A program made the position numbers and the translations under genes. From the NCBI GenBank assembly GCA_012862575.1, contig BLSF01000002.1:1054001-1118000 (forward strand): a stretch of 64,000 bases of DNA. Reading direction: 5' to 3'. This document shows, in pieces, positions 1 through 64,000 of the stretch. The notes under the pieces are model-generated. The model did no database searches. It had not been told where the DNA came from and saw only the letters and a program-made list of their open reading frames with translations. This DNA comes from Parietichytrium sp. I65-24A (Eukaryota > Sar > Bigyra > Thraustochytrida > Thraustochytriidae). Within the stretch, counting starts at the first letter, position 1. Each line of letters opens with the position of its first letter.

Positions 1-1487
1 TAGTAGCTAGCCTGACCAAGCCTCCAACTCTGTTTCGTCTGTTTTGTTTGTTAGTTTTATACCAGCCTTTCGTGGGTTGACAGGGTTGACAGCCGCATGC
101 AACACGCAGCTGCTGGCTCTTGTGTGTGTTTCTTTGGCTGTTTCTTTGGCTGTTTGGCTGCGCGAAAAGGAGCGAGGATGAACATTGTCTTCATTTTGTT
201 GTTTGTAGGATTTGAAGAAGAATAAGAAAAATTTAGAATTTAGAATTCAGATAGCCCGAGTGGTAGTCACCGTAAGCACTTGTACAGTATTCTTTGAGAG
301 CCATTTGTGCACGTCAAACATGTCAAACTGCCCGACTTGAAACTGTTTCTAATCAACTGCAAAATGCCAAACACAAACTTTCGAGTTGGAGGAGACCGTC
401 TCTTCCTTCGAGACCTCCGAGAGCTTCGTTGGGGCCCGACAAATAGGTTTATGAGGTGAACGGAAGGTACTGAGTATGAATGTTCGGAGAAAAAGTCAAA
501 AACGGAAAGGACAAATGAAAGAGGCTGGTGACTTGTCCGGAGAACTGCTCTCCCTCACTACTACCACAGAAAAAAAAACACATGCATGCTTAGTAGCATC
601 TTCACCATTGTAGTCCCAGCTACTTCTTTCCGATCATTTTTTCTTTAGAGAGAGCGCTTGATAGTGGTATCTCTATGATGCACCTAATCCGGCTTACCAA
701 ACTGCACCCGTCCAATTTGCTCTCCAACTGCAAAAGTCTGGACCTAGCGCCGTAGGAGTCCCGGGCATTATGGACAGCCTATGCAGTCCGCTAGCTAGCT
801 TGGATGTATGTGCATCTATGTTGAAGAGGAGCTTAGTCGAGTTCCACCTGCTCTACCGTATTCCACTACCATGGTCGGTAATTTGTAGCTAGTTCGCAAG
901 CAAAATTTCTCCGCCACAGCACGCCAAGCTCTCGGAGATTCTCCTCGAAAGACACTACGCACGAGAGAAACGAAAGAGTGAGCGGAAGGAGGCGGGAAAA
1001 AGGACGGAGGTGCGGGAAGAGGGTGGGAGAAAGAGGCAAGACCGGCTTCTATCGCATCCTTAGTCCCTCCCACCCGACCAATTCTGACGACACCCCTCTC
1101 TCTCTCTCTCTCCCTCTCCCTCACCACTTCGTCTATTCCATGGCCAAAATAACACCTACCTTACTTCCTCCCACCTCAATCCCTTAAAATCCAATAATAC
1201 CCCGCTGGTAACATAGGATTCGTGTTTGTGTTGCAACAACACAACAAGAAGAAGGGTGATGTGAGAGGGTTTTCATTTTCAATATTAGTAGCTCTGGCAT
1301 AGCTATACTTAGGCCCTTCTGACTCTTCTGACGCTCGGGAAGAGGACGACCTGAGACAAGTCTGAGTCGTGAGATGTGAGATGTGAGACGATCTCTGACT
1401 GCGAAGACTGCGAAGACTGCGAAGACTCCACAGTCCCACAGTCCCACAGTGCGGGCAGCGCGCAGCGGACGACAGGAAGTGGAGAGA

Positions 1488-1521
<34 letters not shown>

Positions 1522-1663
1522 CAGCTGATTCTGGTGCCTTGGCCGGGTCCTGGTGCGGGAACGCGAGCCGCCTTGCTTGCTTATTTGTTTGTTTGCTCGC
1601 TGTGTTGCAGTCGAAAGCGTCGTTGCATTGTTTTTTGTGTTGCTTGGGCGGTGCCGAGCTGCG
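1..1663. other. Intergenic / 5' region of the WD40 gene
   Basis: No convincing gene is visible here. The stretch holds a GAATTC-type motif near 231-251, a pyrimidine (TC) tract at about 1092-1124, a short 9-bp tandem repeat (unit ACTGCGAAG) near 1391-1425 and an (AG)n tract at 1491-1519 ahead of the WD40 gene. Short ORFs on both strands are low-complexity and lack family features. Confidence 0.6.
1491..1519 (+). repeat. (AG)n tract upstream of the WD40 gene
   Basis: A pure AG dinucleotide run on the sense strand, about 145 nt before the first plausible ATG (1664). It belongs to the window-wide pattern of sense-strand GA tracts in promoter or 5' leader positions. Confidence 0.85.
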
Positions 1664-3319
1664 ATGCTTGTGCGTGCAAGTGTGGGAGGCGCAAAGGAAA
1701 CTGGAGAGTGGGCGGAGGACCTGCCGGCAGGTATGCTGGGGTCCTCGCTGGTGTTGAAGCGCGGGCGGGATGGCGAGGCGGTGACTCTGGGCCGGGACAT
1801 TCAGCGATGGAAGGGGCCGAAGAGGCTGAATGACGGGAGGCTCGAGATGCCATCGAATTTGGCGCAGATCGTGGGGGACGACGGGATGGTGGAGGTGGTG
1901 GCACAGTTTCTGCTGGCGGATGACTTGTTGAGCCTGCTGATGATGCTCAAGCGCACGACTGCGTCCAAAATGGCATTGTCAAAGGCGATACTATCCATGT
2001 TATTCAAATGTACCTTTCTTGCAGCAAATGTGCGTATGAAACGCGGGACCGCTCTGCGGGTTTTGTTGCTCTCCGACGAGCTAGACTTGGCCGAAGAAAG
2101 GCTGCTCTTGCTTCAGGCTCTCGACAAGTGCGATCGAGAACATCGATCCGACTTTACCGGGGAGAGAATCGACATGCATGCTTGCGCGCTCAGGGACTGG
2201 CTCCGAGCATGCATAAAGCCAAGGGTCGAGGCGCGCGATGCTCCTGCACTCTTCGTGGATCGCCATCTTCTTCAGGGTATTGGCGATCAGTCAGAAATTT
2301 TGTCTATAGTTAACATAAACGCCTGGAGATCCGGGCCGGACCTTCATGTACATCATGACGACATTGTGTGGAATCTAACAGCATTCGAGGTCTCTCCGGG
2401 AAAAACTGTTGTATGCAGTGCCAGTGCAGACAACCGCGTTATTGTCTGGGACGCGGAAACATGTACTAGAATGTTTTTACTCGAGGGCCATGAAGGTGAG
2501 GCGACGGCGTTGGTGCCTACAGGAAGGAACTGGGATCTTGCCTCCGACTCAGAAAAACACAAAGATCTCTGGAGTGGATCTGATGACGGGCTAGTGAAGC
2601 GCTGGTGCCTCGAGACTGGTCAGTGCAAAACCACTCTTGGGCCTTTTGGAAGTTCAGTGCGAGCACTTTGCAACGTCAGTGACAGTACCTTTTTGCTGGG
2701 ATACAAGGAAGACACGTTGCTTGTGGGTCTTTTCTCTGGCGAGATCTACCTGATGCAGGCACAATCAGGAACTGCACAACTAATTTATGTGGCGCCAGAC
2801 TCTGTCACCCGCTTTTTTTGGTGTGAGGACACTGTCGTGGCGGTTGGATGTTTTGACCACATCGTTCGTCTAGTGGACTTCTCCACCGGCGCTCTCATGC
2901 ACGAGATTCAGTCGCACTCTGGGATAGCCTACGTTCCGAACATCTCCCCCCTGCTCGGGCCGTCTCAGCGGCCTTTTAAAACCCTGATCACCACCTCATA
3001 TGATACCTCCGTTCGCGTCTGGGACATATCCAGCGCAGACCTCGAGCTGAAGCCCAAGCTCGAAACCAAGCTCAACATTCACCAGCAGGGCGTTCGCTCA
3101 TGTACAGTATTATGCGATGGTACCGTGGCGACTTGCAGCTACGATGGCACCATTCGCCTTCTGCGCATGAAGACACTAGAGGAATGTGCCACGTATGCTG
3201 TTGGCGAATCACTTTTCGATATCATCGCCCTTTCGGACTCTCTTTTGGTGGTTGGCACAGCAAGCGGGAAAGTCCTTTTTGTAAAGCGCGAGAAGCTCAA
3301 GGAGGCGAGCGGGAAGTGA
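1664..3319 (+). CDS. WD40-repeat protein
   Basis: A single-exon gene of 551 aa if the ATG at 1664 is used. ATGs at 1733 and 1847 are also possible, and the open frame extends upstream only through non-ATG codons. The N-terminal ~200 residues are helical with no motif I recognise. The C-terminal half carries WD-type blades: VIVWDAETC near residue 260, a block with SGSDDGLVKRW, further blades, and VRVWDISS followed by TCSYDGTIRLL at the end. This is a beta-propeller scaffold, and such proteins often act as adaptors in ubiquitin ligase, trafficking or RNA complexes. A CUL4 gene in the same window makes a DCAF role conceivable, but no clear WDxR pair was checked, so this is speculation. The gene is followed by AATAAA at 3440-3445. 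Confidence 0.85.
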   Translation: MLVRASVGGAKETGEWAEDLPAGMLGSSLVLKRGRDGEAVTLGRDIQRWKGPKRLNDGRLEMPSNLAQIVGDDGMVEVVAQFLLADDLLSLLMMLKRTTASKMALSKAILSMLFKCTFLAANVRMKRGTALRVLLLSDELDLAEERLLLLQALDKCDREHRSDFTGERIDMHACALRDWLRACIKPRVEARDAPALFVDRHLLQGIGDQSEILSIVNINAWRSGPDLHVHHDDIVWNLTAFEVSPGKTVVCSASADNRVIVWDAETCTRMFLLEGHEGEATALVPTGRNWDLASDSEKHKDLWSGSDDGLVKRWCLETGQCKTTLGPFGSSVRALCNVSDSTFLLGYKEDTLLVGLFSGEIYLMQAQSGTAQLIYVAPDSVTRFFWCEDTVVAVGCFDHIVRLVDFSTGALMHEIQSHSGIAYVPNISPLLGPSQRPFKTLITTSYDTSVRVWDISSADLELKPKLETKLNIHQQGVRSCTVLCDGTVATCSYDGTIRLLRMKTLEECATYAVGESLFDIIALSDSLLVVGTASGKVLFVKREKLKEASGK

Positions 3320-3439
3320 AAGCTGCGCTTTTTGTCACACCTTTGCGCCAATGTTTCATCAATTTTTTTTTCCAATATGCACGTTTGTGTGCAAGGCCCA
3401 GGTGTGCCTCATTTTATTTTAATTTTTTTCGCTCCGAAG

Positions 3440-3445
3440 AATAAA
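3440..3445 (+). terminator. Candidate poly(A) hexamer of the WD40 gene
   Basis: AATAAA lies 121 nt after the WD40 stop codon in AT-rich DNA. Confidence 0.5.
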
Positions 3446-3486
3446 TTTTGGTAAACTTTTTCACTCTTCTTCACTCTTCCAATCAA

Positions 3487-3708
3487 TTACATCACGAGCA
3501 CGCCTGGCTCCTTCTCAAAGATATCTTCCAATTTTTCCTTGCTACTAGCTGTAAATCTACTTGCAGATGGTAGCCTCGGAGGCAAAGTCGGAGCTGAGCA
3601 GCGCTGAGCATCTAATTCACTGCCAATCCAAACTAACAAAATCAGAGCATGAGTTAGTAGGCTTATGAAACTTGTGAGAAACAGAGGAATCTTTCTCATG
3701 TTGAACAT
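3487..3708 (-). CDS. Candidate small secreted or membrane peptide (73 aa)
   Basis: A short ATG-initiated ORF on the minus strand between the WD40 and CBS genes. Residues 4-34 form a basic start followed by a hydrophobic stretch (LFLTSFISLLTHALILLVWIG), a good signal peptide or anchor. The remaining ~40 residues are polar and end in an acidic/lysine helix-like segment. I do not recognise a family. It ends ~40 nt from the WD40 poly(A) hexamer, a convergent arrangement. Its length is within chance expectation, so it is only a candidate. Confidence 0.25.
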   Translation of the reverse strand: MFNMRKIPLFLTSFISLLTHALILLVWIGSELDAQRCSAPTLPPRLPSASRFTASSKEKLEDIFEKEPGVLVM

Positions 3709-3866
3709 GTTCTGAAAACAGAACTGTGAATTCTAAATGAATTCTGAAGTTCTGACTTGACTTGACTTTGACTTCTCTGACTTGTGAAGAGAAGAATTTT
3801 CAGTTTTCAGTTTTCTTTGCCAAATCCCACGCACAGCAAGCACTCTCCCGAAACGTGCGCATGCAA

Positions 3867-3867
<1 letters not shown>

Positions 3868-3903
<36 letters not shown>

Positions 3904-3905
3904 GC
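3868..3905 (+). repeat. (CAGACG)n hexanucleotide repeat
   Basis: About six tandem CAGACG units followed by an imperfect GCGAGCGCAAGAG stretch, ending ~140 nt upstream of the CBS/TLDc start codon. Confidence 0.85.
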
Positions 3906-4064
3906 GCGAGCGCAAGAGCAAGAGCGAGCAGTAGGGCCGGCACGGAGTTCGCAAGTAGGTAGTACTCGTGCACTGGCGCAGAGGAAGCCGGGGAGCGAGG
4001 GACAGGATATGTCCCAGCGGTCACGGTTGAAAAACGAGCGCTGAGCCGGGCGGTGTTTGACTGC

Positions 4065-6572
4065 ATGATGGAGCGCGTTTGGGAGTTGCAGGAGGGTCGA
4101 GAATCCTACGGGTCGGTGCGCGGGGGCATCGGGCGCGAAAGGGCGAGGTTCAACTTCACGCTGGACAAGGGCGGGTACCACTATTTTGTGGCGTCGCTGC
4201 CATACGCGCTGAATGAGAAAGGGAGCTTGGCGCTTGAGAGACTGCGGCTGCAAGACTCGCAGTTCATGCGACGGCTCTCGAACCCGGGGCAGGGAAGGTT
4301 TTCGTTGGACATTAGGCTGCGGGTATTTTGCAAGTACAAGGTGGTTCACGTGAAAGAGCTCGTACTTGATTTAAGCGGCGTTCACGATGTGTACGAGTGC
4401 TTTGAAGTGCCAAGCGGGTTCGTTCCCGCGACTGTGGAAGTAGAGCTGGAAGGGCACTCGTTTTTGAAAAAACTCAAGGTGGTGGCAGAGCTTCATAGGT
4501 TCGGGTCCCCACCGCGCAACCCGGCTGAGAAGGCAGTGGTCATCAGGCTCGCCCAGTACCTCTTGATGACCGCAACGAAGAGAGGTGATCCGAATTATGA
4601 GCTGCTGGTGAAGGACGAGCAACGCAAACTTATCAAGGATGTACACGACCCCGGCCTATTTAGCACAAACCCTGAGCCGACTCGGAGCCCGAGCGAGAGA
4701 CCATCAACCCCGGTTGCGAAGATGCCCGTCGTGTACGAGGTGTCCGCGACGGATACCATTGGGAATGCAATGTTTTTTCTCCTCGAAAAAGGCATCTTGT
4801 CCGCGCCGGTTTGGGACTCTACAAACCAAAAGTACCTCGGCATTTTTGACATCCATGATGCCATGTTTTTCACTCTCAAGTTGCGCCAGCTCTCTGCGGG
4901 CAAGAAGGCTTCGGGTCGCAGAGGCAGCTTTCTGGTGCATGGCGTCACTGTTGGTGAATCGGAATCGGACAACTGGTTTGGTCTTGACCTCCATGTGAGC
5001 GTCTTCTTCAGAGAGGAAAACAAACGACTCGCGCCCTGGGTGCCACTTCGAATCGCGAGTCCCATGAAAAACGTCCTAGAGGCGCTTAGTCGAGACACTC
5101 TTCGGGTTCCCGTGGTAGACAACAACGGCCGCGTTATCAAGATCATCAGCCAAAGCGAGATCATCAACCAGGTCTTCTTTCGATACATCAAACCAAATCT
5201 TGAGCCGCGCAAAAAGGATTACTTTGAGACCACGGAACTGAACGAAATTGCCATCGAAGAAGGTGTCAAGCCCTACCACATGGACGATACGGTATTTAAT
5301 GCGTTTTCAACATTGATGGCAAGTATCAAGATTGATGAGCTCCCAATTGTCGACTCGCAAGGGAAAATTGTCGATTGTTTGGCGCCCGTAGATAGTTGGT
5401 TCCTCTGCAGAGCAGAATTAGAAGAGGAAAGTTCGCTGCTTGATCTGCATTCTGTGTCAGTCAAAGATTTCTTGAAGCACGCGAATCAAGTGTCGAAGCG
5501 CGACTTGGCCAAAAGCCGCAAACCTCACGTCACAATCAGGCGAAATACACCGCTCAGAGAAACCATTTCGAAACTCGTACAGTACAAAGTCCACGGTTGC
5601 TTTGTTTGCGACGACGAGGACAGGCCAATTGGGCGAGTGAAGTTATCCCAGATCGTCACGGCACTATTGGTGGACGATGTTGGCATCTTTGAGAGACATG
5701 AGAATATCTCCTCCGTCTTTTTGTGGGAAAAGCACTCGCACTCCCCTTCCCGACCGTCTGTTAAAGAGGCTGTTCGAGAGGCCGCTGACAGGTCTCGGAG
5801 ACGCCAATCTGCGCAAGCTAAAGAACAGGGTAGTGAGGAGATTCTTTCGGACGACAATACGAGCGCGTCTGGCCGCACATCGCGAGGTGAGTCAAAGGCA
5901 GACTCCGTCTTGCTAGACGGGGATTACGTTATGGTACAGCCACCAAGTCACAATCAAAGCGCTCCAAGTCTCCAACGATGGGTTAGCAAGACGAGCTACG
6001 ACCGCTTTGCAAAGGTGGATAAGGATACCATCCTCTCTTTGGAAGACCAATCATCAATCAGCAAGCACTTACCCGCAACGTTGCAGTGCGGAAGATGGAG
6101 AAGCGTGTTTTCTATGCGCCGAGACGGAGCAAACTCCGCAACCCTGAGGAGTATGCTCTCTCAAGACGCCGCCCCTCTTGTGGTAGCGCTCGAGGATGAC
6201 AAAGGCTTCAAATTTGGTGGTTTTCTTCCATGCGGGGTTTATCTGGACGATGGCGCTGGCGAAGCATCCTACTTTGAGGGCCCCAGTGGTGAAGGGGAGA
6301 GTTTTGTATTTACTCTTGGTTTGCAGGCACAGCTCCGAGTATTCCGTTGGAGCGGCAAAAACAGGCTCTTCAGATTCTTGTCCGGATCCAAAGGTTTTGG
6401 AATGGGTGGGGGCGAGCGCGGGTTTGCCTTCTTTGTAGACCATATGATGCTCAACGGGTCCAGTAGCGTGAGCGAGACTTTTGAAAATGACTGCCTCGCA
6501 TCTGACACGCAGTTCCACTGTGTTAACTTAGAGATGTATGCAGTGTACTCAAACTTGTCTGCCGCCCGGTAG
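4065..6572 (+). CDS. CBS-domain protein with C-terminal TLDc domain
   Basis: A single-exon gene of 835 aa. The open frame begins at GTG 4053, but the first ATG is 4065, with a second ATG directly after it. Residues 1-200 are an N-terminal region I cannot assign. Residues ~219-535 hold four CBS-type motifs arranged as two Bateman modules, for example ILSAPVWDSTNQKYLGIFDI, LRVPVVDNNGRVIKIISQSE, IDELPIVDSQGKIVDC and VHGCFVCDDEDRPIGRVKLS. This resembles AMPK gamma/SNF4-like adenylate sensors. After a Ser/Arg-rich linker, residues ~668-830 match a TLDc domain: FKFGGFLP, GESFVFTLG, FRWSGKNRLF, GGGERGFAFFVD and SETFENDCL. TLDc proteins are linked to oxidation resistance and V-ATPase control. The combination suggests a metabolite-sensing regulator coupled to a TLDc effector. 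AATAAA follows at 6765-6770. Confidence 0.88.
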   Translation: MMERVWELQEGRESYGSVRGGIGRERARFNFTLDKGGYHYFVASLPYALNEKGSLALERLRLQDSQFMRRLSNPGQGRFSLDIRLRVFCKYKVVHVKELVLDLSGVHDVYECFEVPSGFVPATVEVELEGHSFLKKLKVVAELHRFGSPPRNPAEKAVVIRLAQYLLMTATKRGDPNYELLVKDEQRKLIKDVHDPGLFSTNPEPTRSPSERPSTPVAKMPVVYEVSATDTIGNAMFFLLEKGILSAPVWDSTNQKYLGIFDIHDAMFFTLKLRQLSAGKKASGRRGSFLVHGVTVGESESDNWFGLDLHVSVFFREENKRLAPWVPLRIASPMKNVLEALSRDTLRVPVVDNNGRVIKIISQSEIINQVFFRYIKPNLEPRKKDYFETTELNEIAIEEGVKPYHMDDTVFNAFSTLMASIKIDELPIVDSQGKIVDCLAPVDSWFLCRAELEEESSLLDLHSVSVKDFLKHANQVSKRDLAKSRKPHVTIRRNTPLRETISKLVQYKVHGCFVCDDEDRPIGRVKLSQIVTALLVDDVGIFERHENISSVFLWEKHSHSPSRPSVKEAVREAADRSRRRQSAQAKEQGSEEILSDDNTSASGRTSRGESKADSVLLDGDYVMVQPPSHNQSAPSLQRWVSKTSYDRFAKVDKDTILSLEDQSSISKHLPATLQCGRWRSVFSMRRDGANSATLRSMLSQDAAPLVVALEDDKGFKFGGFLPCGVYLDDGAGEASYFEGPSGEGESFVFTLGLQAQLRVFRWSGKNRLFRFLSGSKGFGMGGGERGFAFFVDHMMLNGSSSVSETFENDCLASDTQFHCVNLEMYAVYSNLSAAR

Positions 6573-6764
6573 TGTAGCGTAGTCTCTCAATATACTCGTA
6601 TCAGAGTGTCGAATTCTGAGGTTTTGTGCTCTACAATGGACCTGAAGTCCTGTGATCTAATTTTACACTTTTTAAACATAACTATCACGTTTGTACAAAA
6701 GAATTGGAGCTTCCCAACATTGTCTGCTCGTCTTTTCCACACCCTCTATTCGATGAAAGAGGGT

Positions 6765-6770
6765 AATAAA
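6765..6770 (+). terminator. Candidate poly(A) hexamer of the CBS/TLDc gene
   Basis: AATAAA lies 193 nt after the stop codon of the CBS/TLDc gene. Confidence 0.45.
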
Positions 6771-6800
6771 TATTTGCTCTGTCGATATCTGGGAAATAAG

Positions 6801-7484
6801 TCAAAAACCAAGATCCCAGCCTCGAGGAGCCTCATCATCGTTGAGTGGTCCCCGAGCAGCCCTACCTGACATGGGTCGACGTCTTCCAGTGTCAGAAACC
6901 CTACCCGTTCTCGCCTTAATGTTTGTTGCGAATGTTCGAGCGGATTGTGGCCTTCGGAATGGGCTCGGCCGAGGAGACTCAGTTAGGCTTGGTGATTGTA
7001 GTCGAAGCTCCATGAAATTCGCTTGAAGTTCAGTCTCCTCCTGGTTGGAGACTTTTCGTGCGACCTTGCACCGGTGCGACGGAGCGCAATTTCTTGGATG
7101 GGCTCTCCTAGGAGCAAGCTTGGAATTGAGTCGAGGCGCGGCTGGGAGGTGAACCGCTTTGGTGTTCGTCTCACAGTTATCATTTACACAACGTTTCTGA
7201 CCCTTCACGGCAAGCCCCTCAGGGAACGCTTGCTTCTTCTTCTTCTTCTTCTTCATCATCATCTTTGCTGCTCCTGCTCCTGCTCGGGTAGGTCTCGTTG
7301 CGCGCGTGGGGTGTGGTTTTCGCTCCTGTGGGGCAATTGTAGAGAATTGCTCGACTGCCGACGAGTCCAGTTGAATGACGCCTTTCCCCAGGGGCTCGCA
7401 CCTGCAAAAGTCGCTGATGTCGCTCGGCTCCAAAGCCCCGCTCAGCAGCCCTTTCAGTAAGTGTCTCAGCACGTGGTGATCCAT
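6801..7484 (-). CDS. Hypothetical basic low-complexity protein (doubtful)
   Basis: An ATG-initiated ORF of 227 aa. The first ~55 residues look protein-like (an amphipathic helix followed by an acidic, Cys-containing stretch). The middle holds a Met/Lys run encoded by a CTT/CAT microsatellite, and the C-terminal 60 residues are Arg/Ser/Pro-rich. I recognise no family. It is convergent with the CBS/TLDc gene. Low complexity, an overlapping plus-strand ORF and the absence of any domain make this weak; it could be intergenic DNA that happens to be open. Confidence 0.3.
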   Translation of the reverse strand: MDHHVLRHLLKGLLSGALEPSDISDFCRCEPLGKGVIQLDSSAVEQFSTIAPQERKPHPTRATRPTRAGAGAAKMMMKKKKKKKQAFPEGLAVKGQKRCVNDNCETNTKAVHLPAAPRLNSKLAPRRAHPRNCAPSHRCKVARKVSNQEETELQANFMELRLQSPSLTESPRPSPFRRPQSARTFATNIKARTGRVSDTGRRRPMSGRAARGPLNDDEAPRGWDLGF

Positions 7485-7990
7485 CGCTGCTGCTTCCTTC
7501 GCATTGCTATAGAGCCTCGCTCCAGCGCACCCATCGCACAACTTTTCGGAATTATATGATTTTGAGTTGCGCGTACGATTTTGTGCACATTCTGGTCCTA
7601 TTGGTCCTACTCATATGTCATAAGCAGCCCACAGCACTCTAACGGACATTTAGCATAGTGATTTGCATAGCCCCCATGTAGGGGTCTCCTCTGTCCCTTG
7701 CTGTCAAGACCAGGTGATTGATTGTGAAAGCAAATAAGCAAATTGTGTTTGTGATTTCCTCCAATGGTGTCTCGAGCACAGTCGGAGATTCTGGAAGGGA
7801 TGGGAGAGAGAGCAAGAGGAATGACTTGTTGCTTTATGAAAATGTAAGGTGAATGGTGCAATGTAAGAGAAAGAAAAACCAGGGGTGAAAACAGCGTTCC
7901 AAAAAAAAAGTCACGCTCCCGCGAGCTAATTCATGGAACGTCCATGCAATGCAATTTGTTTGCAATTTGGTAAACGACACGAAGTGGACT
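7485..7990. other. Intergenic, nothing recognised
   Basis: About 500 nt between the doubtful ORF and the 3' end of the Fpg gene. It contains no ORF with family features and no structured element that I can support. Confidence 0.5.
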
Positions 7991-9862
7991 TCAGATCCAT
8001 GCAAACACTTGATTCTTCGACTGAGTGCCGCGCCCACGACGTTTGGACGCTGAGCCATCGGTCGCAACGGAATCCGACTTGGTTTTGCGTGTAGACCGTT
8101 TCGGCGACGATGCTCCGCGTTTCTTAGATGCAGGTTCTTCTATTTCATCCGCAGATCCTCTGTCGCCTTCGCTCGGCTTCGAGCGTTGTGGGCGTCCTGC
8201 ACGCCGTTTCGGCAGCTCGGCTACCTCAGCCGGCTGCTCAGCTTTGGTTCTTGCAGCTCGGCCACGTCTTTTGGGCGAAGATTCTGGTGCTGCTTGAGGC
8301 ATGATAGCGATCCCCTCGACCACCAAACCTGCACTATCCTGATCAGATGCGAAGCCGGACACATCGTGGTCCAGCATCATGCTTTCTCCAAGCGAAGCAC
8401 CGTCGTTTAAAAGGTCGTCATCGTGGTGCTTTTGTTTAGGAGAACGTGAGCTCTTCTTGTCTTTTGAAAGTACATCGTTGTCCTCTTGTTCCTCCTCCGG
8501 GATGGCGGATTTTCGGGGACGGCCGCGCTTCTTTGGAATCTTGGCAAGCTCGATCTCCTCGGGCGTCCTCACTTTGGGAGGACGACCGCGCCGTTTTTTC
8601 ACGGCAGACTCTTGCGAGTCAACATCTGGCTTTGGTTTCGGAGGGCGGCCGCGCTTTTTCGGCACCTTGCTCTCTTCCGCCACATCGGGCTTGGGCTTAG
8701 GTGGGCGCCCTCGTTTTTTGGGAACTTTTGGCTCCGGGTTCTCGGGTTTCGGCTTGCGAGGACGACCGCGTTTTTTTGGCTGCTTCTCTTCTTCGGATAA
8801 CTCCGGTTTGGGTTTTGGTGGACGGCCACGGCGCTTGGGCTTCTCAGAGTCCGACAATATCTCCATCGGGCCCGGGCTCTCTTTGCCTAGCTCGGTATCG
8901 CTGAGGTCACTGGTTTCGACCTCGTGGTAGCGCCCTTTTGCTCTCGGTGCTCGCCCGACCTCCTCCACAGCATCATCCGGGAGCTGCTGCAAGGCAGGAA
9001 CGAAGGCGGTGGTGCGGCCTCCGATTTGCTGAAATTCGATGCTGTGGCCGTCGATGCTGGCGTCCTTGTTCTTGCCCCAGCGATGATGAAAAAGCCAGTC
9101 CGACGGGTATTCCTTGTCCTCTTTGAGCGACTTGCAGGCCACGTCCACGACATATAAGATCTTGTCGTGAACAACGTCGCACGCCTCGCGAGAGAGAGCT
9201 CTGCAGGGTATCTCGGGGTGCACGCGCGCTTGATACGCGATCTCGTCCGCCATCCAGTTGCCGATGCCGCAGACCACCTTGTTTTGATCTAACAGCACAG
9301 CCTTCAGCGGAGCCCTGTAAGACGTGAGCTTGGTGAAGAACGACTCTTGGTCCGGCATGGCCAGCAGTGGATCTGGCGCGAGGTCGCGTATGGGCGATTC
9401 GTTGATCGGGTCGGCGCGAAACTTGATTTTCCCCAGGCGCCTTGGGTCGCAGAACGCCACCCGCGTGTCATCCGAGAAGATGAACTCGCACTTGAGGAAC
9501 TTTGGCGGCCATTGCGACGGGTCCTCCACGGCCAGCCGCTTGTACTTGCTGATGCTCGCCATGCCCTTGACGTGAAACGCCCCAGTCATACCCTTGTGGA
9601 TCAGCATGTGCGTCTCCGGGATTTTCCCAGCTGGCCCGCGCCCCAGCTCCCACCACAGCTGTTTCCCGCGACGATGCACCGCCATCACCAGGCACCCCAC
9701 AAGGGCGCTCTTCAGCGAGTCCAGCGTCGGCACGCTCGACAGCTCAAACACTTTGTCGTCCACTTTGCCTCCATCCCCGCACCCCACGTCCACGATCTCC
9801 TTCCCCGCCAGCAGGATCTCCAGCTCGCGCCGCGTGTGCTCCACCTCCGGCAGCTCCGGCAT
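7991..9862 (-). CDS. FPG: Formamidopyrimidine-DNA glycosylase (Fpg/Nei family) with AT-hook tail
   Basis: A single-exon gene of 623 aa. The start is fixed by the invariant N-terminus MPELPEVE: after Met removal the Pro is the catalytic nucleophile and the following Glu the general acid. The conserved Lys lies in RRGKQLWWEL, the helix-two-turn-helix in VVCGIGNWMADEIA (residues ~205-220). The usual Cys4 zinc finger is replaced by the plant/fungal zincless form (IGGRTTAFVP, residues ~290). These enzymes excise oxidised purines such as FapyG and 8-oxoG and then cleave the AP site by beta/delta elimination. Residues ~345-450 carry six AT-hook cores (RGRP followed by P/R-K), and degenerate RGR/GRP copies continue to the C-terminus. 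The tail of ~320 residues roughly doubles the family's length and should give AT-rich or minor-groove DNA affinity in the nucleus. Confidence 0.95.
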   Translation of the reverse strand: MPELPEVEHTRRELEILLAGKEIVDVGCGDGGKVDDKVFELSSVPTLDSLKSALVGCLVMAVHRRGKQLWWELGRGPAGKIPETHMLIHKGMTGAFHVKGMASISKYKRLAVEDPSQWPPKFLKCEFIFSDDTRVAFCDPRRLGKIKFRADPINESPIRDLAPDPLLAMPDQESFFTKLTSYRAPLKAVLLDQNKVVCGIGNWMADEIAYQARVHPEIPCRALSREACDVVHDKILYVVDVACKSLKEDKEYPSDWLFHHRWGKNKDASIDGHSIEFQQIGGRTTAFVPALQQLPDDAVEEVGRAPRAKGRYHEVETSDLSDTELGKESPGPMEILSDSEKPKRRGRPPKPKPELSEEEKQPKKRGRPRKPKPENPEPKVPKKRGRPPKPKPDVAEESKVPKKRGRPPKPKPDVDSQESAVKKRRGRPPKVRTPEEIELAKIPKKRGRPRKSAIPEEEQEDNDVLSKDKKSSRSPKQKHHDDDLLNDGASLGESMMLDHDVSGFASDQDSAGLVVEGIAIMPQAAPESSPKRRGRAARTKAEQPAEVAELPKRRAGRPQRSKPSEGDRGSADEIEEPASKKRGASSPKRSTRKTKSDSVATDGSASKRRGRGTQSKNQVFAWI

Positions 9863-9871
9863 CTTGCTCTC

Positions 9872-9965
9872 CTCTCCTCTGAGAGCGCTGTCTCTCCCTC
9901 TCTCCCTTCTATCCTTTCTCCCTTTCTTTCACCCTTTCTTTCGCCCTTTCACCAGAGCGTCGGCG
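9872..9965 (-). repeat. GA-rich tract upstream of Fpg
   Basis: Interrupted CTCTCT/CCCTTTCTTT runs on the plus strand, that is GAGA/GAAAG on the Fpg sense strand, starting ~10 nt upstream of its ATG. Confidence 0.75.
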
Positions 9966-10526
9966 ATGTTTGGCGTCTACTTTTTGTTCGCTTCTCAGAG
10001 GCTCACTGCGCAGCTACTGGTACGGAGGACCGAGAACCGGGTGGAGCGGAAGAACCGAGGCGCCGGACCCGTGCCTCGCGGGTTCTTTCTCTCTCTCTCT
10101 CTACCTTGTCTCTCTTGTCTTCGTTTCTGTCTCTCTGTGACAGTGTGGACAGTGTGGCTCACTCTCAGCAGCGCTCCGTCGCTCTCTCTCTCTCTCTCTC
10201 TCTCTACTCTCTCTCACTCTCACTCTGTGTGTTATTCGAAGTTCTACTCCCCCCTATACAGTAAAGTCTTCCAAAGTCTGAGCTAGCGCTGAGCAGCAGT
10301 GCCACTAGCAGCAAGCGGAGGATATAATAAATGCTAGGAAAAGATCTTTTTACGGTTGTTTAGTCTTTTTTTTTCCCTCGCTTGGGTACAAGTATCTATT
10401 CTGCCCATAGGGCTCTCACTATGTAAATCCTAACATTTCGTAGAATAAGAGCTAATTACGGAAAATGCTGTATAGAGTAACTACAAATTTGGTAGCCAGC
10501 ACTCCACGCCGGCGTAGGGACAGCGA

Positions 10527-10602
10527 GTATGTTCATCTTGAAATCAATGAACATTTTGCAGCACGTATGTTCATCTTGAAATCAATGAACATTTTGCAGC
10601 AC
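10527..10602. repeat. 38-bp exact tandem duplication
   Basis: Two adjacent identical 38-bp copies (10527-10564 and 10565-10602), beginning GTATGTTCATC and ending TTTTGCAGCAC. They lie in intergenic DNA, and exact identity suggests a recent slippage or duplication event. Confidence 0.9.
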
Positions 10603-10932
10603 TCGGTGATACTCGGTGTACGCTTGTGAAACGACATTCGAGTTGGCATTGACTTGTCTTGAAACATTTGCACACCCTGCAACGCGCGGGCGCTCTTCAT
10701 TTTTCGGGAAATTTCTTTTGCGCATCTACAATCCGGGTTCCAAGCGCAAGTGCCGACCATGAACGAAGGACTCCGTACTTGGGAAACGCCGATTAGATGA
10801 TGGAGTTCATGGTGGTGTGGAACGCGCGAGCTGACATAAAATATTGCTTTAGTCCTTCCGGAACTCGGGATTGGACCCGAGCCATCGTGCATGTAATAGA
10901 CAAGAGAGGGAGAAAAAAAAAGCATTCGGTCC

Positions 10933-13900
10933 TCAAGTCACGACACAGCACCCTTTTTTGCTGTGGCCACCCGCAGGGAGTCCTTTCCCAGAAGCTGGCC
11001 GTTTCTCACTCGCACTGGACTTGTTGCTCGCGTAAGCAGGCGAAGTCGGGGTGGTCCTAAATTCGCTTTCGTGCAGTGCTTCCGGGCCACAAAGTTGGAT
11101 TTCCCCCCGCACCACGCCACGCTGCTTTCCATGTGAAAGAATTGGGAGCCAGAAAGCCTTAGGCTCGGTTTTAAATTGCGCATAGGGGACACTTGAATCC
11201 GCCACATGCTTTTCGTACAGGTCTGCGGCTGGCTGAAGACCTAGCACGGCTTGCCCAAGAGAGTTATCGCGACCCAAGTGACCATGGTCCCAAACGCAAA
11301 TCACGATATGTGTCAGTTTTAGAGATTTTGCGGTCGAAAATTCGGGAGGTAGCTGAATGAGCGGGACGTCTTCATCCTTCCATTCTGCGGCGAGTCGATG
11401 TTTCATGACCGGGGTCTGCGAAGCTCCTCGCCGTGGGTTGTAGCCACTGTGCTCAGGACGGAAGAGATTCGGAGATGCAAACGTAATATACGGGTCAGCC
11501 TGGCCGTCATAGTCCTTACTCACCAAATCTTTCACTCGCAATTTGGTGATTTTAAGCACCATCCCACCATGCTCCAATGCTTCGTATCGGTTCCAAGACA
11601 TTGACTTCAAGTCTGACGGTATCTGCGTCGGTGAAGAAACAAGAGTAGGCGAGTGGGCGGGCCCAAGCGTCACCTGCGTTGATGTCTCGCTAGACAACCG
11701 AAGTGTGCCTCCGAATGCGCCGACTGCACCACTTCCTTTGCGTCGACTCTTCTCCTTTCCTGATGACTTTTGCGAAGAAGCGCCGTCGTTCTTGAAATTA
11801 AAGCGCATTTCCAAGTACTTGTTGCGGCGAAGCTGCATCACAAATTCACTAATTACCGGCTTGTGATCTGAAGTCGTCACTTCCTCGCATGATCGGAGTA
11901 AAATCTGTCTGATGAATGGCCGTAGACCCGGGGCCGAGTGCCACAGAATCCGATCGCAGTATGAAGGGCACCTTTGCACAGCGTACTTGCAATCTTTTGC
12001 GTGCCGGAAAACTTTAAATGTGGGCGGAAAGGCGTACTCACCTTCCTGAAAGGACGTGAGCGCGCGACGGTTCTTCATCTCAAATTTGAGCTGATCGGCT
12101 TCCATCAACTTGGCATACATCTTATCATACACGAGAGCCGTCACTTCGTTCCACTCTGCAACGTGCGCATCACAACCTTTCACATCAGCGGTCCTTATTT
12201 GAGGTCCAACAAATTCTGCCCCAGGGAGCAGACCTTGCTTCTCCACCATCTGCGGGGCGTCGTCGCTATCGTAGTCTTCCTCTTCCCCGGCGATGTCCTC
12301 TTCCTCGTCCTCGTCGGCAGCCCGCTCCAACTCCTGATCTGGAGTGCACGTACTACTCTCTCTGTTGTCGGTGCTTCGCTCCTCAGGAACGGAGCCCCCT
12401 GGTCGGCCAAACACCCCTGTTCGAATCCTATAGTTCAAGTCTCCGAAGAGAAACAGGTGGTCCAGCTCTGAAGTCAGATTGTACCCTTTGGAGCTTAGCT
12501 TTTTGTCCAGTAGACGAAAAATCTCGCTCAAATTCTCGTTCCGCGCTTTAATGAATTTTAATTTCCGATGCGCCGCCAGATGGCAACTGATCCATCCGAG
12601 CCGAAGGCCGTAAAACCGAAGGCTTACCGCGACTGCGCCTTTGTTCGCAGCGATTCCTGCAACACCGGTGGCCTCTGAAACATACTGAACGTCTTCGATA
12701 GCATGGACGTGCACTTTTCTGGCGATAATAAATAGACGCATCTGAGCCAGCTCAGACTCCCGCACAAGCACATAGTCTCCTCCCAACTGATGCAAAACCA
12801 TGCTCAAAACATGCGTTCCCACACGAGAGGTGATGGTTTTCTTAATTCCGTTCTCAAACTTCAAACGATAGTACAGAGTGTACGCACCAAGGCGTCTTGT
12901 GGTGTGATTTTCAGCAAGTACTCCGGATCGCGCGTTTGCCGTGACGCCGAGTTCATCGAGCTTGAGCCTCGTTCGCTTCTTCTCGAGCTTGAAGTTTTGC
13001 ATGCTCTCCTTCATCTCCGAGTCCATGTCATAATCACACTCCTGCAAGCCTATTGCTATGATGTCGCTGCCGCCACCTCGATCGGGTATCCACTTGGAGA
13101 TCTCGGCGGGACTTGGAGCTGCATTTCCTACATTCCAAGTAGCAACAAAAGTCTTTACGAGTGGAGTCTCCGCTGTTTCCCATTGCTCACGCTCCTCGAG
13201 TATTCCTATAATCGCTCGCTTCACTTCGACAGTTTTCTTTTGACAGCGAACGGCCATTTCGATCAATGTTAGTTTACGATTTTGGAACTCCTCGTAGCGA
13301 GAATGAGTATCTGATATGTGCACCTTAGACAGTTTCATCTCGAGCGCCTCTGTCTGCTCATAGAGACCGCGAAGCCTGCTTTGTAGCTTTACAAGTCGAT
13401 CGCGGCGGAATAGTGTAAGTAGCTCTGGGTCCATACGTTCGTGAAAGAGTTTGCTGACAATCGGGTTTAGATCGGCTTCGAACCTGTCAAGCTTCTCACG
13501 AAGTTTAAGAGAGCCGACGCTGAGTGTGCTACGTTTCAACTTGCCACTAAGAGTCTTGCCCTCGTCCTTTTCTGCGTCCTCGTCCCCATCCTCGCCCCCT
13601 TCCTGCAAAGGCAATTTCACTTTCAAGTTACTCCCGGCATCGAGGAGTTCTTCCAAAACAACCTCCAAAGCCTCGGCATGCGAGGCGCGCCTTTCTTTCA
13701 GCTCGGCACGTGGCACTTGCGCCCCTGTTGTCTCAACATCAACACCAACATCACCTCTCGCACCCCCTCCATCTGGAGAACCTGGCTCAAGCCGCTGGTC
13801 CTCGTCAAAAGAGTCGTCAAAATCGCCAACGCGCAGCGTCTCCTCGTCCACGATGTCGTCGATGCCTTCCAGCAGGGAGAACAGCGACGCTTCACTAAAC

Positions 13901-14226
13901 TCCGTGGACCCGTCGTCCTCTCGCTCCTCGAACCCACGCTCATCTTCCCTGCCCTCGCCCCTCTCTCGCTCGCCTGCGCCCTCGGCTCTTTCACCAGCCA
14001 GCCCTACCAGGTCCTCCGGCACCAGGGCGCGGACGCTTCCTCCTTCGAACAAGCTCAAGTCCGACGTCTGCCGCGTGAGCAGCTCGGCTCGCTGCCGCTC
14101 GCTCGAATCATTTGCCGCATCACAGTTGCTGTGCACAGCTCCTTCCAGAGCCTCTTTTTTGCTCTTGTCCTCGGAAGTGTCCTCGCCCTCCTCGTGGTCC
14201 TGATCTCTGCAGGTTAGTATGTCCAT
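10933..14226 (-). CDS. Inositol polyphosphate 5-phosphatase with C2 domain and CaaX box
   Basis: 1097 aa from the ATG at 14226; the frame continues upstream only to a GTG. Residues 1-250 are acidic and low-complexity, and ~255-360 are helical, possibly coiled coil. The IPPc catalytic domain spans ~365-790: TWNVGNAAPSP, IIAIGLQECD (catalytic Glu), ANKGAVAVSLRFYG, FLFGDLNYRI, YCDRILWHS and TSDHKPVIS. A C2 domain follows (residues ~890-1020; ITKLRVKDL, DGQADPYITF). The last residues are GCCVVT, a CaaX prenylation box with a neighbouring Cys, as in several membrane-anchored 5-phosphatases. The enzyme should remove the 5-phosphate from PI(4,5)P2 or PI(3,4,5)P3 at membranes. Large inserts inside IPPc (an acidic EEEDYDSDD stretch) are unusual. 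The true start may lie on an upstream exon, because an acceptor-like site sits right at the ATG. Confidence 0.92.
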   Translation of the reverse strand: MDILTCRDQDHEEGEDTSEDKSKKEALEGAVHSNCDAANDSSERQRAELLTRQTSDLSLFEGGSVRALVPEDLVGLAGERAEGAGERERGEGREDERGFEEREDDGSTEFSEASLFSLLEGIDDIVDEETLRVGDFDDSFDEDQRLEPGSPDGGGARGDVGVDVETTGAQVPRAELKERRASHAEALEVVLEELLDAGSNLKVKLPLQEGGEDGDEDAEKDEGKTLSGKLKRSTLSVGSLKLREKLDRFEADLNPIVSKLFHERMDPELLTLFRRDRLVKLQSRLRGLYEQTEALEMKLSKVHISDTHSRYEEFQNRKLTLIEMAVRCQKKTVEVKRAIIGILEEREQWETAETPLVKTFVATWNVGNAAPSPAEISKWIPDRGGGSDIIAIGLQECDYDMDSEMKESMQNFKLEKKRTRLKLDELGVTANARSGVLAENHTTRRLGAYTLYYRLKFENGIKKTITSRVGTHVLSMVLHQLGGDYVLVRESELAQMRLFIIARKVHVHAIEDVQYVSEATGVAGIAANKGAVAVSLRFYGLRLGWISCHLAAHRKLKFIKARNENLSEIFRLLDKKLSSKGYNLTSELDHLFLFGDLNYRIRTGVFGRPGGSVPEERSTDNRESSTCTPDQELERAADEDEEEDIAGEEEDYDSDDAPQMVEKQGLLPGAEFVGPQIRTADVKGCDAHVAEWNEVTALVYDKMYAKLMEADQLKFEMKNRRALTSFQEGEYAFPPTFKVFRHAKDCKYAVQRCPSYCDRILWHSAPGLRPFIRQILLRSCEEVTTSDHKPVISEFVMQLRRNKYLEMRFNFKNDGASSQKSSGKEKSRRKGSGAVGAFGGTLRLSSETSTQVTLGPAHSPTLVSSPTQIPSDLKSMSWNRYEALEHGGMVLKITKLRVKDLVSKDYDGQADPYITFASPNLFRPEHSGYNPRRGASQTPVMKHRLAAEWKDEDVPLIQLPPEFSTAKSLKLTHIVICVWDHGHLGRDNSLGQAVLGLQPAADLYEKHVADSSVPYAQFKTEPKAFWLPILSHGKQRGVVRGEIQLCGPEALHESEFRTTPTSPAYASNKSSASEKRPASGKGLPAGGHSKKGCCVVT

Positions 14227-14785
14227 CCCAAGCGCACCCTCATGGCCTGTGCGCCCTTGTACGCGATGCACAGCCGCGCACGAGATATCGTGCTGCGGGA
14301 GCGCTGTCGGCGAATTCGTAGGAACGACGCGTCGGCTGACCGTCGAACTGGAGCTGCGTTCTTTCTTTCTTTCTTTCTTTCTTTCTTTTTTCTTTCTTTC
14401 TCTCGAGTGTCGGGCGGACTGTGTTTGCCTTGGACAGTGAACTTGTGTTCTTTCTTTCTTTCTTTCTTTCTGGGTCAGCTACGGCGAGTGGTAGTCCCCG
14501 TTCACAGCGAAAGAAGATGAAACGGGCACATATGTGATGGATAAGGAGGAAGCGAATCTTAGCTCTCTTGAGCGAGAGAGACAGGCGATGTGAAAAGGGT
14601 GTTGGCGAGAGAGAGGACAGGACACACGGATCTGTGCTCGGGAGCATCTCGTTCTTGTCTCCTCAACTTGGGGTGCACACTGGAGCCAGCTAGAATACAG
14701 GAAATCAAATATCGGTTTTGTAATGTAATGCATTTATCGCTGTCATCGGCCGGAGGGGTTGGGGGTCTGAAGGTCTTCGAAAAGA
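14227..14785. other. Intergenic IPP5P-vWA with CTTT repeats
   Basis: Contains (CTTT)n arrays at 14359-14403 and 14449-14471 on the plus strand (GAAA on the sense strand of the 5-phosphatase gene). No further gene is visible before the 3' end of the vWA gene. Confidence 0.65.
14359..14403 (-). repeat. (GAAA)n array upstream of the 5-phosphatase
   Basis: About eleven CTTT units on the plus strand with one interruption. A second shorter array lies at 14449-14471. Both are purine-rich on the sense strand of the downstream gene. Confidence 0.9.
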
Positions 14786-17089
14786 TTAGCGCTTCGACCG
14801 GTAGAGGATCGCAACAAGAACGGCGAGGCAGATGAAAATGAGTCCGAACACTACGGTTAATACGATAGCGGCAACTGGCCACTCATCGTTGCTCGAAGAT
14901 GCTAGCTGACGTCGAGAAGCGCTTTCCCCAGCGCCATTTGAATTCAATTTGACGAGCACAGCGTTCGCAGTCGAGATGTACACCGAGTCGGAGTTGAGTA
15001 GCGGAGAACCAAGGACCTTCGAGTCCATGGCCAATGAAGAAAGAATCGTAAGAGATTCTCCATCCACTGCATACAGATTGTTGCCTTTGCCGATCACAAT
15101 CACGCCGTTGCTGTCCAGAGCTGGGTTACCGCGGATCACAGTGTTGGAGTCGCTATCAAGGGAAACGTCCCCGGTTGCGACACCACCGTCCACGGAGAAA
15201 GAGTAAATGGTTCCATCTACGAATGTGACCAGTACCGACGAGCCGTCCGAGGAGAGCAAAGGGCTGGAGTATGCAACGTCGCTGATCGAAACAGCCCATA
15301 GGTCTTCTCCCGAAATGTTGTATTTGATGAGAGCATTCACAGAGCTGTTCGAAGAACTCAAATAAAGTACTCCAGCGTCTGTGTCCAATGTGGGGCATGC
15401 GTGGATTACGCCAGCAGTCTCGAGCCTCCATTGCCGAAGTCCGTTTTGATACGAGTAGCGCTCAACGAACCCGCTCCTGCAAGCGAGAATGATGCTTGAA
15501 TCGGTTCCCAACAAGATGCCTCCGACCACGTTATCAGCGCTATTCTCGCCTCCACAGATTGACCGGCGCCATGCTTGTTTACTTTCGTCCCCAAAAGCAT
15601 TAGAAGAGGTCGAAATTTTGTGCAAATAAGCAGGGGAAACTCCTGGAGATCCTGCTGCGCTCACAACGACGTACTGGCTATCCTTTGGAACGGCGGCAGA
15701 GGACAGGATTGGGCCAGGACCGAGATTCCAAGACCTTTTCAGCGTTCCATCAGCGAGACTGATGCGGTAAAACATTCCAGCCGTATCTCCAATAAAGACG
15801 TCGTCCGAATCAGAGCCCCCAACGACTGGCTGGGCGGCAAAGTAGGATTCGGCTGAGGAAGTGGTAAAATTCCACTGCACAGTTCCGTCCTCGGGATCAA
15901 CGCGGAGAAGAAAGCCATGTTCCGCGTCCTTGTCATTCTGAATGACAAGCACAAGGCCGTCGTTATCTAGCACCGGGGCCGCTTGACCGACCGACAGAGT
16001 AGCCAAGTCCACCGCCCAGACCTGAGCAAGTGGCGTGCTGATCGCTGCGTCTGAAAAGTGCATCATGTTATAATTGTACCCTGGACTGGAAGACGTCGTC
16101 TCGAACCCATTTCCGTCGTCTTGCGAGGTGTAGGTCTGAGCATTAATATGGGTAGCAATATCATCGCAGCTCAAGGCGCAGCTCGACTCCAGCGACTCGG
16201 CCAGCTCTAAGCACTCGTCTTTGTAACTTGTGATGTCCAAACCGACGCACCCGGCTCCAGCGCACGAAGCGATGGACGAATAGAGTGCTGAGATGGAAGC
16301 GCACGTTCCAGACGTCGTGAGTGACGACGCGCGAGATTCGACACACTCGATTTGACGCTCCGTGCAAGTCTCCACGTCACTGAGGTCCGTGATGTACGAG
16401 CCAAGGTCAAAACTGAGAACTTCGAGAGTGCTTGGATCCGAGGCATCAAACGCCAACGACGGACTGGAAAAAGCGGCGAGTTTATCGAGATTTGTGCTGG
16501 AAGGAAAAACAGACGCAGCAATAATGGTTGCGCCAGAGGCCTTGAGCGAAGTGGTGACCTCCTCAGAGACTGGCAAGTCACCGGATTCGAGGTTGCCATC
16601 AGTTAGGAAGAGGATGATCGGAGTGTGATCCGAGCTCTCCACCCATGTCTGGACCTGCTCGAGCGCACCAGCCGCGCACGAGTAGCCACTGGTTTTTTGG
16701 TTCAGGAGTTTGGTGTAGCCGGTTTCAATGTCGTCTTCATCATTTGTAGGCGACAAAATCACCTTTTTGGTCTTTCCGGTCCCCGGGCAGCGCGTGAGAG
16801 TGATAGACAACTCAGGGTCTGGTTGGTTCGCTGCCTGGCACACATACTTGACGAGTTTGTGCAGGTCTTGCGCGTACCCAACGAGCAGTTCCCAGCACGG
16901 CTTATTTGCGTTGTACTCGACGTCCTCCCACTCCTCCTGGATCATCGCCAAGCACTCCGAATTCTTGTTGTCCATGCTGCCACTCGCGTCGAACACCAGA
17001 TAAACATCTAGCTCGCAGCTATCGTCCGCCGCAGCCACCCCCGCGCCCAACAGCCAAGCTGCTGCCAGCAGCGCTCCGGGGCCCTTCAT
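14786..17089 (-). CDS. Type I membrane protein: signal peptide, vWA domain, PQQ-like beta-propeller, TM
   Basis: 767 aa from the ATG at 17089; in-frame codons further up lack ATG and read through a GA repeat. Residues 1-~21 are a clear signal peptide (MKGPGALLAAAWLLGAGVAA). A vWA domain follows with a complete MIDAS (DASGSMD at ~35, IILFLTDG further on), predicting divalent-cation-dependent ligand binding outside the cell. A Cys-rich spacer precedes repeated blades of a PQQ/quinoprotein-like propeller (DPEDGTVQWNFTTS, SLADGTLKRSWNLG, residues ~400-720). The end has one TM helix (AAIVLTVVFGLIFICLAVLV) and a basic RSKR tail. The order vWA, propeller, TM fits a surface adhesion or recognition receptor. 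The propeller need not bind PQQ. The ligand is unknown. Confidence 0.88.
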   Translation of the reverse strand: MKGPGALLAAAWLLGAGVAAADDSCELDVYLVFDASGSMDNKNSECLAMIQEEWEDVEYNANKPCWELLVGYAQDLHKLVKYVCQAANQPDPELSITLTRCPGTGKTKKVILSPTNDEDDIETGYTKLLNQKTSGYSCAAGALEQVQTWVESSDHTPIILFLTDGNLESGDLPVSEEVTTSLKASGATIIAASVFPSSTNLDKLAAFSSPSLAFDASDPSTLEVLSFDLGSYITDLSDVETCTERQIECVESRASSLTTSGTCASISALYSSIASCAGAGCVGLDITSYKDECLELAESLESSCALSCDDIATHINAQTYTSQDDGNGFETTSSSPGYNYNMMHFSDAAISTPLAQVWAVDLATLSVGQAAPVLDNDGLVLVIQNDKDAEHGFLLRVDPEDGTVQWNFTTSSAESYFAAQPVVGGSDSDDVFIGDTAGMFYRISLADGTLKRSWNLGPGPILSSAAVPKDSQYVVVSAAGSPGVSPAYLHKISTSSNAFGDESKQAWRRSICGGENSADNVVGGILLGTDSSIILACRSGFVERYSYQNGLRQWRLETAGVIHACPTLDTDAGVLYLSSSNSSVNALIKYNISGEDLWAVSISDVAYSSPLLSSDGSSVLVTFVDGTIYSFSVDGGVATGDVSLDSDSNTVIRGNPALDSNGVIVIGKGNNLYAVDGESLTILSSLAMDSKVLGSPLLNSDSVYISTANAVLVKLNSNGAGESASRRQLASSSNDEWPVAAIVLTVVFGLIFICLAVLVAILYRSKR

Positions 17090-19285
17090 CTCCTTCTGTT
17101 TCTCGCTCTCTTGCTCTCTCTCTCTCTCTCCGAGTCGAAGCAAAGGCTTGCTCGCGCCCGTCCACCTCTGTGCGCCCTCGCACTTGAACACTTGAAGCTA
17201 CGCTCTCTTTCTTATCACTCCTTTCGCGCTTGTCTCTTGCTGCTCTTTTCCTTCTTTTGCTTTTCTTGCTCTGCTTTCTTTCCTTTCTCCTTTTCTACTT
17301 TTCTCCTTTTCTCCTTTTCTATTCTCCTTTCTTTCTGTCTTCCTTTCTTGACTTTCTTGCTTGCTTGCTTGCTTTCCTCCCGCGTCTCCTGTCTACGCCA
17401 GCCCTATGCTCCGAGCTAATCCCACCAAGCACTACTTTTAATGGTAGCCGGGAGTACGGAGTGATCTCTTATGTGTGTTTATGGAGGTGTATAACACCCC
17501 GCGAAGTAGGAGTGGGTCCTAGGCGATTGGGCTATCGTTTTGCTCTATGATTCCACGATTCCTGGCACTCTAGGACGTCTGGTAAAAGGAACCAGGGAGC
17601 GTGGTGCTAATGTGTGGAGTAGGAAATAATAGCAGTGAGCAGGGAGTGATAGAGTGTGATAGATGAGGAATAGGCCGTCGGGACTAGCTTGAGAGGTAAT
17701 GATGAATAAGGTGTACTCCGCGTGGCTGAACTCTTCCCAATGTGTTAGACTTTAGCGCGTATGGAGATGTAGCAAAAGGAGCTAGGGGGATGATTAGCTC
17801 AATACTGGAGATTGCTAGCAGTTCAGACAAGGAAAAGTGACTGGCTTCTCTCTGATTGTGTCCCACACATCACGGAGAACTAGTAGAACTAATTATGCCT
17901 CAGTAAAAGTACTGGAGAAAATGTGGCGGCCCAGCCGGCCCGTCTAGGAGTATCTAAGAGGAGTATCACTGTCTCCTTCGCTGTCTCCTCGTCCTGCTCC
18001 CGGCTCCTGGGTTCTCTGCGCGAGAACCCGTTCTGGTTCTGCTGTTTACTCGCACATAGCGCGAGGCAAATCTGTGCGAAAAGGCCAAAAACAACTACAA
18101 GAGAAGAAGACGCGGAGGTTGTGAGCAAGACCAAACGGCACAAAAAGGCGCCAATCGGCACCAATCGGCACCGCCGTTATCACTTTGATGATCATAATAT
18201 GACGGGGTTCAAGAAAGCTTCGAATCGTGACAAAAACGTAGCAGATACAAAACTATGCAGAGTGAAAGCGGTGGATTTGTCGGAATGGCGTGCGATTGCG
18301 GTTGATGATATTGATGATGTGTCCGCTGTCTCGCCTTACACACCCATGTGCAGGGATTACCCACCGTCCTTTCCTGCACTCACAGTCGTTACACTGCTCA
18401 GTGCAGCAAAGTTATCAGTCCTTTCTTCTGTCGCGGCACTGAGTACTGACGGTACTCACTGTACTTCAACTCAGCGAACTGTGGAATGAATGAATGTGAG
18501 TTAGTGCGTGTGGTGTATGATGCGATGCAATTTGTCTGTCCACACTTCGTTTTACATCTCCTACTGTATTCATTGATCACTCGGTAGTACTGCCGAGGTT
18601 GTGAGGCCCGTCCATGCATAGGCCCCACTAATTTGTGGTTATTGGTCGTGGCACAGTGTTGCAGTGCAGTATTCGCTAACAAGAACGGTAGCAATAAACG
18701 AGAAGGCATCATAGACGCTCTGTAGCGAGAGACTAGCGCCCCGAGGGGGAGAGAAAGATAACGAAAGATTGTGCGTTGCATCGCCAACACACTGTGGCAC
18801 TGTTTGGCACTGGCAGCTGACAATGTCATTCATTCATTCATTCATTCATTTTCATTCACTGTCAATTGAAATGTTGACTGCCAGCGACTGAGTGTCGATC
18901 GCAACAATCGCAACAATCGCGACAATCGCGACAATCGCAGCAATCGCAACGCGGAAAAAGAAAACGAATGCAAAAGCAAGCCAACCGACAAAACAAACCG
19001 GAATCATTCAATCATTCATTTTTGCATTCTTGCATTGATTGTTCATACAACCAATCTTGCCTGAGAGAGAGAGCACAAGTAACGGCGTCAAACCTCAGCA
19101 GCTCAGCAGCTCAGCAGCTCAACAGCTCGTGCGTCTGGCTAGGTTCGGTTCGGGTTCGCAGTCGGGCGGCAGTGCTAGACCAAGCCTTTTGCTGCAAAAG
19201 AGTGTCTGCGCAGAGCCGGAATAGCAAAGTTGCCCAAGGGGGCGCGCCGCGGTGGTTGATGCACGTGGAGCAGTCAGCGCAGTAA
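17090..19285. other. Divergent intergenic region vWA/PDR (2.2 kb)
   Basis: The vWA-proximal side holds a TC tract (17099-17131) and C/T-rich DNA to ~17400. Further along are a CATT repeat (~18828-18858), a 9-bp minisatellite (18896-18953) and a short GA run (19061-19075) ahead of the PDR gene. ORFs here are short with no recognisable domains. As the gap between two divergent genes it should contain both promoters. Confidence 0.6.
18896..18953. repeat. 9-bp minisatellite
   Basis: About six imperfect copies of CAATCGCAA/CAATCGCGA in tandem, ~340 nt upstream of the PDR start codon. Confidence 0.85.
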
Positions 19286-22200
19286 ATGATGGAGGGCAAA
19301 GCGCTGAGTGCGCCGCTGCTGGACGAGGATGACGGGACGCAAGGAAGGCTCGGGCACGAGGCCAAAGTCGCAAACAGCAACCAAACGCTGTCGAACACGA
19401 GAGACTTTGCCGTTAAAGTGGCGGTGGACAGGGTCCGTGGCATGGTAGCCAATGCAAATTTGGTAGAGCTGAACGATAGAGGGGTGCTGGGCGAACTGCT
19501 CGAAGACCAGGCGCCGCGCAGAAAGGACGGAAAGAAGGATTGCACCGTGGACCTCTCCGCGAGCGTCGACCTCGAAAGCTACGATGTGAACGAGTTAGTC
19601 GCAGCAGCTTACGCAGCTTCCTTCTCCTTCCAGCGGTATCTGAGCGAGCACCACGCTGCAGTCGGCTGGAGCCCTCCTGGTCGCGAAGACGCGGACCGAG
19701 CTATGCACCAGCAGTTCCATGAGGACGTTTCCCAAGCATTGGAGAACTCGATACTTCGTTCCGGGGGCATAGAGAGACGGGAGTCGAACGCTCTGCTGGC
19801 GGACTTCTCCTCGGCGCAGGCTCTTCTTGAGCAAGGTGTGGATGGCTACATCTCCGCCATCAGCAAGCTTTTGAGCAGCGACATGGACGAAGCTGTCACG
19901 ATAACCTATGAAAGACTTTCGTACAGCGCTCTGAAACCAAAAATTAATACAGTGGATGGGTACCTGACAGTTGCGAGTCAGTTTGTGAGACTCTTTTGTG
20001 GCTGCTGCATTGTTGCCGGTAGGGCGGTGCGCAACGCCGTTCGCGGCCAAGCCCCTATTGAGTGGGAAGAAACCCAAATACTGAAAAATCTCTCTGGTAT
20101 CATCAAGCCAGGTCGACTGACGTTGGTCCTCGGGCCTCCGGGTTGCGGAAAGACTAGCTTTCTTCGAGCAATATCTGGGAAAACCTTTGGTGGCGGAAAC
20201 CCTGGGACAGTAACGACTGGAGACCTGAGGTATAACGAGAGAAGCGTTGAACGGATCACGAACCCGGCGGCTTGGGTATCTTACGTGGGCCAATCCGACG
20301 AGCATCAAGCGCTCCTCACTGTACGTGAAACACTTGAATTTGGCTTCAAATGTCGCAAGTCGGCATTCTATCAGGACCCCGATACGATGGAGCGCATCCG
20401 TCTTCGCTCCGGAGAGGCTGCAGTCAACCGCGTCAAGGCCCTGGGAGGCGCCGAGGTCGACATTGCTCTAGCTCTTCTGGGTCTTTCGGGCTGCGCGGAC
20501 ACTTTTATTGGCAACGAAAACCTAAAAGGTGTCTCCGGCGGTGAACGTCGCAGAGTCACGCTTGGAGAAATGCTTGTGACGGGAAGCCAGGTGATGTGCT
20601 GTGATGAAATCTCGACTGGTCTTGACAGCGCTGCGACTTTTGACATCACGGCGTACTTGAGGTCGGCTGCGCATGCTCTTCGCAAGTCCATCGTTGTCGC
20701 TCTTTTACAGCCACCTCCAGAGGTCATAGACCTGTTTGACGACATTATTGTCCTTGCAGAGGGCAACATCATCTACCATGGGCCAAGAGAGGACATTCAG
20801 AGCTACTTTGAAGGTCTGGGCTTTCGGCTGCCTGCGGGGAAAGATCTTGGCGACTTTATCGTGGAGCTGCCAACGAGGAACGGCCTCGACATGCAGATTG
20901 GGCCTGAGGAGCTCGAGGAGCGTGGGTTGCCACCTCCGCCCACAAATGCGGAAGAGTTCACTGAGCGCTGGCTTTTAAGCAAAGAGTACCAAGACCAACT
21001 GCGGGAGATTGCAAACGAGCGCAACGCCTTGCAGCCTGGAGGGTTTGATTATGACCATATGCCCCAGCGATCGATTTTCCGTGGTTTGTGGGATACGATT
21101 GTTTGGAGTATGCGCCTCCGTCTCCGCGATCGCATTCAAATTGTTGCGAGGATTGTCGCCAACATAGTGGTTGGATTCTTCTTTGGGACCCTGTTTTTCC
21201 AGCTCACGATTGATGACTGGTGGCTCAAAGCAATGCTGTTTGCCATGGCACTGATCTTTCTTGTCTCCACCGCTTTCCCTGTCGTTCAGATCATCAGCAA
21301 GCAGCGCCCTATATTTTACAAGCACGTCGAGGCTCGATTCTATAGCGCAAGTCAGTTTACGATTGCTCAATGGATCGTTTCGATGCCTTTTGTCTGTTTT
21401 GACGTTGCGTGCTTTGGAACAGCGCTCTATTGGATGTGTGGGTTGGCTCCGCACTTTTCCTCTTTCATGGTCTTCCTTATGGTGTGCGTCTCTTTCGGCT
21501 TTGCAATGAATACGTTGATGACCATGATTCCTTTCTTGACTCCCGACGAAGATACCGGCATTGTATGTGCAGCCCTTTACCTCATTCTCTCCGTTGTCGC
21601 ATCGGGAGCCTTGTCAACAGAGTCTATGATCCCTGTTATTTTCCGGTGGATGATCTGGGTGAATCCGTTTGCGTGGTCTTATCGCGCCCTCGCAATCAAC
21701 GAGTACCACACCCCGGAATACGACCATTGGCCGTGCAAGTTTAAGATTGTAGACATCAATCTTGTTCTTCCAGTCAACTGCTATGATTACTTTCTGACCG
21801 TACGTGAGGTTCGAAGTGACGATCAATACATCCCTCTCGCGGTGGTCGTTAACTTTGGCTTTGTGGCTCTCTTCCTCTCTGTGATGACATATGCGCTCTC
21901 TTCTGTCAGGTTCGAAAACGAGAAAGTGGGAGCCATCCCGGAGCAGAAGGAAACCCGCAAGGGTAAGACGAAGAAAGAAATGGACGCAGTCAAGAGGGAG
22001 TATGAGGCAGACAAGTACCTCGACGCTGTTTCACCTCGAGCCATACATGGACTAACGCAAGGGCTCCCAATGGTGTCCCCAATTCTGAACGCCAACTCCA
22101 GCGCTGCAGTCGTACCAAGCGGGCTGGAGGAGCTCACTCCACTTGCGGCTGGGAATGACGACGGAAACGGGGACGTTGTTCTCTCGCCTGCAGGGCTCAA

Positions 22201-24298
22201 CATGCTCCAAACGCCTGCGAAGACGCTGGTAATCAAGGATCTGTGGTACACGATTCCTATTCAAGGCGAGCCAATTGACTTTCTGAAAGGTGTGACGTTC
22301 TTTGCGAAACCTGGCCGTATGACTGCCCTCATGGGCAGTTCTGGGGCAGGGAAGACAACCCTCATGGACGTGATATCTGGACGCAAAACGGTTGGTTACG
22401 CTCGCGGAGATATTATGGTCAACGGGGAGGCTAAAGTCCAATACCAATTTGTCAAGTACACTGGCTACGTGGAGCAATTTGGGATCCACGCCAGTTGCGC
22501 AACCATCCGCGAGAGTCTCGAGTTCTCTGCTCATCTCCGTTTGCCTTCTGGCACGACGAATCAAATGATTCAAGACTACGTGCAGTCCGTTCTGGTGCTC
22601 CTGGAGTTGGACGATATCCAAAATGCTTTGGCCGGGACGCTTTCCATGGAACAGAACAAGCGCCTGACATTGGGCGTCGAACTTGTCGCCAACCCGAGCG
22701 TCGTCTTTTGCGACGAGCCGACTTCTGGCTTGGATGCGCGTGCTGCTGCAATCGTCATGCGTGTTCTTCTTAAAGTTGCCAGGTCCGGGCGAACTGTGGT
22801 GGCCACGATTCACCAGCCTTCTACAGCCATATTCAACTTTTTTGACGACCTTCTGCTTCTTAAGCGAGGAGGGGAAGTTGTCTACTTTGGGGAGCTCGGA
22901 GATAACTCCCAGCAGCTCATCAGCTACTTGGAGGCCGTGCCAGGAACGAAAAAGTGTCCAAGAGGGTACAACCCTGCCACCTGGATGCTTGAAGTTATCG
23001 GGGCAGGAACTGGCGCCGACGGAGCAGCAGCAGCGCAGCAAAAAGACTTTGCTGCCATTTACAAGCAGAGCAAGCTTCGGGTCAGTAATGAGGCAGAGCT
23101 GGACAAGATGGTTGCGAACTTTGATGGCACTGGGGCAAGTATCCTCACACCGCTTGGCGGCAGAGGGGACCGTGCAGGCCACGCGATGCGATCCACGGGA
23201 ATCTCGTCACCGGTCGCTTCCCCGTATTTTCATGCAAACCGGGATCAGGATTTGCACTACATCAGCTTGAACGAGGATGTGATGGAGCATCCAGACAACC
23301 GTATCTACGTGCGAGGACAACTGACGCAGATCAAGCTTCTTCTGAAAAGGAACATACAAACCTATTGGAGATCCCCTGAGTTTTCGCTAAACCGTCTTCT
23401 CGTGGTGATGCTCTTTACCATTGTGTTTGCATGCTTTTTTTTCATGAGTGAGTTGAACAATGCCTCCGATGTGCAGGGCAGACTGGTGAACATCTTCTTC
23501 TTTAGCTCACTCACTTGCATCTACAACCTCTATACCCTGGTCCCATTCGCTCTGAACCGCCGAGCGCTTTATTATCGCGAGCGCTCTGCAAACATGTACA
23601 GTGTGTGGGCTTTCAACTGGGCGGAAGGCCTGGTTGAAGTCCCGTGGATCATTGTTCAAGTGGTCGCGACGGTTCCGCTCATCTACTTCCTTACTAACTT
23701 GAATCAGGACACCTGGTTTCCGTTCGCGTATTTCACGGTGGCGATCTTTTTAATCTTGCTCCTCATGACAAGCATGGGGCTGTTCGCGGCATCGCTGTTC
23801 CCCGACGCGCTTGCCGCACAGCTCGCCAGCGTCGGGCTGCTTATCACCCTCATGACATTCTGTGGAATCATGGTGCCCAAACAGAATCTGCAATGGTACT
23901 ATGTGTGGCTGTACGAGATCAGCTTTTTCAAGTACAGTTCGGAAGGACTCATCAGTACGCAATTTCACAATCTCAAGGATGTGGTATGTCTACCAGATGG
24001 CGTTCCTCTTCACATGAATGATATGGTGAGAAAGTTTCTTCACAGAATTTTGCCCAAATTCGACGGGCTGTGTACCAAAAATCCGGACGGCGAGTTTGAC
24101 TGGAGGAATCCAATCAAGGCTTTGACGCAAATCAGCGGCATCACAATGCGCGCTGAAACCTTTGTGTTGGACGACTTTGCCAAAGACTACAAGTACGAGA
24201 ATAGATACCTCGATTTGGCTGTCCTGCTGGGATGGGTGATTGGACTGCGTCTGCTAACCTTCGTTATCATGAGCCTCATCAATCATCAGAAGCGATAA
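19286..24298 (+). CDS. Full-size PDR-type ABC transporter (ABCG family)
   Basis: A single-exon gene of 1670 aa with the reverse layout NBD-TMD-NBD-TMD of PDR proteins; two adjacent ATGs open it. NBD1 has Walker A GPPGCGKTS (~283), signature VSGGERRRVTLGE (~415) and Walker B CCDEISTGLDS (~440). TMD1 lies at ~610-870. NBD2 has Walker A GSSGAGKTT (~1016), a degenerate signature LSMEQNKRLT (~1121) and Walker B FCDEPTSGLDARAAAIVMR (~1145). TMD2 fills ~1360-1660. The canonical Lys in NBD1 and the Glu-Gln signature in NBD2 match plant PDR proteins rather than yeast Pdr5, whose NBD1 Walker A is degenerate. It is a plasma-membrane ATP-driven exporter, probably of lipophilic compounds. The ~280-residue N-terminal extension is typical in position, though its sequence is divergent. 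Confidence 0.97.
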   Translation: MMEGKALSAPLLDEDDGTQGRLGHEAKVANSNQTLSNTRDFAVKVAVDRVRGMVANANLVELNDRGVLGELLEDQAPRRKDGKKDCTVDLSASVDLESYDVNELVAAAYAASFSFQRYLSEHHAAVGWSPPGREDADRAMHQQFHEDVSQALENSILRSGGIERRESNALLADFSSAQALLEQGVDGYISAISKLLSSDMDEAVTITYERLSYSALKPKINTVDGYLTVASQFVRLFCGCCIVAGRAVRNAVRGQAPIEWEETQILKNLSGIIKPGRLTLVLGPPGCGKTSFLRAISGKTFGGGNPGTVTTGDLRYNERSVERITNPAAWVSYVGQSDEHQALLTVRETLEFGFKCRKSAFYQDPDTMERIRLRSGEAAVNRVKALGGAEVDIALALLGLSGCADTFIGNENLKGVSGGERRRVTLGEMLVTGSQVMCCDEISTGLDSAATFDITAYLRSAAHALRKSIVVALLQPPPEVIDLFDDIIVLAEGNIIYHGPREDIQSYFEGLGFRLPAGKDLGDFIVELPTRNGLDMQIGPEELEERGLPPPPTNAEEFTERWLLSKEYQDQLREIANERNALQPGGFDYDHMPQRSIFRGLWDTIVWSMRLRLRDRIQIVARIVANIVVGFFFGTLFFQLTIDDWWLKAMLFAMALIFLVSTAFPVVQIISKQRPIFYKHVEARFYSASQFTIAQWIVSMPFVCFDVACFGTALYWMCGLAPHFSSFMVFLMVCVSFGFAMNTLMTMIPFLTPDEDTGIVCAALYLILSVVASGALSTESMIPVIFRWMIWVNPFAWSYRALAINEYHTPEYDHWPCKFKIVDINLVLPVNCYDYFLTVREVRSDDQYIPLAVVVNFGFVALFLSVMTYALSSVRFENEKVGAIPEQKETRKGKTKKEMDAVKREYEADKYLDAVSPRAIHGLTQGLPMVSPILNANSSAAVVPSGLEELTPLAAGNDDGNGDVVLSPAGLNMLQTPAKTLVIKDLWYTIPIQGEPIDFLKGVTFFAKPGRMTALMGSSGAGKTTLMDVISGRKTVGYARGDIMVNGEAKVQYQFVKYTGYVEQFGIHASCATIRESLEFSAHLRLPSGTTNQMIQDYVQSVLVLLELDDIQNALAGTLSMEQNKRLTLGVELVANPSVVFCDEPTSGLDARAAAIVMRVLLKVARSGRTVVATIHQPSTAIFNFFDDLLLLKRGGEVVYFGELGDNSQQLISYLEAVPGTKKCPRGYNPATWMLEVIGAGTGADGAAAAQQKDFAAIYKQSKLRVSNEAELDKMVANFDGTGASILTPLGGRGDRAGHAMRSTGISSPVASPYFHANRDQDLHYISLNEDVMEHPDNRIYVRGQLTQIKLLLKRNIQTYWRSPEFSLNRLLVVMLFTIVFACFFFMSELNNASDVQGRLVNIFFFSSLTCIYNLYTLVPFALNRRALYYRERSANMYSVWAFNWAEGLVEVPWIIVQVVATVPLIYFLTNLNQDTWFPFAYFTVAIFLILLLMTSMGLFAASLFPDALAAQLASVGLLITLMTFCGIMVPKQNLQWYYVWLYEISFFKYSSEGLISTQFHNLKDVVCLPDGVPLHMNDMVRKFLHRILPKFDGLCTKNPDGEFDWRNPIKALTQISGITMRAETFVLDDFAKDYKYENRYLDLAVLLGWVIGLRLLTFVIMSLINHQKR

Positions 24299-24557
24299 AA
24301 GGCAGACCGTCGCCAATTTTACTTTTCGTATAACCGATACAAACACATTCACTTTTTAACGGACGAGAAATCCATCGATGACGGCGAAGATGTCGCAGCC
24401 CAATCTCGCGCAGTACACTGACGGCCGGGCTCACAATACAAGCAACGCTTCACTGGAGAACAGAACATTCTCAAGTCTCGTAATTAGACTGGAGAAAATA
24501 GATAGAGATATAAAGGAAGAAACGAAACGCAAAATATATTAGAAAACGAGCTTGGGT

Positions 24558-25771
24558 TTAGATTCTGCCGTCAATCGAGTTTCTGGATGGGACATTTGCA
24601 TGACGAGAGTCCAGATTACTGTTGATTGGGGTATCCACACGTGCGGAAGAGCGGTTCAAGTATGCATTGACGACATTGAGGTCCATATCCATCTTGCTGT
24701 CGCTAGAAGAAAGGCACAGAGAGGCGGTAGAAACCAAGCCCGCCAAACAGCTAATTACACCCACGGCGATGAGAATGCTGGCCACTGGCTTGCATGCATT
24801 TCTGAACCACACGTAGCAGAAGTATTGAAACACCTTGATCTTGCCACCCCCGCACCCGAAGGAGCTTTTGACCGCAGAGCTAGCGAGAGTGACTTCATCT
24901 AATCTCAGACTGTCTGAGATCGAGACCTGTGAGATCATGGCGGAGGTAATGTCTACGACCGAGCTGTTCATGATGTTGCACATCCAGTCGTTCGTAGCAA
25001 GGCGGAAGTACTGGACGTGAAGATGCGCTCCGATGCAGGCCTCGAGGTTGTCCTGGTAGATTACAAGGTTTGTGAGTAAAAATTCATTCGCGCACAATTT
25101 TTCTCGTGTAGATCGAAATGTTCACTTACCGGAGCCGATGTGAAGTCCTTGGTTCTGTCGCTGTACAGAGTTTGGCATAGTTTGAGATCGCCTAGAGAAA
25201 CGTCCATATCTTCCTCGTCTAGCCAATTGTTCATTCCCGCAGTCGTTTCATCCACAAAATCTGCAGCGAGGCAGCACCGGTCGTACATGGCGAGGCTAAA
25301 GTCCTGAAGCTCGCGCGAGGTCCCATCCAAGCTGTAGTTCTCAGCTGATACGGCGCTGTCAATGTTGGAGATGAAGTCGAGCGTGAGGACCCCACCCACA
25401 ACGGTCATGATTGAAGCCGCGATGCAGAAGAACAACCCGATTTTCGTGGCGATCGGTTTTTCCAGAATCGAGGCAGTCGAGGTTGCCCACGCGCAGAGGA
25501 AAAGGACTATCGACACAAAGAACGCCCCGTTCACCAGCATTTGCAAGTACGGCGACTGGTTCATCACGGTGAGTACATACACACCAAACCCATAGAATGG
25601 GTCCTTCTTCACCGAGTGCGCTGCGAACAGTGCCACTGCCGACCCCACGGCGCTGACCATGCTGGACACCGCAATCACAGTAAACCACGTGCGATCTGCT
25701 TTCTCTTCGCCCACCTCCTTCGCCAACCTCGCGCTCCTTCGCGCCGACTCATACTCCGGGTAATAGCTCAT
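24558..25771 (-). CDS. Tetraspanin-like four-TM protein (two exons)
   Basis: Exon 1 is 25130-25771 and exon 2 is 24558-25052, giving 378 aa. The 77-nt intron (25053-25129) begins GTAAGT and ends CCAG, in phase 0. Without splicing the frame stops 20-odd codons into the intron. The fourth TM helix lies entirely in exon 2, which supports the join. Topology follows tetraspanins: TM1 (TWFTVIAVSSMVSAVGSAVA), a short loop, TM2 (NGAFFVSIVLFLCAWA), TM3 (GLFFCIAASIMTVVGGVLTL), a long Cys-containing loop (CC, then single Cys and a GCGGG turn), TM4 (ILIAVGVISCLAGLVSTASL) and a polar cytosolic tail. A strict CCG motif is absent (CCL instead), so it is a divergent tetraspanin or an analogue. It would organise membrane microdomains. 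It is convergent with the PDR gene, 259 nt away. Confidence 0.82.
25053..25129 (-). other. Intron of the tetraspanin-like gene
   Basis: 77 nt, donor GTAAGT, acceptor TACCAG, phase 0. Splicing joins the codon CCG to GAC and connects the two open frames exactly. Confidence 0.88.
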
Positions 25772-28149
25772 CCTCCTCTCCCCGCTCCAGCGCGCCTTCC
25801 ACGATGCGGGAACGCGTCTTGCCTTGGCCGCAATTAACCAACCAACCAACCAACCCTCTGCACAATCGCTCGCAGCTTGCTATGCACGGGCAGCCTCGCG
25901 GGTCAAAGGCGGGGAGTACGCGCTGCGCACAGCTGACACACACAATCACACAATCACACAATCCACAATAATCAATGACTGACAAGAAGTACTGACAAGA
26001 AAGAAAGTAGCTGCCAACTTACTTACTTGCCAACTACCGTTTGGCCTAATCGCGGACAGGGCCAGAGTACGAAGTACTTACTGTTAGTACAGACGATGGT
26101 GCGCACCTTGCGAGTAAGGCAGCGTATACACTGAACGGTAGCGTTGTGGATGGTACACGGAGTAGATATGAGTACATGATGGTACGTGAAGGTAAGTGGG
26201 ATTTAGTGGGGCTGGGAGGTGCTTACAGTTGACTTGGCTGGAGCTACGCTGGCCGTGGCTGTGAGTGTTGTGAGAGAGAGTGTGTGTCTCTAACATAGAG
26301 AGTTCGGACGTACCTGGTACTGAGAGTACTGAGTGTAAGTTAAGCTTATACGTAGAGCAGTACCGGATGTCAGAGCTACTAGAGTTAGCTCGTGCATCGT
26401 GCCTGCTGTGCCAGGGAAGCTTTATGAACTGGCCGGATTACAGATTACAGAAATGACAGCCTACATCCTACAGATCTCGGGTGGATAGAGTGAACGGTGA
26501 CCAAGGGGAAGTAAACGCTACAAGATAGCTATTCGATACGGTTTGAAAAGTTATCCATTCCAACAGAGTGTGGCGCAACAGCGCACACCACTGTCACTTT
26601 CCACATTGCCTAACCTCGATCAAGTGGCTTTCTAATATGGTAGGAGTTTGTTATCGCATGCTTAATACAAGACAGCCCTCCTCGTTCTAGACTTTCATCT
26701 GATGGATGGTAGGGCAGGTGCACACCTTGTCCGACTTTTTCTAACCTCACAGGTATGTCTAAGGTTTGTCATAAGACAGTATCAGGGCGAAGCATATGTA
26801 GTACGGTACCATACTGCTAGTGCAGCAACTCAAAAAATAGATCGTTTCAGGCTCTGGTTGTTGTAGAGAGTGGATAGCTTTTGTGTTAGTAGTGCCAAAG
26901 TGATTCATGTGTCTCATGATCCATGGTCCACATGCCATTCGTTTCACTTGCGCAATGAAGAGGTGCGGAAATTGACAATGTGAATGGGTATGCTAAAGTG
27001 CTTAAAAAGGTCTGAACACATGACGATATCTCTCTCACGGCATCGTCCCATGAAGGCAGTCAGGCCAACGCTTGTTCGTCCGCTGGAATGTTGCTGTAAC
27101 TCACTTGCTGTTTGGCTTGAACTCCTCCCCTCCTCCGCTGCTCGTTTCGCAGCACTGAGTTCCTCACGGAGAGCTCTCTCTCTCTCTCTCACCCCACCTT
27201 CCGATAGGGTTTGTTTACGCTCTCACTTCGTGACTGTCTCTCTCTCTCTCTCTTGTTCTTTGAGCTAGAGGAAGCGTTGCTCAATTCACCACCCAACTAT
27301 GCAGGCGTTACCGCTGCTCACTGTCGTTCGCTTCCGCCACATTCCGCCACCCCACTCTGGCAGGGGTTACAGCTGCCCACTGTCGTTCGCCTCCTGGATT
27401 AAAAAGCTTATGCGGACCAAATCCTGTTGCCGGCCTCCCCCCAATGTGTGCGATGGAGTGAATGAATGAATTGCTCACGTACAAAGGAAGCGACGATTTC
27501 TTTCGAGTTTTTGGTACCGGTACCGGTACTAGTACCGGTAAGCTTTGCTGGCAACATGATCGCGTTTCAGACCGTCTAAGTTGCCCCATCCTGAGTTGTA
27601 ATGTAATGCCCGGATCGCTCCGGGAAGTAGAATGCAGTGGCCCATTCGCAAGCTTTCGGAGTCTTGCATCACAGGCGGCTCCAATCGCTTGGTCCCTCCA
27701 ACGCGGCTGTCACCTTGCGACTGACACAGACCTTGCGACCTCTCGCGCGCCGGAGCAGTGCGTGCCACTTTCATCCGTCAAATATCCGCCACATATTTCT
27801 GTATACGAATTTGGCATACCGTAAGTGCCATCGTCGCCATCACGCCCATCCTCATCGCCATGCGTTCTGCGTTGTATCTGACGCAGTCCAGTCGCAGCAA
27901 TAGCTCCCGTTTCGCCCAGGTTCCTGCGGTCAGACAGCTTAGCTAGTCGTCCGTATGGAGAGATTCAACTCAGGAGATGTTCAAAGTTGTGGGTTCAGAC
28001 GGGAAAGGTCCTCAATTAATAAGGGTGTCATGAACTCACCACACCCACTGCAACTTGCCAAGAAGAAGAAACTGGACTTTTTCTCAATCAAAAGCAAAAG
28101 AGTACATACAACAAAGGAACACATGTGATAATTTTCTTGTTAAGATCAA
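25772..28149. other. Gene-poor intergenic region (2.4 kb)
   Basis: Contains an (AACC)n run near 25834-25855, GTAC-rich patches (26066-26096, 26312-26336, 27513-27541) and two TC tracts at about 27176-27190 and 27238-27253. No ORF carries a recognisable domain. The TC tracts resemble those found upstream of minus-strand genes elsewhere, so an unrecognised minus-strand transcript is possible. Confidence 0.5.
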
Positions 28150-28155
28150 TTTATT
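28150..28155 (-). terminator. AATAAA overlapping the stop codon of the phosphatase fusion
   Basis: The last codon CAA plus stop TAA plus the next A form AATAAA. The next gene on this strand (mPGES2-like) has the same arrangement. Confidence 0.5.
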
Positions 28156-31100
28156 GTTGCACCAACATTGGTGAGGAGCCTTGTCTCTGAATGCGCTTGA
28201 TGTGATTCATTACCTTGTCGTACTGCTGTACCAGCCATTGATCCTTGCATTTCGCAGCGAAGACGAGGTAATCCTCAAACCCAATCTTACCGTCCATGTC
28301 AACATCGACGTAATTGATGCAGAGCTCGGCCTCAGATCTCTGCACAGCAGAGCCTTCTTCGGCGCTCCACTGTACGAGATCCTCGGCTGTGACAAAGTTG
28401 CTTCCGGTAGTATCGATGAACAAGAAGAGCGTCTGAAGTCCCACGAGCTCGGACGGTGTGAAAGTAATTGCGTCACCAGTTCCCTCGCCGTCTTTGGCAA
28501 TATCTGGCGTAAGCTTTCCTTCCGAGCCTGACCTGTTCTTGATGAGGGACTGGCGCTTCTTCCCGTCTTGCAAACGAACCTTCTCAGGAAGTTGCAGCGT
28601 GGTTGGATTCAATTTGCTTTGCGCCTCCTTCATCTTCTCCTCCACCACCATAGGATTCATCTCATTGATTCCGTCTTGTGCAGCGGCTTCGGTGTACTTC
28701 TTGTTCACCTTCTTCTTCTTCTTGAGCTTGCCCGCAGGAGTGCCTTTCTTTCCAGCACTGGAATCGCTGGCAGCGCCAGAGTCTTCGTCAAACCCAAGTA
28801 AATGCCCTGCTTTCCAATTACTCTTCTTGTTCAACTTCTTCTCGCCAGCTTCTGGCTCGCTTTGCGGTTCATCCGTCATCTTGCGTGGAGGCAATGGCGG
28901 TGCCATCTTCTTCTTCTGCAATCGCGGTTGTGTGGAAGCCATGACCTTGCTGCGATCCAGGCTCCCGTGCTTGCTACGATTGATATCCCGCCGAATATCT
29001 CTAGCAGCCTCTTCCTCGCCAAGCTCGAGGGCTTTCTTGATGAAGGAAGTAAAGGTAGTAGGCATGTATGGGCACATGGTCTCGATGCGATCGGTCTGCC
29101 GTTCCTGCTCGTTGTCAAGCTGTACCGGGTCGGGGTGCGCCACGGCTGTGAATTGCACGGGTTCGAGGAGCTGTATAGGGCGAATGCCATTGCCTTTTCG
29201 AACCTTGCGGCCCGGGGGCTTGTTGTGAATACGAATGACGGCTGCTTTGTTTCCATAGCGCCCACAGTAGTTCGGGGCTGAGAAAACGGTGATCACTGGC
29301 GGAGTTACTTGTACTGTTGTGTCCGCCTTTGCCCCGCCGCTCAGATCTTGAAAGTGGTACAAATAACCTTCCTCTTGCACTTCGTGGGCGCGAATGATGC
29401 CGACCAATCCGTTGACAGCAAGAAATGACACCAGCGCGCGGAAACCATACCTGTAGGAACAACCGCGCTGCGGGTTGGGCAGAAAGTCGATGGAAAGAAA
29501 ATCGCTCAGACTCTGGTCGTGGCCATCCTCGTGATTGTCCTTGACCGGATCGCTCCACAACACATCGCAGAGAAAGCCGTTCATGCCCGGTTCTGCGAAC
29601 CTGTCAAACTCGATGAACTGGTTCAAACTCTGGACGTGCGGGCTGATGCCGCCGTGAAGAGCGAGGAACTTGCCCGCTGGAGTTTGGACAGTGGCGCCAA
29701 TGGGCATGGCTTGAAACACTTCACAGGCGCGATTGTAGACCACGCGGCCGTACTTTTTCACGCACTCGTCCTTAAAACCAAAGAACGAGGAGACTGTTCT
29801 AGCTTCGTGATTCCCTCGCAACAACCAGACGTGGCCGGGGTACTTGGCCTTCAGGGCTAGGAGGTAGAAGAGCACTTCACATCCCCAGTCACCACGATCG
29901 ATGTAGTCTCCGAGAAACAAGTACGACGTCTTCCCTTTGCCTTTTCCTGGAGCTCCGTTCAGGCGAACCAAGTTGCGCAAGTCATAGTACTGGCCATGGA
30001 TATCGCCCACAACGGTGACAGAGCCAAGGGCGGAGGTGTCCAGCTGCAAGAGATTAGGCTCCTTTCGCATAACACTGTCAGCGCGGGTGATTATTGCTTT
30101 GGCTTCATCGTGCGACAAAATTTCTTGGTCGTCCAGGCGCTTTGCGAGAGCCTCGGGGTCGATTGGCTTCATCGAAACGGTTTGCTGCTTGTCGATGTAC
30201 GCCTGCTTAAATTTGGCGATGTTTGCTTTAGAAATAAGCTGTTTCGCGTCTTCTTCCTCAGCATTTACGAATCTGGAGCGAGCGTAATAATATCCCCTGT
30301 CAAGTGAACGGCGTCTTTGTGGCTTCTTCCCGCCCTTTTCGGAGCCGGAGAGCGAGTCTTTGCGGGAGTTGGTTTCCTCTTCATCAAACATTTTTTTCAG
30401 ACCGGTAGGAAGCATCATGGACCTTGGCCGCGATTTGCCCGACCCTTCCCCACTCACAGAGGCGGCAGAATTTCCAGCGCCGTGAAGGTGTGGGTCATTG
30501 GCAGTCGAGGCCAAGAACGCCTGCAGCTTGCTTCCATTGGAAATGGGGCGCTCCTTTGCGGGCGCCGACTGCTTTGCAGCCTCCTGTTCCGCTTCTGGAG
30601 GAGGCGCGTACGAATCGTCCGTCTCATATCCGTCCTCTCCGTCTGCGAAGGTAGGAAGCGATGATATGTCAAAAATTTTGCAAGATTTCAAGGTCAGCTT
30701 CTTGTTGGAGACCAACACCCGCGACACAGCAGCCTTCGCGGGGGTATCGGGGTCTTGCAAATCCGAGCGCAGGTCATTCAGCCAGTCCACAATATCATCG
30801 GCGGCCGGCCGGTTAAGGCGAATCGGTGAGCAGCATTGCACACAGAGTTCCACCAACGAGGAGGGAACTCCAAGGCCCTTTGCGCCAAGGAGCCCACGAA
30901 TTTCCTCGTCAACGGCATCCTGCATCTCCTCGAGTTTGTCATATCGCTGTTTCTCCTCGGCTTTGATTGCGGCGCGCAGCTTGGGACAGGTAATGGCAGT
31001 GAGCAACTTGCCAACGGCAAGCTCGAGGATGACTAACCCAACACCCAAGACATCCCCCTGCATCTTTGACTCGCGAGCATCCGACTGCATCTCAGCTTTC

Positions 31101-32068
31101 GTCAGAGGCCCGATCGTCTTGCAGGACTTTAAATAGCCTCGCAGGTTGTCGTCGAGAAGAAGGTTCTCTGATCGAAGCGAGCCGTGTACGTAATTGACGT
31201 TGTGAAGGCGGCCGACATACTTTGCTGCGTCTAACACGAAGTCCACGCGGATGGGCCAACCCAGATTAAGTTTCCCTGCATTGAGGACAATGTCAGATAC
31301 CGACCAAAAGAGCTCCGGGGTGACGCCTGTTCCATCGTTGGAAAGCCCAGGAATCTCGTAGAAGCCTTTGGCCTTCTTGCGGCGCACTGGCTTCCCAAAA
31401 ACGCCTGGCCGGGTCCAGTAGCTTGGCGCTTCGCTTGGGGGAGAAGGGCGGTTGAGCTGCTCCAGCAAGAAGAGCTTGCGTGCCATTTGCATAGTTGATC
31501 CACCTTTGGAGAGTACATCGTAGACTGCCTCTTTTGTTGCAGTGTTGTCGCGCCACGTGTTCGGATTTGAAAACTCAAACTCTGCATCTAGTTCGTCATC
31601 GTCGAAAACTCTCCTGCCAAAAACCTCCTCAAAAGAGGTCTGCGAGTAAGTCTTGGAAGCGTGGCTCGCACTGTCCACGTCAAGGTCGACCTCCTCATCG
31701 TCATCGTCAGCATCAGTAAAGTCCTCCGTGTTACTTGCGCTGCTCGCAACTGACTTTGAGTCCACCGATTTTCTCCCGAGAATGTTGCGGAACGACAGTC
31801 TCGACCCTTTCTTAGGGCCGCTTCCTTTGCTCGTCTTGCTTCCTTTGGAGCTCCGCGTCTGCGAGGTCACTGACTCTGACTCTAGCTCGTCATCAAACAT
31901 GCTCCAATCCACCGCGTCGCTGTTCGCCTTCACGCCGAACAGATCATCGTAGCTCGCAAAGCTCACCCCCTCCCCGTTCGACTCCGCCCTCTTCTTCCCG
32001 TACTCCTTGTACAAATCCGTCGGATTCTTCTTGTCCTTCTTGTCCTTCTTCTTATTCAGCCTCCTCAT
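28151..32068 (-). CDS. Pseudokinase / calcineurin-like Ser/Thr phosphatase / EF-hand fusion
   Basis: 1305 aa from the ATG at 32068; upstream frame is repeat-derived and lacks ATG. Residues 1-200 are Lys/Ser/Asp-rich. Residues ~250-400 resemble a kinase C-lobe, but the catalytic loop reads HGSLRSEN (Asp of HRD lost), no DFG is present and the N-lobe is not recognisable, so it is a pseudokinase. Residues ~660-1000 are a complete PPP phosphatase: GDIHGQYYDL, GDYIDRGDWG, RGNHEAR, LHGGISP, RGCSYRYGF, RAHEVQEEGY and SAPNYCGRYGNKAAV. The last blocks resemble calcineurin A. A Lys-rich linker leads to two C-terminal EF-hands (DTTGSNFVTAED, imperfect; DVDMDGKIGFED, good). Calcineurin normally borrows EF-hands from its B subunit; here they are in cis, as in PPEF/RdgC. 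It is probably a Ca2+-regulated protein phosphatase with a scaffold-type pseudokinase. Confidence 0.9.
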   Translation of the reverse strand: MRRLNKKKDKKDKKNPTDLYKEYGKKRAESNGEGVSFASYDDLFGVKANSDAVDWSMFDDELESESVTSQTRSSKGSKTSKGSGPKKGSRLSFRNILGRKSVDSKSVASSASNTEDFTDADDDDEEVDLDVDSASHASKTYSQTSFEEVFGRRVFDDDELDAEFEFSNPNTWRDNTATKEAVYDVLSKGGSTMQMARKLFLLEQLNRPSPPSEAPSYWTRPGVFGKPVRRKKAKGFYEIPGLSNDGTGVTPELFWSVSDIVLNAGKLNLGWPIRVDFVLDAAKYVGRLHNVNYVHGSLRSENLLLDDNLRGYLKSCKTIGPLTKAEMQSDARESKMQGDVLGVGLVILELAVGKLLTAITCPKLRAAIKAEEKQRYDKLEEMQDAVDEEIRGLLGAKGLGVPSSLVELCVQCCSPIRLNRPAADDIVDWLNDLRSDLQDPDTPAKAAVSRVLVSNKKLTLKSCKIFDISSLPTFADGEDGYETDDSYAPPPEAEQEAAKQSAPAKERPISNGSKLQAFLASTANDPHLHGAGNSAASVSGEGSGKSRPRSMMLPTGLKKMFDEEETNSRKDSLSGSEKGGKKPQRRRSLDRGYYYARSRFVNAEEEDAKQLISKANIAKFKQAYIDKQQTVSMKPIDPEALAKRLDDQEILSHDEAKAIITRADSVMRKEPNLLQLDTSALGSVTVVGDIHGQYYDLRNLVRLNGAPGKGKGKTSYLFLGDYIDRGDWGCEVLFYLLALKAKYPGHVWLLRGNHEARTVSSFFGFKDECVKKYGRVVYNRACEVFQAMPIGATVQTPAGKFLALHGGISPHVQSLNQFIEFDRFAEPGMNGFLCDVLWSDPVKDNHEDGHDQSLSDFLSIDFLPNPQRGCSYRYGFRALVSFLAVNGLVGIIRAHEVQEEGYLYHFQDLSGGAKADTTVQVTPPVITVFSAPNYCGRYGNKAAVIRIHNKPPGRKVRKGNGIRPIQLLEPVQFTAVAHPDPVQLDNEQERQTDRIETMCPYMPTTFTSFIKKALELGEEEAARDIRRDINRSKHGSLDRSKVMASTQPRLQKKKMAPPLPPRKMTDEPQSEPEAGEKKLNKKSNWKAGHLLGFDEDSGAASDSSAGKKGTPAGKLKKKKKVNKKYTEAAAQDGINEMNPMVVEEKMKEAQSKLNPTTLQLPEKVRLQDGKKRQSLIKNRSGSEGKLTPDIAKDGEGTGDAITFTPSELVGLQTLFLFIDTTGSNFVTAEDLVQWSAEEGSAVQRSEAELCINYVDVDMDGKIGFEDYLVFAAKCKDQWLVQQYDKVMNHIKRIQRQGSSPMLVQQ

Positions 32069-33654
32069 CTTGCCGCCTCTGCCCGCGCCCCGCCGTGCTC
32101 CCTTCCTGCCTTCTCTTCTCCTTTCTTTCGTTCTATGGTTCTTTCGTTCTTTCTTTCTTTCTTTCTTCGGCGCTTGCCGCGTCACGGATCGAGCGGAACG
32201 CCTCTGCGGAACCTGCCCTCTTCGCTCTCCGCTCTTTGCTGTCCGCTCTTTGCTGTCTCCCCGCGTCTCCCTGCTGGCGCAGCGAGGACTTGTGTGTGTG
32301 TGTGAAGTGCAAGGGAGAGAGAGAGAGTAGAGATGAGTAGAGAGTAGAGAGTAGAGAGAGTGTGTGAGACAGAGAGAGAGAATGACAGAGAGGGAGAGGG
32401 AGGGAAGGAGGGAGAGAGGGAGAGAGGAAAGAAGGGAGCTGCAATCTCCTCCAGAGCACACAATACTAGCACTGTAATAGTGCTGATGGTAAGAACGAGT
32501 AAGGTATCAGTACTCCGTACATGTGAGCAGTAGTGGTCTATAGACAGCATAGCTAGGCTACACAAGCACACTGCGCTCAAGCGCTGGGGTGCTAAAGGAG
32601 ATTATGCTGGCCTAGTGGGTTGGGTCTATAGTTTGATTTATGTATGAAGTAAGAGTGCCCCGCGGGCGGTACTGTTAAGGGTTATTATAAGACTGGCGAT
32701 ATGGGGATTATGGTGGAGTGGTATTTGGCCGTAAGGTTGTGGCGGTAATGTTTGTGCGAATACTGTACTAGTAATCAGTAGTTTGAAAGCACATTGTGCA
32801 CATGCACACTCTCATTAGCCGTGCGTCTAGCGGCCCAGTGAGTCGGTGGCCAGTTTCAATCCGAAAAATGATTCTATGATCACCGAGTGCTTGGACAGTT
32901 TGGACCATGCTTTGGACACGAAAAGTGACGGGGGAGCACAGGTGAGAATTGAGACAACTTATGACAACTTGAAGCTTGGCAAACTTTTGCCACGGCAATC
33001 TCGTTCAGAGTAATGGGTACGGAGTACCAGCACACATCCCGCACGCGGCGCTCGGGCCTTTTCCTAAACTTCGCTTTGCCGCTCTTAAGGCTATGCATAT
33101 CACGCACACTAATAATGGACAAATGGGCGGTGGTGTCGTTGGGTGCGGAATGTAGGAACGTGGAGCGCTCCCGTTCGACTCTTTTGTTTTTGCGAGCTTG
33201 CTTTACAATCAACCGAGCGCAGGTAGTCTGCTTCTCATTTTGTTGGACATGCCGATTTCTTTCCACACTTTCATGAACATGATTCACCGTCAGAAAAACT
33301 TGTGACGGTGTGTGACGAAATCGCGGTCAACGTGGAGAGTTCCTGTTCAGTGACAGCGCATATTTCATGTTCTATGCTTTTGAACATGTTCGAATGAGTA
33401 TGGGCACTCGACGGCTAACGCTCGCATACCGCAGCAAAAGCAATTAGCCGGCGCACAGCAGGAATAAAGCAGAATAGAACTTTCGAGTATGCCATTTTCT
33501 CTTGTCATTTTTTAAAATAAAGTGTGAACGATTGGTCAATGGCGATGTGTATTGACAAAGACGAGCGGGACAGAATCAGAATTCAGAAGCAATTGAGCGC
33601 ACGAAACGCAGATAATAAAAAGACGATGGACAGCCTTGACTAGAATTAGAAGAT
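32069..33654. other. Intergenic region (1.6 kb)
   Basis: Beyond the tracts at 32146-32426 nothing is recognised. A GAATTC motif lies at 33578-33592. ORFs here are short and lack domains. Confidence 0.55.
32146..32426. repeat. Oppositely oriented purine/pyrimidine tracts upstream of the phosphatase fusion
   Basis: A (CTTT)n run at 32146-32167 (purine on the gene's sense strand) is followed farther upstream by interrupted GAGA DNA on the plus strand at 32313-32426, the opposite polarity. This is the one clear exception to the window's sense-strand GA bias. Confidence 0.75.
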
Positions 33655-33660
33655 TTTATT
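33655..33660 (-). terminator. AATAAA overlapping the stop codon of the mPGES2-like gene
   Basis: The final codon GAA, stop TAA and next A spell AATAAA on the minus strand. Confidence 0.5.
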
Positions 33661-34567
33661 CAAAATTTGGGCGGAGATCGTTCTTAATGGCGTTGTACCA
33701 CTTCCAGAACGCTTCTTTGTGGCGAAGTTCATGAGCGTTAAGATCGCTCCAGGTTTCATACTGCGGTCCGTCAATCGATCGAAGCACACCAAAAACGGCC
33801 AAGTCTGCTGTATCGGGAGAGTTGGTGCCACTGTGGAACGAGTTCCCTTTCAAGCCATGCTCCACCCAGTGGTCGATGGCGTCAAAGAGGTCTTGTCTCG
33901 GATTGTCACTGAGGTTGTACTTCTTCTTGGCTCGTTTTGCGATGAAGTACATAACGAATGCGCCAGCGTATTTTGCCGAAAGCTTCTGAGAAGTTGTGAA
34001 CTTGCTGCTGTCTGCGATGTAATCGAAAGACCGAAGCGCTTCGTTCGGGGTGCGGTAGATGTTTGGGGGAAGGATATGAACGAGATGGTCATCAACCCAC
34101 TGACACCAAGTTCTCTCCTTTTCAGAAATCACATTCTGGCCCAGGAGAGTCTCGATGATCGTGTGCGACCCGTTCACCTGCTCGCCGTTGATAATGGCGA
34201 ATGGGACCATCTTGTATTCCTTTTGAAACTTGATCTCCGCTTTTGTCAGTGGATTTACTTCCATCTTTTGGAAGGGAACTCCATGGTATTCCATGAATGC
34301 CTGCGTCTTATTGCAGAAAGGGCACACGTCGTACTGGAAAAGCTTGACAGGCTCTTTGAGTTCCATCATCGGCTTTGGAAGATTGCGTCCATACTCCCCG
34401 CGCAGCTCACTGACGGAAGCGCCTGCAGTAGATCCGGCCACCGAGGCGAGCTGGGCGAGGCCTCTCTCTTGGCGGGACACTCCAGCTGCCATTATTCCGA
34501 GCGTTCCGGCCAGAGCCACGTGCCTTTTCCGAAGCTGGCGGACACCTGCTGCGCGGAGCCACATCAT
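33656..34567 (-). CDS. Prostaglandin E synthase 2-like glutathione S-transferase
   Basis: 303 aa from the first of two ATGs (34567); the open frame upstream reaches only a TTG. Residues 1-50 are basic with a hydrophobic patch (VALAGTLGIMAAGV), fitting a mitochondrial or organellar presequence or anchor. The GST N-terminal thioredoxin-like domain starts at ~68 with LFQYDVCPFCNKTQAF; the CPFC redox/haem-thiol motif is intact, followed by KMVPFAIINGEQVNGS (cis-Pro region). The helical C-terminal domain (WCQWVDDHL, IYRTPNEALRSF) matches the mPGES-2 family found across algae, plants and animals, where the in vivo role may be redox or haem binding rather than prostaglandin synthesis. The length is normal for the family. 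Confidence 0.92.
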   Translation of the reverse strand: MMWLRAAGVRQLRKRHVALAGTLGIMAAGVSRQERGLAQLASVAGSTAGASVSELRGEYGRNLPKPMMELKEPVKLFQYDVCPFCNKTQAFMEYHGVPFQKMEVNPLTKAEIKFQKEYKMVPFAIINGEQVNGSHTIIETLLGQNVISEKERTWCQWVDDHLVHILPPNIYRTPNEALRSFDYIADSSKFTTSQKLSAKYAGAFVMYFIAKRAKKKYNLSDNPRQDLFDAIDHWVEHGLKGNSFHSGTNSPDTADLAVFGVLRSIDGPQYETWSDLNAHELRHKEAFWKWYNAIKNDLRPNFE

Positions 34568-35731
34568 TTTGCTTCTCTCTGCTCTTGGTCTTGATCTCCT
34601 CTCCGCGGCCCGGGATAGGAGCTCCGAACGCCACTCTGTCGCTCTTGCTTGTGTCACGTGCGTGGCTGACGCGCTTGCTCGGTGTAGTACTCTCCGAGTA
34701 CGCTGCCTGACTACAAGCCAAGCTACAAGCCACTGCGTTGAGTCGAGTAAACCAGAGCAGAAATCACCCAATTTGTTAAGCAAAGTGCTAAGATCGGGTC
34801 ACATTCGCTCTGGTTTTGCGAAAGTGCTCTCCAGACTCTCCAGACTCACGTTCTTGCCAAGAGTCAGATATACCAAAGGCAAAAAGCTTGTTTCGAAGAA
34901 AAGTTAATTGGCTGTGAATTCATTCAATGAAGCAGCCGCCCACATCCGCCCACATCCGATTCTCTCTCTCTCTCTCTCGCCCATCGTCCCAATCAATCTA
35001 AGCAAATGAGACAGCGCAGAGAAATGGAGAAACAAAAGAGAAATGTAAATTGTGCAGATTGTATGGTCATTCACAGTCAATGTCCATGGAAACATTTTAA
35101 AATTAGACATTCAAAAGTTAGAAAGTGCGCGAGTACACGAGAGTTGGATTCTCGTTGTTGTAATTTTTAAGAAGAATGCAGATGGAAAATTGAAACTAGA
35201 AAACCAGAGGCTGGTATGTGTTCTTGTTCGTGTCTGTTGTTAAAGTGCGTAATTGGTCGGGCTGACCACTAGGAGCTCAGAGTCTGCACGCTCTCCGTTC
35301 CATTCAATGCGAAATCGTTGAGCGCGCAAGACATTGTTTTCGTGATTTATCGGTTATCCGAATTGCGAGTACAAAACGTTTCATTTATATCCGGGTCGAT
35401 ACTTGTCGTTGTTGTTGTGGCTGTTGGCCTTGATCTTGATGAAGGATGGAGAGTCTGAATGACGACCACGCATCGATCGATCGATTGATTTTTTCCTTGT
35501 TTTTTATTTATTGATATTTATCTGTCATACTCAACTTTTACTACGGCTGTGTTCAAAGCGTTTTACCACAGCCCATGCAAGTGTCATTTTCGCTTTGAGT
35601 GTAAGTTTTCGTTTTACATGTTTTGCAGAACACGTAAACCTTCGCGTTGGAGAGCCAATCGTCCATGTCATATTTTCGGACATATGATGTCAACAATTTT
35701 TCTCGGTCCTTCTCATCGTAACCGCGCTTTT
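34568..35731. other. Intergenic region with TC tract
   Basis: A (TC)n run at 34961-34978 (GA on the minus strand) lies ~400 nt upstream of the mPGES2-like ATG. Otherwise AT-rich DNA with no recognised gene. Confidence 0.6.
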
Positions 35732-36570
35732 CTAAACGCCTTTGTCATCTGCATTTGTTCTTTCTCCAAAATATCTGAATTCTGAATGTTGATCGTAGTC
35801 GTCACTGTTGTGCTTTTGCTCCTCTATTCCCATTATAGAGTCGTAGCGGTCCTGGGCATCGCGGTCCAAGTTGATGCGGGGTCCAAGGGCTTTCAGCCAG
35901 TCCTCTGCCTCACTAGGTTTCTCAAAAGCAATCACGAGCGTCCGGTCAAGATTTTTCTCTCCCCTCAAGGTCCCACAGTCAAACTGCAATACTGTCTTCG
36001 CTTGATGAATGTGCTTGGCCGGTCTGAAGTGGAGAATCGAAGGCTTCGAACTATTTAGACCACGGAGTTGGAAATAACGGCGTGAGTGTCAGGATGAGAC
36101 CTATTGGAGCGTTCGGGCTGCGTTTCGTGTGGACCCTTGGCGATGTGGAAGTAGGAGATACAAAGGGCCTCTACATTGAGAACGAACTTGCGTTTGGCCC
36201 AACGCTTGAAAAGGTATCGCATGGCTCCCTGCTTGATTGGGAGCTTTTCCCCGAGCGCACTATAGGTGGTCCTGATTCCATCATAGTTTTTGTATTGCCT
36301 CACGCCCTCTTCGTCATCCTCATCGTCGCTGCTTTCGTCGCCATTCATATTCCTGATTGCTTTCTTTGAGGGTCTTCTCTTCGAAGTGTTGACCCTCCGC
36401 AACAACATGTGTTTGACTTTGCGATGGTACTCCTCTTTCTGCTTGGCAGTCAACCATACCTCTCCACTTCTCATCTTTCGGTATCCGTCAAGTGAATAAT
36501 ACAGGGGGTTTCGCTCCGCGAAAGTCTCGTTCGCTTTGTCAAGTGCCTGCATCCTCCTCTTCGCCGTCAT
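35732..36570 (-). CDS. PH-domain protein locus, reading frame interrupted
   Basis: Two minus-strand frames together encode a pleckstrin-homology domain. The upstream frame (ATG 36570; stop 36055) runs from AKRRMQALDKANETF through a Lys/Asp-rich linker to the first PH strands (YLFKRWAKRKFVL, CISYFHIAKG). The downstream frame (open from ~36058 to 35732) supplies the rest (ILHFRPAKHI, TVLQFDCGTL, LVIAFEKPSEAEDWLKALG, including the conserved C-terminal Trp helix). A short intron could join them; one frame-compatible choice is ~36043-36095, but its donor GTCTCA is weak. A frameshift or an assembly indel is equally possible. PH domains bind phosphoinositides or proteins at membranes. The acidic tail has no known function. 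Together with the overlapping upstream ORF this locus uses three frames within 1.2 kb, so it may be a decaying gene. Confidence 0.6.
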
Positions 36571-36838
36571 TGCCGCCACCCGTCAAGAAGTCACCAGCTT
36601 CGTCCAAGTCTGCAATCTTCATCCGTCTCTTGGCCTCAAACTTTGCTATTCTTGAAGCATTGGAGCCGAGTTGGCTCTGGATCTTGTGAAGATTCTGCTT
36701 GTGGCGTGCCTCTTTTTCGGTTCGGAGGAAGTCGCTCTTCTTGAGGTCACTTTCATAGCGCTCTTTCCTGCGCTGTATTTCGTCAAGCTCCCTCTGCTTC
36801 TCCCACTTTTGTTGCTCAAGCTTGTTGTGTCGCTCCAT
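36539..36838 (-). CDS. Coiled-coil ORF overlapping the PH-domain locus
   Basis: From the ATG at 36838 this ORF encodes ~99 aa of highly charged helix (EQQKWEKQRELDEIQRRKER) ending in an acidic stretch. The same frame stays open upstream to ~36964 without an ATG but with protein-like basic sequence (GIRTKLLKKEGQ). It overlaps the PH ORF by ~32 nt in another frame. It is most likely the N-terminal part of the same protein, separated by a frameshift or unrecognised splicing. I found no intron with matching phase here. Confidence 0.45.
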   Translation of the reverse strand: MERHNKLEQQKWEKQRELDEIQRRKERYESDLKKSDFLRTEKEARHKQNLHKIQSQLGSNASRIAKFEAKRRMKIADLDEAGDFLTGGGNDGEEEDAGT

Positions 36839-37071
36839 CGCCGCAGCCGTTTCTTTTCCGCGTCGCGTTTGGCCCTCCTTCTTGAGCAACTTGGTGCGAA
36901 TTCCCTTCCGGCTTGGAGGCCACGAAACATTTTCTGCATGGTTAACTTTCAAGTGTTGCCTCACGCAAGGTCACACATGGTCACACATGGTCACACATGG
37001 TCACACAAGGCGGCCCGTTCTCTGCAATTCCTTCCTGTAGAGCACCCCGATAACGTGGACTCGGGTGCGAA

Positions 37072-37141
37072 TCAGAATTCAGAATTCAGAATTCAGAATT
37101 CAGAATTCAGAATTCAGAATTCAGATCAGAATTCTGAATTT
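37072..37141. repeat. Tandem AGAATTC array
   Basis: Seven or so near-perfect copies of the octamer AGAATTCA in tandem, ending in the inverted form TCTGAATTT. Single copies of the same motif occur at many other intergenic places in the window. Confidence 0.9.
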
Positions 37142-37866
37142 CGCGAGAGACTGAGAATTTGCTCCACCCGTGTCTGAGTCCAAAAATTTGAAATTTATTT
37201 TAAAATTTTTTCTAAAAATGTCAAAAAACCTAAGTCTCGTCTTCCTCACTCGAAATTCAAAATTGAGATTGAGATTTCTCAAAAGTGTTCAAATTTGTGG
37301 AAGGAAAGGAAAAGGAAAAAATCGCGATACTCCCACCAGTTGTCTACCGCACACTACGCTCCCTTACCATCCCGTTACCACGATCTATTTCGCCATTCAA
37401 AATGCAGCTCCTACCCCTCCCGCTAGCGCAAACTCCATAGATCCATAGTCTTCCGAACGCTTGTCATTAATTCATTCCTACCACAAACTCTACCCCTCCC
37501 AACCAACGCTGCCCCCTCACACTCCTGCGGAGGCCAGTAGCTCCTGATAATACCCGCTAGGCAAATCTTCTCGAGAAAAGACAAAAAATGAACGAGAAAA
37601 CCACCGCCAAATCCCCGCCCCACAGAGAGCGAGCGACAGAAAAGGTCCCACAGAAGCACTCACAGAAAGGGAGGCGCGCGTACCCGGCGATGCCACTCTG
37701 AGCGTCCGCGCACCCCCCGTACATACGCCCAATCCGTCCGCCACTGGCGCGCATATAAATATATATATTCACACAAATATATATATATATCCTGGACGAC
37801 CTGTGCTCGCCGAGGTCATCCTGCAGGGATCGGCGGCGCGAGGACAGGCTGAGAGAGGAGATTGTA

Positions 37867-37909
37867 AGAGAGAGAGAGTGGTAAGAGAGAGAGAGAGAGA
37901 GAGAGAGGA
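37867..37909 (+). repeat. (GA)n tract before cullin
   Basis: An interrupted GA run on the sense strand ending 13 nt before the cullin ATG, so it is probably in the 5' leader. Confidence 0.85.
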
Positions 37910-37922
37910 GAGTGAGGAGGCG

Positions 37923-40145
37923 ATGTTTGGGAGCAACTCGCGGCGCAAAGGCGGCGCTGCGGAAGGAGCGAAGAAGCTTACGATCAAGCTGAACAAGGCC
38001 AAGCCGCAGCTGCCGGAGAATTATTTGGAGTCGAGCTGGGAGAAGCTGGAAGAAGCGGTAAAGGCGATCCACCATGTGCAGCCGGTCAAGCACAGCCGGG
38101 AGGAGCTGTATCACATGGTGGAAGGGCTGTGCATGCACAAGCGTGCGGCGGAGCTGTCGAAGAGGCTGGAGACATTGCTGGATCAGCACATTGAAGAGGC
38201 GATCGGGAAGCTGGTGGGACAGACGCCGGATCATCTGGCGTTCCTGACACTGGTGACGGAGGTCTGGCAGAGCCACTGCGTGCAGATGCGGAGCATTCGC
38301 AACTTGTTTCTGTACCTGGATAGATCGTACATCATCAACGACCCGTTCAAGCGCTCGTTGTGGGACATGGGGCTCGCGCTGTTTCGCAAGTATCTGCAAG
38401 CCGCACCGGATGTAGAAGACAAGGTGATCGCGGGCTTTCTGAACGTGATTGAGCGCGAAAGGTCCGGGGAGGACGTGAATCTACTCATCTGCACGAGCGT
38501 TGTACGGATGCTCGTGGGGTTGCAGCTATACGAGAATGCATTTGAAACGGTGTTTCTGCGAAACACGAGCGACTTTTATCGCCAAGAGAGCTCTCGGCTC
38601 CTTGAACAGAGCCCTGTTCCAGAGTACCTGCTGCATGTAGAACGCAGACTAAAGGAAGAGAAGCAGCGCGTCGCAAGGTATCTTGACCCTCAAACGCGCG
38701 CCCCTCTAATTCGCGCTTGCGAGCGCGAGCTCGTTTCCAATCACATTGGCTTTTTGCTCAACAAGGGCTTTGAGCCTCTGATGGAGGCTTGCAGGACGGA
38801 AGATCTCGGCCGGATGTATTCGCTGTTCTCTCGCGTCGACGGTCTGAAGGACATGCGCGTGGCCCTGTCGGCATACGTGAAGCGCCGAGGCTTGGCCATC
38901 GTCCAAAACGACGGCGAGGAGAAGGAGATGGTTCCTACCCTCTTGGCACTCAAGACCGATCTGGACAATATGCTCAAGAGCGCGATGAGCAGTAACGAGG
39001 ACTTTGACCGCGCCATCCGCGATTCCTTCGAAAATTTCATCAACTCCAAAGAGAACAGGCCTGCTGAGCTCATTGCAAAGTACATCGACATGCAGCTTCG
39101 CTCTGGGGTCAAAGGTGTTGGCGGGGAGGAAGAAACCGAGGTTCTGCTCGAGAGAGTGGTGGTGCTCTTTCGATTTCTTAGCGCCAAAGACGTTTTTGAA
39201 GCTTTTTACAAGAAGGATCTGGCAAAGCGGCTTTTACTGGGCAAGTCGGCTTCTAACGATTTGGAGCGTTCAATGATTGCCAAGCTCAAGACCGAGTGTG
39301 GATCAAACTTTACCAACAAGCTGGAAGGCATGTTTAAAGATATTGAGCTCTCCAAGGACCTCATGAACACGTTCAAACAGTCGGCGCAATACGGCGAGAG
39401 GCCAGAATCGGTCGATATGAGCGTCTTTGTACTTACCACGGGATTCTGGCCGCCTTACCCCATGATGAAGGACATCCGGCTGCATCCGATCATGACCAAG
39501 TGCCAGTCATTGTTCACAGCCTTTTACTTTCAAAAGCACACCGGGAGGCGGCTTGCGTGGCAGCACTCACTGGGAAGCTGTTTGCTGGGTGCAAGCTTGC
39601 CATGTGGACGGAAGGAGCTGCAAGTGTCTCTGTACCAGACTCTAGTTCTGTTGCTGTTCAACAACTGTGCGAATGATACCGATGAACTCTCTTTGTCGCA
39701 TCTGAGAGAAGAGACCGGAATAGAGGATGGCGAGCTGAGGCGGACCTTGCAATCTCTGGCGTGCGGAAAGGTGAGGTTGCTGAACAAGGAGCCAAAGGGT
39801 CGGGAAGTGGAAGACAACGACAAGTTTTCGATTAGCACGGAGTTCCAGTCCAAGCAATATCGCATAAAAATCAACTCGATCCAGATCAAGGAGACCTCTA
39901 AGGAGAATAAACAAACCCACGAAAGAGTCTTTCAGGATCGTCAGTACCAGATTGACGCAGCGATTGTGCGCATCATGAAGGCTCGCAAAACTCTCTCGCA
40001 TACCCTCCTCATCGGCGAGCTGCTCAAACAGCTTCGATTCCCAGCCAAACCAACGGATCTGAAGCGCCGCATTGAGTCCCTCATCGATCGCGAATATATT
40101 GAACGGGATGAAAGTGATCCAAACACGTACAAGTACCTTGCATAA
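37923..40145 (+). CDS. CUL4: Cullin-4-type E3 ubiquitin ligase scaffold
   Basis: A single-exon gene of 740 aa starting at ATG 37923; the frame extends upstream only through the GA repeat. The N-terminus KKLTIKLNKAKPQLPENY, with EELYHMVEGLC shortly after, is characteristic of CUL4, which docks DDB1 and WD40 substrate receptors. The cullin homology domain includes FRFLSAKDVFEAFYKKDLAKRLLL and the four-helix/winged-helix region. The C-terminus has the neddylation segment (IDAAIVRIMKARKTL; acceptor Lys in MKAR) and the ending YIERDESDPNTYKYLA typical of cullins. It should scaffold RBX1 and DDB1 in CRL4 ligases acting in DNA repair, replication and chromatin control. AATAAA follows at 40254-40259. 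Confidence 0.97.
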   Translation: MFGSNSRRKGGAAEGAKKLTIKLNKAKPQLPENYLESSWEKLEEAVKAIHHVQPVKHSREELYHMVEGLCMHKRAAELSKRLETLLDQHIEEAIGKLVGQTPDHLAFLTLVTEVWQSHCVQMRSIRNLFLYLDRSYIINDPFKRSLWDMGLALFRKYLQAAPDVEDKVIAGFLNVIERERSGEDVNLLICTSVVRMLVGLQLYENAFETVFLRNTSDFYRQESSRLLEQSPVPEYLLHVERRLKEEKQRVARYLDPQTRAPLIRACERELVSNHIGFLLNKGFEPLMEACRTEDLGRMYSLFSRVDGLKDMRVALSAYVKRRGLAIVQNDGEEKEMVPTLLALKTDLDNMLKSAMSSNEDFDRAIRDSFENFINSKENRPAELIAKYIDMQLRSGVKGVGGEEETEVLLERVVVLFRFLSAKDVFEAFYKKDLAKRLLLGKSASNDLERSMIAKLKTECGSNFTNKLEGMFKDIELSKDLMNTFKQSAQYGERPESVDMSVFVLTTGFWPPYPMMKDIRLHPIMTKCQSLFTAFYFQKHTGRRLAWQHSLGSCLLGASLPCGRKELQVSLYQTLVLLLFNNCANDTDELSLSHLREETGIEDGELRRTLQSLACGKVRLLNKEPKGREVEDNDKFSISTEFQSKQYRIKINSIQIKETSKENKQTHERVFQDRQYQIDAAIVRIMKARKTLSHTLLIGELLKQLRFPAKPTDLKRRIESLIDREYIERDESDPNTYKYLA

Positions 40146-40253
40146 TAAGCCATATTGCCTTTCATTGTCCGGCATTCTTTTTTTTTGTGTTGGACCTAGA
40201 GGCATTCTGATGCCTAGGGCTTCTGCAGCGTATGTATGTACAAGAAATAACAA

Positions 40254-40259
40254 AATAAA
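40254..40259 (+). terminator. Candidate poly(A) hexamer of cullin
   Basis: AATAAA 109 nt after the cullin stop codon. Confidence 0.5.
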
Positions 40260-40504
40260 AATACAACAACTTATTGCAATCTGCTGATTTTGATGTTTTT
40301 TACGACCATAAAGAATGATGAGAGGAAGGGGGGCAAAACAGTCAGTTGCAAATGTGATTGTAATGGAGTCGTAGCAATGCACCTTGCACAAAGCAGGCAG
40401 AATAAAACTATTTTCTCAAAATTGAAACCCCTGAGTGGGATGCTGTCCAGGCGCGATGAAGGGTGAAAACGGTAGCGCACTGGACAAAAAAATCAGAGAT
40501 TTGC

Positions 40505-40568
40505 GCACTTTCAAAGTTGCCTGCGTCACTGTGTTGCAAGACGTGATTTTGCAGGCACTTGTCATTAG
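40505..40568 (-). promoter_or_regulatory. SECIS element (form II) in the selW 3'UTR
   Basis: Read on the minus strand, 84 nt after the selW stop: core 5' side AUGAC (40561-40565), a 10-bp helix AAGUGCCUGC with GCAGGCAACUU (one bulged A), an unpaired AAAA, a 4-bp ministem UCAC/GUGA closing a 13-nt loop, then the 3' core UGAA (40510-40513). The UGA...GA quartet, the ~11-nt spacing from quartet to the conserved AA, and the extra ministem are the defining features of a form II eukaryotic SECIS. It would recruit SBP2 and EFSec so that the selW UGA is read as selenocysteine. Confidence 0.88.
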
Positions 40569-40582
40569 GCGAGAAAGACATG

Positions 40583-40588
40583 TTTATT
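40583..40588 (-). terminator. AATAAA between selW stop and SECIS
   Basis: An AATAAA on the minus strand 17 nt upstream of the SECIS core. Cleavage at the usual distance would cut through the SECIS, so it is probably unused or makes a non-Sec transcript. Confidence 0.35.
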
Positions 40589-40649
40589 CGCGCTGAAAGG
40601 TCAAGGCGCCTTCCTTCGACTCGAGCGACTCGTGGCCGGAGGATCAGAC

Positions 40650-41053
40650 CTAAGGCTTTGAGTCACCAGCCGCGGCTGCGAGCGACTCGAGCGCCTTGCG
40701 GATCTGGTCGACGATAGCATCGACCTCATCTTGGCTGGTGCACTTGCCTTGGCCCCGAGTAGTTTTGGAGTGAATTAGGGCGCCGGTCTCTTTAATGACG
40801 ACCTCAAAGTTCCCCGTCTTTCCGGGGTCCTCCTTGCCGACCACGTTCAACTGCTCCCCAAACTCCTGATCAAGTTCACCCTTCAAATTCTTGAAGTACC
40901 TGTGGTACCCTGTGTGCTCAAACGAAAAATATCAGCGAAACACCATCCTCACCCGCCCACTCTCCTCTATCGATCGTGCGCGCGGCCAAGTGCCTGGTCA
41001 GTCGCGGACTTACCTCATCCGCCACAATACTGCACTTGCACTGTAAGCACCAT
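40650..41053 (-). CDS. selW: Selenoprotein W (Sec encoded by in-frame TGA; two exons)
   Basis: Exon 1 is 41014-41053 and exon 2 is 40650-40909; the 104-nt intron (40910-41013) starts GTAAGT and ends CACAG in phase 1. The product has 99 aa. It begins MVLTVQVQYCGG, then TGA (41015-41017), and after the splice continues GYHRYFKNLKGEL. The C-x-x-U redox motif at residues 10-13 sits where animal SelW has YCGAUGY, and the rest (NFEVVI, GALIHSK, a C-terminal helix) fits the thioredoxin-like Rdx fold. Reading TGA as stop leaves a 12-residue peptide, so normal ORF finding misses the gene; the 3' exon alone begins without ATG. A form II SECIS lies in the 3'UTR. SelW is a small cytosolic redox protein. 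The gene is downstream of the ATP-grasp gene on the same strand and convergent with cullin. Confidence 0.93.
40910..41013 (-). other. Intron of selW
   Basis: 104 nt, GTAAGT donor two bases after the Sec codon and CACACAG acceptor, phase 1. The joined codon is G+GG (Gly), giving the family-conserved Gly-Tyr after Sec. Confidence 0.9.
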
Positions 41054-41461
41054 CTTTCAGCTGTCCCTTGTTTAAAGTATACCCTGCGCGCCCCTTGCCG
41101 TCTGTCCCTCTCTCTCGACTCGGCAAAATACAGGTCTTCCCCGGCATTTACCATCTACCATCTACCACCCACGCTGATAATGCGCACCAAAAACGCAATA
41201 AAATTACCTTACACGCCCAATTGACCCAATTGGCAATTTTGCTTGGCGTCCAGGGAAGAGGCGAAGGATAACGGGAAACAGAATAAGTAAAAAAGGATGT
41301 CGAGCAAACAGATTCAAACTCCAAATTTTTTGGCTTATGTGGAAAAAAATGGATCCAGTGTATTAGCAAGCAAACATGAAAACGGATTTAGCAACTCAGG
41401 GGAAGGTATGAAGTGGTCAGAGCAGGGTGATGGTGGGTGGTGACTAACGGGGCGCAAGCGC
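41054..41461. other. Intergenic selW / ATP-grasp
   Basis: About 400 nt. A CCCTCTCTCTCG tract near 41103-41116 (GA on the selW sense strand) probably belongs to the selW promoter or leader. An AATAAA-like word on the plus strand near 41195 is probably irrelevant. Confidence 0.55.
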
Positions 41462-42829
41462 TTATTCCTCGGCTGGGCCTTCTGGCATAGCCTCGAGCTC
41501 CTTGCCAGAGACGAGCTCGAACATCTCGCCGTCCTTGAGGAGACCGTGCACGGTCTGGAAGTCCTTCTCGACTTGCTCGGCGCTCTCGTGAAGGAGCTGA
41601 ACGCGGCCAGGCATGGTGAAGAGGTCGATGGTCTTGTGCAGGCGATGTCCAGGCTTGACTCCCATGTCGGAGGCAAGGAAGGATGGGAGCTTGTGCACGA
41701 TATCAAGTCCTGGGATACCGCGAATGATGCCCTCGCGGTAGGAGACGAGGAAGACTTCCTTTCCGAAGCGCTTAGGATCGACAGGAAAGTCTGGAAGAGC
41801 AGCGAAGCGCTGAGCACTGACGTAGCTATCGATGGTGGTGTCCATCTGGTTGTAGCCAAACGCAGCAGTCGAGATCGCAGCCCAAGTTCCGTGGCCTCCG
41901 TGGCAGCGGGATCCAACCTCCACAAGGCGTGGGCCCTCGCGGGTGACGATGACCTCCATGTGGCTTGGTCCGTTGTTGATCTCAAGAGCGTCGAGCACCT
42001 GGTTGCTGTACTCGACAAGGGCCATCTCCAGCTCGGAGGCTACAGAGCAGATCTGCATTCCGAAGTAAACGTTGAACTGGCCGTTGACATGGCGTTTGTC
42101 GTAGCGCCAGATGGCGACCACCTTGTGCTTGCCGTTGCGGCTCACACTGTCGATGACATACTCGTTACCCTGAAGATACTCCATGACGAGCACACCCTCG
42201 TTGACATCTCCACAGCTGTTGATGGCACCGTTGATGCAGTCGAAAGCAGCGCGGGTCTGGGCGAGGTCAGTGCAGAGGAAGACATCGTCGGAGCCAGCGC
42301 TCTGGTTTGGCTTTACGATGACCTTGAATGGATCTGGGTTCCAGTCGCGGAGAAAGGCCTCCACCTGTTCCCACTCGCATGCAAGAATCTGCTTCGCAGC
42401 GCGAACTCCCTTGGCGCGGATGGTCTCCTGCTGAATGAACTTGTTGCGGCGTGCCTTGGACAGGGAGAGCGGGTTCTTGGACTCCATGTCGAGGATGTGA
42501 GCGAGCTCATCAGCGAGGAAGACACCATTCTCGGCTCCAGCAAGAACGTGCTCGACGGTGACAGGGAGAGCCCTCACGGCCTCAGCGGTAGTGAGCACAT
42601 TTCCGTCGTGGAAGATCTCAAAGTCGCCCTTGATCTGGGTAGACCACACTCCGTTAGGGTCAGGCTTGATGGAGAAGACCACCACGAGCTTAAATCCGCG
42701 AGCCTTGATGCGCTCAGCGAGGAGCTCTCCGGTGGAGAAAGGGTCGACGACGATGATGGCGCGGTCTTCACGGCCGTCCAACTCCATGTCGTCGATGATA
42801 GCAATTGGTGCGTCACTAGTAGCAGACAT
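41462..42829 (-). CDS. ATP-grasp ligase (L-amino acid ligase / carnosine synthase-like)
   Basis: A single-exon gene of 455 aa with a clear ATG at 42829. The N-terminal pre-ATP-grasp domain contains AIIVVDPFSTGELLAERI. The ATP-grasp core has the nucleotide-binding KVIVKPNQSAGSDDVFLC (~residues 170-187), LVMEYLQGNEYVIDSV and the metal-binding block SHMEVIVTREGPRLVEVGSR followed by CHGG. This pattern matches ATP-grasp carboxylate-amine ligases of the bacterial L-amino-acid ligase/carnosine synthase type, which form amide bonds through acylphosphates. The substrate cannot be told; in algae candidates include dipeptides or amino-acid-derived metabolites. Codons are strongly biased to G/C at position 3 compared with its neighbours, by eye, which suggests high expression and explains a long antisense open frame. 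Confidence 0.88.
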   Translation of the reverse strand: MSATSDAPIAIIDDMELDGREDRAIIVVDPFSTGELLAERIKARGFKLVVVFSIKPDPNGVWSTQIKGDFEIFHDGNVLTTAEAVRALPVTVEHVLAGAENGVFLADELAHILDMESKNPLSLSKARRNKFIQQETIRAKGVRAAKQILACEWEQVEAFLRDWNPDPFKVIVKPNQSAGSDDVFLCTDLAQTRAAFDCINGAINSCGDVNEGVLVMEYLQGNEYVIDSVSRNGKHKVVAIWRYDKRHVNGQFNVYFGMQICSVASELEMALVEYSNQVLDALEINNGPSHMEVIVTREGPRLVEVGSRCHGGHGTWAAISTAAFGYNQMDTTIDSYVSAQRFAALPDFPVDPKRFGKEVFLVSYREGIIRGIPGLDIVHKLPSFLASDMGVKPGHRLHKTIDLFTMPGRVQLLHESAEQVEKDFQTVHGLLKDGEMFELVSGKELEAMPEGPAEE

Positions 42830-44147
42830 TTTGATGTTTTGATTGATCCCTAAACTCTTCCAAGCACACGCTCAGTCTCGCCACAACAACCTCCGTTGAT
42901 GCTTTCAAAGATACCTTCGCGCTACGCCGCCTGGCGTCTGTGCTTGTCAAAGTTTATTCGCCGATCAATTTATCTTTCCTGCTCTGTTCTGCACTTGCTT
43001 GTTGTTTGTTTGCTTGCTTGAGTTGCGGGTTTGCCATTTCCACGTCTCCGCCTCCTCCAATACAACTCTACCGCCTCGCGTCTCCGCCTAGCACTCCCCA
43101 CGCCATCGCTAAGACCCACTCATAACCACCCCTACCGGAGCGCCTAGTCGGCGGTCCCGGATTGCAAATCTACGGTAGTCCACGCCCTAGGAGCCAGAGA
43201 GTCGTCTCAGAAACATCACCTTCCTTCCTTCCTTTCTTTCCTTCCTGTTGTCAAATCATTCACATCAACAGCAACATCAACATCAACACAGTCACAGTCG
43301 AACCAAATGAAATGGAAATTTTGGACTACGCTTTAGGAGACACAGAGGGCTAGAGAGACAGAGATAGAGAGAGGGTGGAAAGGAGTGGAAGAGACGGAGA
43401 GAGAGAGGAAGCAAATCTTGGGGAGAGAGTGGGAGTTAGCCGATGCGCTAGTTGCGGCTACACGGCGGGAAAAGGAGAGAGAAAACGCCGTGGTACGCCG
43501 GCCAGCCGCCGGAGGTTAGCTACAACTACTGAAAACGCGTAAGTGGCACGTGGTGAATCTTTGGCGGAGAGGAGGACTACGCGATGGGGTAGTAAAGCAT
43601 TAAGCCTCCCTCCGCCGCATGCCGACCAGCTTCAGCGAAGCAAAAAGCAAGTTTGTTTGTTTGTTGCTTCGTCTCTCGGAAAGGACAACAAAAAAGCTTT
43701 GGGCGGACGAGCAGTTGCCAACAAACTTTTCCTTTGCATTCAGTGTCAGTGCGCAAGTCAGCATCATTCCTCTTGTCTTCTATTTTTGTACAGTATATAC
43801 AGTTCGTTTACCCAGCTCCAAGCTCAATGAAAAAAAAAAACAGATTCGATAGGCGTTGTAAGATTCTTATTCCACCTCCACATCGTGCACGAGCGAGTTT
43901 TCTTTTTCTCTTTTTTTTTGGTCGAGCCAGGCAGTCAGTGAGAAAAAACTGACAAGATGGTTGGCTGTTGGTACTGTTGGTTCTGAATTCTGCAGCGCTG
44001 GCCAACAGCTGATTCAGAGACCAGAGACGCGCGAGAGTTGCGCGATAGACGAGGCATGGATCGATCTCTCATCACACCTCCTCCGTCTCTCGCTCTCCAC
44101 CAATGGAAGCCTTGTCTTTCAGAGCCAACGTGCATATAATGTGCATG

Positions 44148-44211
44148 TAGTACGGTACTCAGTACTGAGGGTATACCGGTACTCACATTCGGTACCGACC
44201 GTACCCCCGTC
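44148..44211. repeat. GTAC-rich palindromic cluster
   Basis: A dense run of overlapping GTACGGTACTCAGTACTG, ACCGGTACTC and GGTACCGACCGTACC words, most of them self-complementary. Similar clusters lie at 27513-27541, 45243-45272 and 57683-57736. Confidence 0.75.
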
Positions 44212-47200
44212 TACTCTTTCGTGGTAAGCCTCAGCTTTTTGTTGTTTTCGGAGGATTCAGAAGTTGGAAGGTTGAGACTCGGTAATTCAGAAGAGATTCA
44301 TTCCTTCCCAAAGAGCAAGTTATTTACTCAACTTGCGCTGCGTTTGTAACTTGTAAAACAGTTGAATGACAAGGCGCTCGGAAGGAGAAAGAGAAGCGCG
44401 AGAAGCACAGAGGACTCCAGCCAACCAAATTGCACCACAGGTGAGTGAGTGAGTGAGTGATCCAATCAATCAATGTCTTGCCCGCCTGTCACTTTGGCGT
44501 TGACTGGCACCACTGGATTCACTGGATGGCCCAAATTGGTTGGGGTAGGTAGGCTCTTACTCACCTGAATAGACAAAGGTTACCGTTTCCTCCCTCCTCT
44601 TTCCGCTGTCTTTCCGTATCGCCCATGTCTCCCACTCCAGAATCCTCCTCCTCTTTCTCCTTCTGGCCTGTACTCATCTATACTCTGCTCGCTATCCAGA
44701 GTGCTAGCGGAGGGAGAGCACACGGTCTAGTGCGCTTCAGCAGAGCCTTTAGAAGTGCGCTGCGGTTCTAGTGCACCGCGCTAGCTGGCAGATACGATGG
44801 ACTCGGACGTAGTGCGTTGAACGGCACAAAGCGTAGTGTCGCGTAGCGTAGAGTAGTGGCTGTAGGAGGTGTTCGTCCGAGTGGGTGGATCCAAGAATGA
44901 GAATGGGAATGTGCGGCGGAGGAGATAGATGACGAGGAGTGCTATCAACTGCTACTATAAAGCATAAGTAGGAAGAGTCCATGGACTCTGTTTGACAAGA
45001 ATCTCAAGTTGAGCTGGATACGCCTTCGCATCGTGAGTGTGGCAAGTGCACAATGAGAATGAAGTTGATTTTAATAAAACTCTTAAAAGAAAAAGAGTCA
45101 ATACCGCTGACTGTTCTTCCTCGACGATGAGCGACCCTCCCGAACAAGAAAAGAAAGGAATAGGAAAGAAAAATAGAGAGAAAGAACCAGCTGCATTGCT
45201 GCAACGTAAAAGGGAGGTCAGCGTTGGTGTGCTTTTGCCAGTCTGTAGTACTCGAGTACTCAGTACAGGAGTGAGTGTGGTCGGGGCACCAACTTCAAAC
45301 CGACTTTTCAAACGAGAGGACTTTGTGCTTGTCAAAGTAGAGGGCTTTCTCTCTCACGAATGTTGGAGGTTGTTGTTTGGTTCGGCCGCGCGCGTTCCGC
45401 GCAAGTTCGTAGCACAATACGTTGTTTATTTCTTCAATTTTTTGGATTCCAACGATTCCATCGCTGTTGCTGCGGAAACAAAACTTTTGACACCAGAGGA
45501 CACGACCCGGTGGCGCAGCAAACACCAGCTACGCCTTTGATAGAATCTAGCTTAATGACAAAAACACTTTTCTTTTCTCGTCTCTGGAACTTGTTGACTT
45601 TCGGGGAAAGAGAAGAGAGGACCTTTTCCTGTTCAGTTCTGAATTCTGAATTCTGACTTTCTTCTTTTCGAAGGACACAAATCAACACTATAGTTTAATC
45701 TATTCATGGCAGTTAGGCGTGCGAGTAAAGGGGAGAAGAAGAAAAGAAGAGAAACGTCGAAACTCAGATCGTCTAAAAGCCCGTCACTAGGAAGGCTCTA
45801 AGTAGTTGTACGTGTGGAGCAGCAATTCGGCCTCAATGTTGAATTTGTATAACCTCCAAACTCTTCTCGTCGAAAAGAGTGTTGTTTCCCAGGATATTCA
45901 GATTCAGCAATTCAGAGACTTCCAGAGCGCAGCAAGCCACGCTCATTCACAGTCAGTGAATTACTTACACTCTAGCTCTTATAACCTTGGAGGAAGAGAA
46001 GCAGATTGCCGCAGAGCGTTGCTTCATTGTCGACCTCTTCGGAAAGCGCATCTCGGCAACGCCAGCTCACGGCTCCTCACGGCTTTGTTGTCACCTGTGC
46101 CCCGCTACGCCGATTGATAACAGCCCTCTACCACCCGCCGTGAGAGTTGTGTCCTGTGAGGGGCTTTTTTCATTTCATCCCAAAAGCAAGTGGGCGTTTC
46201 GTTGCATTTGGAACAGCAAACAGCAAAGAACTCATCCAGCTATACTCACGGTCAGTACTACTCAACCAGGCGAACCTGGCGCAGTTTACTCGTGCTCTCG
46301 CGACACCATTGGTTCATTGGTTGAGCGCTCAACTAGCTAGCCAAGCTGCCCAGGATCAAAACCCACCTTAGTCTTTCGCGAGCACGAGTCCTACCTCACC
46401 TAACTGTACGGTACGACGAGAAAGAATCTCACCACAACCAACCGAATCACGTAGGAGGGCTACTGGCGATGCGTACTGGTGTCTTACCGGTAACCCTGAG
46501 AGAGAAAAAGCCGCTTCCGTGTCAAGGGGACATGCGGAAGTAGGAAACAAAAAACGCAGCGCTGCGACCACAGACTACAGACTTTTTCCCGTGCGCTCCG
46601 CAAGCCTTGAGCGAGACTTCCGCAACCGAAAGTTGCCGAGCTGCGGCGCTCGCGAAAACGACGTCGCTCCATCAAAATACGTGTGTGCGAATGAGTGTGA
46701 GCGAGAACCTTTCATTTCAAACTTCCCAAATGTTTCCAAGTGTTTCCACTGCGAGGCCAACGAGTGGATGGAAGGAACCACTGGATGCCGCATACTTTTG
46801 CGCTGAAATGATGCCCGTTACAGCTGAATTAAGGATTGATACTAACGTGCAGTAGCCATGCCTCCTTACAAATCTGCGCAGCTGGTCTTATGTTTGGTTG
46901 TGGCTCCGTTTTGGTGGATGGCAGATGAGAACCAACAGCGAAAAGTGTCTCTGAGGCCAGTCTGAGGTGTGTGTGGTGTGGCGGCCATTGGCTGACGAGG
47001 GAAAAGTGGAAAAGCGTTAAAGTTTTTGATTTTGAACAAAAATAGGAAAAGGGAAAGGAAAAGAGCTGTTGGTCTCCGTATCTGAGAGGGGAAGGGAGAA
47101 AGAGAGGGAGAGAGAGGGTGGCCGCTGGTGAGACCCAACCCAAAAAAAGGACATTTCTTTCTTCCTCTGTTTGTGACCGCAAAATACTGTAGGAGTGTTT

Positions 47201-48925
47201 TATGAGAAGCAAATGATAGCAAGTGTCACTGATGGGTGGATGGATGAATGAATGAATGATTGAGATCCGCGCTCATCACATCTCATTACTGTTCTTACTG
47301 TTCTGTTTATGGAGTGGTACTGGCACCTCTAGTACTTGTAAAATGTAATGCACGCGCCATAGACACAAAGCAAATGCTCGTTCGCTTCCAATTACTTGTT
47401 CGTCCTCAGTCGGGTAGAACCTCCCTCCCTCTTTTCCCTGTGAGAGAATGCTTGTTTCCATCCTCCAATGCCATTGAGTGTGGCAAGTGAATGAACTGAA
47501 TTTCTCATCCAGAAATCTGAATTCTGAAAAGAATAGTTCCTCTCCTCAGAGCGACACAGAGAGCGAGCGTGACGAGCAGTGTATAGAGAATTCGCCTACC
47601 AGGACGCCTGAAATCTGTGCGGAGTGAGACGCAAATAAAAATGCAACCAACAGTCAAACAGTGTCGTCAGCAACGTTAGTGAATGCACGAGCCGACGTCA
47701 CTTGAGATGAAGAACACTTCATTTCAATCAAGAACAAGTAAACTTAGTATGCAAGACGCTCACGGCGGCGGCGCTCAAGCAACTAAGCTTCTCGAAAGGC
47801 GGACTGGAATCTGTACGAAGAAAGTTTCATCAGACCAAATCGCCAAGTTCGTGACGTTGCTCGACTAACTTATAGAGTTTGATCGACTCATTGTCAGCAA
47901 AGATCAGCGAAGGCTTTCATCATTTCATCACCCTTCCCGTCACGCACAACTTCAGCTCCGCCTAACATTCCAACATTAGTACTCTACCTGGAACCTTGGT
48001 CGGAAGTTGGCGTTTTCTTCAGCCACGGAAACTGCAAGCTGGAAGCTGTCGGTCGGGGAATAAAAAAGGCGCTCAGTGCCCATGCGAGTCAACGCGCAAT
48101 GCGAGACCCAGCTTTGAGAGAGCCCCACAGGCAAGCGGTCTAGGCCTGCCTCCTGGAGAATGTGGAGAAGTGGAAACAGCTCGGGGGAAAAACAGCGATC
48201 ACGATCGAGCGCTGCCTGGACAACTTTCATTCTTACCGCCAAGTAGTCGTATGGTGCTGACGCTGCAGGGATCTGCAGGGGCCATGAGAGAGAGAAAGTT
48301 GCCCAACTTGCCATCCACAGTGACGATGTGACGATTGTCCAGTGAAGAAAGATCAAACTCAAAAAGACAAGACTCAGAAATAAGGTAGAATAGCGAAATG
48401 GGTTTCACTTTGGGAAATCTGCTCGCGCTAGGAGATACTATATACCGCACCTCCTCGCGACTGAGACAACCTGAGGGGAGCTAGTGTTACTACCAAGAAC
48501 CTTACCCGGCCTGGCGAAACGAGAAAACGTGAACAGCATGTTTCGTGGGGAACTCGACCCTGAATTTCTCCGAGATTTCCCTCGATCTCGACCGCCTTCC
48601 ACCTTCCCTTTCCCGTGCACACCTCCATCGGAGAGAACAGAGTGTCGTTCGCCGAAGCAGGCGTGGAACAGAGTACTGTTCCGCAGCCCGAACAACGAGC
48701 CAATCGCGAATGCGCTGTGTTCTCCCTAGCGTCTCCTATCACACACGTGCCCAGTTTGACCACCTCTCCCAACACTATCTATAGCAACTCTATAAGACTG
48801 GTGTGTACTTGGCGCTGTACCGACCTGAGTGCTACCACAAGGTTAAGGCTTACACTAGGAGAGGAGGGTGAGCGAACGAACATGCTCATTCGTATTTTTG
48901 GAGAGCGAGTGTCCTCACTGCCACG

Positions 48926-48982
48926 CAGAGAAAGAGAGAGAAAGAGAAAGAGAGAGAGAGAGGAAGAGAGAGAAAAGGAGAG
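48926..48982 (+). repeat. GA-rich tract before the severin gene
   Basis: Interrupted GAGA/AAAGAGAG sequence on the sense strand, 90-145 nt upstream of the ATG. Confidence 0.8.
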
Positions 48983-49071
48983 GCGAAGAGGGAAGGAGTT
49001 GGTTGTTGTCGTGGAGAATAGGAGTGAGTCAGTGAGTGGGCAGGAAGGAGACGGTGTGAGAGGGTGCAGAG

Positions 49072-50350
49072 ATGGAGAAGCAGAAGGAGTACAAGTGGCA
49101 GGACACGAACCTGGCGCTGTTCGGGAGCGATATAGAAAAGAAGCTCAAGGAGACCGCAGCACAGAGCGAGGCGCAATGGAGGGGACTTGGGGACGACGAA
49201 GAGCTGCGCATCTGGCGCATTGAGAAGTTTGAGGTGATCCCTTGGCCGAAAAAGAAGTATGGTAGCTTTCACAAGGGCGACAGCTACATCATCTATCACT
49301 CTTACAAGAAGAACCCTGATCGCTCCGACGCTTTGGCGTACGATATCTTCTTCTGGATCGGAAACGAGTCTTCGCAGGACGAGTACGGGACCGCGGCCTA
49401 CAAAACGGTAGAGCGTAAGTTGACACATTTCTTGCTTTTGCCTGCGCTGTATTTGTCCCTAGCCTTACCATGAATCGCCTGTAGTGGATCACTATCTCAA
49501 GGACCGCGCCATTCAGCATCGCGAAGTCCAGGAACACGAAACGAAAGCTTTTCTCAGCCTGTTCCAGTCCACCGGGATCACGTACCTCGAAGGTGGCGTA
49601 GAATCCGGTTTCAACCATGTTGAGGAAGAGGTCTTTAGAACTGCATTGTTCCAGGTCAAAGGAGTCAAGGGCGCCCTCGTGCTCAACGAGGTCAAGCTTC
49701 GCCGCGACTCACTCAACTCTGGCGACGTTTTCGTGCTCGATCTCGGGCACACCATCTACCAATGGAACGGAAAGGAGTCCAACATGCACGAGAAGAATGC
49801 TGCCAAAAGCTTGGTGAGCAGTGTCGCTGGAAGCCGTGGCGGAAACGCGAAGTCGTACGTGTTGGATGAGGGCCAAGATTCAGAGGCTGTTGAATTTTGG
49901 GATGCAATTCCTGGTGAAAGAAAATTCCTTGGATTCACGGTGCGAACGTACAGTCCGAAAGGTGAGCTTGAAGGCGGAGAAGATGACCAAGTCAAAGCAT
50001 TCCGAAAGCTTCTCTACCGGCTCTCTGATGAATCCGGCTCCATTAAATTCGCCTCTCGAGCTAAGGCTTCACGAAAAGACAACAAGATCAATCGAAAGAA
50101 GCTTGAGTCCAAGGACGCCTTCGTACTTGACGATGGATTCAACATCTGGGTATGGATTGGAGAAGGGGCTTCCAGCTCTGAAAGAGGCCTGGCTATGTCA
50201 TATGCGATGAAATACATTACGAAGCAAAAGCGCCCGGCGTTCATGCCCATCACGGTTGTGAAAGAAGGCAGCGAACCTCCAAGGTTCACCGAAAACTTTG
50301 CGGAGCGCCCTGTTACTTGCTTTAGCTTTCTGGACGATATGTTGCATTAG
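49072..50350 (+). CDS. Severin/fragmin-like actin-binding protein (three gelsolin repeats, two exons)
   Basis: Exon 1 is 49072-49414 and exon 2 is 49485-50350, giving 402 aa. The 70-nt intron (49415-49484) begins GTAAGT and ends TGTAG, phase 1; joining C+TG gives Leu in TVELDHYLKDRAIQHREVQ, a gelsolin-family signature that crosses the junction. Three gelsolin repeats are visible: G1 (residues ~40-125; HKGDSYIIYHSY, FFWIGNESSQDEYGTAA), G2 (~150-240; VFVLDLGHTIYQWNG) and G3 (~300-395; DAFVLDDGFNIWVWIGEGA). Three-repeat members (severin, fragmin, CapG) sever and cap actin filaments in a Ca2+-dependent way in the cytosol. The N-terminal WQDTNLALFGSDIEKKLKE is shared with severins. Length is normal for the subgroup. 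Confidence 0.95.
49415..49484 (+). other. Intron of the severin-like gene
   Basis: 70 nt, GTAAGT donor and CTGTAG acceptor, phase 1. The conserved gelsolin sequence VEL-DHYL spans the junction, so the boundaries are secure. Confidence 0.93.
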
Positions 50351-50807
50351 ATATTGACTTTTAGATCAAACGTAGACACATGGCTTCCTTAATGCAGCGT
50401 CCTCCCACAGGCCCTCAACACTCGAACCTTCTCGACTTGAACCAATAATCAGTGTGTCTTTTGAAAACCAGTTTTCTTTACTGTGTTCAAGTTGTTGCAG
50501 TGCTTCTTCTAAAGGCAAGAATGCGCAACACAGTTAACTGTTCGCGAACAAAGCCTGGCAACTCGACTCTATTTGGTTTTCTCCCTTACAGTCATGGGTC
50601 GCTCACATTTCGTCGTGTCGCTGTCACTGTGTCTGAAATTTTCAGAGCCGCTTTCTTCTCGGAGCACAACGCCTGGTTTAAACGTTCTCAGCTTAAAAAA
50701 AAATATTATTATAAAGATTCGTCTAAGCTCTAAATGCATTTGAGAGGAGAAAGATTGATATGTTTGGAGGAACACATAGGCGCTTACTGCACAGTTGGCT
50801 ATCGTGA
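50351..50807. other. Intergenic severin / paralogue A
   Basis: About 450 nt of AT-rich DNA between two convergent genes. No feature recognised. Confidence 0.5.
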
Positions 50808-51194
50808 CTACTGATTGAGCTCTGATTCCTCAATCTCTCTTAAGAGACCCTCATCAAATTCAGGGATGAATCCAAGCGGGGCTTCGTGTTCTTGCTTCAC
50901 CTTGGTTGCGACCATCACCTGACCATTGACGCCGCGAACCACTTCATGCGACACTGAAAGTCGAAAAAGCTTTCCTCTTCGGTACCTCCAAAGTTTTCCT
51001 TTCAGATCTTTCAAGCCCCAAAATTTCTGTAGGCGTTCTCGGATGTTTTTTTTTCGCCCTCTAATTCTTTCAGCCTCTTTCTCTTCTGCAGAAGGCGAGC
51101 TGAAAAAGTTCTTTAGGGCCATTAGCCGCTTGGCCGACACCACGCTCTTTTGCGAATCTTTTGTCTGCACCTCATCGTTCCCACTTTCTCTCAC
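50808..51194 (-). pseudogene. C-terminal part of paralogue A, out of frame with its N-terminal part
   Basis: 128 codons whose last ~100 align closely with the C-terminus of paralogue B (KDLKGKLWRYRRGKLFRLS, GFIPEFDEGLLREIEESELNQ). No good ATG opens it. It is joined to the upstream ORF by repeat-coding DNA (51195-51346) that is open in the right frame once one base is allowed at the KRPN/KRPK junction. It is either the end of a frameshifted gene or evidence of a sequencing indel in a T run. Confidence 0.65.
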
Positions 51195-51234
51195 CCCTGC
51201 AAGCGTTTCCCAGACCTGCTCCCTTTCCTCTTTC

Positions 51235-51630
51235 TCTTCTGCGGAAGATGCGCTAAATCGACTCGTTGCGGAAGATGTGCTAAATCGATTCGTTGCGAAA
51301 GATGCGTTAGATTGACTCTTTGCGGAAGATGCGCTAAATCGACTCTTTAGAGATTTGGCCGCTTGGCCGACACCTCGCCCTCTTGCAAATCTTGTGTTTC
51401 CACCTCGTCGCTCCCGCCTTCTCTCACCTCTGCAAACGTTTCCCGTGTCTGCTCCGGTTCTTCTTTTTCTTCTGCGGAAGATGCGCTAAATCGACTCTTT
51501 GCGGAAGCTGCGCTAAATCGACTCGTTGCGGAAGATGCGCTAGATTGACTCTTTGCGGAAGATGTGCTAAATCGACTCTTTGCGGAAGATGCGCTAAATC
51601 GACTCGTTGCGGAAGATCCGCCAAGTAGAC
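51235..51630 (-). repeat. 27-bp coding minisatellite in paralogue A
   Basis: Two clusters (about 51237-51345 and 51475-51625) of a 27-bp unit, GACTCTTTGCGGAAGATGCG plus CTAAATC on the plus strand, encoding SSAKSRFSA-type 9-mers. Unit variants (CGTTGCG, GATTGAC) alternate between clusters, indicating that they expanded together with the larger block. Confidence 0.85.
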
Positions 51631-52573
51631 TCTTCAGAGATTTTGGCCGCTTGGCCGATACCTCGCCCTCCTGCAAATCTTGTGTTTGCAACTCGTCGCT
51701 CACGCCTTCTCTCACCTCTGCAAACGTTTCCCGTGTCTGCTCCGTTTCTTCTTTTTCTTCTGCAGAAGGTGCGCTTAAAAGATTCTGTAGGGCTAATTGT
51801 CGCTTGGCCAACACGTCGCTCTCCTGCGAATCTTGTGCTTCCACCACATCGCTCACAACTTCTCTCACCTTTTTAAACGTTTTCCAGATCCGCCTCCTAT
51901 TCTCAACACTTACTTGGAGTTTCTTGGGAAGTTTCTCTTGAATCTGATCGAACTCGCTTTCGTCCCCGTCAAATACATAAACGAGACCTGCGATCAGACT
52001 ATCCACCTCATTGAGATCGTCTTCCGACGAAAGATTGACTCTTCTGAGAGACTGCAATAATCGTAGCTTGACGATCACTTCCGCGCGTATCTCGAACAGC
52101 CTTCCGGCAGCCCCAATCTGCCGCTCACGGAAGGAGAGCGGAGATCCTTTGTTAAGATCTTGAAATGGTGCAGCCATTCTCATCGTATCAAGCATGTGCG
52201 ATAACTCTTCGCCCCGCAACCTGTTATAAATTCTTGCTTTTTCGAACTCCGCGTCGTCACTGCTGTCAAAAAAGCAAAGCATGCATCGCTGTATTCCGTA
52301 GTCCTCAATGTACTTGTTCAGGATGTCGAGCTCGTTTCTGTAATAGCTAAGAAGGCCATTCCACCTCGGATTCTTTTTCACAAGCTTCAACCGCGCTTTT
52401 GCATGTGTGCCGTATGTGAATGAAGGTAAGTTGAATCTACAAGCCCTGCATCCAGGGCACGGACTCGTACTGTCGATATGATATCGCAACGCTGCTTCAT
52501 AGTCCTTCCTGGAGATTTTCTTCGCAAGGTGGGCACCGAGAACGCGCCCATCAAAAGCAGTTCCACCACTCAT
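51347..52573 (-). CDS. Unknown-family protein, paralogue A (repeat-expanded, probably frameshifted)
   Basis: ATG at 52573 (MSGGTAFDGR), 408 codons to the stop at 51347. Residues 1-235 align with paralogue B at 55693-56748: a PCPGCRACRF Cys cluster, ELDILNKYIEDYGI, RIYNRLRGEELSHMLDTMR, SPLSFRERQIGAAGRLFEIR and a helical KLPKKLQVSVENRRRIW block. I recognise no known domain. The second half is expanded compared with B by repeats: a ~50-residue block (ETFAEVREG...QDLQEGEVSAKRP) present in several copies and, nested inside, 9-residue units such as SSAKSRFSA. The frame ends in the last block copy, where TTT replaces the TTTT found in its sister repeat; without that change the frame would run to the B-like C-terminus at 50808. 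Confidence 0.75.
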   Translation of the reverse strand: MSGGTAFDGRVLGAHLAKKISRKDYEAALRYHIDSTSPCPGCRACRFNLPSFTYGTHAKARLKLVKKNPRWNGLLSYYRNELDILNKYIEDYGIQRCMLCFFDSSDDAEFEKARIYNRLRGEELSHMLDTMRMAAPFQDLNKGSPLSFRERQIGAAGRLFEIRAEVIVKLRLLQSLRRVNLSSEDDLNEVDSLIAGLVYVFDGDESEFDQIQEKLPKKLQVSVENRRRIWKTFKKVREVVSDVVEAQDSQESDVLAKRQLALQNLLSAPSAEEKEETEQTRETFAEVREGVSDELQTQDLQEGEVSAKRPKSLKSLLGGSSATSRFSASSAKSRFSTSSAKSQSSASSATSRFSAASAKSRFSASSAEEKEEPEQTRETFAEVREGGSDEVETQDLQEGEVSAKRPNL

Positions 52574-54462
52574 GCTGCAATGGAAACTGCCGCTGCCTAC
52601 ACTTGACCAAATGCTCTACAGCTCGAGTTTTGGGTCTGCCCGACCTTGACTCATATTTTGCTCCTCTCCGTAAGAAAATCCGCTTCAAACACTCAGGGCA
52701 ATAACAGCTGTGATAACACAATTGCCGAAACCTGCACGTTTATAATCCTACTGACTGTGAGCACATGGGATCCCAAAAACCCTGCGACAGTTCCAGCGGA
52801 GGCGAACGACAGTGAGCAGCTGTAACTCCTGCCTGCGGTAAGGTCTGTAAGATGGCATAGCCCGTCACCCCATAGTTGTGCTAGTTACGCTCTCAAATGC
52901 GAGAACCCTAACCTAATGGCTCGTGACGATGTGCACACCCTGCTGAGGACTGCCTGACCTGCATGAGAGGATATCGAAGACGTGAATGCGGGGTTGTGAG
53001 GGCCTGGCGCTGTAAGCGTTTTGTCAAAGAGGAGCGCAGCATAGCCCAATCGATCCCCATTTTGGGTACTAGTAGTCATTCGGGTTCGATTTTGTCTTGT
53101 ATGAAATAGGGTACTCAAGGGCTAATGCTCACAGCGAGTACAGCTAATCTTCGCTGCTCACTCTCCGACGCTGGAAAAGTAGGTGTCACTAAGCTTATGG
53201 CGATTGTGGTCACATCATCATGATTGAGAAACGCTAAGGGGTCTCGTATACTCTCTAGCACATCGTCCGTCCCCGGCCCACGCGTATACGCTTGCATATA
53301 ACTAAAGCGGTATACGTTGTGGCTCAAAGAGTCGCCCAGTGATCATCGATGCACAGTGTGAATTAGTTGCCGACGCTACTAATCTTCCATGTTTGTTGGT
53401 TTGCTTATTTGTTTCCGCTATCACCTGTAGCCTTGTACCAGTCCACTGTTTCGTCACGGAGGTGGGCTTCGCTTTCAAACCATGCACCTCCTCAGCGGAG
53501 GCGAAAGAAAGTGAGCAGCTGTAACCCCTGCCATAGTGGGGTGGCACCTCCTAGGAAGTCCCCTTTGTGTACGCCCGCTTCCGATGATATTCAAGACGGT
53601 ATGCAGGACTAGTGCGGTACATCATTTGGGTTTGTTTTGGATGTTTTGGGAGCCTAGCCTCTGCCAAGGCATCAACGTTCCAGAACTCCAGGCGATTGTT
53701 GGTCCCAATCGCAAAGGCAACCTTGGCGAGGCAGGTGGTCCAAAAACGTGGGGTTGAGAACACGAGTCAGCTCGCTACTATGCTGTTGATAATTTGTAAC
53801 GCCAGTGATCGCTCATTGGAAAAAAATTCGGTGGCAGGCAGGCAGGCAGGCACGCTGAGAAAGGTAGAAGTAAGAATGATTTCAATGTGAAAGAATGACG
53901 AAAACCTATGCCTCATGAGCGCAGTTTCCCAGCCTTTGGCAGTTGCTCTGAATTCCGATGTTCATATCACTTCATATCTTTTTAGAACAGCAACTGGTAA
54001 CCCAATCTTGAGTAGGACGCTCTATTTTTCAAAGCGACAATTTGTGCTTTGAGGAAAGAGTATGTGAGGGTTGCCTGCACATCCGAAAAGTGTGCGCCGC
54101 CGGTGGACGCCGAGCGCGTCCCGTCCACAGAAGCATCAATCAGCGTTACTAGTCGGTACTCGCAGCAGGGGCACCCGTCTCATCCACAAGGATGCCTGTC
54201 GTACAAGTTGTATGGGATCCTGGAGCTGTCACAGCCCGCACTCGAGAATGGTTTCCACACCACTTGCTCGTCCTCCTTCCAGCCCACCAGCCTGTGGAAT
54301 GGCACGTGCCACCGTTGCCCACTCACTACCTGGAATCGCTCGCTTTCGCTTTGCTGTTTTCTTGGGGTAATGAGGAAATGCCTTCTTACGAATTTATCGA
54401 GATAGCGTTCGCTCCTCGTGCCACCAGATCGAATTTCTCTCAAGATCTTCACTGTCAAAGAA

Positions 54463-54502
54463 ATCAAATCAATCCAAATCAAATCAAATCAAATCCGAGA
54501 AA
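54463..54502. repeat. (AAATC)n array, copy 1
   Basis: Pentanucleotide AAATC repeats at the same relative place as in the sister duplication (55153-55222) and in unit B (58487-58708). Confidence 0.85.
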
Positions 54503-55152
54503 AAAGTGGCGAAGACGATGATGACAAGGATAAAACGACTGACATACCGGTACTACCTGCTTGAGGAAGTGTACGGAGCGTGTAGTATACCCGTTCAAGA
54601 TCAAACCGAACCCACCCAACAGCACGCGACGAAACGAACGAAACGATTCGCACCTCGATGCGATGTAAGTAGGCGGCTGACCAGGCTCTTTGCCATCACG
54701 TTATCACCTATATAAACAGGACTGCACGCCTGAATCTAGAGTACCGGTAAGGAGTTTGTGAGCGTTGCCTGCACATCCGAAAAGTGTGCGCTTGGAGGTC
54801 GCCGAGCGCATCCCGTCCACGGAAGCATCAAGCAGCGTTACTAGTCGGTACTCGCAGCAGGGGCACCCGTCTCATCCACAAGGATGCCTGTCGTACAAGT
54901 TGTATGGGATCCTGGAGCTGTCACAGCCCGCACTCGAGAATGGTTTCCACACCACTTGCTCGTCCTCCTTCCAGCCCACCAGCCTGCAGAATGGCACGTG
55001 CCACCGTTGCCTACTCACTACTTGGAATCGCTCGCTTTCGCTTTGCTGTTTTCTTGGCGTAATGAGGAAATGCCTTCCTACGAATTTATCGAGATAGCGT
55101 TCGCTCCTCGTGCCACCATGTCGAATTTCTCTCAAGATCTTCAATGTGTCAA

Positions 55153-55222
55153 AGAAATCAAATCAATCCAAATTAAACCAATCCAAATCAATCGAATCAA
55201 TTCAAATCAAATCAAATCCGAG
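55153..55222. repeat. (AAATC)n array, copy 2
   Basis: Second AAATC array, with AATCC variants, in the second half of the 692-bp duplication. Confidence 0.85.
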
Positions 55223-55644
55223 AAAGAAGTGGCGAAAACGACGATGACAAGGATGAAACGACCCGGTACTACCTGCTTGAGGAAGTGTACGGTGCGTGTA
55301 GTATACCCGTCCAGTACCAAACCGAATCCACCCAACAGCACGAGACGAAACGAACAAAACGGTTCGCACCTCGATGCGATCTTAGTAGGCGGCTGTCCAA
55401 TCTCTCTGCCATCGTTTTCTCTATACACTTGATTGCGCGCCCGACTCTATCTTCTTAGGTGCTCTTTAGGAAGCACGAAATTTCGAAGAGCGCTAATCCT
55501 TGCTGAAAGGCCCCAATTCCCACGTGTGCGCGAGTGTGGCTGTCATGGAATGGTTTTTAATCGTGGGTGAGGTATCAATGCAAAACGTCACTGCCAGAGT
55601 CACTCGACACCCGAATCTTTTGAGAGACGAAAAAGAAATTGCAA

Positions 55645-55650
55645 TTTATT
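55645..55650 (-). terminator. Candidate poly(A) hexamer of paralogue B
   Basis: AATAAA on the minus strand 43 nt after the paralogue B stop codon. Confidence 0.5.
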
Positions 55651-55692
55651 GAAGGAAGGCATTGGCGCGTACTGCACTGTCAGCCAATTTGG

Positions 55693-56748
55693 CTACTGAT
55701 TGAGCTCTGATTCCTCGACCTCTCTCAAGAGATCCTCATCGAACTCAGGGATGAGTCCAATCGGGGCTTCATGTTCGTACTTCACCTTGGTGGCGACCAT
55801 CACTGACCCATTGGCGCCGCGAACCACTTCATGCGACATTGAAAGTCGAAAAAGCTTTCCCCTTCGGTACCTCCAAAGTTTTCCTTTCAAATCTTTCAAG
55901 CTCCACAATTTTTGGAGACGTGTTCGGATCGTTACTTTTCGCTCTTTAATTCTTTCCGCCTCTATAGATTCTGCAGAAGGCGCGCTAAAAAGATTCTTCA
56001 GGGCTTTTAGCCGCTTGGCCGACGCCTCGCTCTGTTGCGAGTTTTGTGCTTTCACCACGTCGCTCACGCCTTCTCTCACCTTTGCAAACGTTTCCCAGAT
56101 CTGCTTCCTTTTCTCAACACTTACTTGGAGTTTCTTGGGAAGCTTTTCTTGAATTCGACTAAAGTCGCTTTCGTCCCCATCGTATACGTAAGCGATACCT
56201 GCGATCAGATTATCCACCTCATTGAGATCGTCTTCCGAAGAAAGGTCAACGTCTTTGTGAGACTGCGCAACTCGAAGCTCGACGATCACTTCAGCGCGTA
56301 TCTCGAATAGCCTTCCGGCAGCCCCGACTTGCCGCTCACGGAAGGAGAGCGGAGACCCTCCGTTAAGATCCTGGAACGGTGCAGCGTATCTCAACGTGTC
56401 AAGCATGCGCGACATCTTTTCGCCCCGCAGCCTGTTATAAATTCTTCCTTTTTCGAATTTTTGGTCTCGATCGCTGCCGAAATAGCAAAGCATGGTTCGC
56501 TTTATTCCGTAGCTCTCAATGTGCTTGTTCATGATGTCAAGCTCCATGTTGTAGTACTCAAGAAGATTTTTCCACTCCGGATTCTTTTTCTTAAGCTTCT
56601 CCCGCGCTTTTGAGTGTTCGCTGCATTCAGGGCACGGATACGTGGTTGTGATATGGTATTGCATCGCTGCTTCGAGTTCCCCCTTGGTGATTTTATTCTC
56701 ATTGAAGGCACCGCGCATGCGGTCATCGAAAGTAGTTCCACCACTCAT
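55693..56748 (-). CDS. Unknown-family protein, paralogue B (intact)
   Basis: 351 aa from the ATG at 56748 (MSGGTTFDDR), chosen because paralogue A starts with the same MSGG at the equivalent position; the frame upstream has only a TTG. No known domain is recognised. Visible features are a CPECSEH cluster near residue 35, a predicted helical core (residues 50-220) with SPLSFRERQVGAAGRLFEIR as the best-conserved block against A, a charged linker (residues 220-270), a basic segment KDLKGKLWRYRRGKLFRLS and an acidic C-terminus (PEFDEDLLREVEESELNQ). No signal peptide or TM helix is seen. Conservation of frame against A, despite divergent flanks, argues that it codes for protein. It looks lineage-restricted. 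Confidence 0.8.
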   Translation of the reverse strand: MSGGTTFDDRMRGAFNENKITKGELEAAMQYHITTTYPCPECSEHSKAREKLKKKNPEWKNLLEYYNMELDIMNKHIESYGIKRTMLCYFGSDRDQKFEKGRIYNRLRGEKMSRMLDTLRYAAPFQDLNGGSPLSFRERQVGAAGRLFEIRAEVIVELRVAQSHKDVDLSSEDDLNEVDNLIAGIAYVYDGDESDFSRIQEKLPKKLQVSVEKRKQIWETFAKVREGVSDVVKAQNSQQSEASAKRLKALKNLFSAPSAESIEAERIKERKVTIRTRLQKLWSLKDLKGKLWRYRRGKLFRLSMSHEVVRGANGSVMVATKVKYEHEAPIGLIPEFDEDLLREVEESELNQ

Positions 56749-58486
56749 GCTTGCTCGAAATCTAAAATGCCTCTGCTTACCCTCGACCAAACTCCCTGCA
56801 GCTCGAGTTTTGGGTCTGCCCGGTCTTGGCGCATGGTTTGGTCTTCTCCGCGAGAAAATACAAAATCCACTTCACACGCTTAGGGCAAGAGTAGCTGTGC
56901 ACAAACAAGCTCCTATACACCACGCATACACATTTATACATGCCGAAACGTGCGCCGCTAATAGTACTCACAGTCAGTGCTTAGCACCACGACATAGTCA
57001 GTCAATCTATAGTTATGCTCTACACTAGTCATCCATACGCTCGGCACCCGGTGCACACCTCGCGTGAGGACTGGCTGACTGAGAGGGAATTTGGGGCTGT
57101 GAGGGGCTGAGTATCTGCTCATACATTTAACTCTGTGAGGCACAGGCAGCAAGCGTTTTGTCAAGACACAAATTGGACAAGGGACACCGCCATTTCGCCT
57201 TGTCAAGTGGGATCCACTCACTGCAGATAGAGTCACGGTACTCAAAGGCACACACGGTCATTCTTCTTTGTTGACAGTGAATAGCGGTGAGGCATGGTAA
57301 GGCATGAGATATCGTCACAAACTTGACCAACTTGACGGGATTGCGCTTGCAGCATCATGCTCGAGACACGCTTAGGGAACGTATACACTCTTAGCTCCTC
57401 GTCCGTCCTCGTGGCGTCCCACCTTGTCTCACAAAGCTTACGCTACCATATAACTGAAGCAGTATGTGTTGTGTCAAGGGATCCCTTGACACCCTCGACT
57501 TCGAGTTGCCAATGAGTTGCCCGCGCTAGTTTGGCGTTTATCCATTCCTTGAATTCCTTGACACGCCACCTTCCGTGTTTGTGTATTATTTGTTTCCGCT
57601 ATCGTTCGCAACCTCGTTTCTTCGCGGTGGCCGCGCATTCAAAGCATTAAGGATGCACACCCCCTAGGAGCGTCCCCTTTGGTGGTACTCGCAGTCAGTA
57701 CTCGTAATAGTACAGTACTCACACTCAGTACATTGTTTGAGAGCCCAGCCTCTGACGAGGCATCAACGTTCCAGAAAATCCAGGCGATTGTTGGTCTTAA
57801 TCGCAAAGGCAACCACGGCGGAGCATGCGGTCCAAAAATACGACTCTTATTTGTCGCCGTCGCAGATATCGCGCGCTAATTTTATATAAAATCGTGTAGT
57901 TGTGAATTTGTAACGCCAGTGATCGTTCACTAGAAAGAATTTCTGTGGCGGGCAGGCTTGCTGAGAAAGTAGATCCCATCGCGAAACATGACAAGGAATA
58001 CGCCTTTTGAGCACAACTTGGGTGATTGCAAACCTAATCAGGGTTCACAAAGATACGAGGCTTGACGGTTGTTCTCATTTTCAATCTATAACAGGAACTT
58101 GCAATCCAGTCTTCGGTAGGACTTCCAATCTTGAAACGACAAATTGTGCTTTGGTGAGAGTTGTGGCGCCGCCTGCAGATTGAAAAGTGTGCGCCACGGG
58201 TGGACGCCGAGCACATCCCGTCCGCAGAAGATCACAGAAGCATCAATCTGCGCGCTTTTACTGGTCGTTACTCGCAGCAAGAGTACCCGTTTCAGCGACA
58301 AGGATGCCCGCCGTACCAGTTGTGCTCGAAAATGGTATCCACGCGTGTTGCCCAGAAAATTAAGAGCTCTCCACCAAACTGTGAAATGGCACGTGGCACC
58401 ACTGCCCGCTCCCTACCTGGAATCGTGTCAACATAGCACTCGCCCCACTTGAGCACCAGATGAAAGTCCTCTCAGAAATTCTTCAC

Positions 58487-58708
58487 TGCCAAATGAAATG
58501 AATTGAAATCAAATGAAAACAAATGAAATCAAATCAAATCAAATGAAACCGAATAAAATCAAATGAAATCAAATCAAGTCAAATCAAATCAAATCAACGC
58601 AGAATAAATCAAATCAAATCAGATCAGATCAGATCAGATCAAATCAAATCAAATCAAATCAACGCAGATTAAAGTTAAAATTCAGATCAGATCAGATCAG
58701 ATCAAAAC
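58487..58708. repeat. (AAATC/GATCA)n composite array
   Basis: A 220-bp stretch of AAATG, AAATC and GATCA pentamers, interrupted by a twice-occurring AACGCAGA(A/T)TAAA word. It occupies the same relative place as the AAATC arrays of unit A. Confidence 0.85.
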
Positions 58709-58916
58709 CGTGAAACAAGTATGCTGCATTCTGTTAGTATACGCTACGTGTAGTGGTAGTGTACCGGTACTCATCCAGTGAAAAACCGAGCCCACAGAAC
58801 CCACGTTTGTTCGTTTGCTTACCTCGATGCAAAGCTCTGTGCCATTGCATTGTCTCTGGATGCCCTTCGGAAGCACCCAACTCGAAAGAGCACTGTCGAG
58901 AATTCTTGCTGAAAAA

Positions 58917-60330
58917 CCTCAATTCCCTCGTATGTGAGGCTGTAGCTGTCATGGAGTTGATCTCGCCCCAAGGGGTCCTCGCGAGCAAATCTGCCCTGAA
59001 TAGCTGCTGAACTTCCCTGGGCAAGTTCGCATTGCTCTCCAAAATGCGCAACCGTGAGTGAGGTTATGAAAGGCATATGTGCTATTAGGCACCGAAAGGA
59101 ACAAAGTCCATGTTCTTTGATCATTGTGCAAAAAAATGGATTCGTTCGGCAGCCTGCCAATGGCTGCGAATGGCTGGGTCTTCAGGGACAGGATCGCGAA
59201 CTTCACCATCAACACCTTGCTCGTTCGCCGGTGCGACAGCAATCACCAGGTTGGAATTTCATCAGTGAAATCGCTCGACGAGAGTGCGAATCACACTTTT
59301 CCGTCGCTGAACTTTTGTTATTTACACTTTTGGTTTCTGTTCATCAAAGTCCTGTTCCGGGATTCAAGGCTTGCCAGCAACACAACTAGCCTCAATTCCC
59401 ACGTATGCGCGGCTGTAACGGTCATGGAGACGTTCTAGGCCCCAAAAGGTCCTCGCGAGCAAATTTGCCCTGAATAGCTGCTGAACTTCCCTGGGCAAGT
59501 TCGCATTGCTCTCCAAAATGCGCAACCGTGAGTGAGGTTATGAAAGGCGTATGTGCTATTAGGCACCGAAAGGAACAAAGTCCATGTTCTTTGATCGTTG
59601 TGCAAAAAAATGGATTCGTTCGGCAGCCTGCCAATGGCTGCGAATGGCTGGGTCTTCAGGGACAGGATCGCGAACTTCACCATCAACACCTTGCTCGTTC
59701 GCCGGTGCGACAGCAATCACCAGGTTGGAATTTCATCAGTGAAATCGCTCGACGAGAGTGCGAATCACACTTTTCCGTCGCTGAACTTTTGTTATTTACA
59801 CTTTTGGTTTCTGTTCATCAAAGTCCTGTTCCGGGATTCAAGGCTTGCCAGCAACACAACTAGCCTCAATTCCCACGTATGCGCGGCTGTAACGGTCATG
59901 GAGACGTTCTAGGCCCCAAAAGGTCCTCGCGAGCAAATTTGCCCTGAATAGCTGCTGAACTTCCCTGGGCAAGTTCGCATTGCTCTCCAAAATGCGCAAC
60001 CGTGAGTGAGGTTATGAAAGGCGTATGTGCTATTAGGCACCGAAAGGAACAAAGTCCATGTTCTTTGATCGTTGTGCAAAAAAATGGATTCGTTCGGCAG
60101 CCTGCCAATGGCTGCGAATGGCTGGGTCTTCAGGGACAGGATCGCGAACTTCACCATCAACACCTTGCTCGTTCGCCGGTGCGACAGCAATCACCAGGTT
60201 GGAATTTCATCAGTGAAATCGCTCGACGAGAGTGCGAATCACACTTTTCCGTCGCTGAACTTTTGTTATTTACACTTTTGGTTTCTGTTCATCAAAGTCC
60301 TGTTCCGGGACTCAAGGCTTGCCTGCAATA
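58917..60330. repeat. 474-bp tandem repeat, three copies
   Basis: Copies start near 58917, 59391 and 59865 with a constant 474-nt offset. Copies 2 and 3 are nearly identical; copy 1 differs mainly in its first ~60-90 nt, which instead resemble the end of unit A (55510-55560). 474 is a multiple of three, so all frames are kept in phase, and each copy carries the same ~110-codon open frames on both strands. No domain was recognised in any of them. Confidence 0.93.
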
Positions 60331-60989
60331 GAATTCCCGGCCACGCTCGCTGGAATATACAATAGCAACTGGTTCAGCTCGATTTCGGGCCAGATTTGGG
60401 ACAGTGTGAGACCTTGCTCATGGGAACTTCGGGGATTTCGGTCGCACACTGCTTCTTTCCTGAAAACCTTCAAAAAATGAGAAAGCTTTCCTTCAAAATT
60501 TCTGTGCCCTGCTGACGTAGAAAGTGGCATGTCTTGCCCTCCAAGTCTGAGTCTCTTCTCCTCGATAGTTCCAGGGCGGCGTTGCAACGGTTGAGGATAT
60601 GACTAGTCCCTCTTAAAATAGTATTTTTCGGTAGAAAGGTTTAAGCCATTGCCCCAAAAGTGGATTATTCGTTTTGGTCCACTTCCGGCAACACTTGACA
60701 ATGCGAACTTACACAAAGGTGAAAGAGCAACAATAATGGGAATTTGTCCCGAATTGGCGTCACTTGACACCCTCAACCTATTTGACTGGGATTGCATTAA
60801 GAGTAGACGTGCAAACGGTCTGACCGCTTCAATCTCCAAAACCCAAAAGAGCCAATTGCAATTCGACTTCGGCAAATAGAAACGAAATATTCAACTCTGG
60901 GTGGGCCCCGACTGCGACAAGCCTTTGCTAACCAGTGAGCATCCGAACAAGAGCAAGCAAACCCACAACGTCCACCAGCGTCTCCAAGT

Positions 60990-62315
60990 ATGGCCGCTGA
61001 AAGCTTCATAGCTTCAAGGGAGAAAGAGCTCCGGAACGAGATGTCTTCATCAAGCGAGTCATCCGCGTCATCCTCTGGCGATGAGATCGAGAGTCTGTCA
61101 GATGCCAACTCATGCTGCGCAGACAATACATCAGGAAGATTCTCCAGGGACGAGAAGAAGACCCTCTTTGGAATGATCAACAATGATTCCGAGTTGCTTC
61201 GAGCCTTCGTCCATCAGCTCACACGCAAAACTTGGAATGGCAAGTCTTGGATGAGCGAGATCGTCAAGCGATACAACGAGATTGCAACGAAGAAACGAAC
61301 GAGCGACGCCATTCGCCACCACTTGAAGCTGCGCAAACTGAAGGAGAACCCAAAGACTGATGAGGAAAAGCTTGTCATTCTTCTCAAGCACGTAATCTCC
61401 TGCGAAGACCGGCTAGATTGCAGCAAATGCCTTCAAGCTAACCGATTTAGAGTCATTTTACAGCTAGCGCGATGTGGGTCCCAAGAGTGCACTGTTTGCG
61501 ACCAGAGCCTTCCTTCACTGGCGGACGGATTTGACGCAGCCGATCTGCTGCGACAAATTGCCCCTTCTCCAAGGAGCATTGCAGAGGAAGTGCCGGCTCC
61601 AAAACAAAGGCCGTCTTCGCTTCCAAAAGTAGAATTGGGTCGCATTCTTGGATCTCCAGTCGCAACTTCGTTGGGAGACACCAACCTTGGATCCCCGACC
61701 CCCGGTGCTTGGGTCCCGCAGATCTCACCTGTCGGGTCGCTCGCACCAAATCTTTACGATCTTCAAAATAACCTTAACGCTCTAGCTGCCCTCAACAAAA
61801 GTGCCAGCAGCAATAGTCAGAGCGAGGGGCCATTTCAGAAGACACAGGCTAGTTCAGTGGGGAGCCTTTCAAACGCTATGCTTCAGCAGCTCTTGCCTCC
61901 ATATGGCTTTCAGCAGCAACTCCAGCTGACTCAAGCGCAGCGAAACCAGCTCTTAATGCCTTTTGGCTCCCTACAAAGCAACGGCACCGATGGTTTTAGT
62001 TGGCCACCCGTAGCATCGCCGCCCGCTTTTCTCTCCACATTGGCAAATATGCCGCTCAGAAACTTTGCAAGTAGCACCTTCGATAGTCCGCTACAGAGCA
62101 ACATCATCCCGCAGAGCTCAAAACAGATTCCCTTTCCAAATGTTCCAGGCCAGGCAACCAATACTTGGCGTGGATCATCTCTTCCGCTTCTCGCAAGCTC
62201 TGCTCTGGCAAGTCTGTCAAATCCAGAGGAGTCGCTGAAGAGAAAGAGGGATTCTGATGAGCTCAGCTCCTTCCCTTCCCAGCACGGGTTCAAGTCACCA
62301 AGGAAGGAGAGTTAG
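60990..62315 (+). CDS. Putative zinc-binding nuclear protein (TAZ-like Cys cluster)
   Basis: 441 aa from the ATG at 60990. Residues 1-50 are Ser/Glu-rich and acidic. Residues ~50-125 are helical and basic (MINNDSELLRAFVHQLTRKT, WMSEIVKRYNEIATKKRTSD), faintly like a Myb/SANT-type DNA-binding fold. Residues ~130-180 contain HVISCEDRLDCSKC and ARCGSQECTVC, two H/C-x-C-x-C clusters separated by ~15 residues, resembling the helix-Cys arrangement of TAZ zinc fingers in CBP/p300 and plant BT proteins, although one His is replaced. The remaining 260 residues are Ser/Pro/Gln/Asn-rich (LQQLLPPYGFQQQLQ), like a transactivation region, ending in basic KRKRDSDEL. A transcription regulator is a reasonable guess, not established. 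Confidence 0.72.
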   Translation: MAAESFIASREKELRNEMSSSSESSASSSGDEIESLSDANSCCADNTSGRFSRDEKKTLFGMINNDSELLRAFVHQLTRKTWNGKSWMSEIVKRYNEIATKKRTSDAIRHHLKLRKLKENPKTDEEKLVILLKHVISCEDRLDCSKCLQANRFRVILQLARCGSQECTVCDQSLPSLADGFDAADLLRQIAPSPRSIAEEVPAPKQRPSSLPKVELGRILGSPVATSLGDTNLGSPTPGAWVPQISPVGSLAPNLYDLQNNLNALAALNKSASSNSQSEGPFQKTQASSVGSLSNAMLQQLLPPYGFQQQLQLTQAQRNQLLMPFGSLQSNGTDGFSWPPVASPPAFLSTLANMPLRNFASSTFDSPLQSNIIPQSSKQIPFPNVPGQATNTWRGSSLPLLASSALASLSNPEESLKRKRDSDELSSFPSQHGFKSPRKES

Positions 62316-62537
62316 ATAGGTTTTCTCCTCAAGCTGGATTCAATCCACCTGTTCATATTAGAATACCCAGCTTTGATAGATGAGGGAGAGAAAGTGAGAG
62401 AAAAGCTTACTGTGCAGCGTTGTTCGAGTACCGTCCGGTAGATATAAATATATATATAAAACAAATGTTCTTATCATCCCATTCTAACTAATCACATGGC
62501 CGAGCGACCGAAGAAAAACGGGCTACAATCAAACAAA
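62316..62537. other. Convergent intergenic spacer
   Basis: 222 nt with a TATAAATATATATATA stretch near 62441-62457 between two convergent genes. Probably 3' UTR and polyadenylation DNA. Confidence 0.5.
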
Positions 62538-63956
62538 TCAAAAGAAGGAGAACTTGAACTCTCCTTCTTTTTTAAAGTCAATTCTTCGCCTCTTTTTCGC
62601 CAACTCAGCCTCTTCAAATTGCTCCAAAAGATTTGGGAACTTCTCACGAAGTGCGTCTGTGAACTCGCGAAACAAGTCAGCCCTATTTCTTTCGCACGAG
62701 AGACCGGATACGAGATGAGGGGAATCACGCATAAGACGCAGTGACTCGGAAAGATTGGCGGACGAAATGTAGTTTTGCGTAATCGCCACACATGGCTCAA
62801 TGTTCAAAACGCAGTGCCACCAGCCCTTCGGGACAAAGACAAGATCCCCAGCCTGCGCAGTAAACTCGATCGGGGCCTGCTCAATCTCGTAAAAGTTTAC
62901 AAACCACTCCAAAAGCGAGACTGGTTGGGTCACGTCGGCCCCATCCTCGCTTGGCGTCACGCCAGGCGGCGCATGGCCAGGAGGAAACATAAGCCAGCGC
63001 TTCGACCCGCTCACTACACCGTTCCAGGCATGAGTAAAATTTGGATCTATGTGCCACTTACTCCCGCTCTTTGCAGCTCCTGCTATAAGCCATCTGTAGT
63101 CGGGCCGGGAGCTTCCCATTGTCTCAAACAGATCGCGGTGCGGGTGTTCTTCAGTGTTTCGAAAGTAGAGAGGCACTTTGTAGATGGAGTCGCGGTAGTC
63201 CTGTCCGCACTCTTCGCCCAAGGACTTTGCAATACGCTCTACAAATTTGCAGTCGAACAAGTACAAAGGCGACTCTTCCTGTTGGTTCTCAGAGTAGTCG
63301 AGGAAGTCACAAAGACGCATGTCGACTGGACCAACTCGAAATGCTGTTTCGATGCTGTCCAGTCCACGCATTGCGAGACGCGCCGGACGTGCGGGGTCGA
63401 CACGATCCCCCCATGTTTTAAAGGCGTTCCACTCATGGCGAAGAGCATTCCGAATCAGCACCGGCCGGCATGGCGTCTCGTAGTTCCTAATGAACTCGTC
63501 GACCGAAAAGGTGGCCGCGTCTCTCGAATCCACGCATTGTCTCCGCAGCCACTCCTCCTTCAGCTCGGCCGTTGCGTATTGCCACGGCCAGTAGAGCGCA
63601 TTCGAGCACACAGACTTTTTAGGACAGAACAAGTCTCTGTCTCTCCTTCCCAGCATCGCATTCTTCCACCCATCTCTGAATACGAACGCCTTCTCCGAAT
63701 CCCAGCTCTGCAGCATGGCATCTCTCCAAAACCTATCGTCCGTGCAATACACCGCTGCGCCGGAGCTTGCGCACGCAAGGGCCGTCAAATCGCCGGGAGC
63801 AAGATAACTCAGCATTTCCAGCACAAACTCCTCTCCGGCTCGCCCCAGTCTGGGCCCGAACGCTTCTCCAAGCGTGAGTACACGGCTCGCGTCCAGCACC
63901 CACGCGTTGCCGCTCGGCTTGACGCCTCTCGGGTGTGCGGAGCCTTCGCTCGCCAT
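62538..63956 (-). CDS. F-box/JmjC-domain 2-oxoglutarate oxygenase
   Basis: 472 aa with a clear ATG at 63956. Residues ~40-85 (FVLEMLSYLAPGDLTALACA, DRFWRDAMLQSW) fit an F-box. The JmjC cupin spans ~165-400: CRPVLIRNALRHEWNA entry, SKWHIDPNFTHAWNGVVSG (Fe ligands His and Asp in HID), KRWLMFPPGHAP, and GDLVFVPKGWWHCVLN (third Fe ligand His). The Lys/Thr positions around these motifs fit 2-oxoglutarate binding. F-box plus JmjC is the layout of the plant JMJ21/22 and JMJD6-like group, Fe(II)/2OG enzymes that hydroxylate or demethylate proteins. The C-terminus is Lys/Arg-rich (KKRRRIDFKK), a possible nuclear signal. An F-box could link it to an SCF ligase. Confidence 0.93.
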   Translation of the reverse strand: MASEGSAHPRGVKPSGNAWVLDASRVLTLGEAFGPRLGRAGEEFVLEMLSYLAPGDLTALACASSGAAVYCTDDRFWRDAMLQSWDSEKAFVFRDGWKNAMLGRRDRDLFCPKKSVCSNALYWPWQYATAELKEEWLRRQCVDSRDAATFSVDEFIRNYETPCRPVLIRNALRHEWNAFKTWGDRVDPARPARLAMRGLDSIETAFRVGPVDMRLCDFLDYSENQQEESPLYLFDCKFVERIAKSLGEECGQDYRDSIYKVPLYFRNTEEHPHRDLFETMGSSRPDYRWLIAGAAKSGSKWHIDPNFTHAWNGVVSGSKRWLMFPPGHAPPGVTPSEDGADVTQPVSLLEWFVNFYEIEQAPIEFTAQAGDLVFVPKGWWHCVLNIEPCVAITQNYISSANLSESLRLMRDSPHLVSGLSCERNRADLFREFTDALREKFPNLLEQFEEAELAKKRRRIDFKKEGEFKFSFF

Positions 63957-64000
63957 CCGGACTTGGGCTCTTTTCTGTGCGTCGGTTGGCTTGGGTCGGG
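63957..64000. other. Start of the JmjC gene's 5' region, cut by the window end
   Basis: Only 44 nt of upstream sequence is present; nothing can be said about the promoter. Confidence 0.5.

Follow-up and report, generated by a model that had tools for sequence, protein, structure and literature searches.

The 64-kb window analysed here, that is the whole stretch of 64,000 nucleotides from Parietichytrium sp. I65-24A, very probably encodes a selenoprotein W (SelW), apparently a typical representative of this well-known family. With high confidence we regard the locus as a eukaryotic SelW gene which contains selenocysteine (Sec) and has one intron in its coding region. The basis for this assignment is read from the sequence and consists of an open spliced frame, a family match, the position of a TGA codon and a SECIS-like core; from these features, Sec insertion and a redox function of the product are predicted. 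The region was re-read on both strands and the gene was found on the minus strand, with the following elements:

41014..41053, minus strand: SelW exon 1, 40 nt, consisting of ATG and 11 more sense codons (12 in total), TGA and one G
41015..41017, minus strand: TGA of codon 13, predicted to code for Sec, within CGGU and in the column of the 2npb active-site Cys
40910..41013, minus strand: SelW intron, 104 nt, GT-AG, with the borders GAG/GTAAGT ... CACACAG/GG
40650..40909, minus strand: SelW exon 2, ending with the stop codon TAG, indicated by the frame and by profile and structure matches
40583..40588, minus strand: AATAAA hexamer located 3' of the SelW stop codon and 5' of the SECIS core; no second AATAAA occurs in the first 400 nt of the 3' flank
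40502..40575, minus strand: putative SECIS element with an ATGAC / AAAA / TGAA core and helix III TCAC/GTGA, matching Rfam SECIS_1

Gene structure and splicing

Re-reading the sequence reproduced the architecture and the coordinates given by an earlier sequence-only reading, that is, an exon 1 of 40 nt with 12 residues plus TGA, an exon 2 without ATG (Met is absent from its residues) and an intron whose GTAAGT donor follows just after the Sec codon; the minus strand had not been named in that reading. The distance between UGA and splice junction had been described there in two ways: "within 2 nt" holds, but "two bases before" has to be corrected, as a single exon base (G) lies between them. 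An exon 1 with 40 coding nt that ends at an apparent stop, followed by an exon 2 without ATG, illustrates why short split genes are easily missed.

Splicing is predicted to join 41014 to 40909. The resulting frame has 300 nt, corresponding to 99 residues and the stop codon, and its sole internal TGA is at codon 13. The intron length is not a multiple of 3 and its retention would shift the frame. An in-frame TGA stop is located two codons 5' of the ATG; therefore, this ATG is the first possible start in exon 1 and no upstream extension exists there. In codon usage, which is a weak test here, the spliced frame came out on top of the six frames (0.24 vs 0.11 for the next one).

When all splice pairs at least 40 nt apart were enumerated in this region (4 GT donors, 12 AG acceptors), six of them kept the reading frame through to the TAG and contained no more than one internal stop; CGG-TGA-GY was produced by the described pair alone. 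Two of the six GT-AG pairs, with donors at offsets 23 and 28 inside exon 1, skip the TGA and read on without an internal stop, which would allow for a Sec-less product by alternative splicing. However, the donors concerned are GTATTG and GTGGCG, compared with GAG/GTAAGT at the main site, and the products would not carry the family-defining CxxU motif. Hence, we consider this explanation of the TGA extremely unlikely and retain the single intron described above.

A second intron can be deduced at 49415..49484 on the plus strand (70 nt, GTAAGT...TGTAG), since its removal joins two stretches which then read on as one frame. It belongs to a nearby gene that we named gelsolin-like by eye, and its donor, identical to that of the SelW intron, speaks in favour of the latter.

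Assignment to the selenoprotein W family

For the profile and structure searches, Cys was written at codon 13 in place of Sec. The spliced product then matched Pfam Rdx (E-value 9.4e-13, 48.6 bits, cut-off 22.6) as well as NCBIfam TIGR02174, which covers SelT, SelW and SelH (3.2e-14, 53 bits, cut-off 34.2). In the structure search, in which the nearest relative was chosen by E-value among solved structures, the best solved relative was SelW 2npb with an E-value of 5e-11, followed by 2ljk (C17orf37) at 0.12, the listing comprising five sequences within an E-value limit of 10. The entry 2npb is presumably mouse SelW with Sec and the first Cys replaced. A two-row alignment with it gave 40% identity and placed the TGA opposite its active-site Cys, a correspondence seen with this one relative. 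The N-terminal YCGGUGY (TGA as U) has the CxxU/CxxC-then-GY arrangement of Selenoprotein W within the Rdx family. Thus, profile scores above the cut-offs, CxxU followed by GY and a SelW as nearest solved relative all point to the same family, as the sequence-only reading had claimed; the alignment of the spliced 99-aa product to SelW/Rdx proteins, which it had proposed as a check, turned out in its favour. The similarity to vertebrate SELENOW (2npb) also extends to the TGxFEV and HSK blocks and to a SECIS in the 3'UTR, which is putative here. C17orf37, another Rdx protein and one with the same Rdx fold, likewise aligns with the motif and has Cys at the corresponding position, but it is the weaker match by far.

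On its own, the short motif is not diagnostic. At the DNA level, Y-C-G-G/A-TGA-G-Y was found in 12 stretches of viral_contigs, 8 of them distinct by translation, and in none of the 12 did the reading frames, judged by eye, show any likeness to SelW. Since the motif recurs in these non-SelW stretches, it proves nothing alone and the assignment depends on the family match. Such recurrence is what could be brought forward for a SelW frame that is open merely by chance. However, the profile matches reach E-values of 1e-12 to 1e-14 across most of the protein, and judged by these values the gene exceeds chance; the probability of a fortuitous frame appears negligible.

SECIS-like hairpin downstream of the stop codon

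A SECIS hairpin is likely to be located just 3' of the SelW stop. The SECIS-like structure begins about 75 nt after the stop codon and its core, at 40565..40510, reads ATGAC-AAGTGCCTGC-AAAA-TCAC...GTGA-C-GCAGGCAACTT-TGAA. In a covariance scan of 101 nt, Rfam SECIS_1 aligned over the full model (1-64 of 64) with ATGA, AAA and TGA in register, scoring 17.0 bits at an E-value of 0.41 for 4227 families. The motif of a SECIS is thus present, but the score stays below the curated gathering score of 35. A search over 1 kb did not list SECIS_1, and no SECIS_1 match at the gathering score was obtained in the 64-kb window. The expected helices appear in the minimum-energy fold, whose stability is not unusual (z -0.82): 42 of 200 shuffles fold at least as well. 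In view of the score and the unremarkable stability, the case for a SECIS is a joint one, made by motif, register, strand and position. To this extent, the SECIS element postulated by the sequence-only reading is supported.

A custom scan for SECIS cores, written after the site was seen, was compared with 20 first-order Markov resamplings. At a helix score of at least 9, two sites in total were found over the two strands of the window, one of them at SelW, against 0.1 per 64-kb strand in the resamplings. With the looser helix score of 7 there were five sites in the window and 1.85 per strand in the resamplings, so that the window differs clearly from them at the strict setting only. The second strict site, at 3474..3432, was rejected because SECIS_1 gave no hit there within an E-value limit of 10.

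The low SECIS_1 score also bears on a rival view, by which a SelW with Cys recently became a pseudogene or null allele when its TGT or TGC turned into TGA; one base change suffices for this. Against this view, neither the splice sites nor the rest of the frame is damaged, and a SECIS-shaped hairpin is present at the right place and on the right strand. Moreover, 80% of the algal SELENOW family members contain Sec, as stated in PMC7539508. We therefore regard a decayed Cys gene as very unlikely and keep to a Sec-containing SelW.

Between the end of the AATAAA hexamer and the SECIS core there are 17 nt. Among 17 ORFs checked, including the SelW gene, five have an AATAAA within 400 nt after the stop.

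Predicted selenocysteine insertion and the genetic code

In eukaryotic selenoproteins, Sec is inserted with the help of SECIS, SBP2, EFSec and Sec-tRNA. Accordingly worded for this gene, ribosomes would, after splicing, reach the UGA at SelW codon 13, and the hairpin in the 3'UTR would recruit a SECIS-binding protein together with the Sec elongation factor, which carries Sec-tRNA, leading to Sec insertion. The product would then be the full 99-residue thioredoxin-like CxxU oxidoreductase; failing Sec insertion, it would be a peptide of 12 residues.

A reassignment of TGA to a sense codon was considered and rejected. Sixteen long ORFs, called mechanically, end with TAA (8), TGA (4) or TAG (4), and the four ending with TGA, at 1553 (WD40), 7991, 10933 and 62538, all have Pfam matches. 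As TGA terminates 4 of the 16, it is not simply a sense codon here. ARAGORN found no tRNA genes in the 64-kb window. Taken as a Sec gene, the locus probably makes the host one more eukaryote using selenocysteine. A selenocysteine tRNA is reported for Hyphochytrium catenoides (PMC5795050) and selenoproteins are reported for Phytophthora (PMC5330540).

The junction next to the UGA and mRNA decay

The EJC is usually placed 20-24 nt upstream of a junction. With the junction 1 nt after the UGA, its EJC would therefore sit 5' of the UGA and be cleared by the ribosome. According to the mammalian rule for EJC-dependent nonsense-mediated decay (NMD), as given in PMC4911915, the UGA has to be 50-55 nt or more 5' of an exon junction; here, the distance to the only detected junction in the coding region is 1 nt. 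Consequently, NMD at the UGA should not be triggered by this junction. The sequence-only reading had noted that the closeness of UGA and junction bears on NMD; that remark has to be weakened, as the rule predicts no trigger. The SelW mRNA would be insensitive to EJC-dependent decay, unless an intron exists in the 3'UTR.

According to the same paper (PMC4911915), SEPW1 mRNA is among the most selenium-sensitive ones in Caco-2 cells, and canonical NMD rules are suggested not to be followed by selenoprotein mRNAs. EJC-independent NMD is mentioned, particularly for intron-poor organisms, in PMC8704476. It is conceivable, though in our estimate very unlikely, that selenium supply controls this gene without EJC-dependent decay, the junction sparing the mRNA whenever Sec is not inserted, and that early polyadenylation at the AATAAA removes the SECIS and leaves the 12-residue peptide. 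An intron placed 1 nt after the UGA provides a natural test of the interplay of introns and decay with UGA recoding outside animals. Our literature search returned no paper joining selenoprotein W, nonsense-mediated, intron and Sec codon.

Relatives in other organisms

Mammalian SelW has six exons, the first of which codes for 9 residues in most mammals and ends just before CxxU, and its SECIS lies in a separate last exon (PMC3316567). With six exons, there are junctions 3' of its UGA. In the gene described here, by contrast, the single intron detected in the coding region comes after CxxU. Among algae, the Sec-containing form of SELENOW is one of the most widely distributed selenoproteins, according to The algal selenoproteomes (PMC7539508), and the present gene agrees with this form.

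Searches with the single protein gave no relatives among 15 pattern stretches of viral_contigs and 116 of genome_contigs, and the two-row alignment gave none among 244 from genome_contigs and 136 from viral_contigs. There was no match in plasmids and phages.

Other features of the window

Two ORFs on the minus strand, 51347..52573 and 55693..56790, are paralogous to each other, with 62% identity over 301 aligned positions; neither was matched by a Pfam family within an E-value limit of 0.001. The long ORF 28151..32461 (minus strand) carries a metallophosphatase domain and EF-hands. Its N-terminal half looks kinase-like by eye, and no kinase family was matched at E up to 0.001. Finally, the ORF 7991..9862 (minus strand) codes for a DNA glycosylase of the Fpg/Nei type whose long tail repeats KRGRPPKPKP-like, AT-hook-like motifs.
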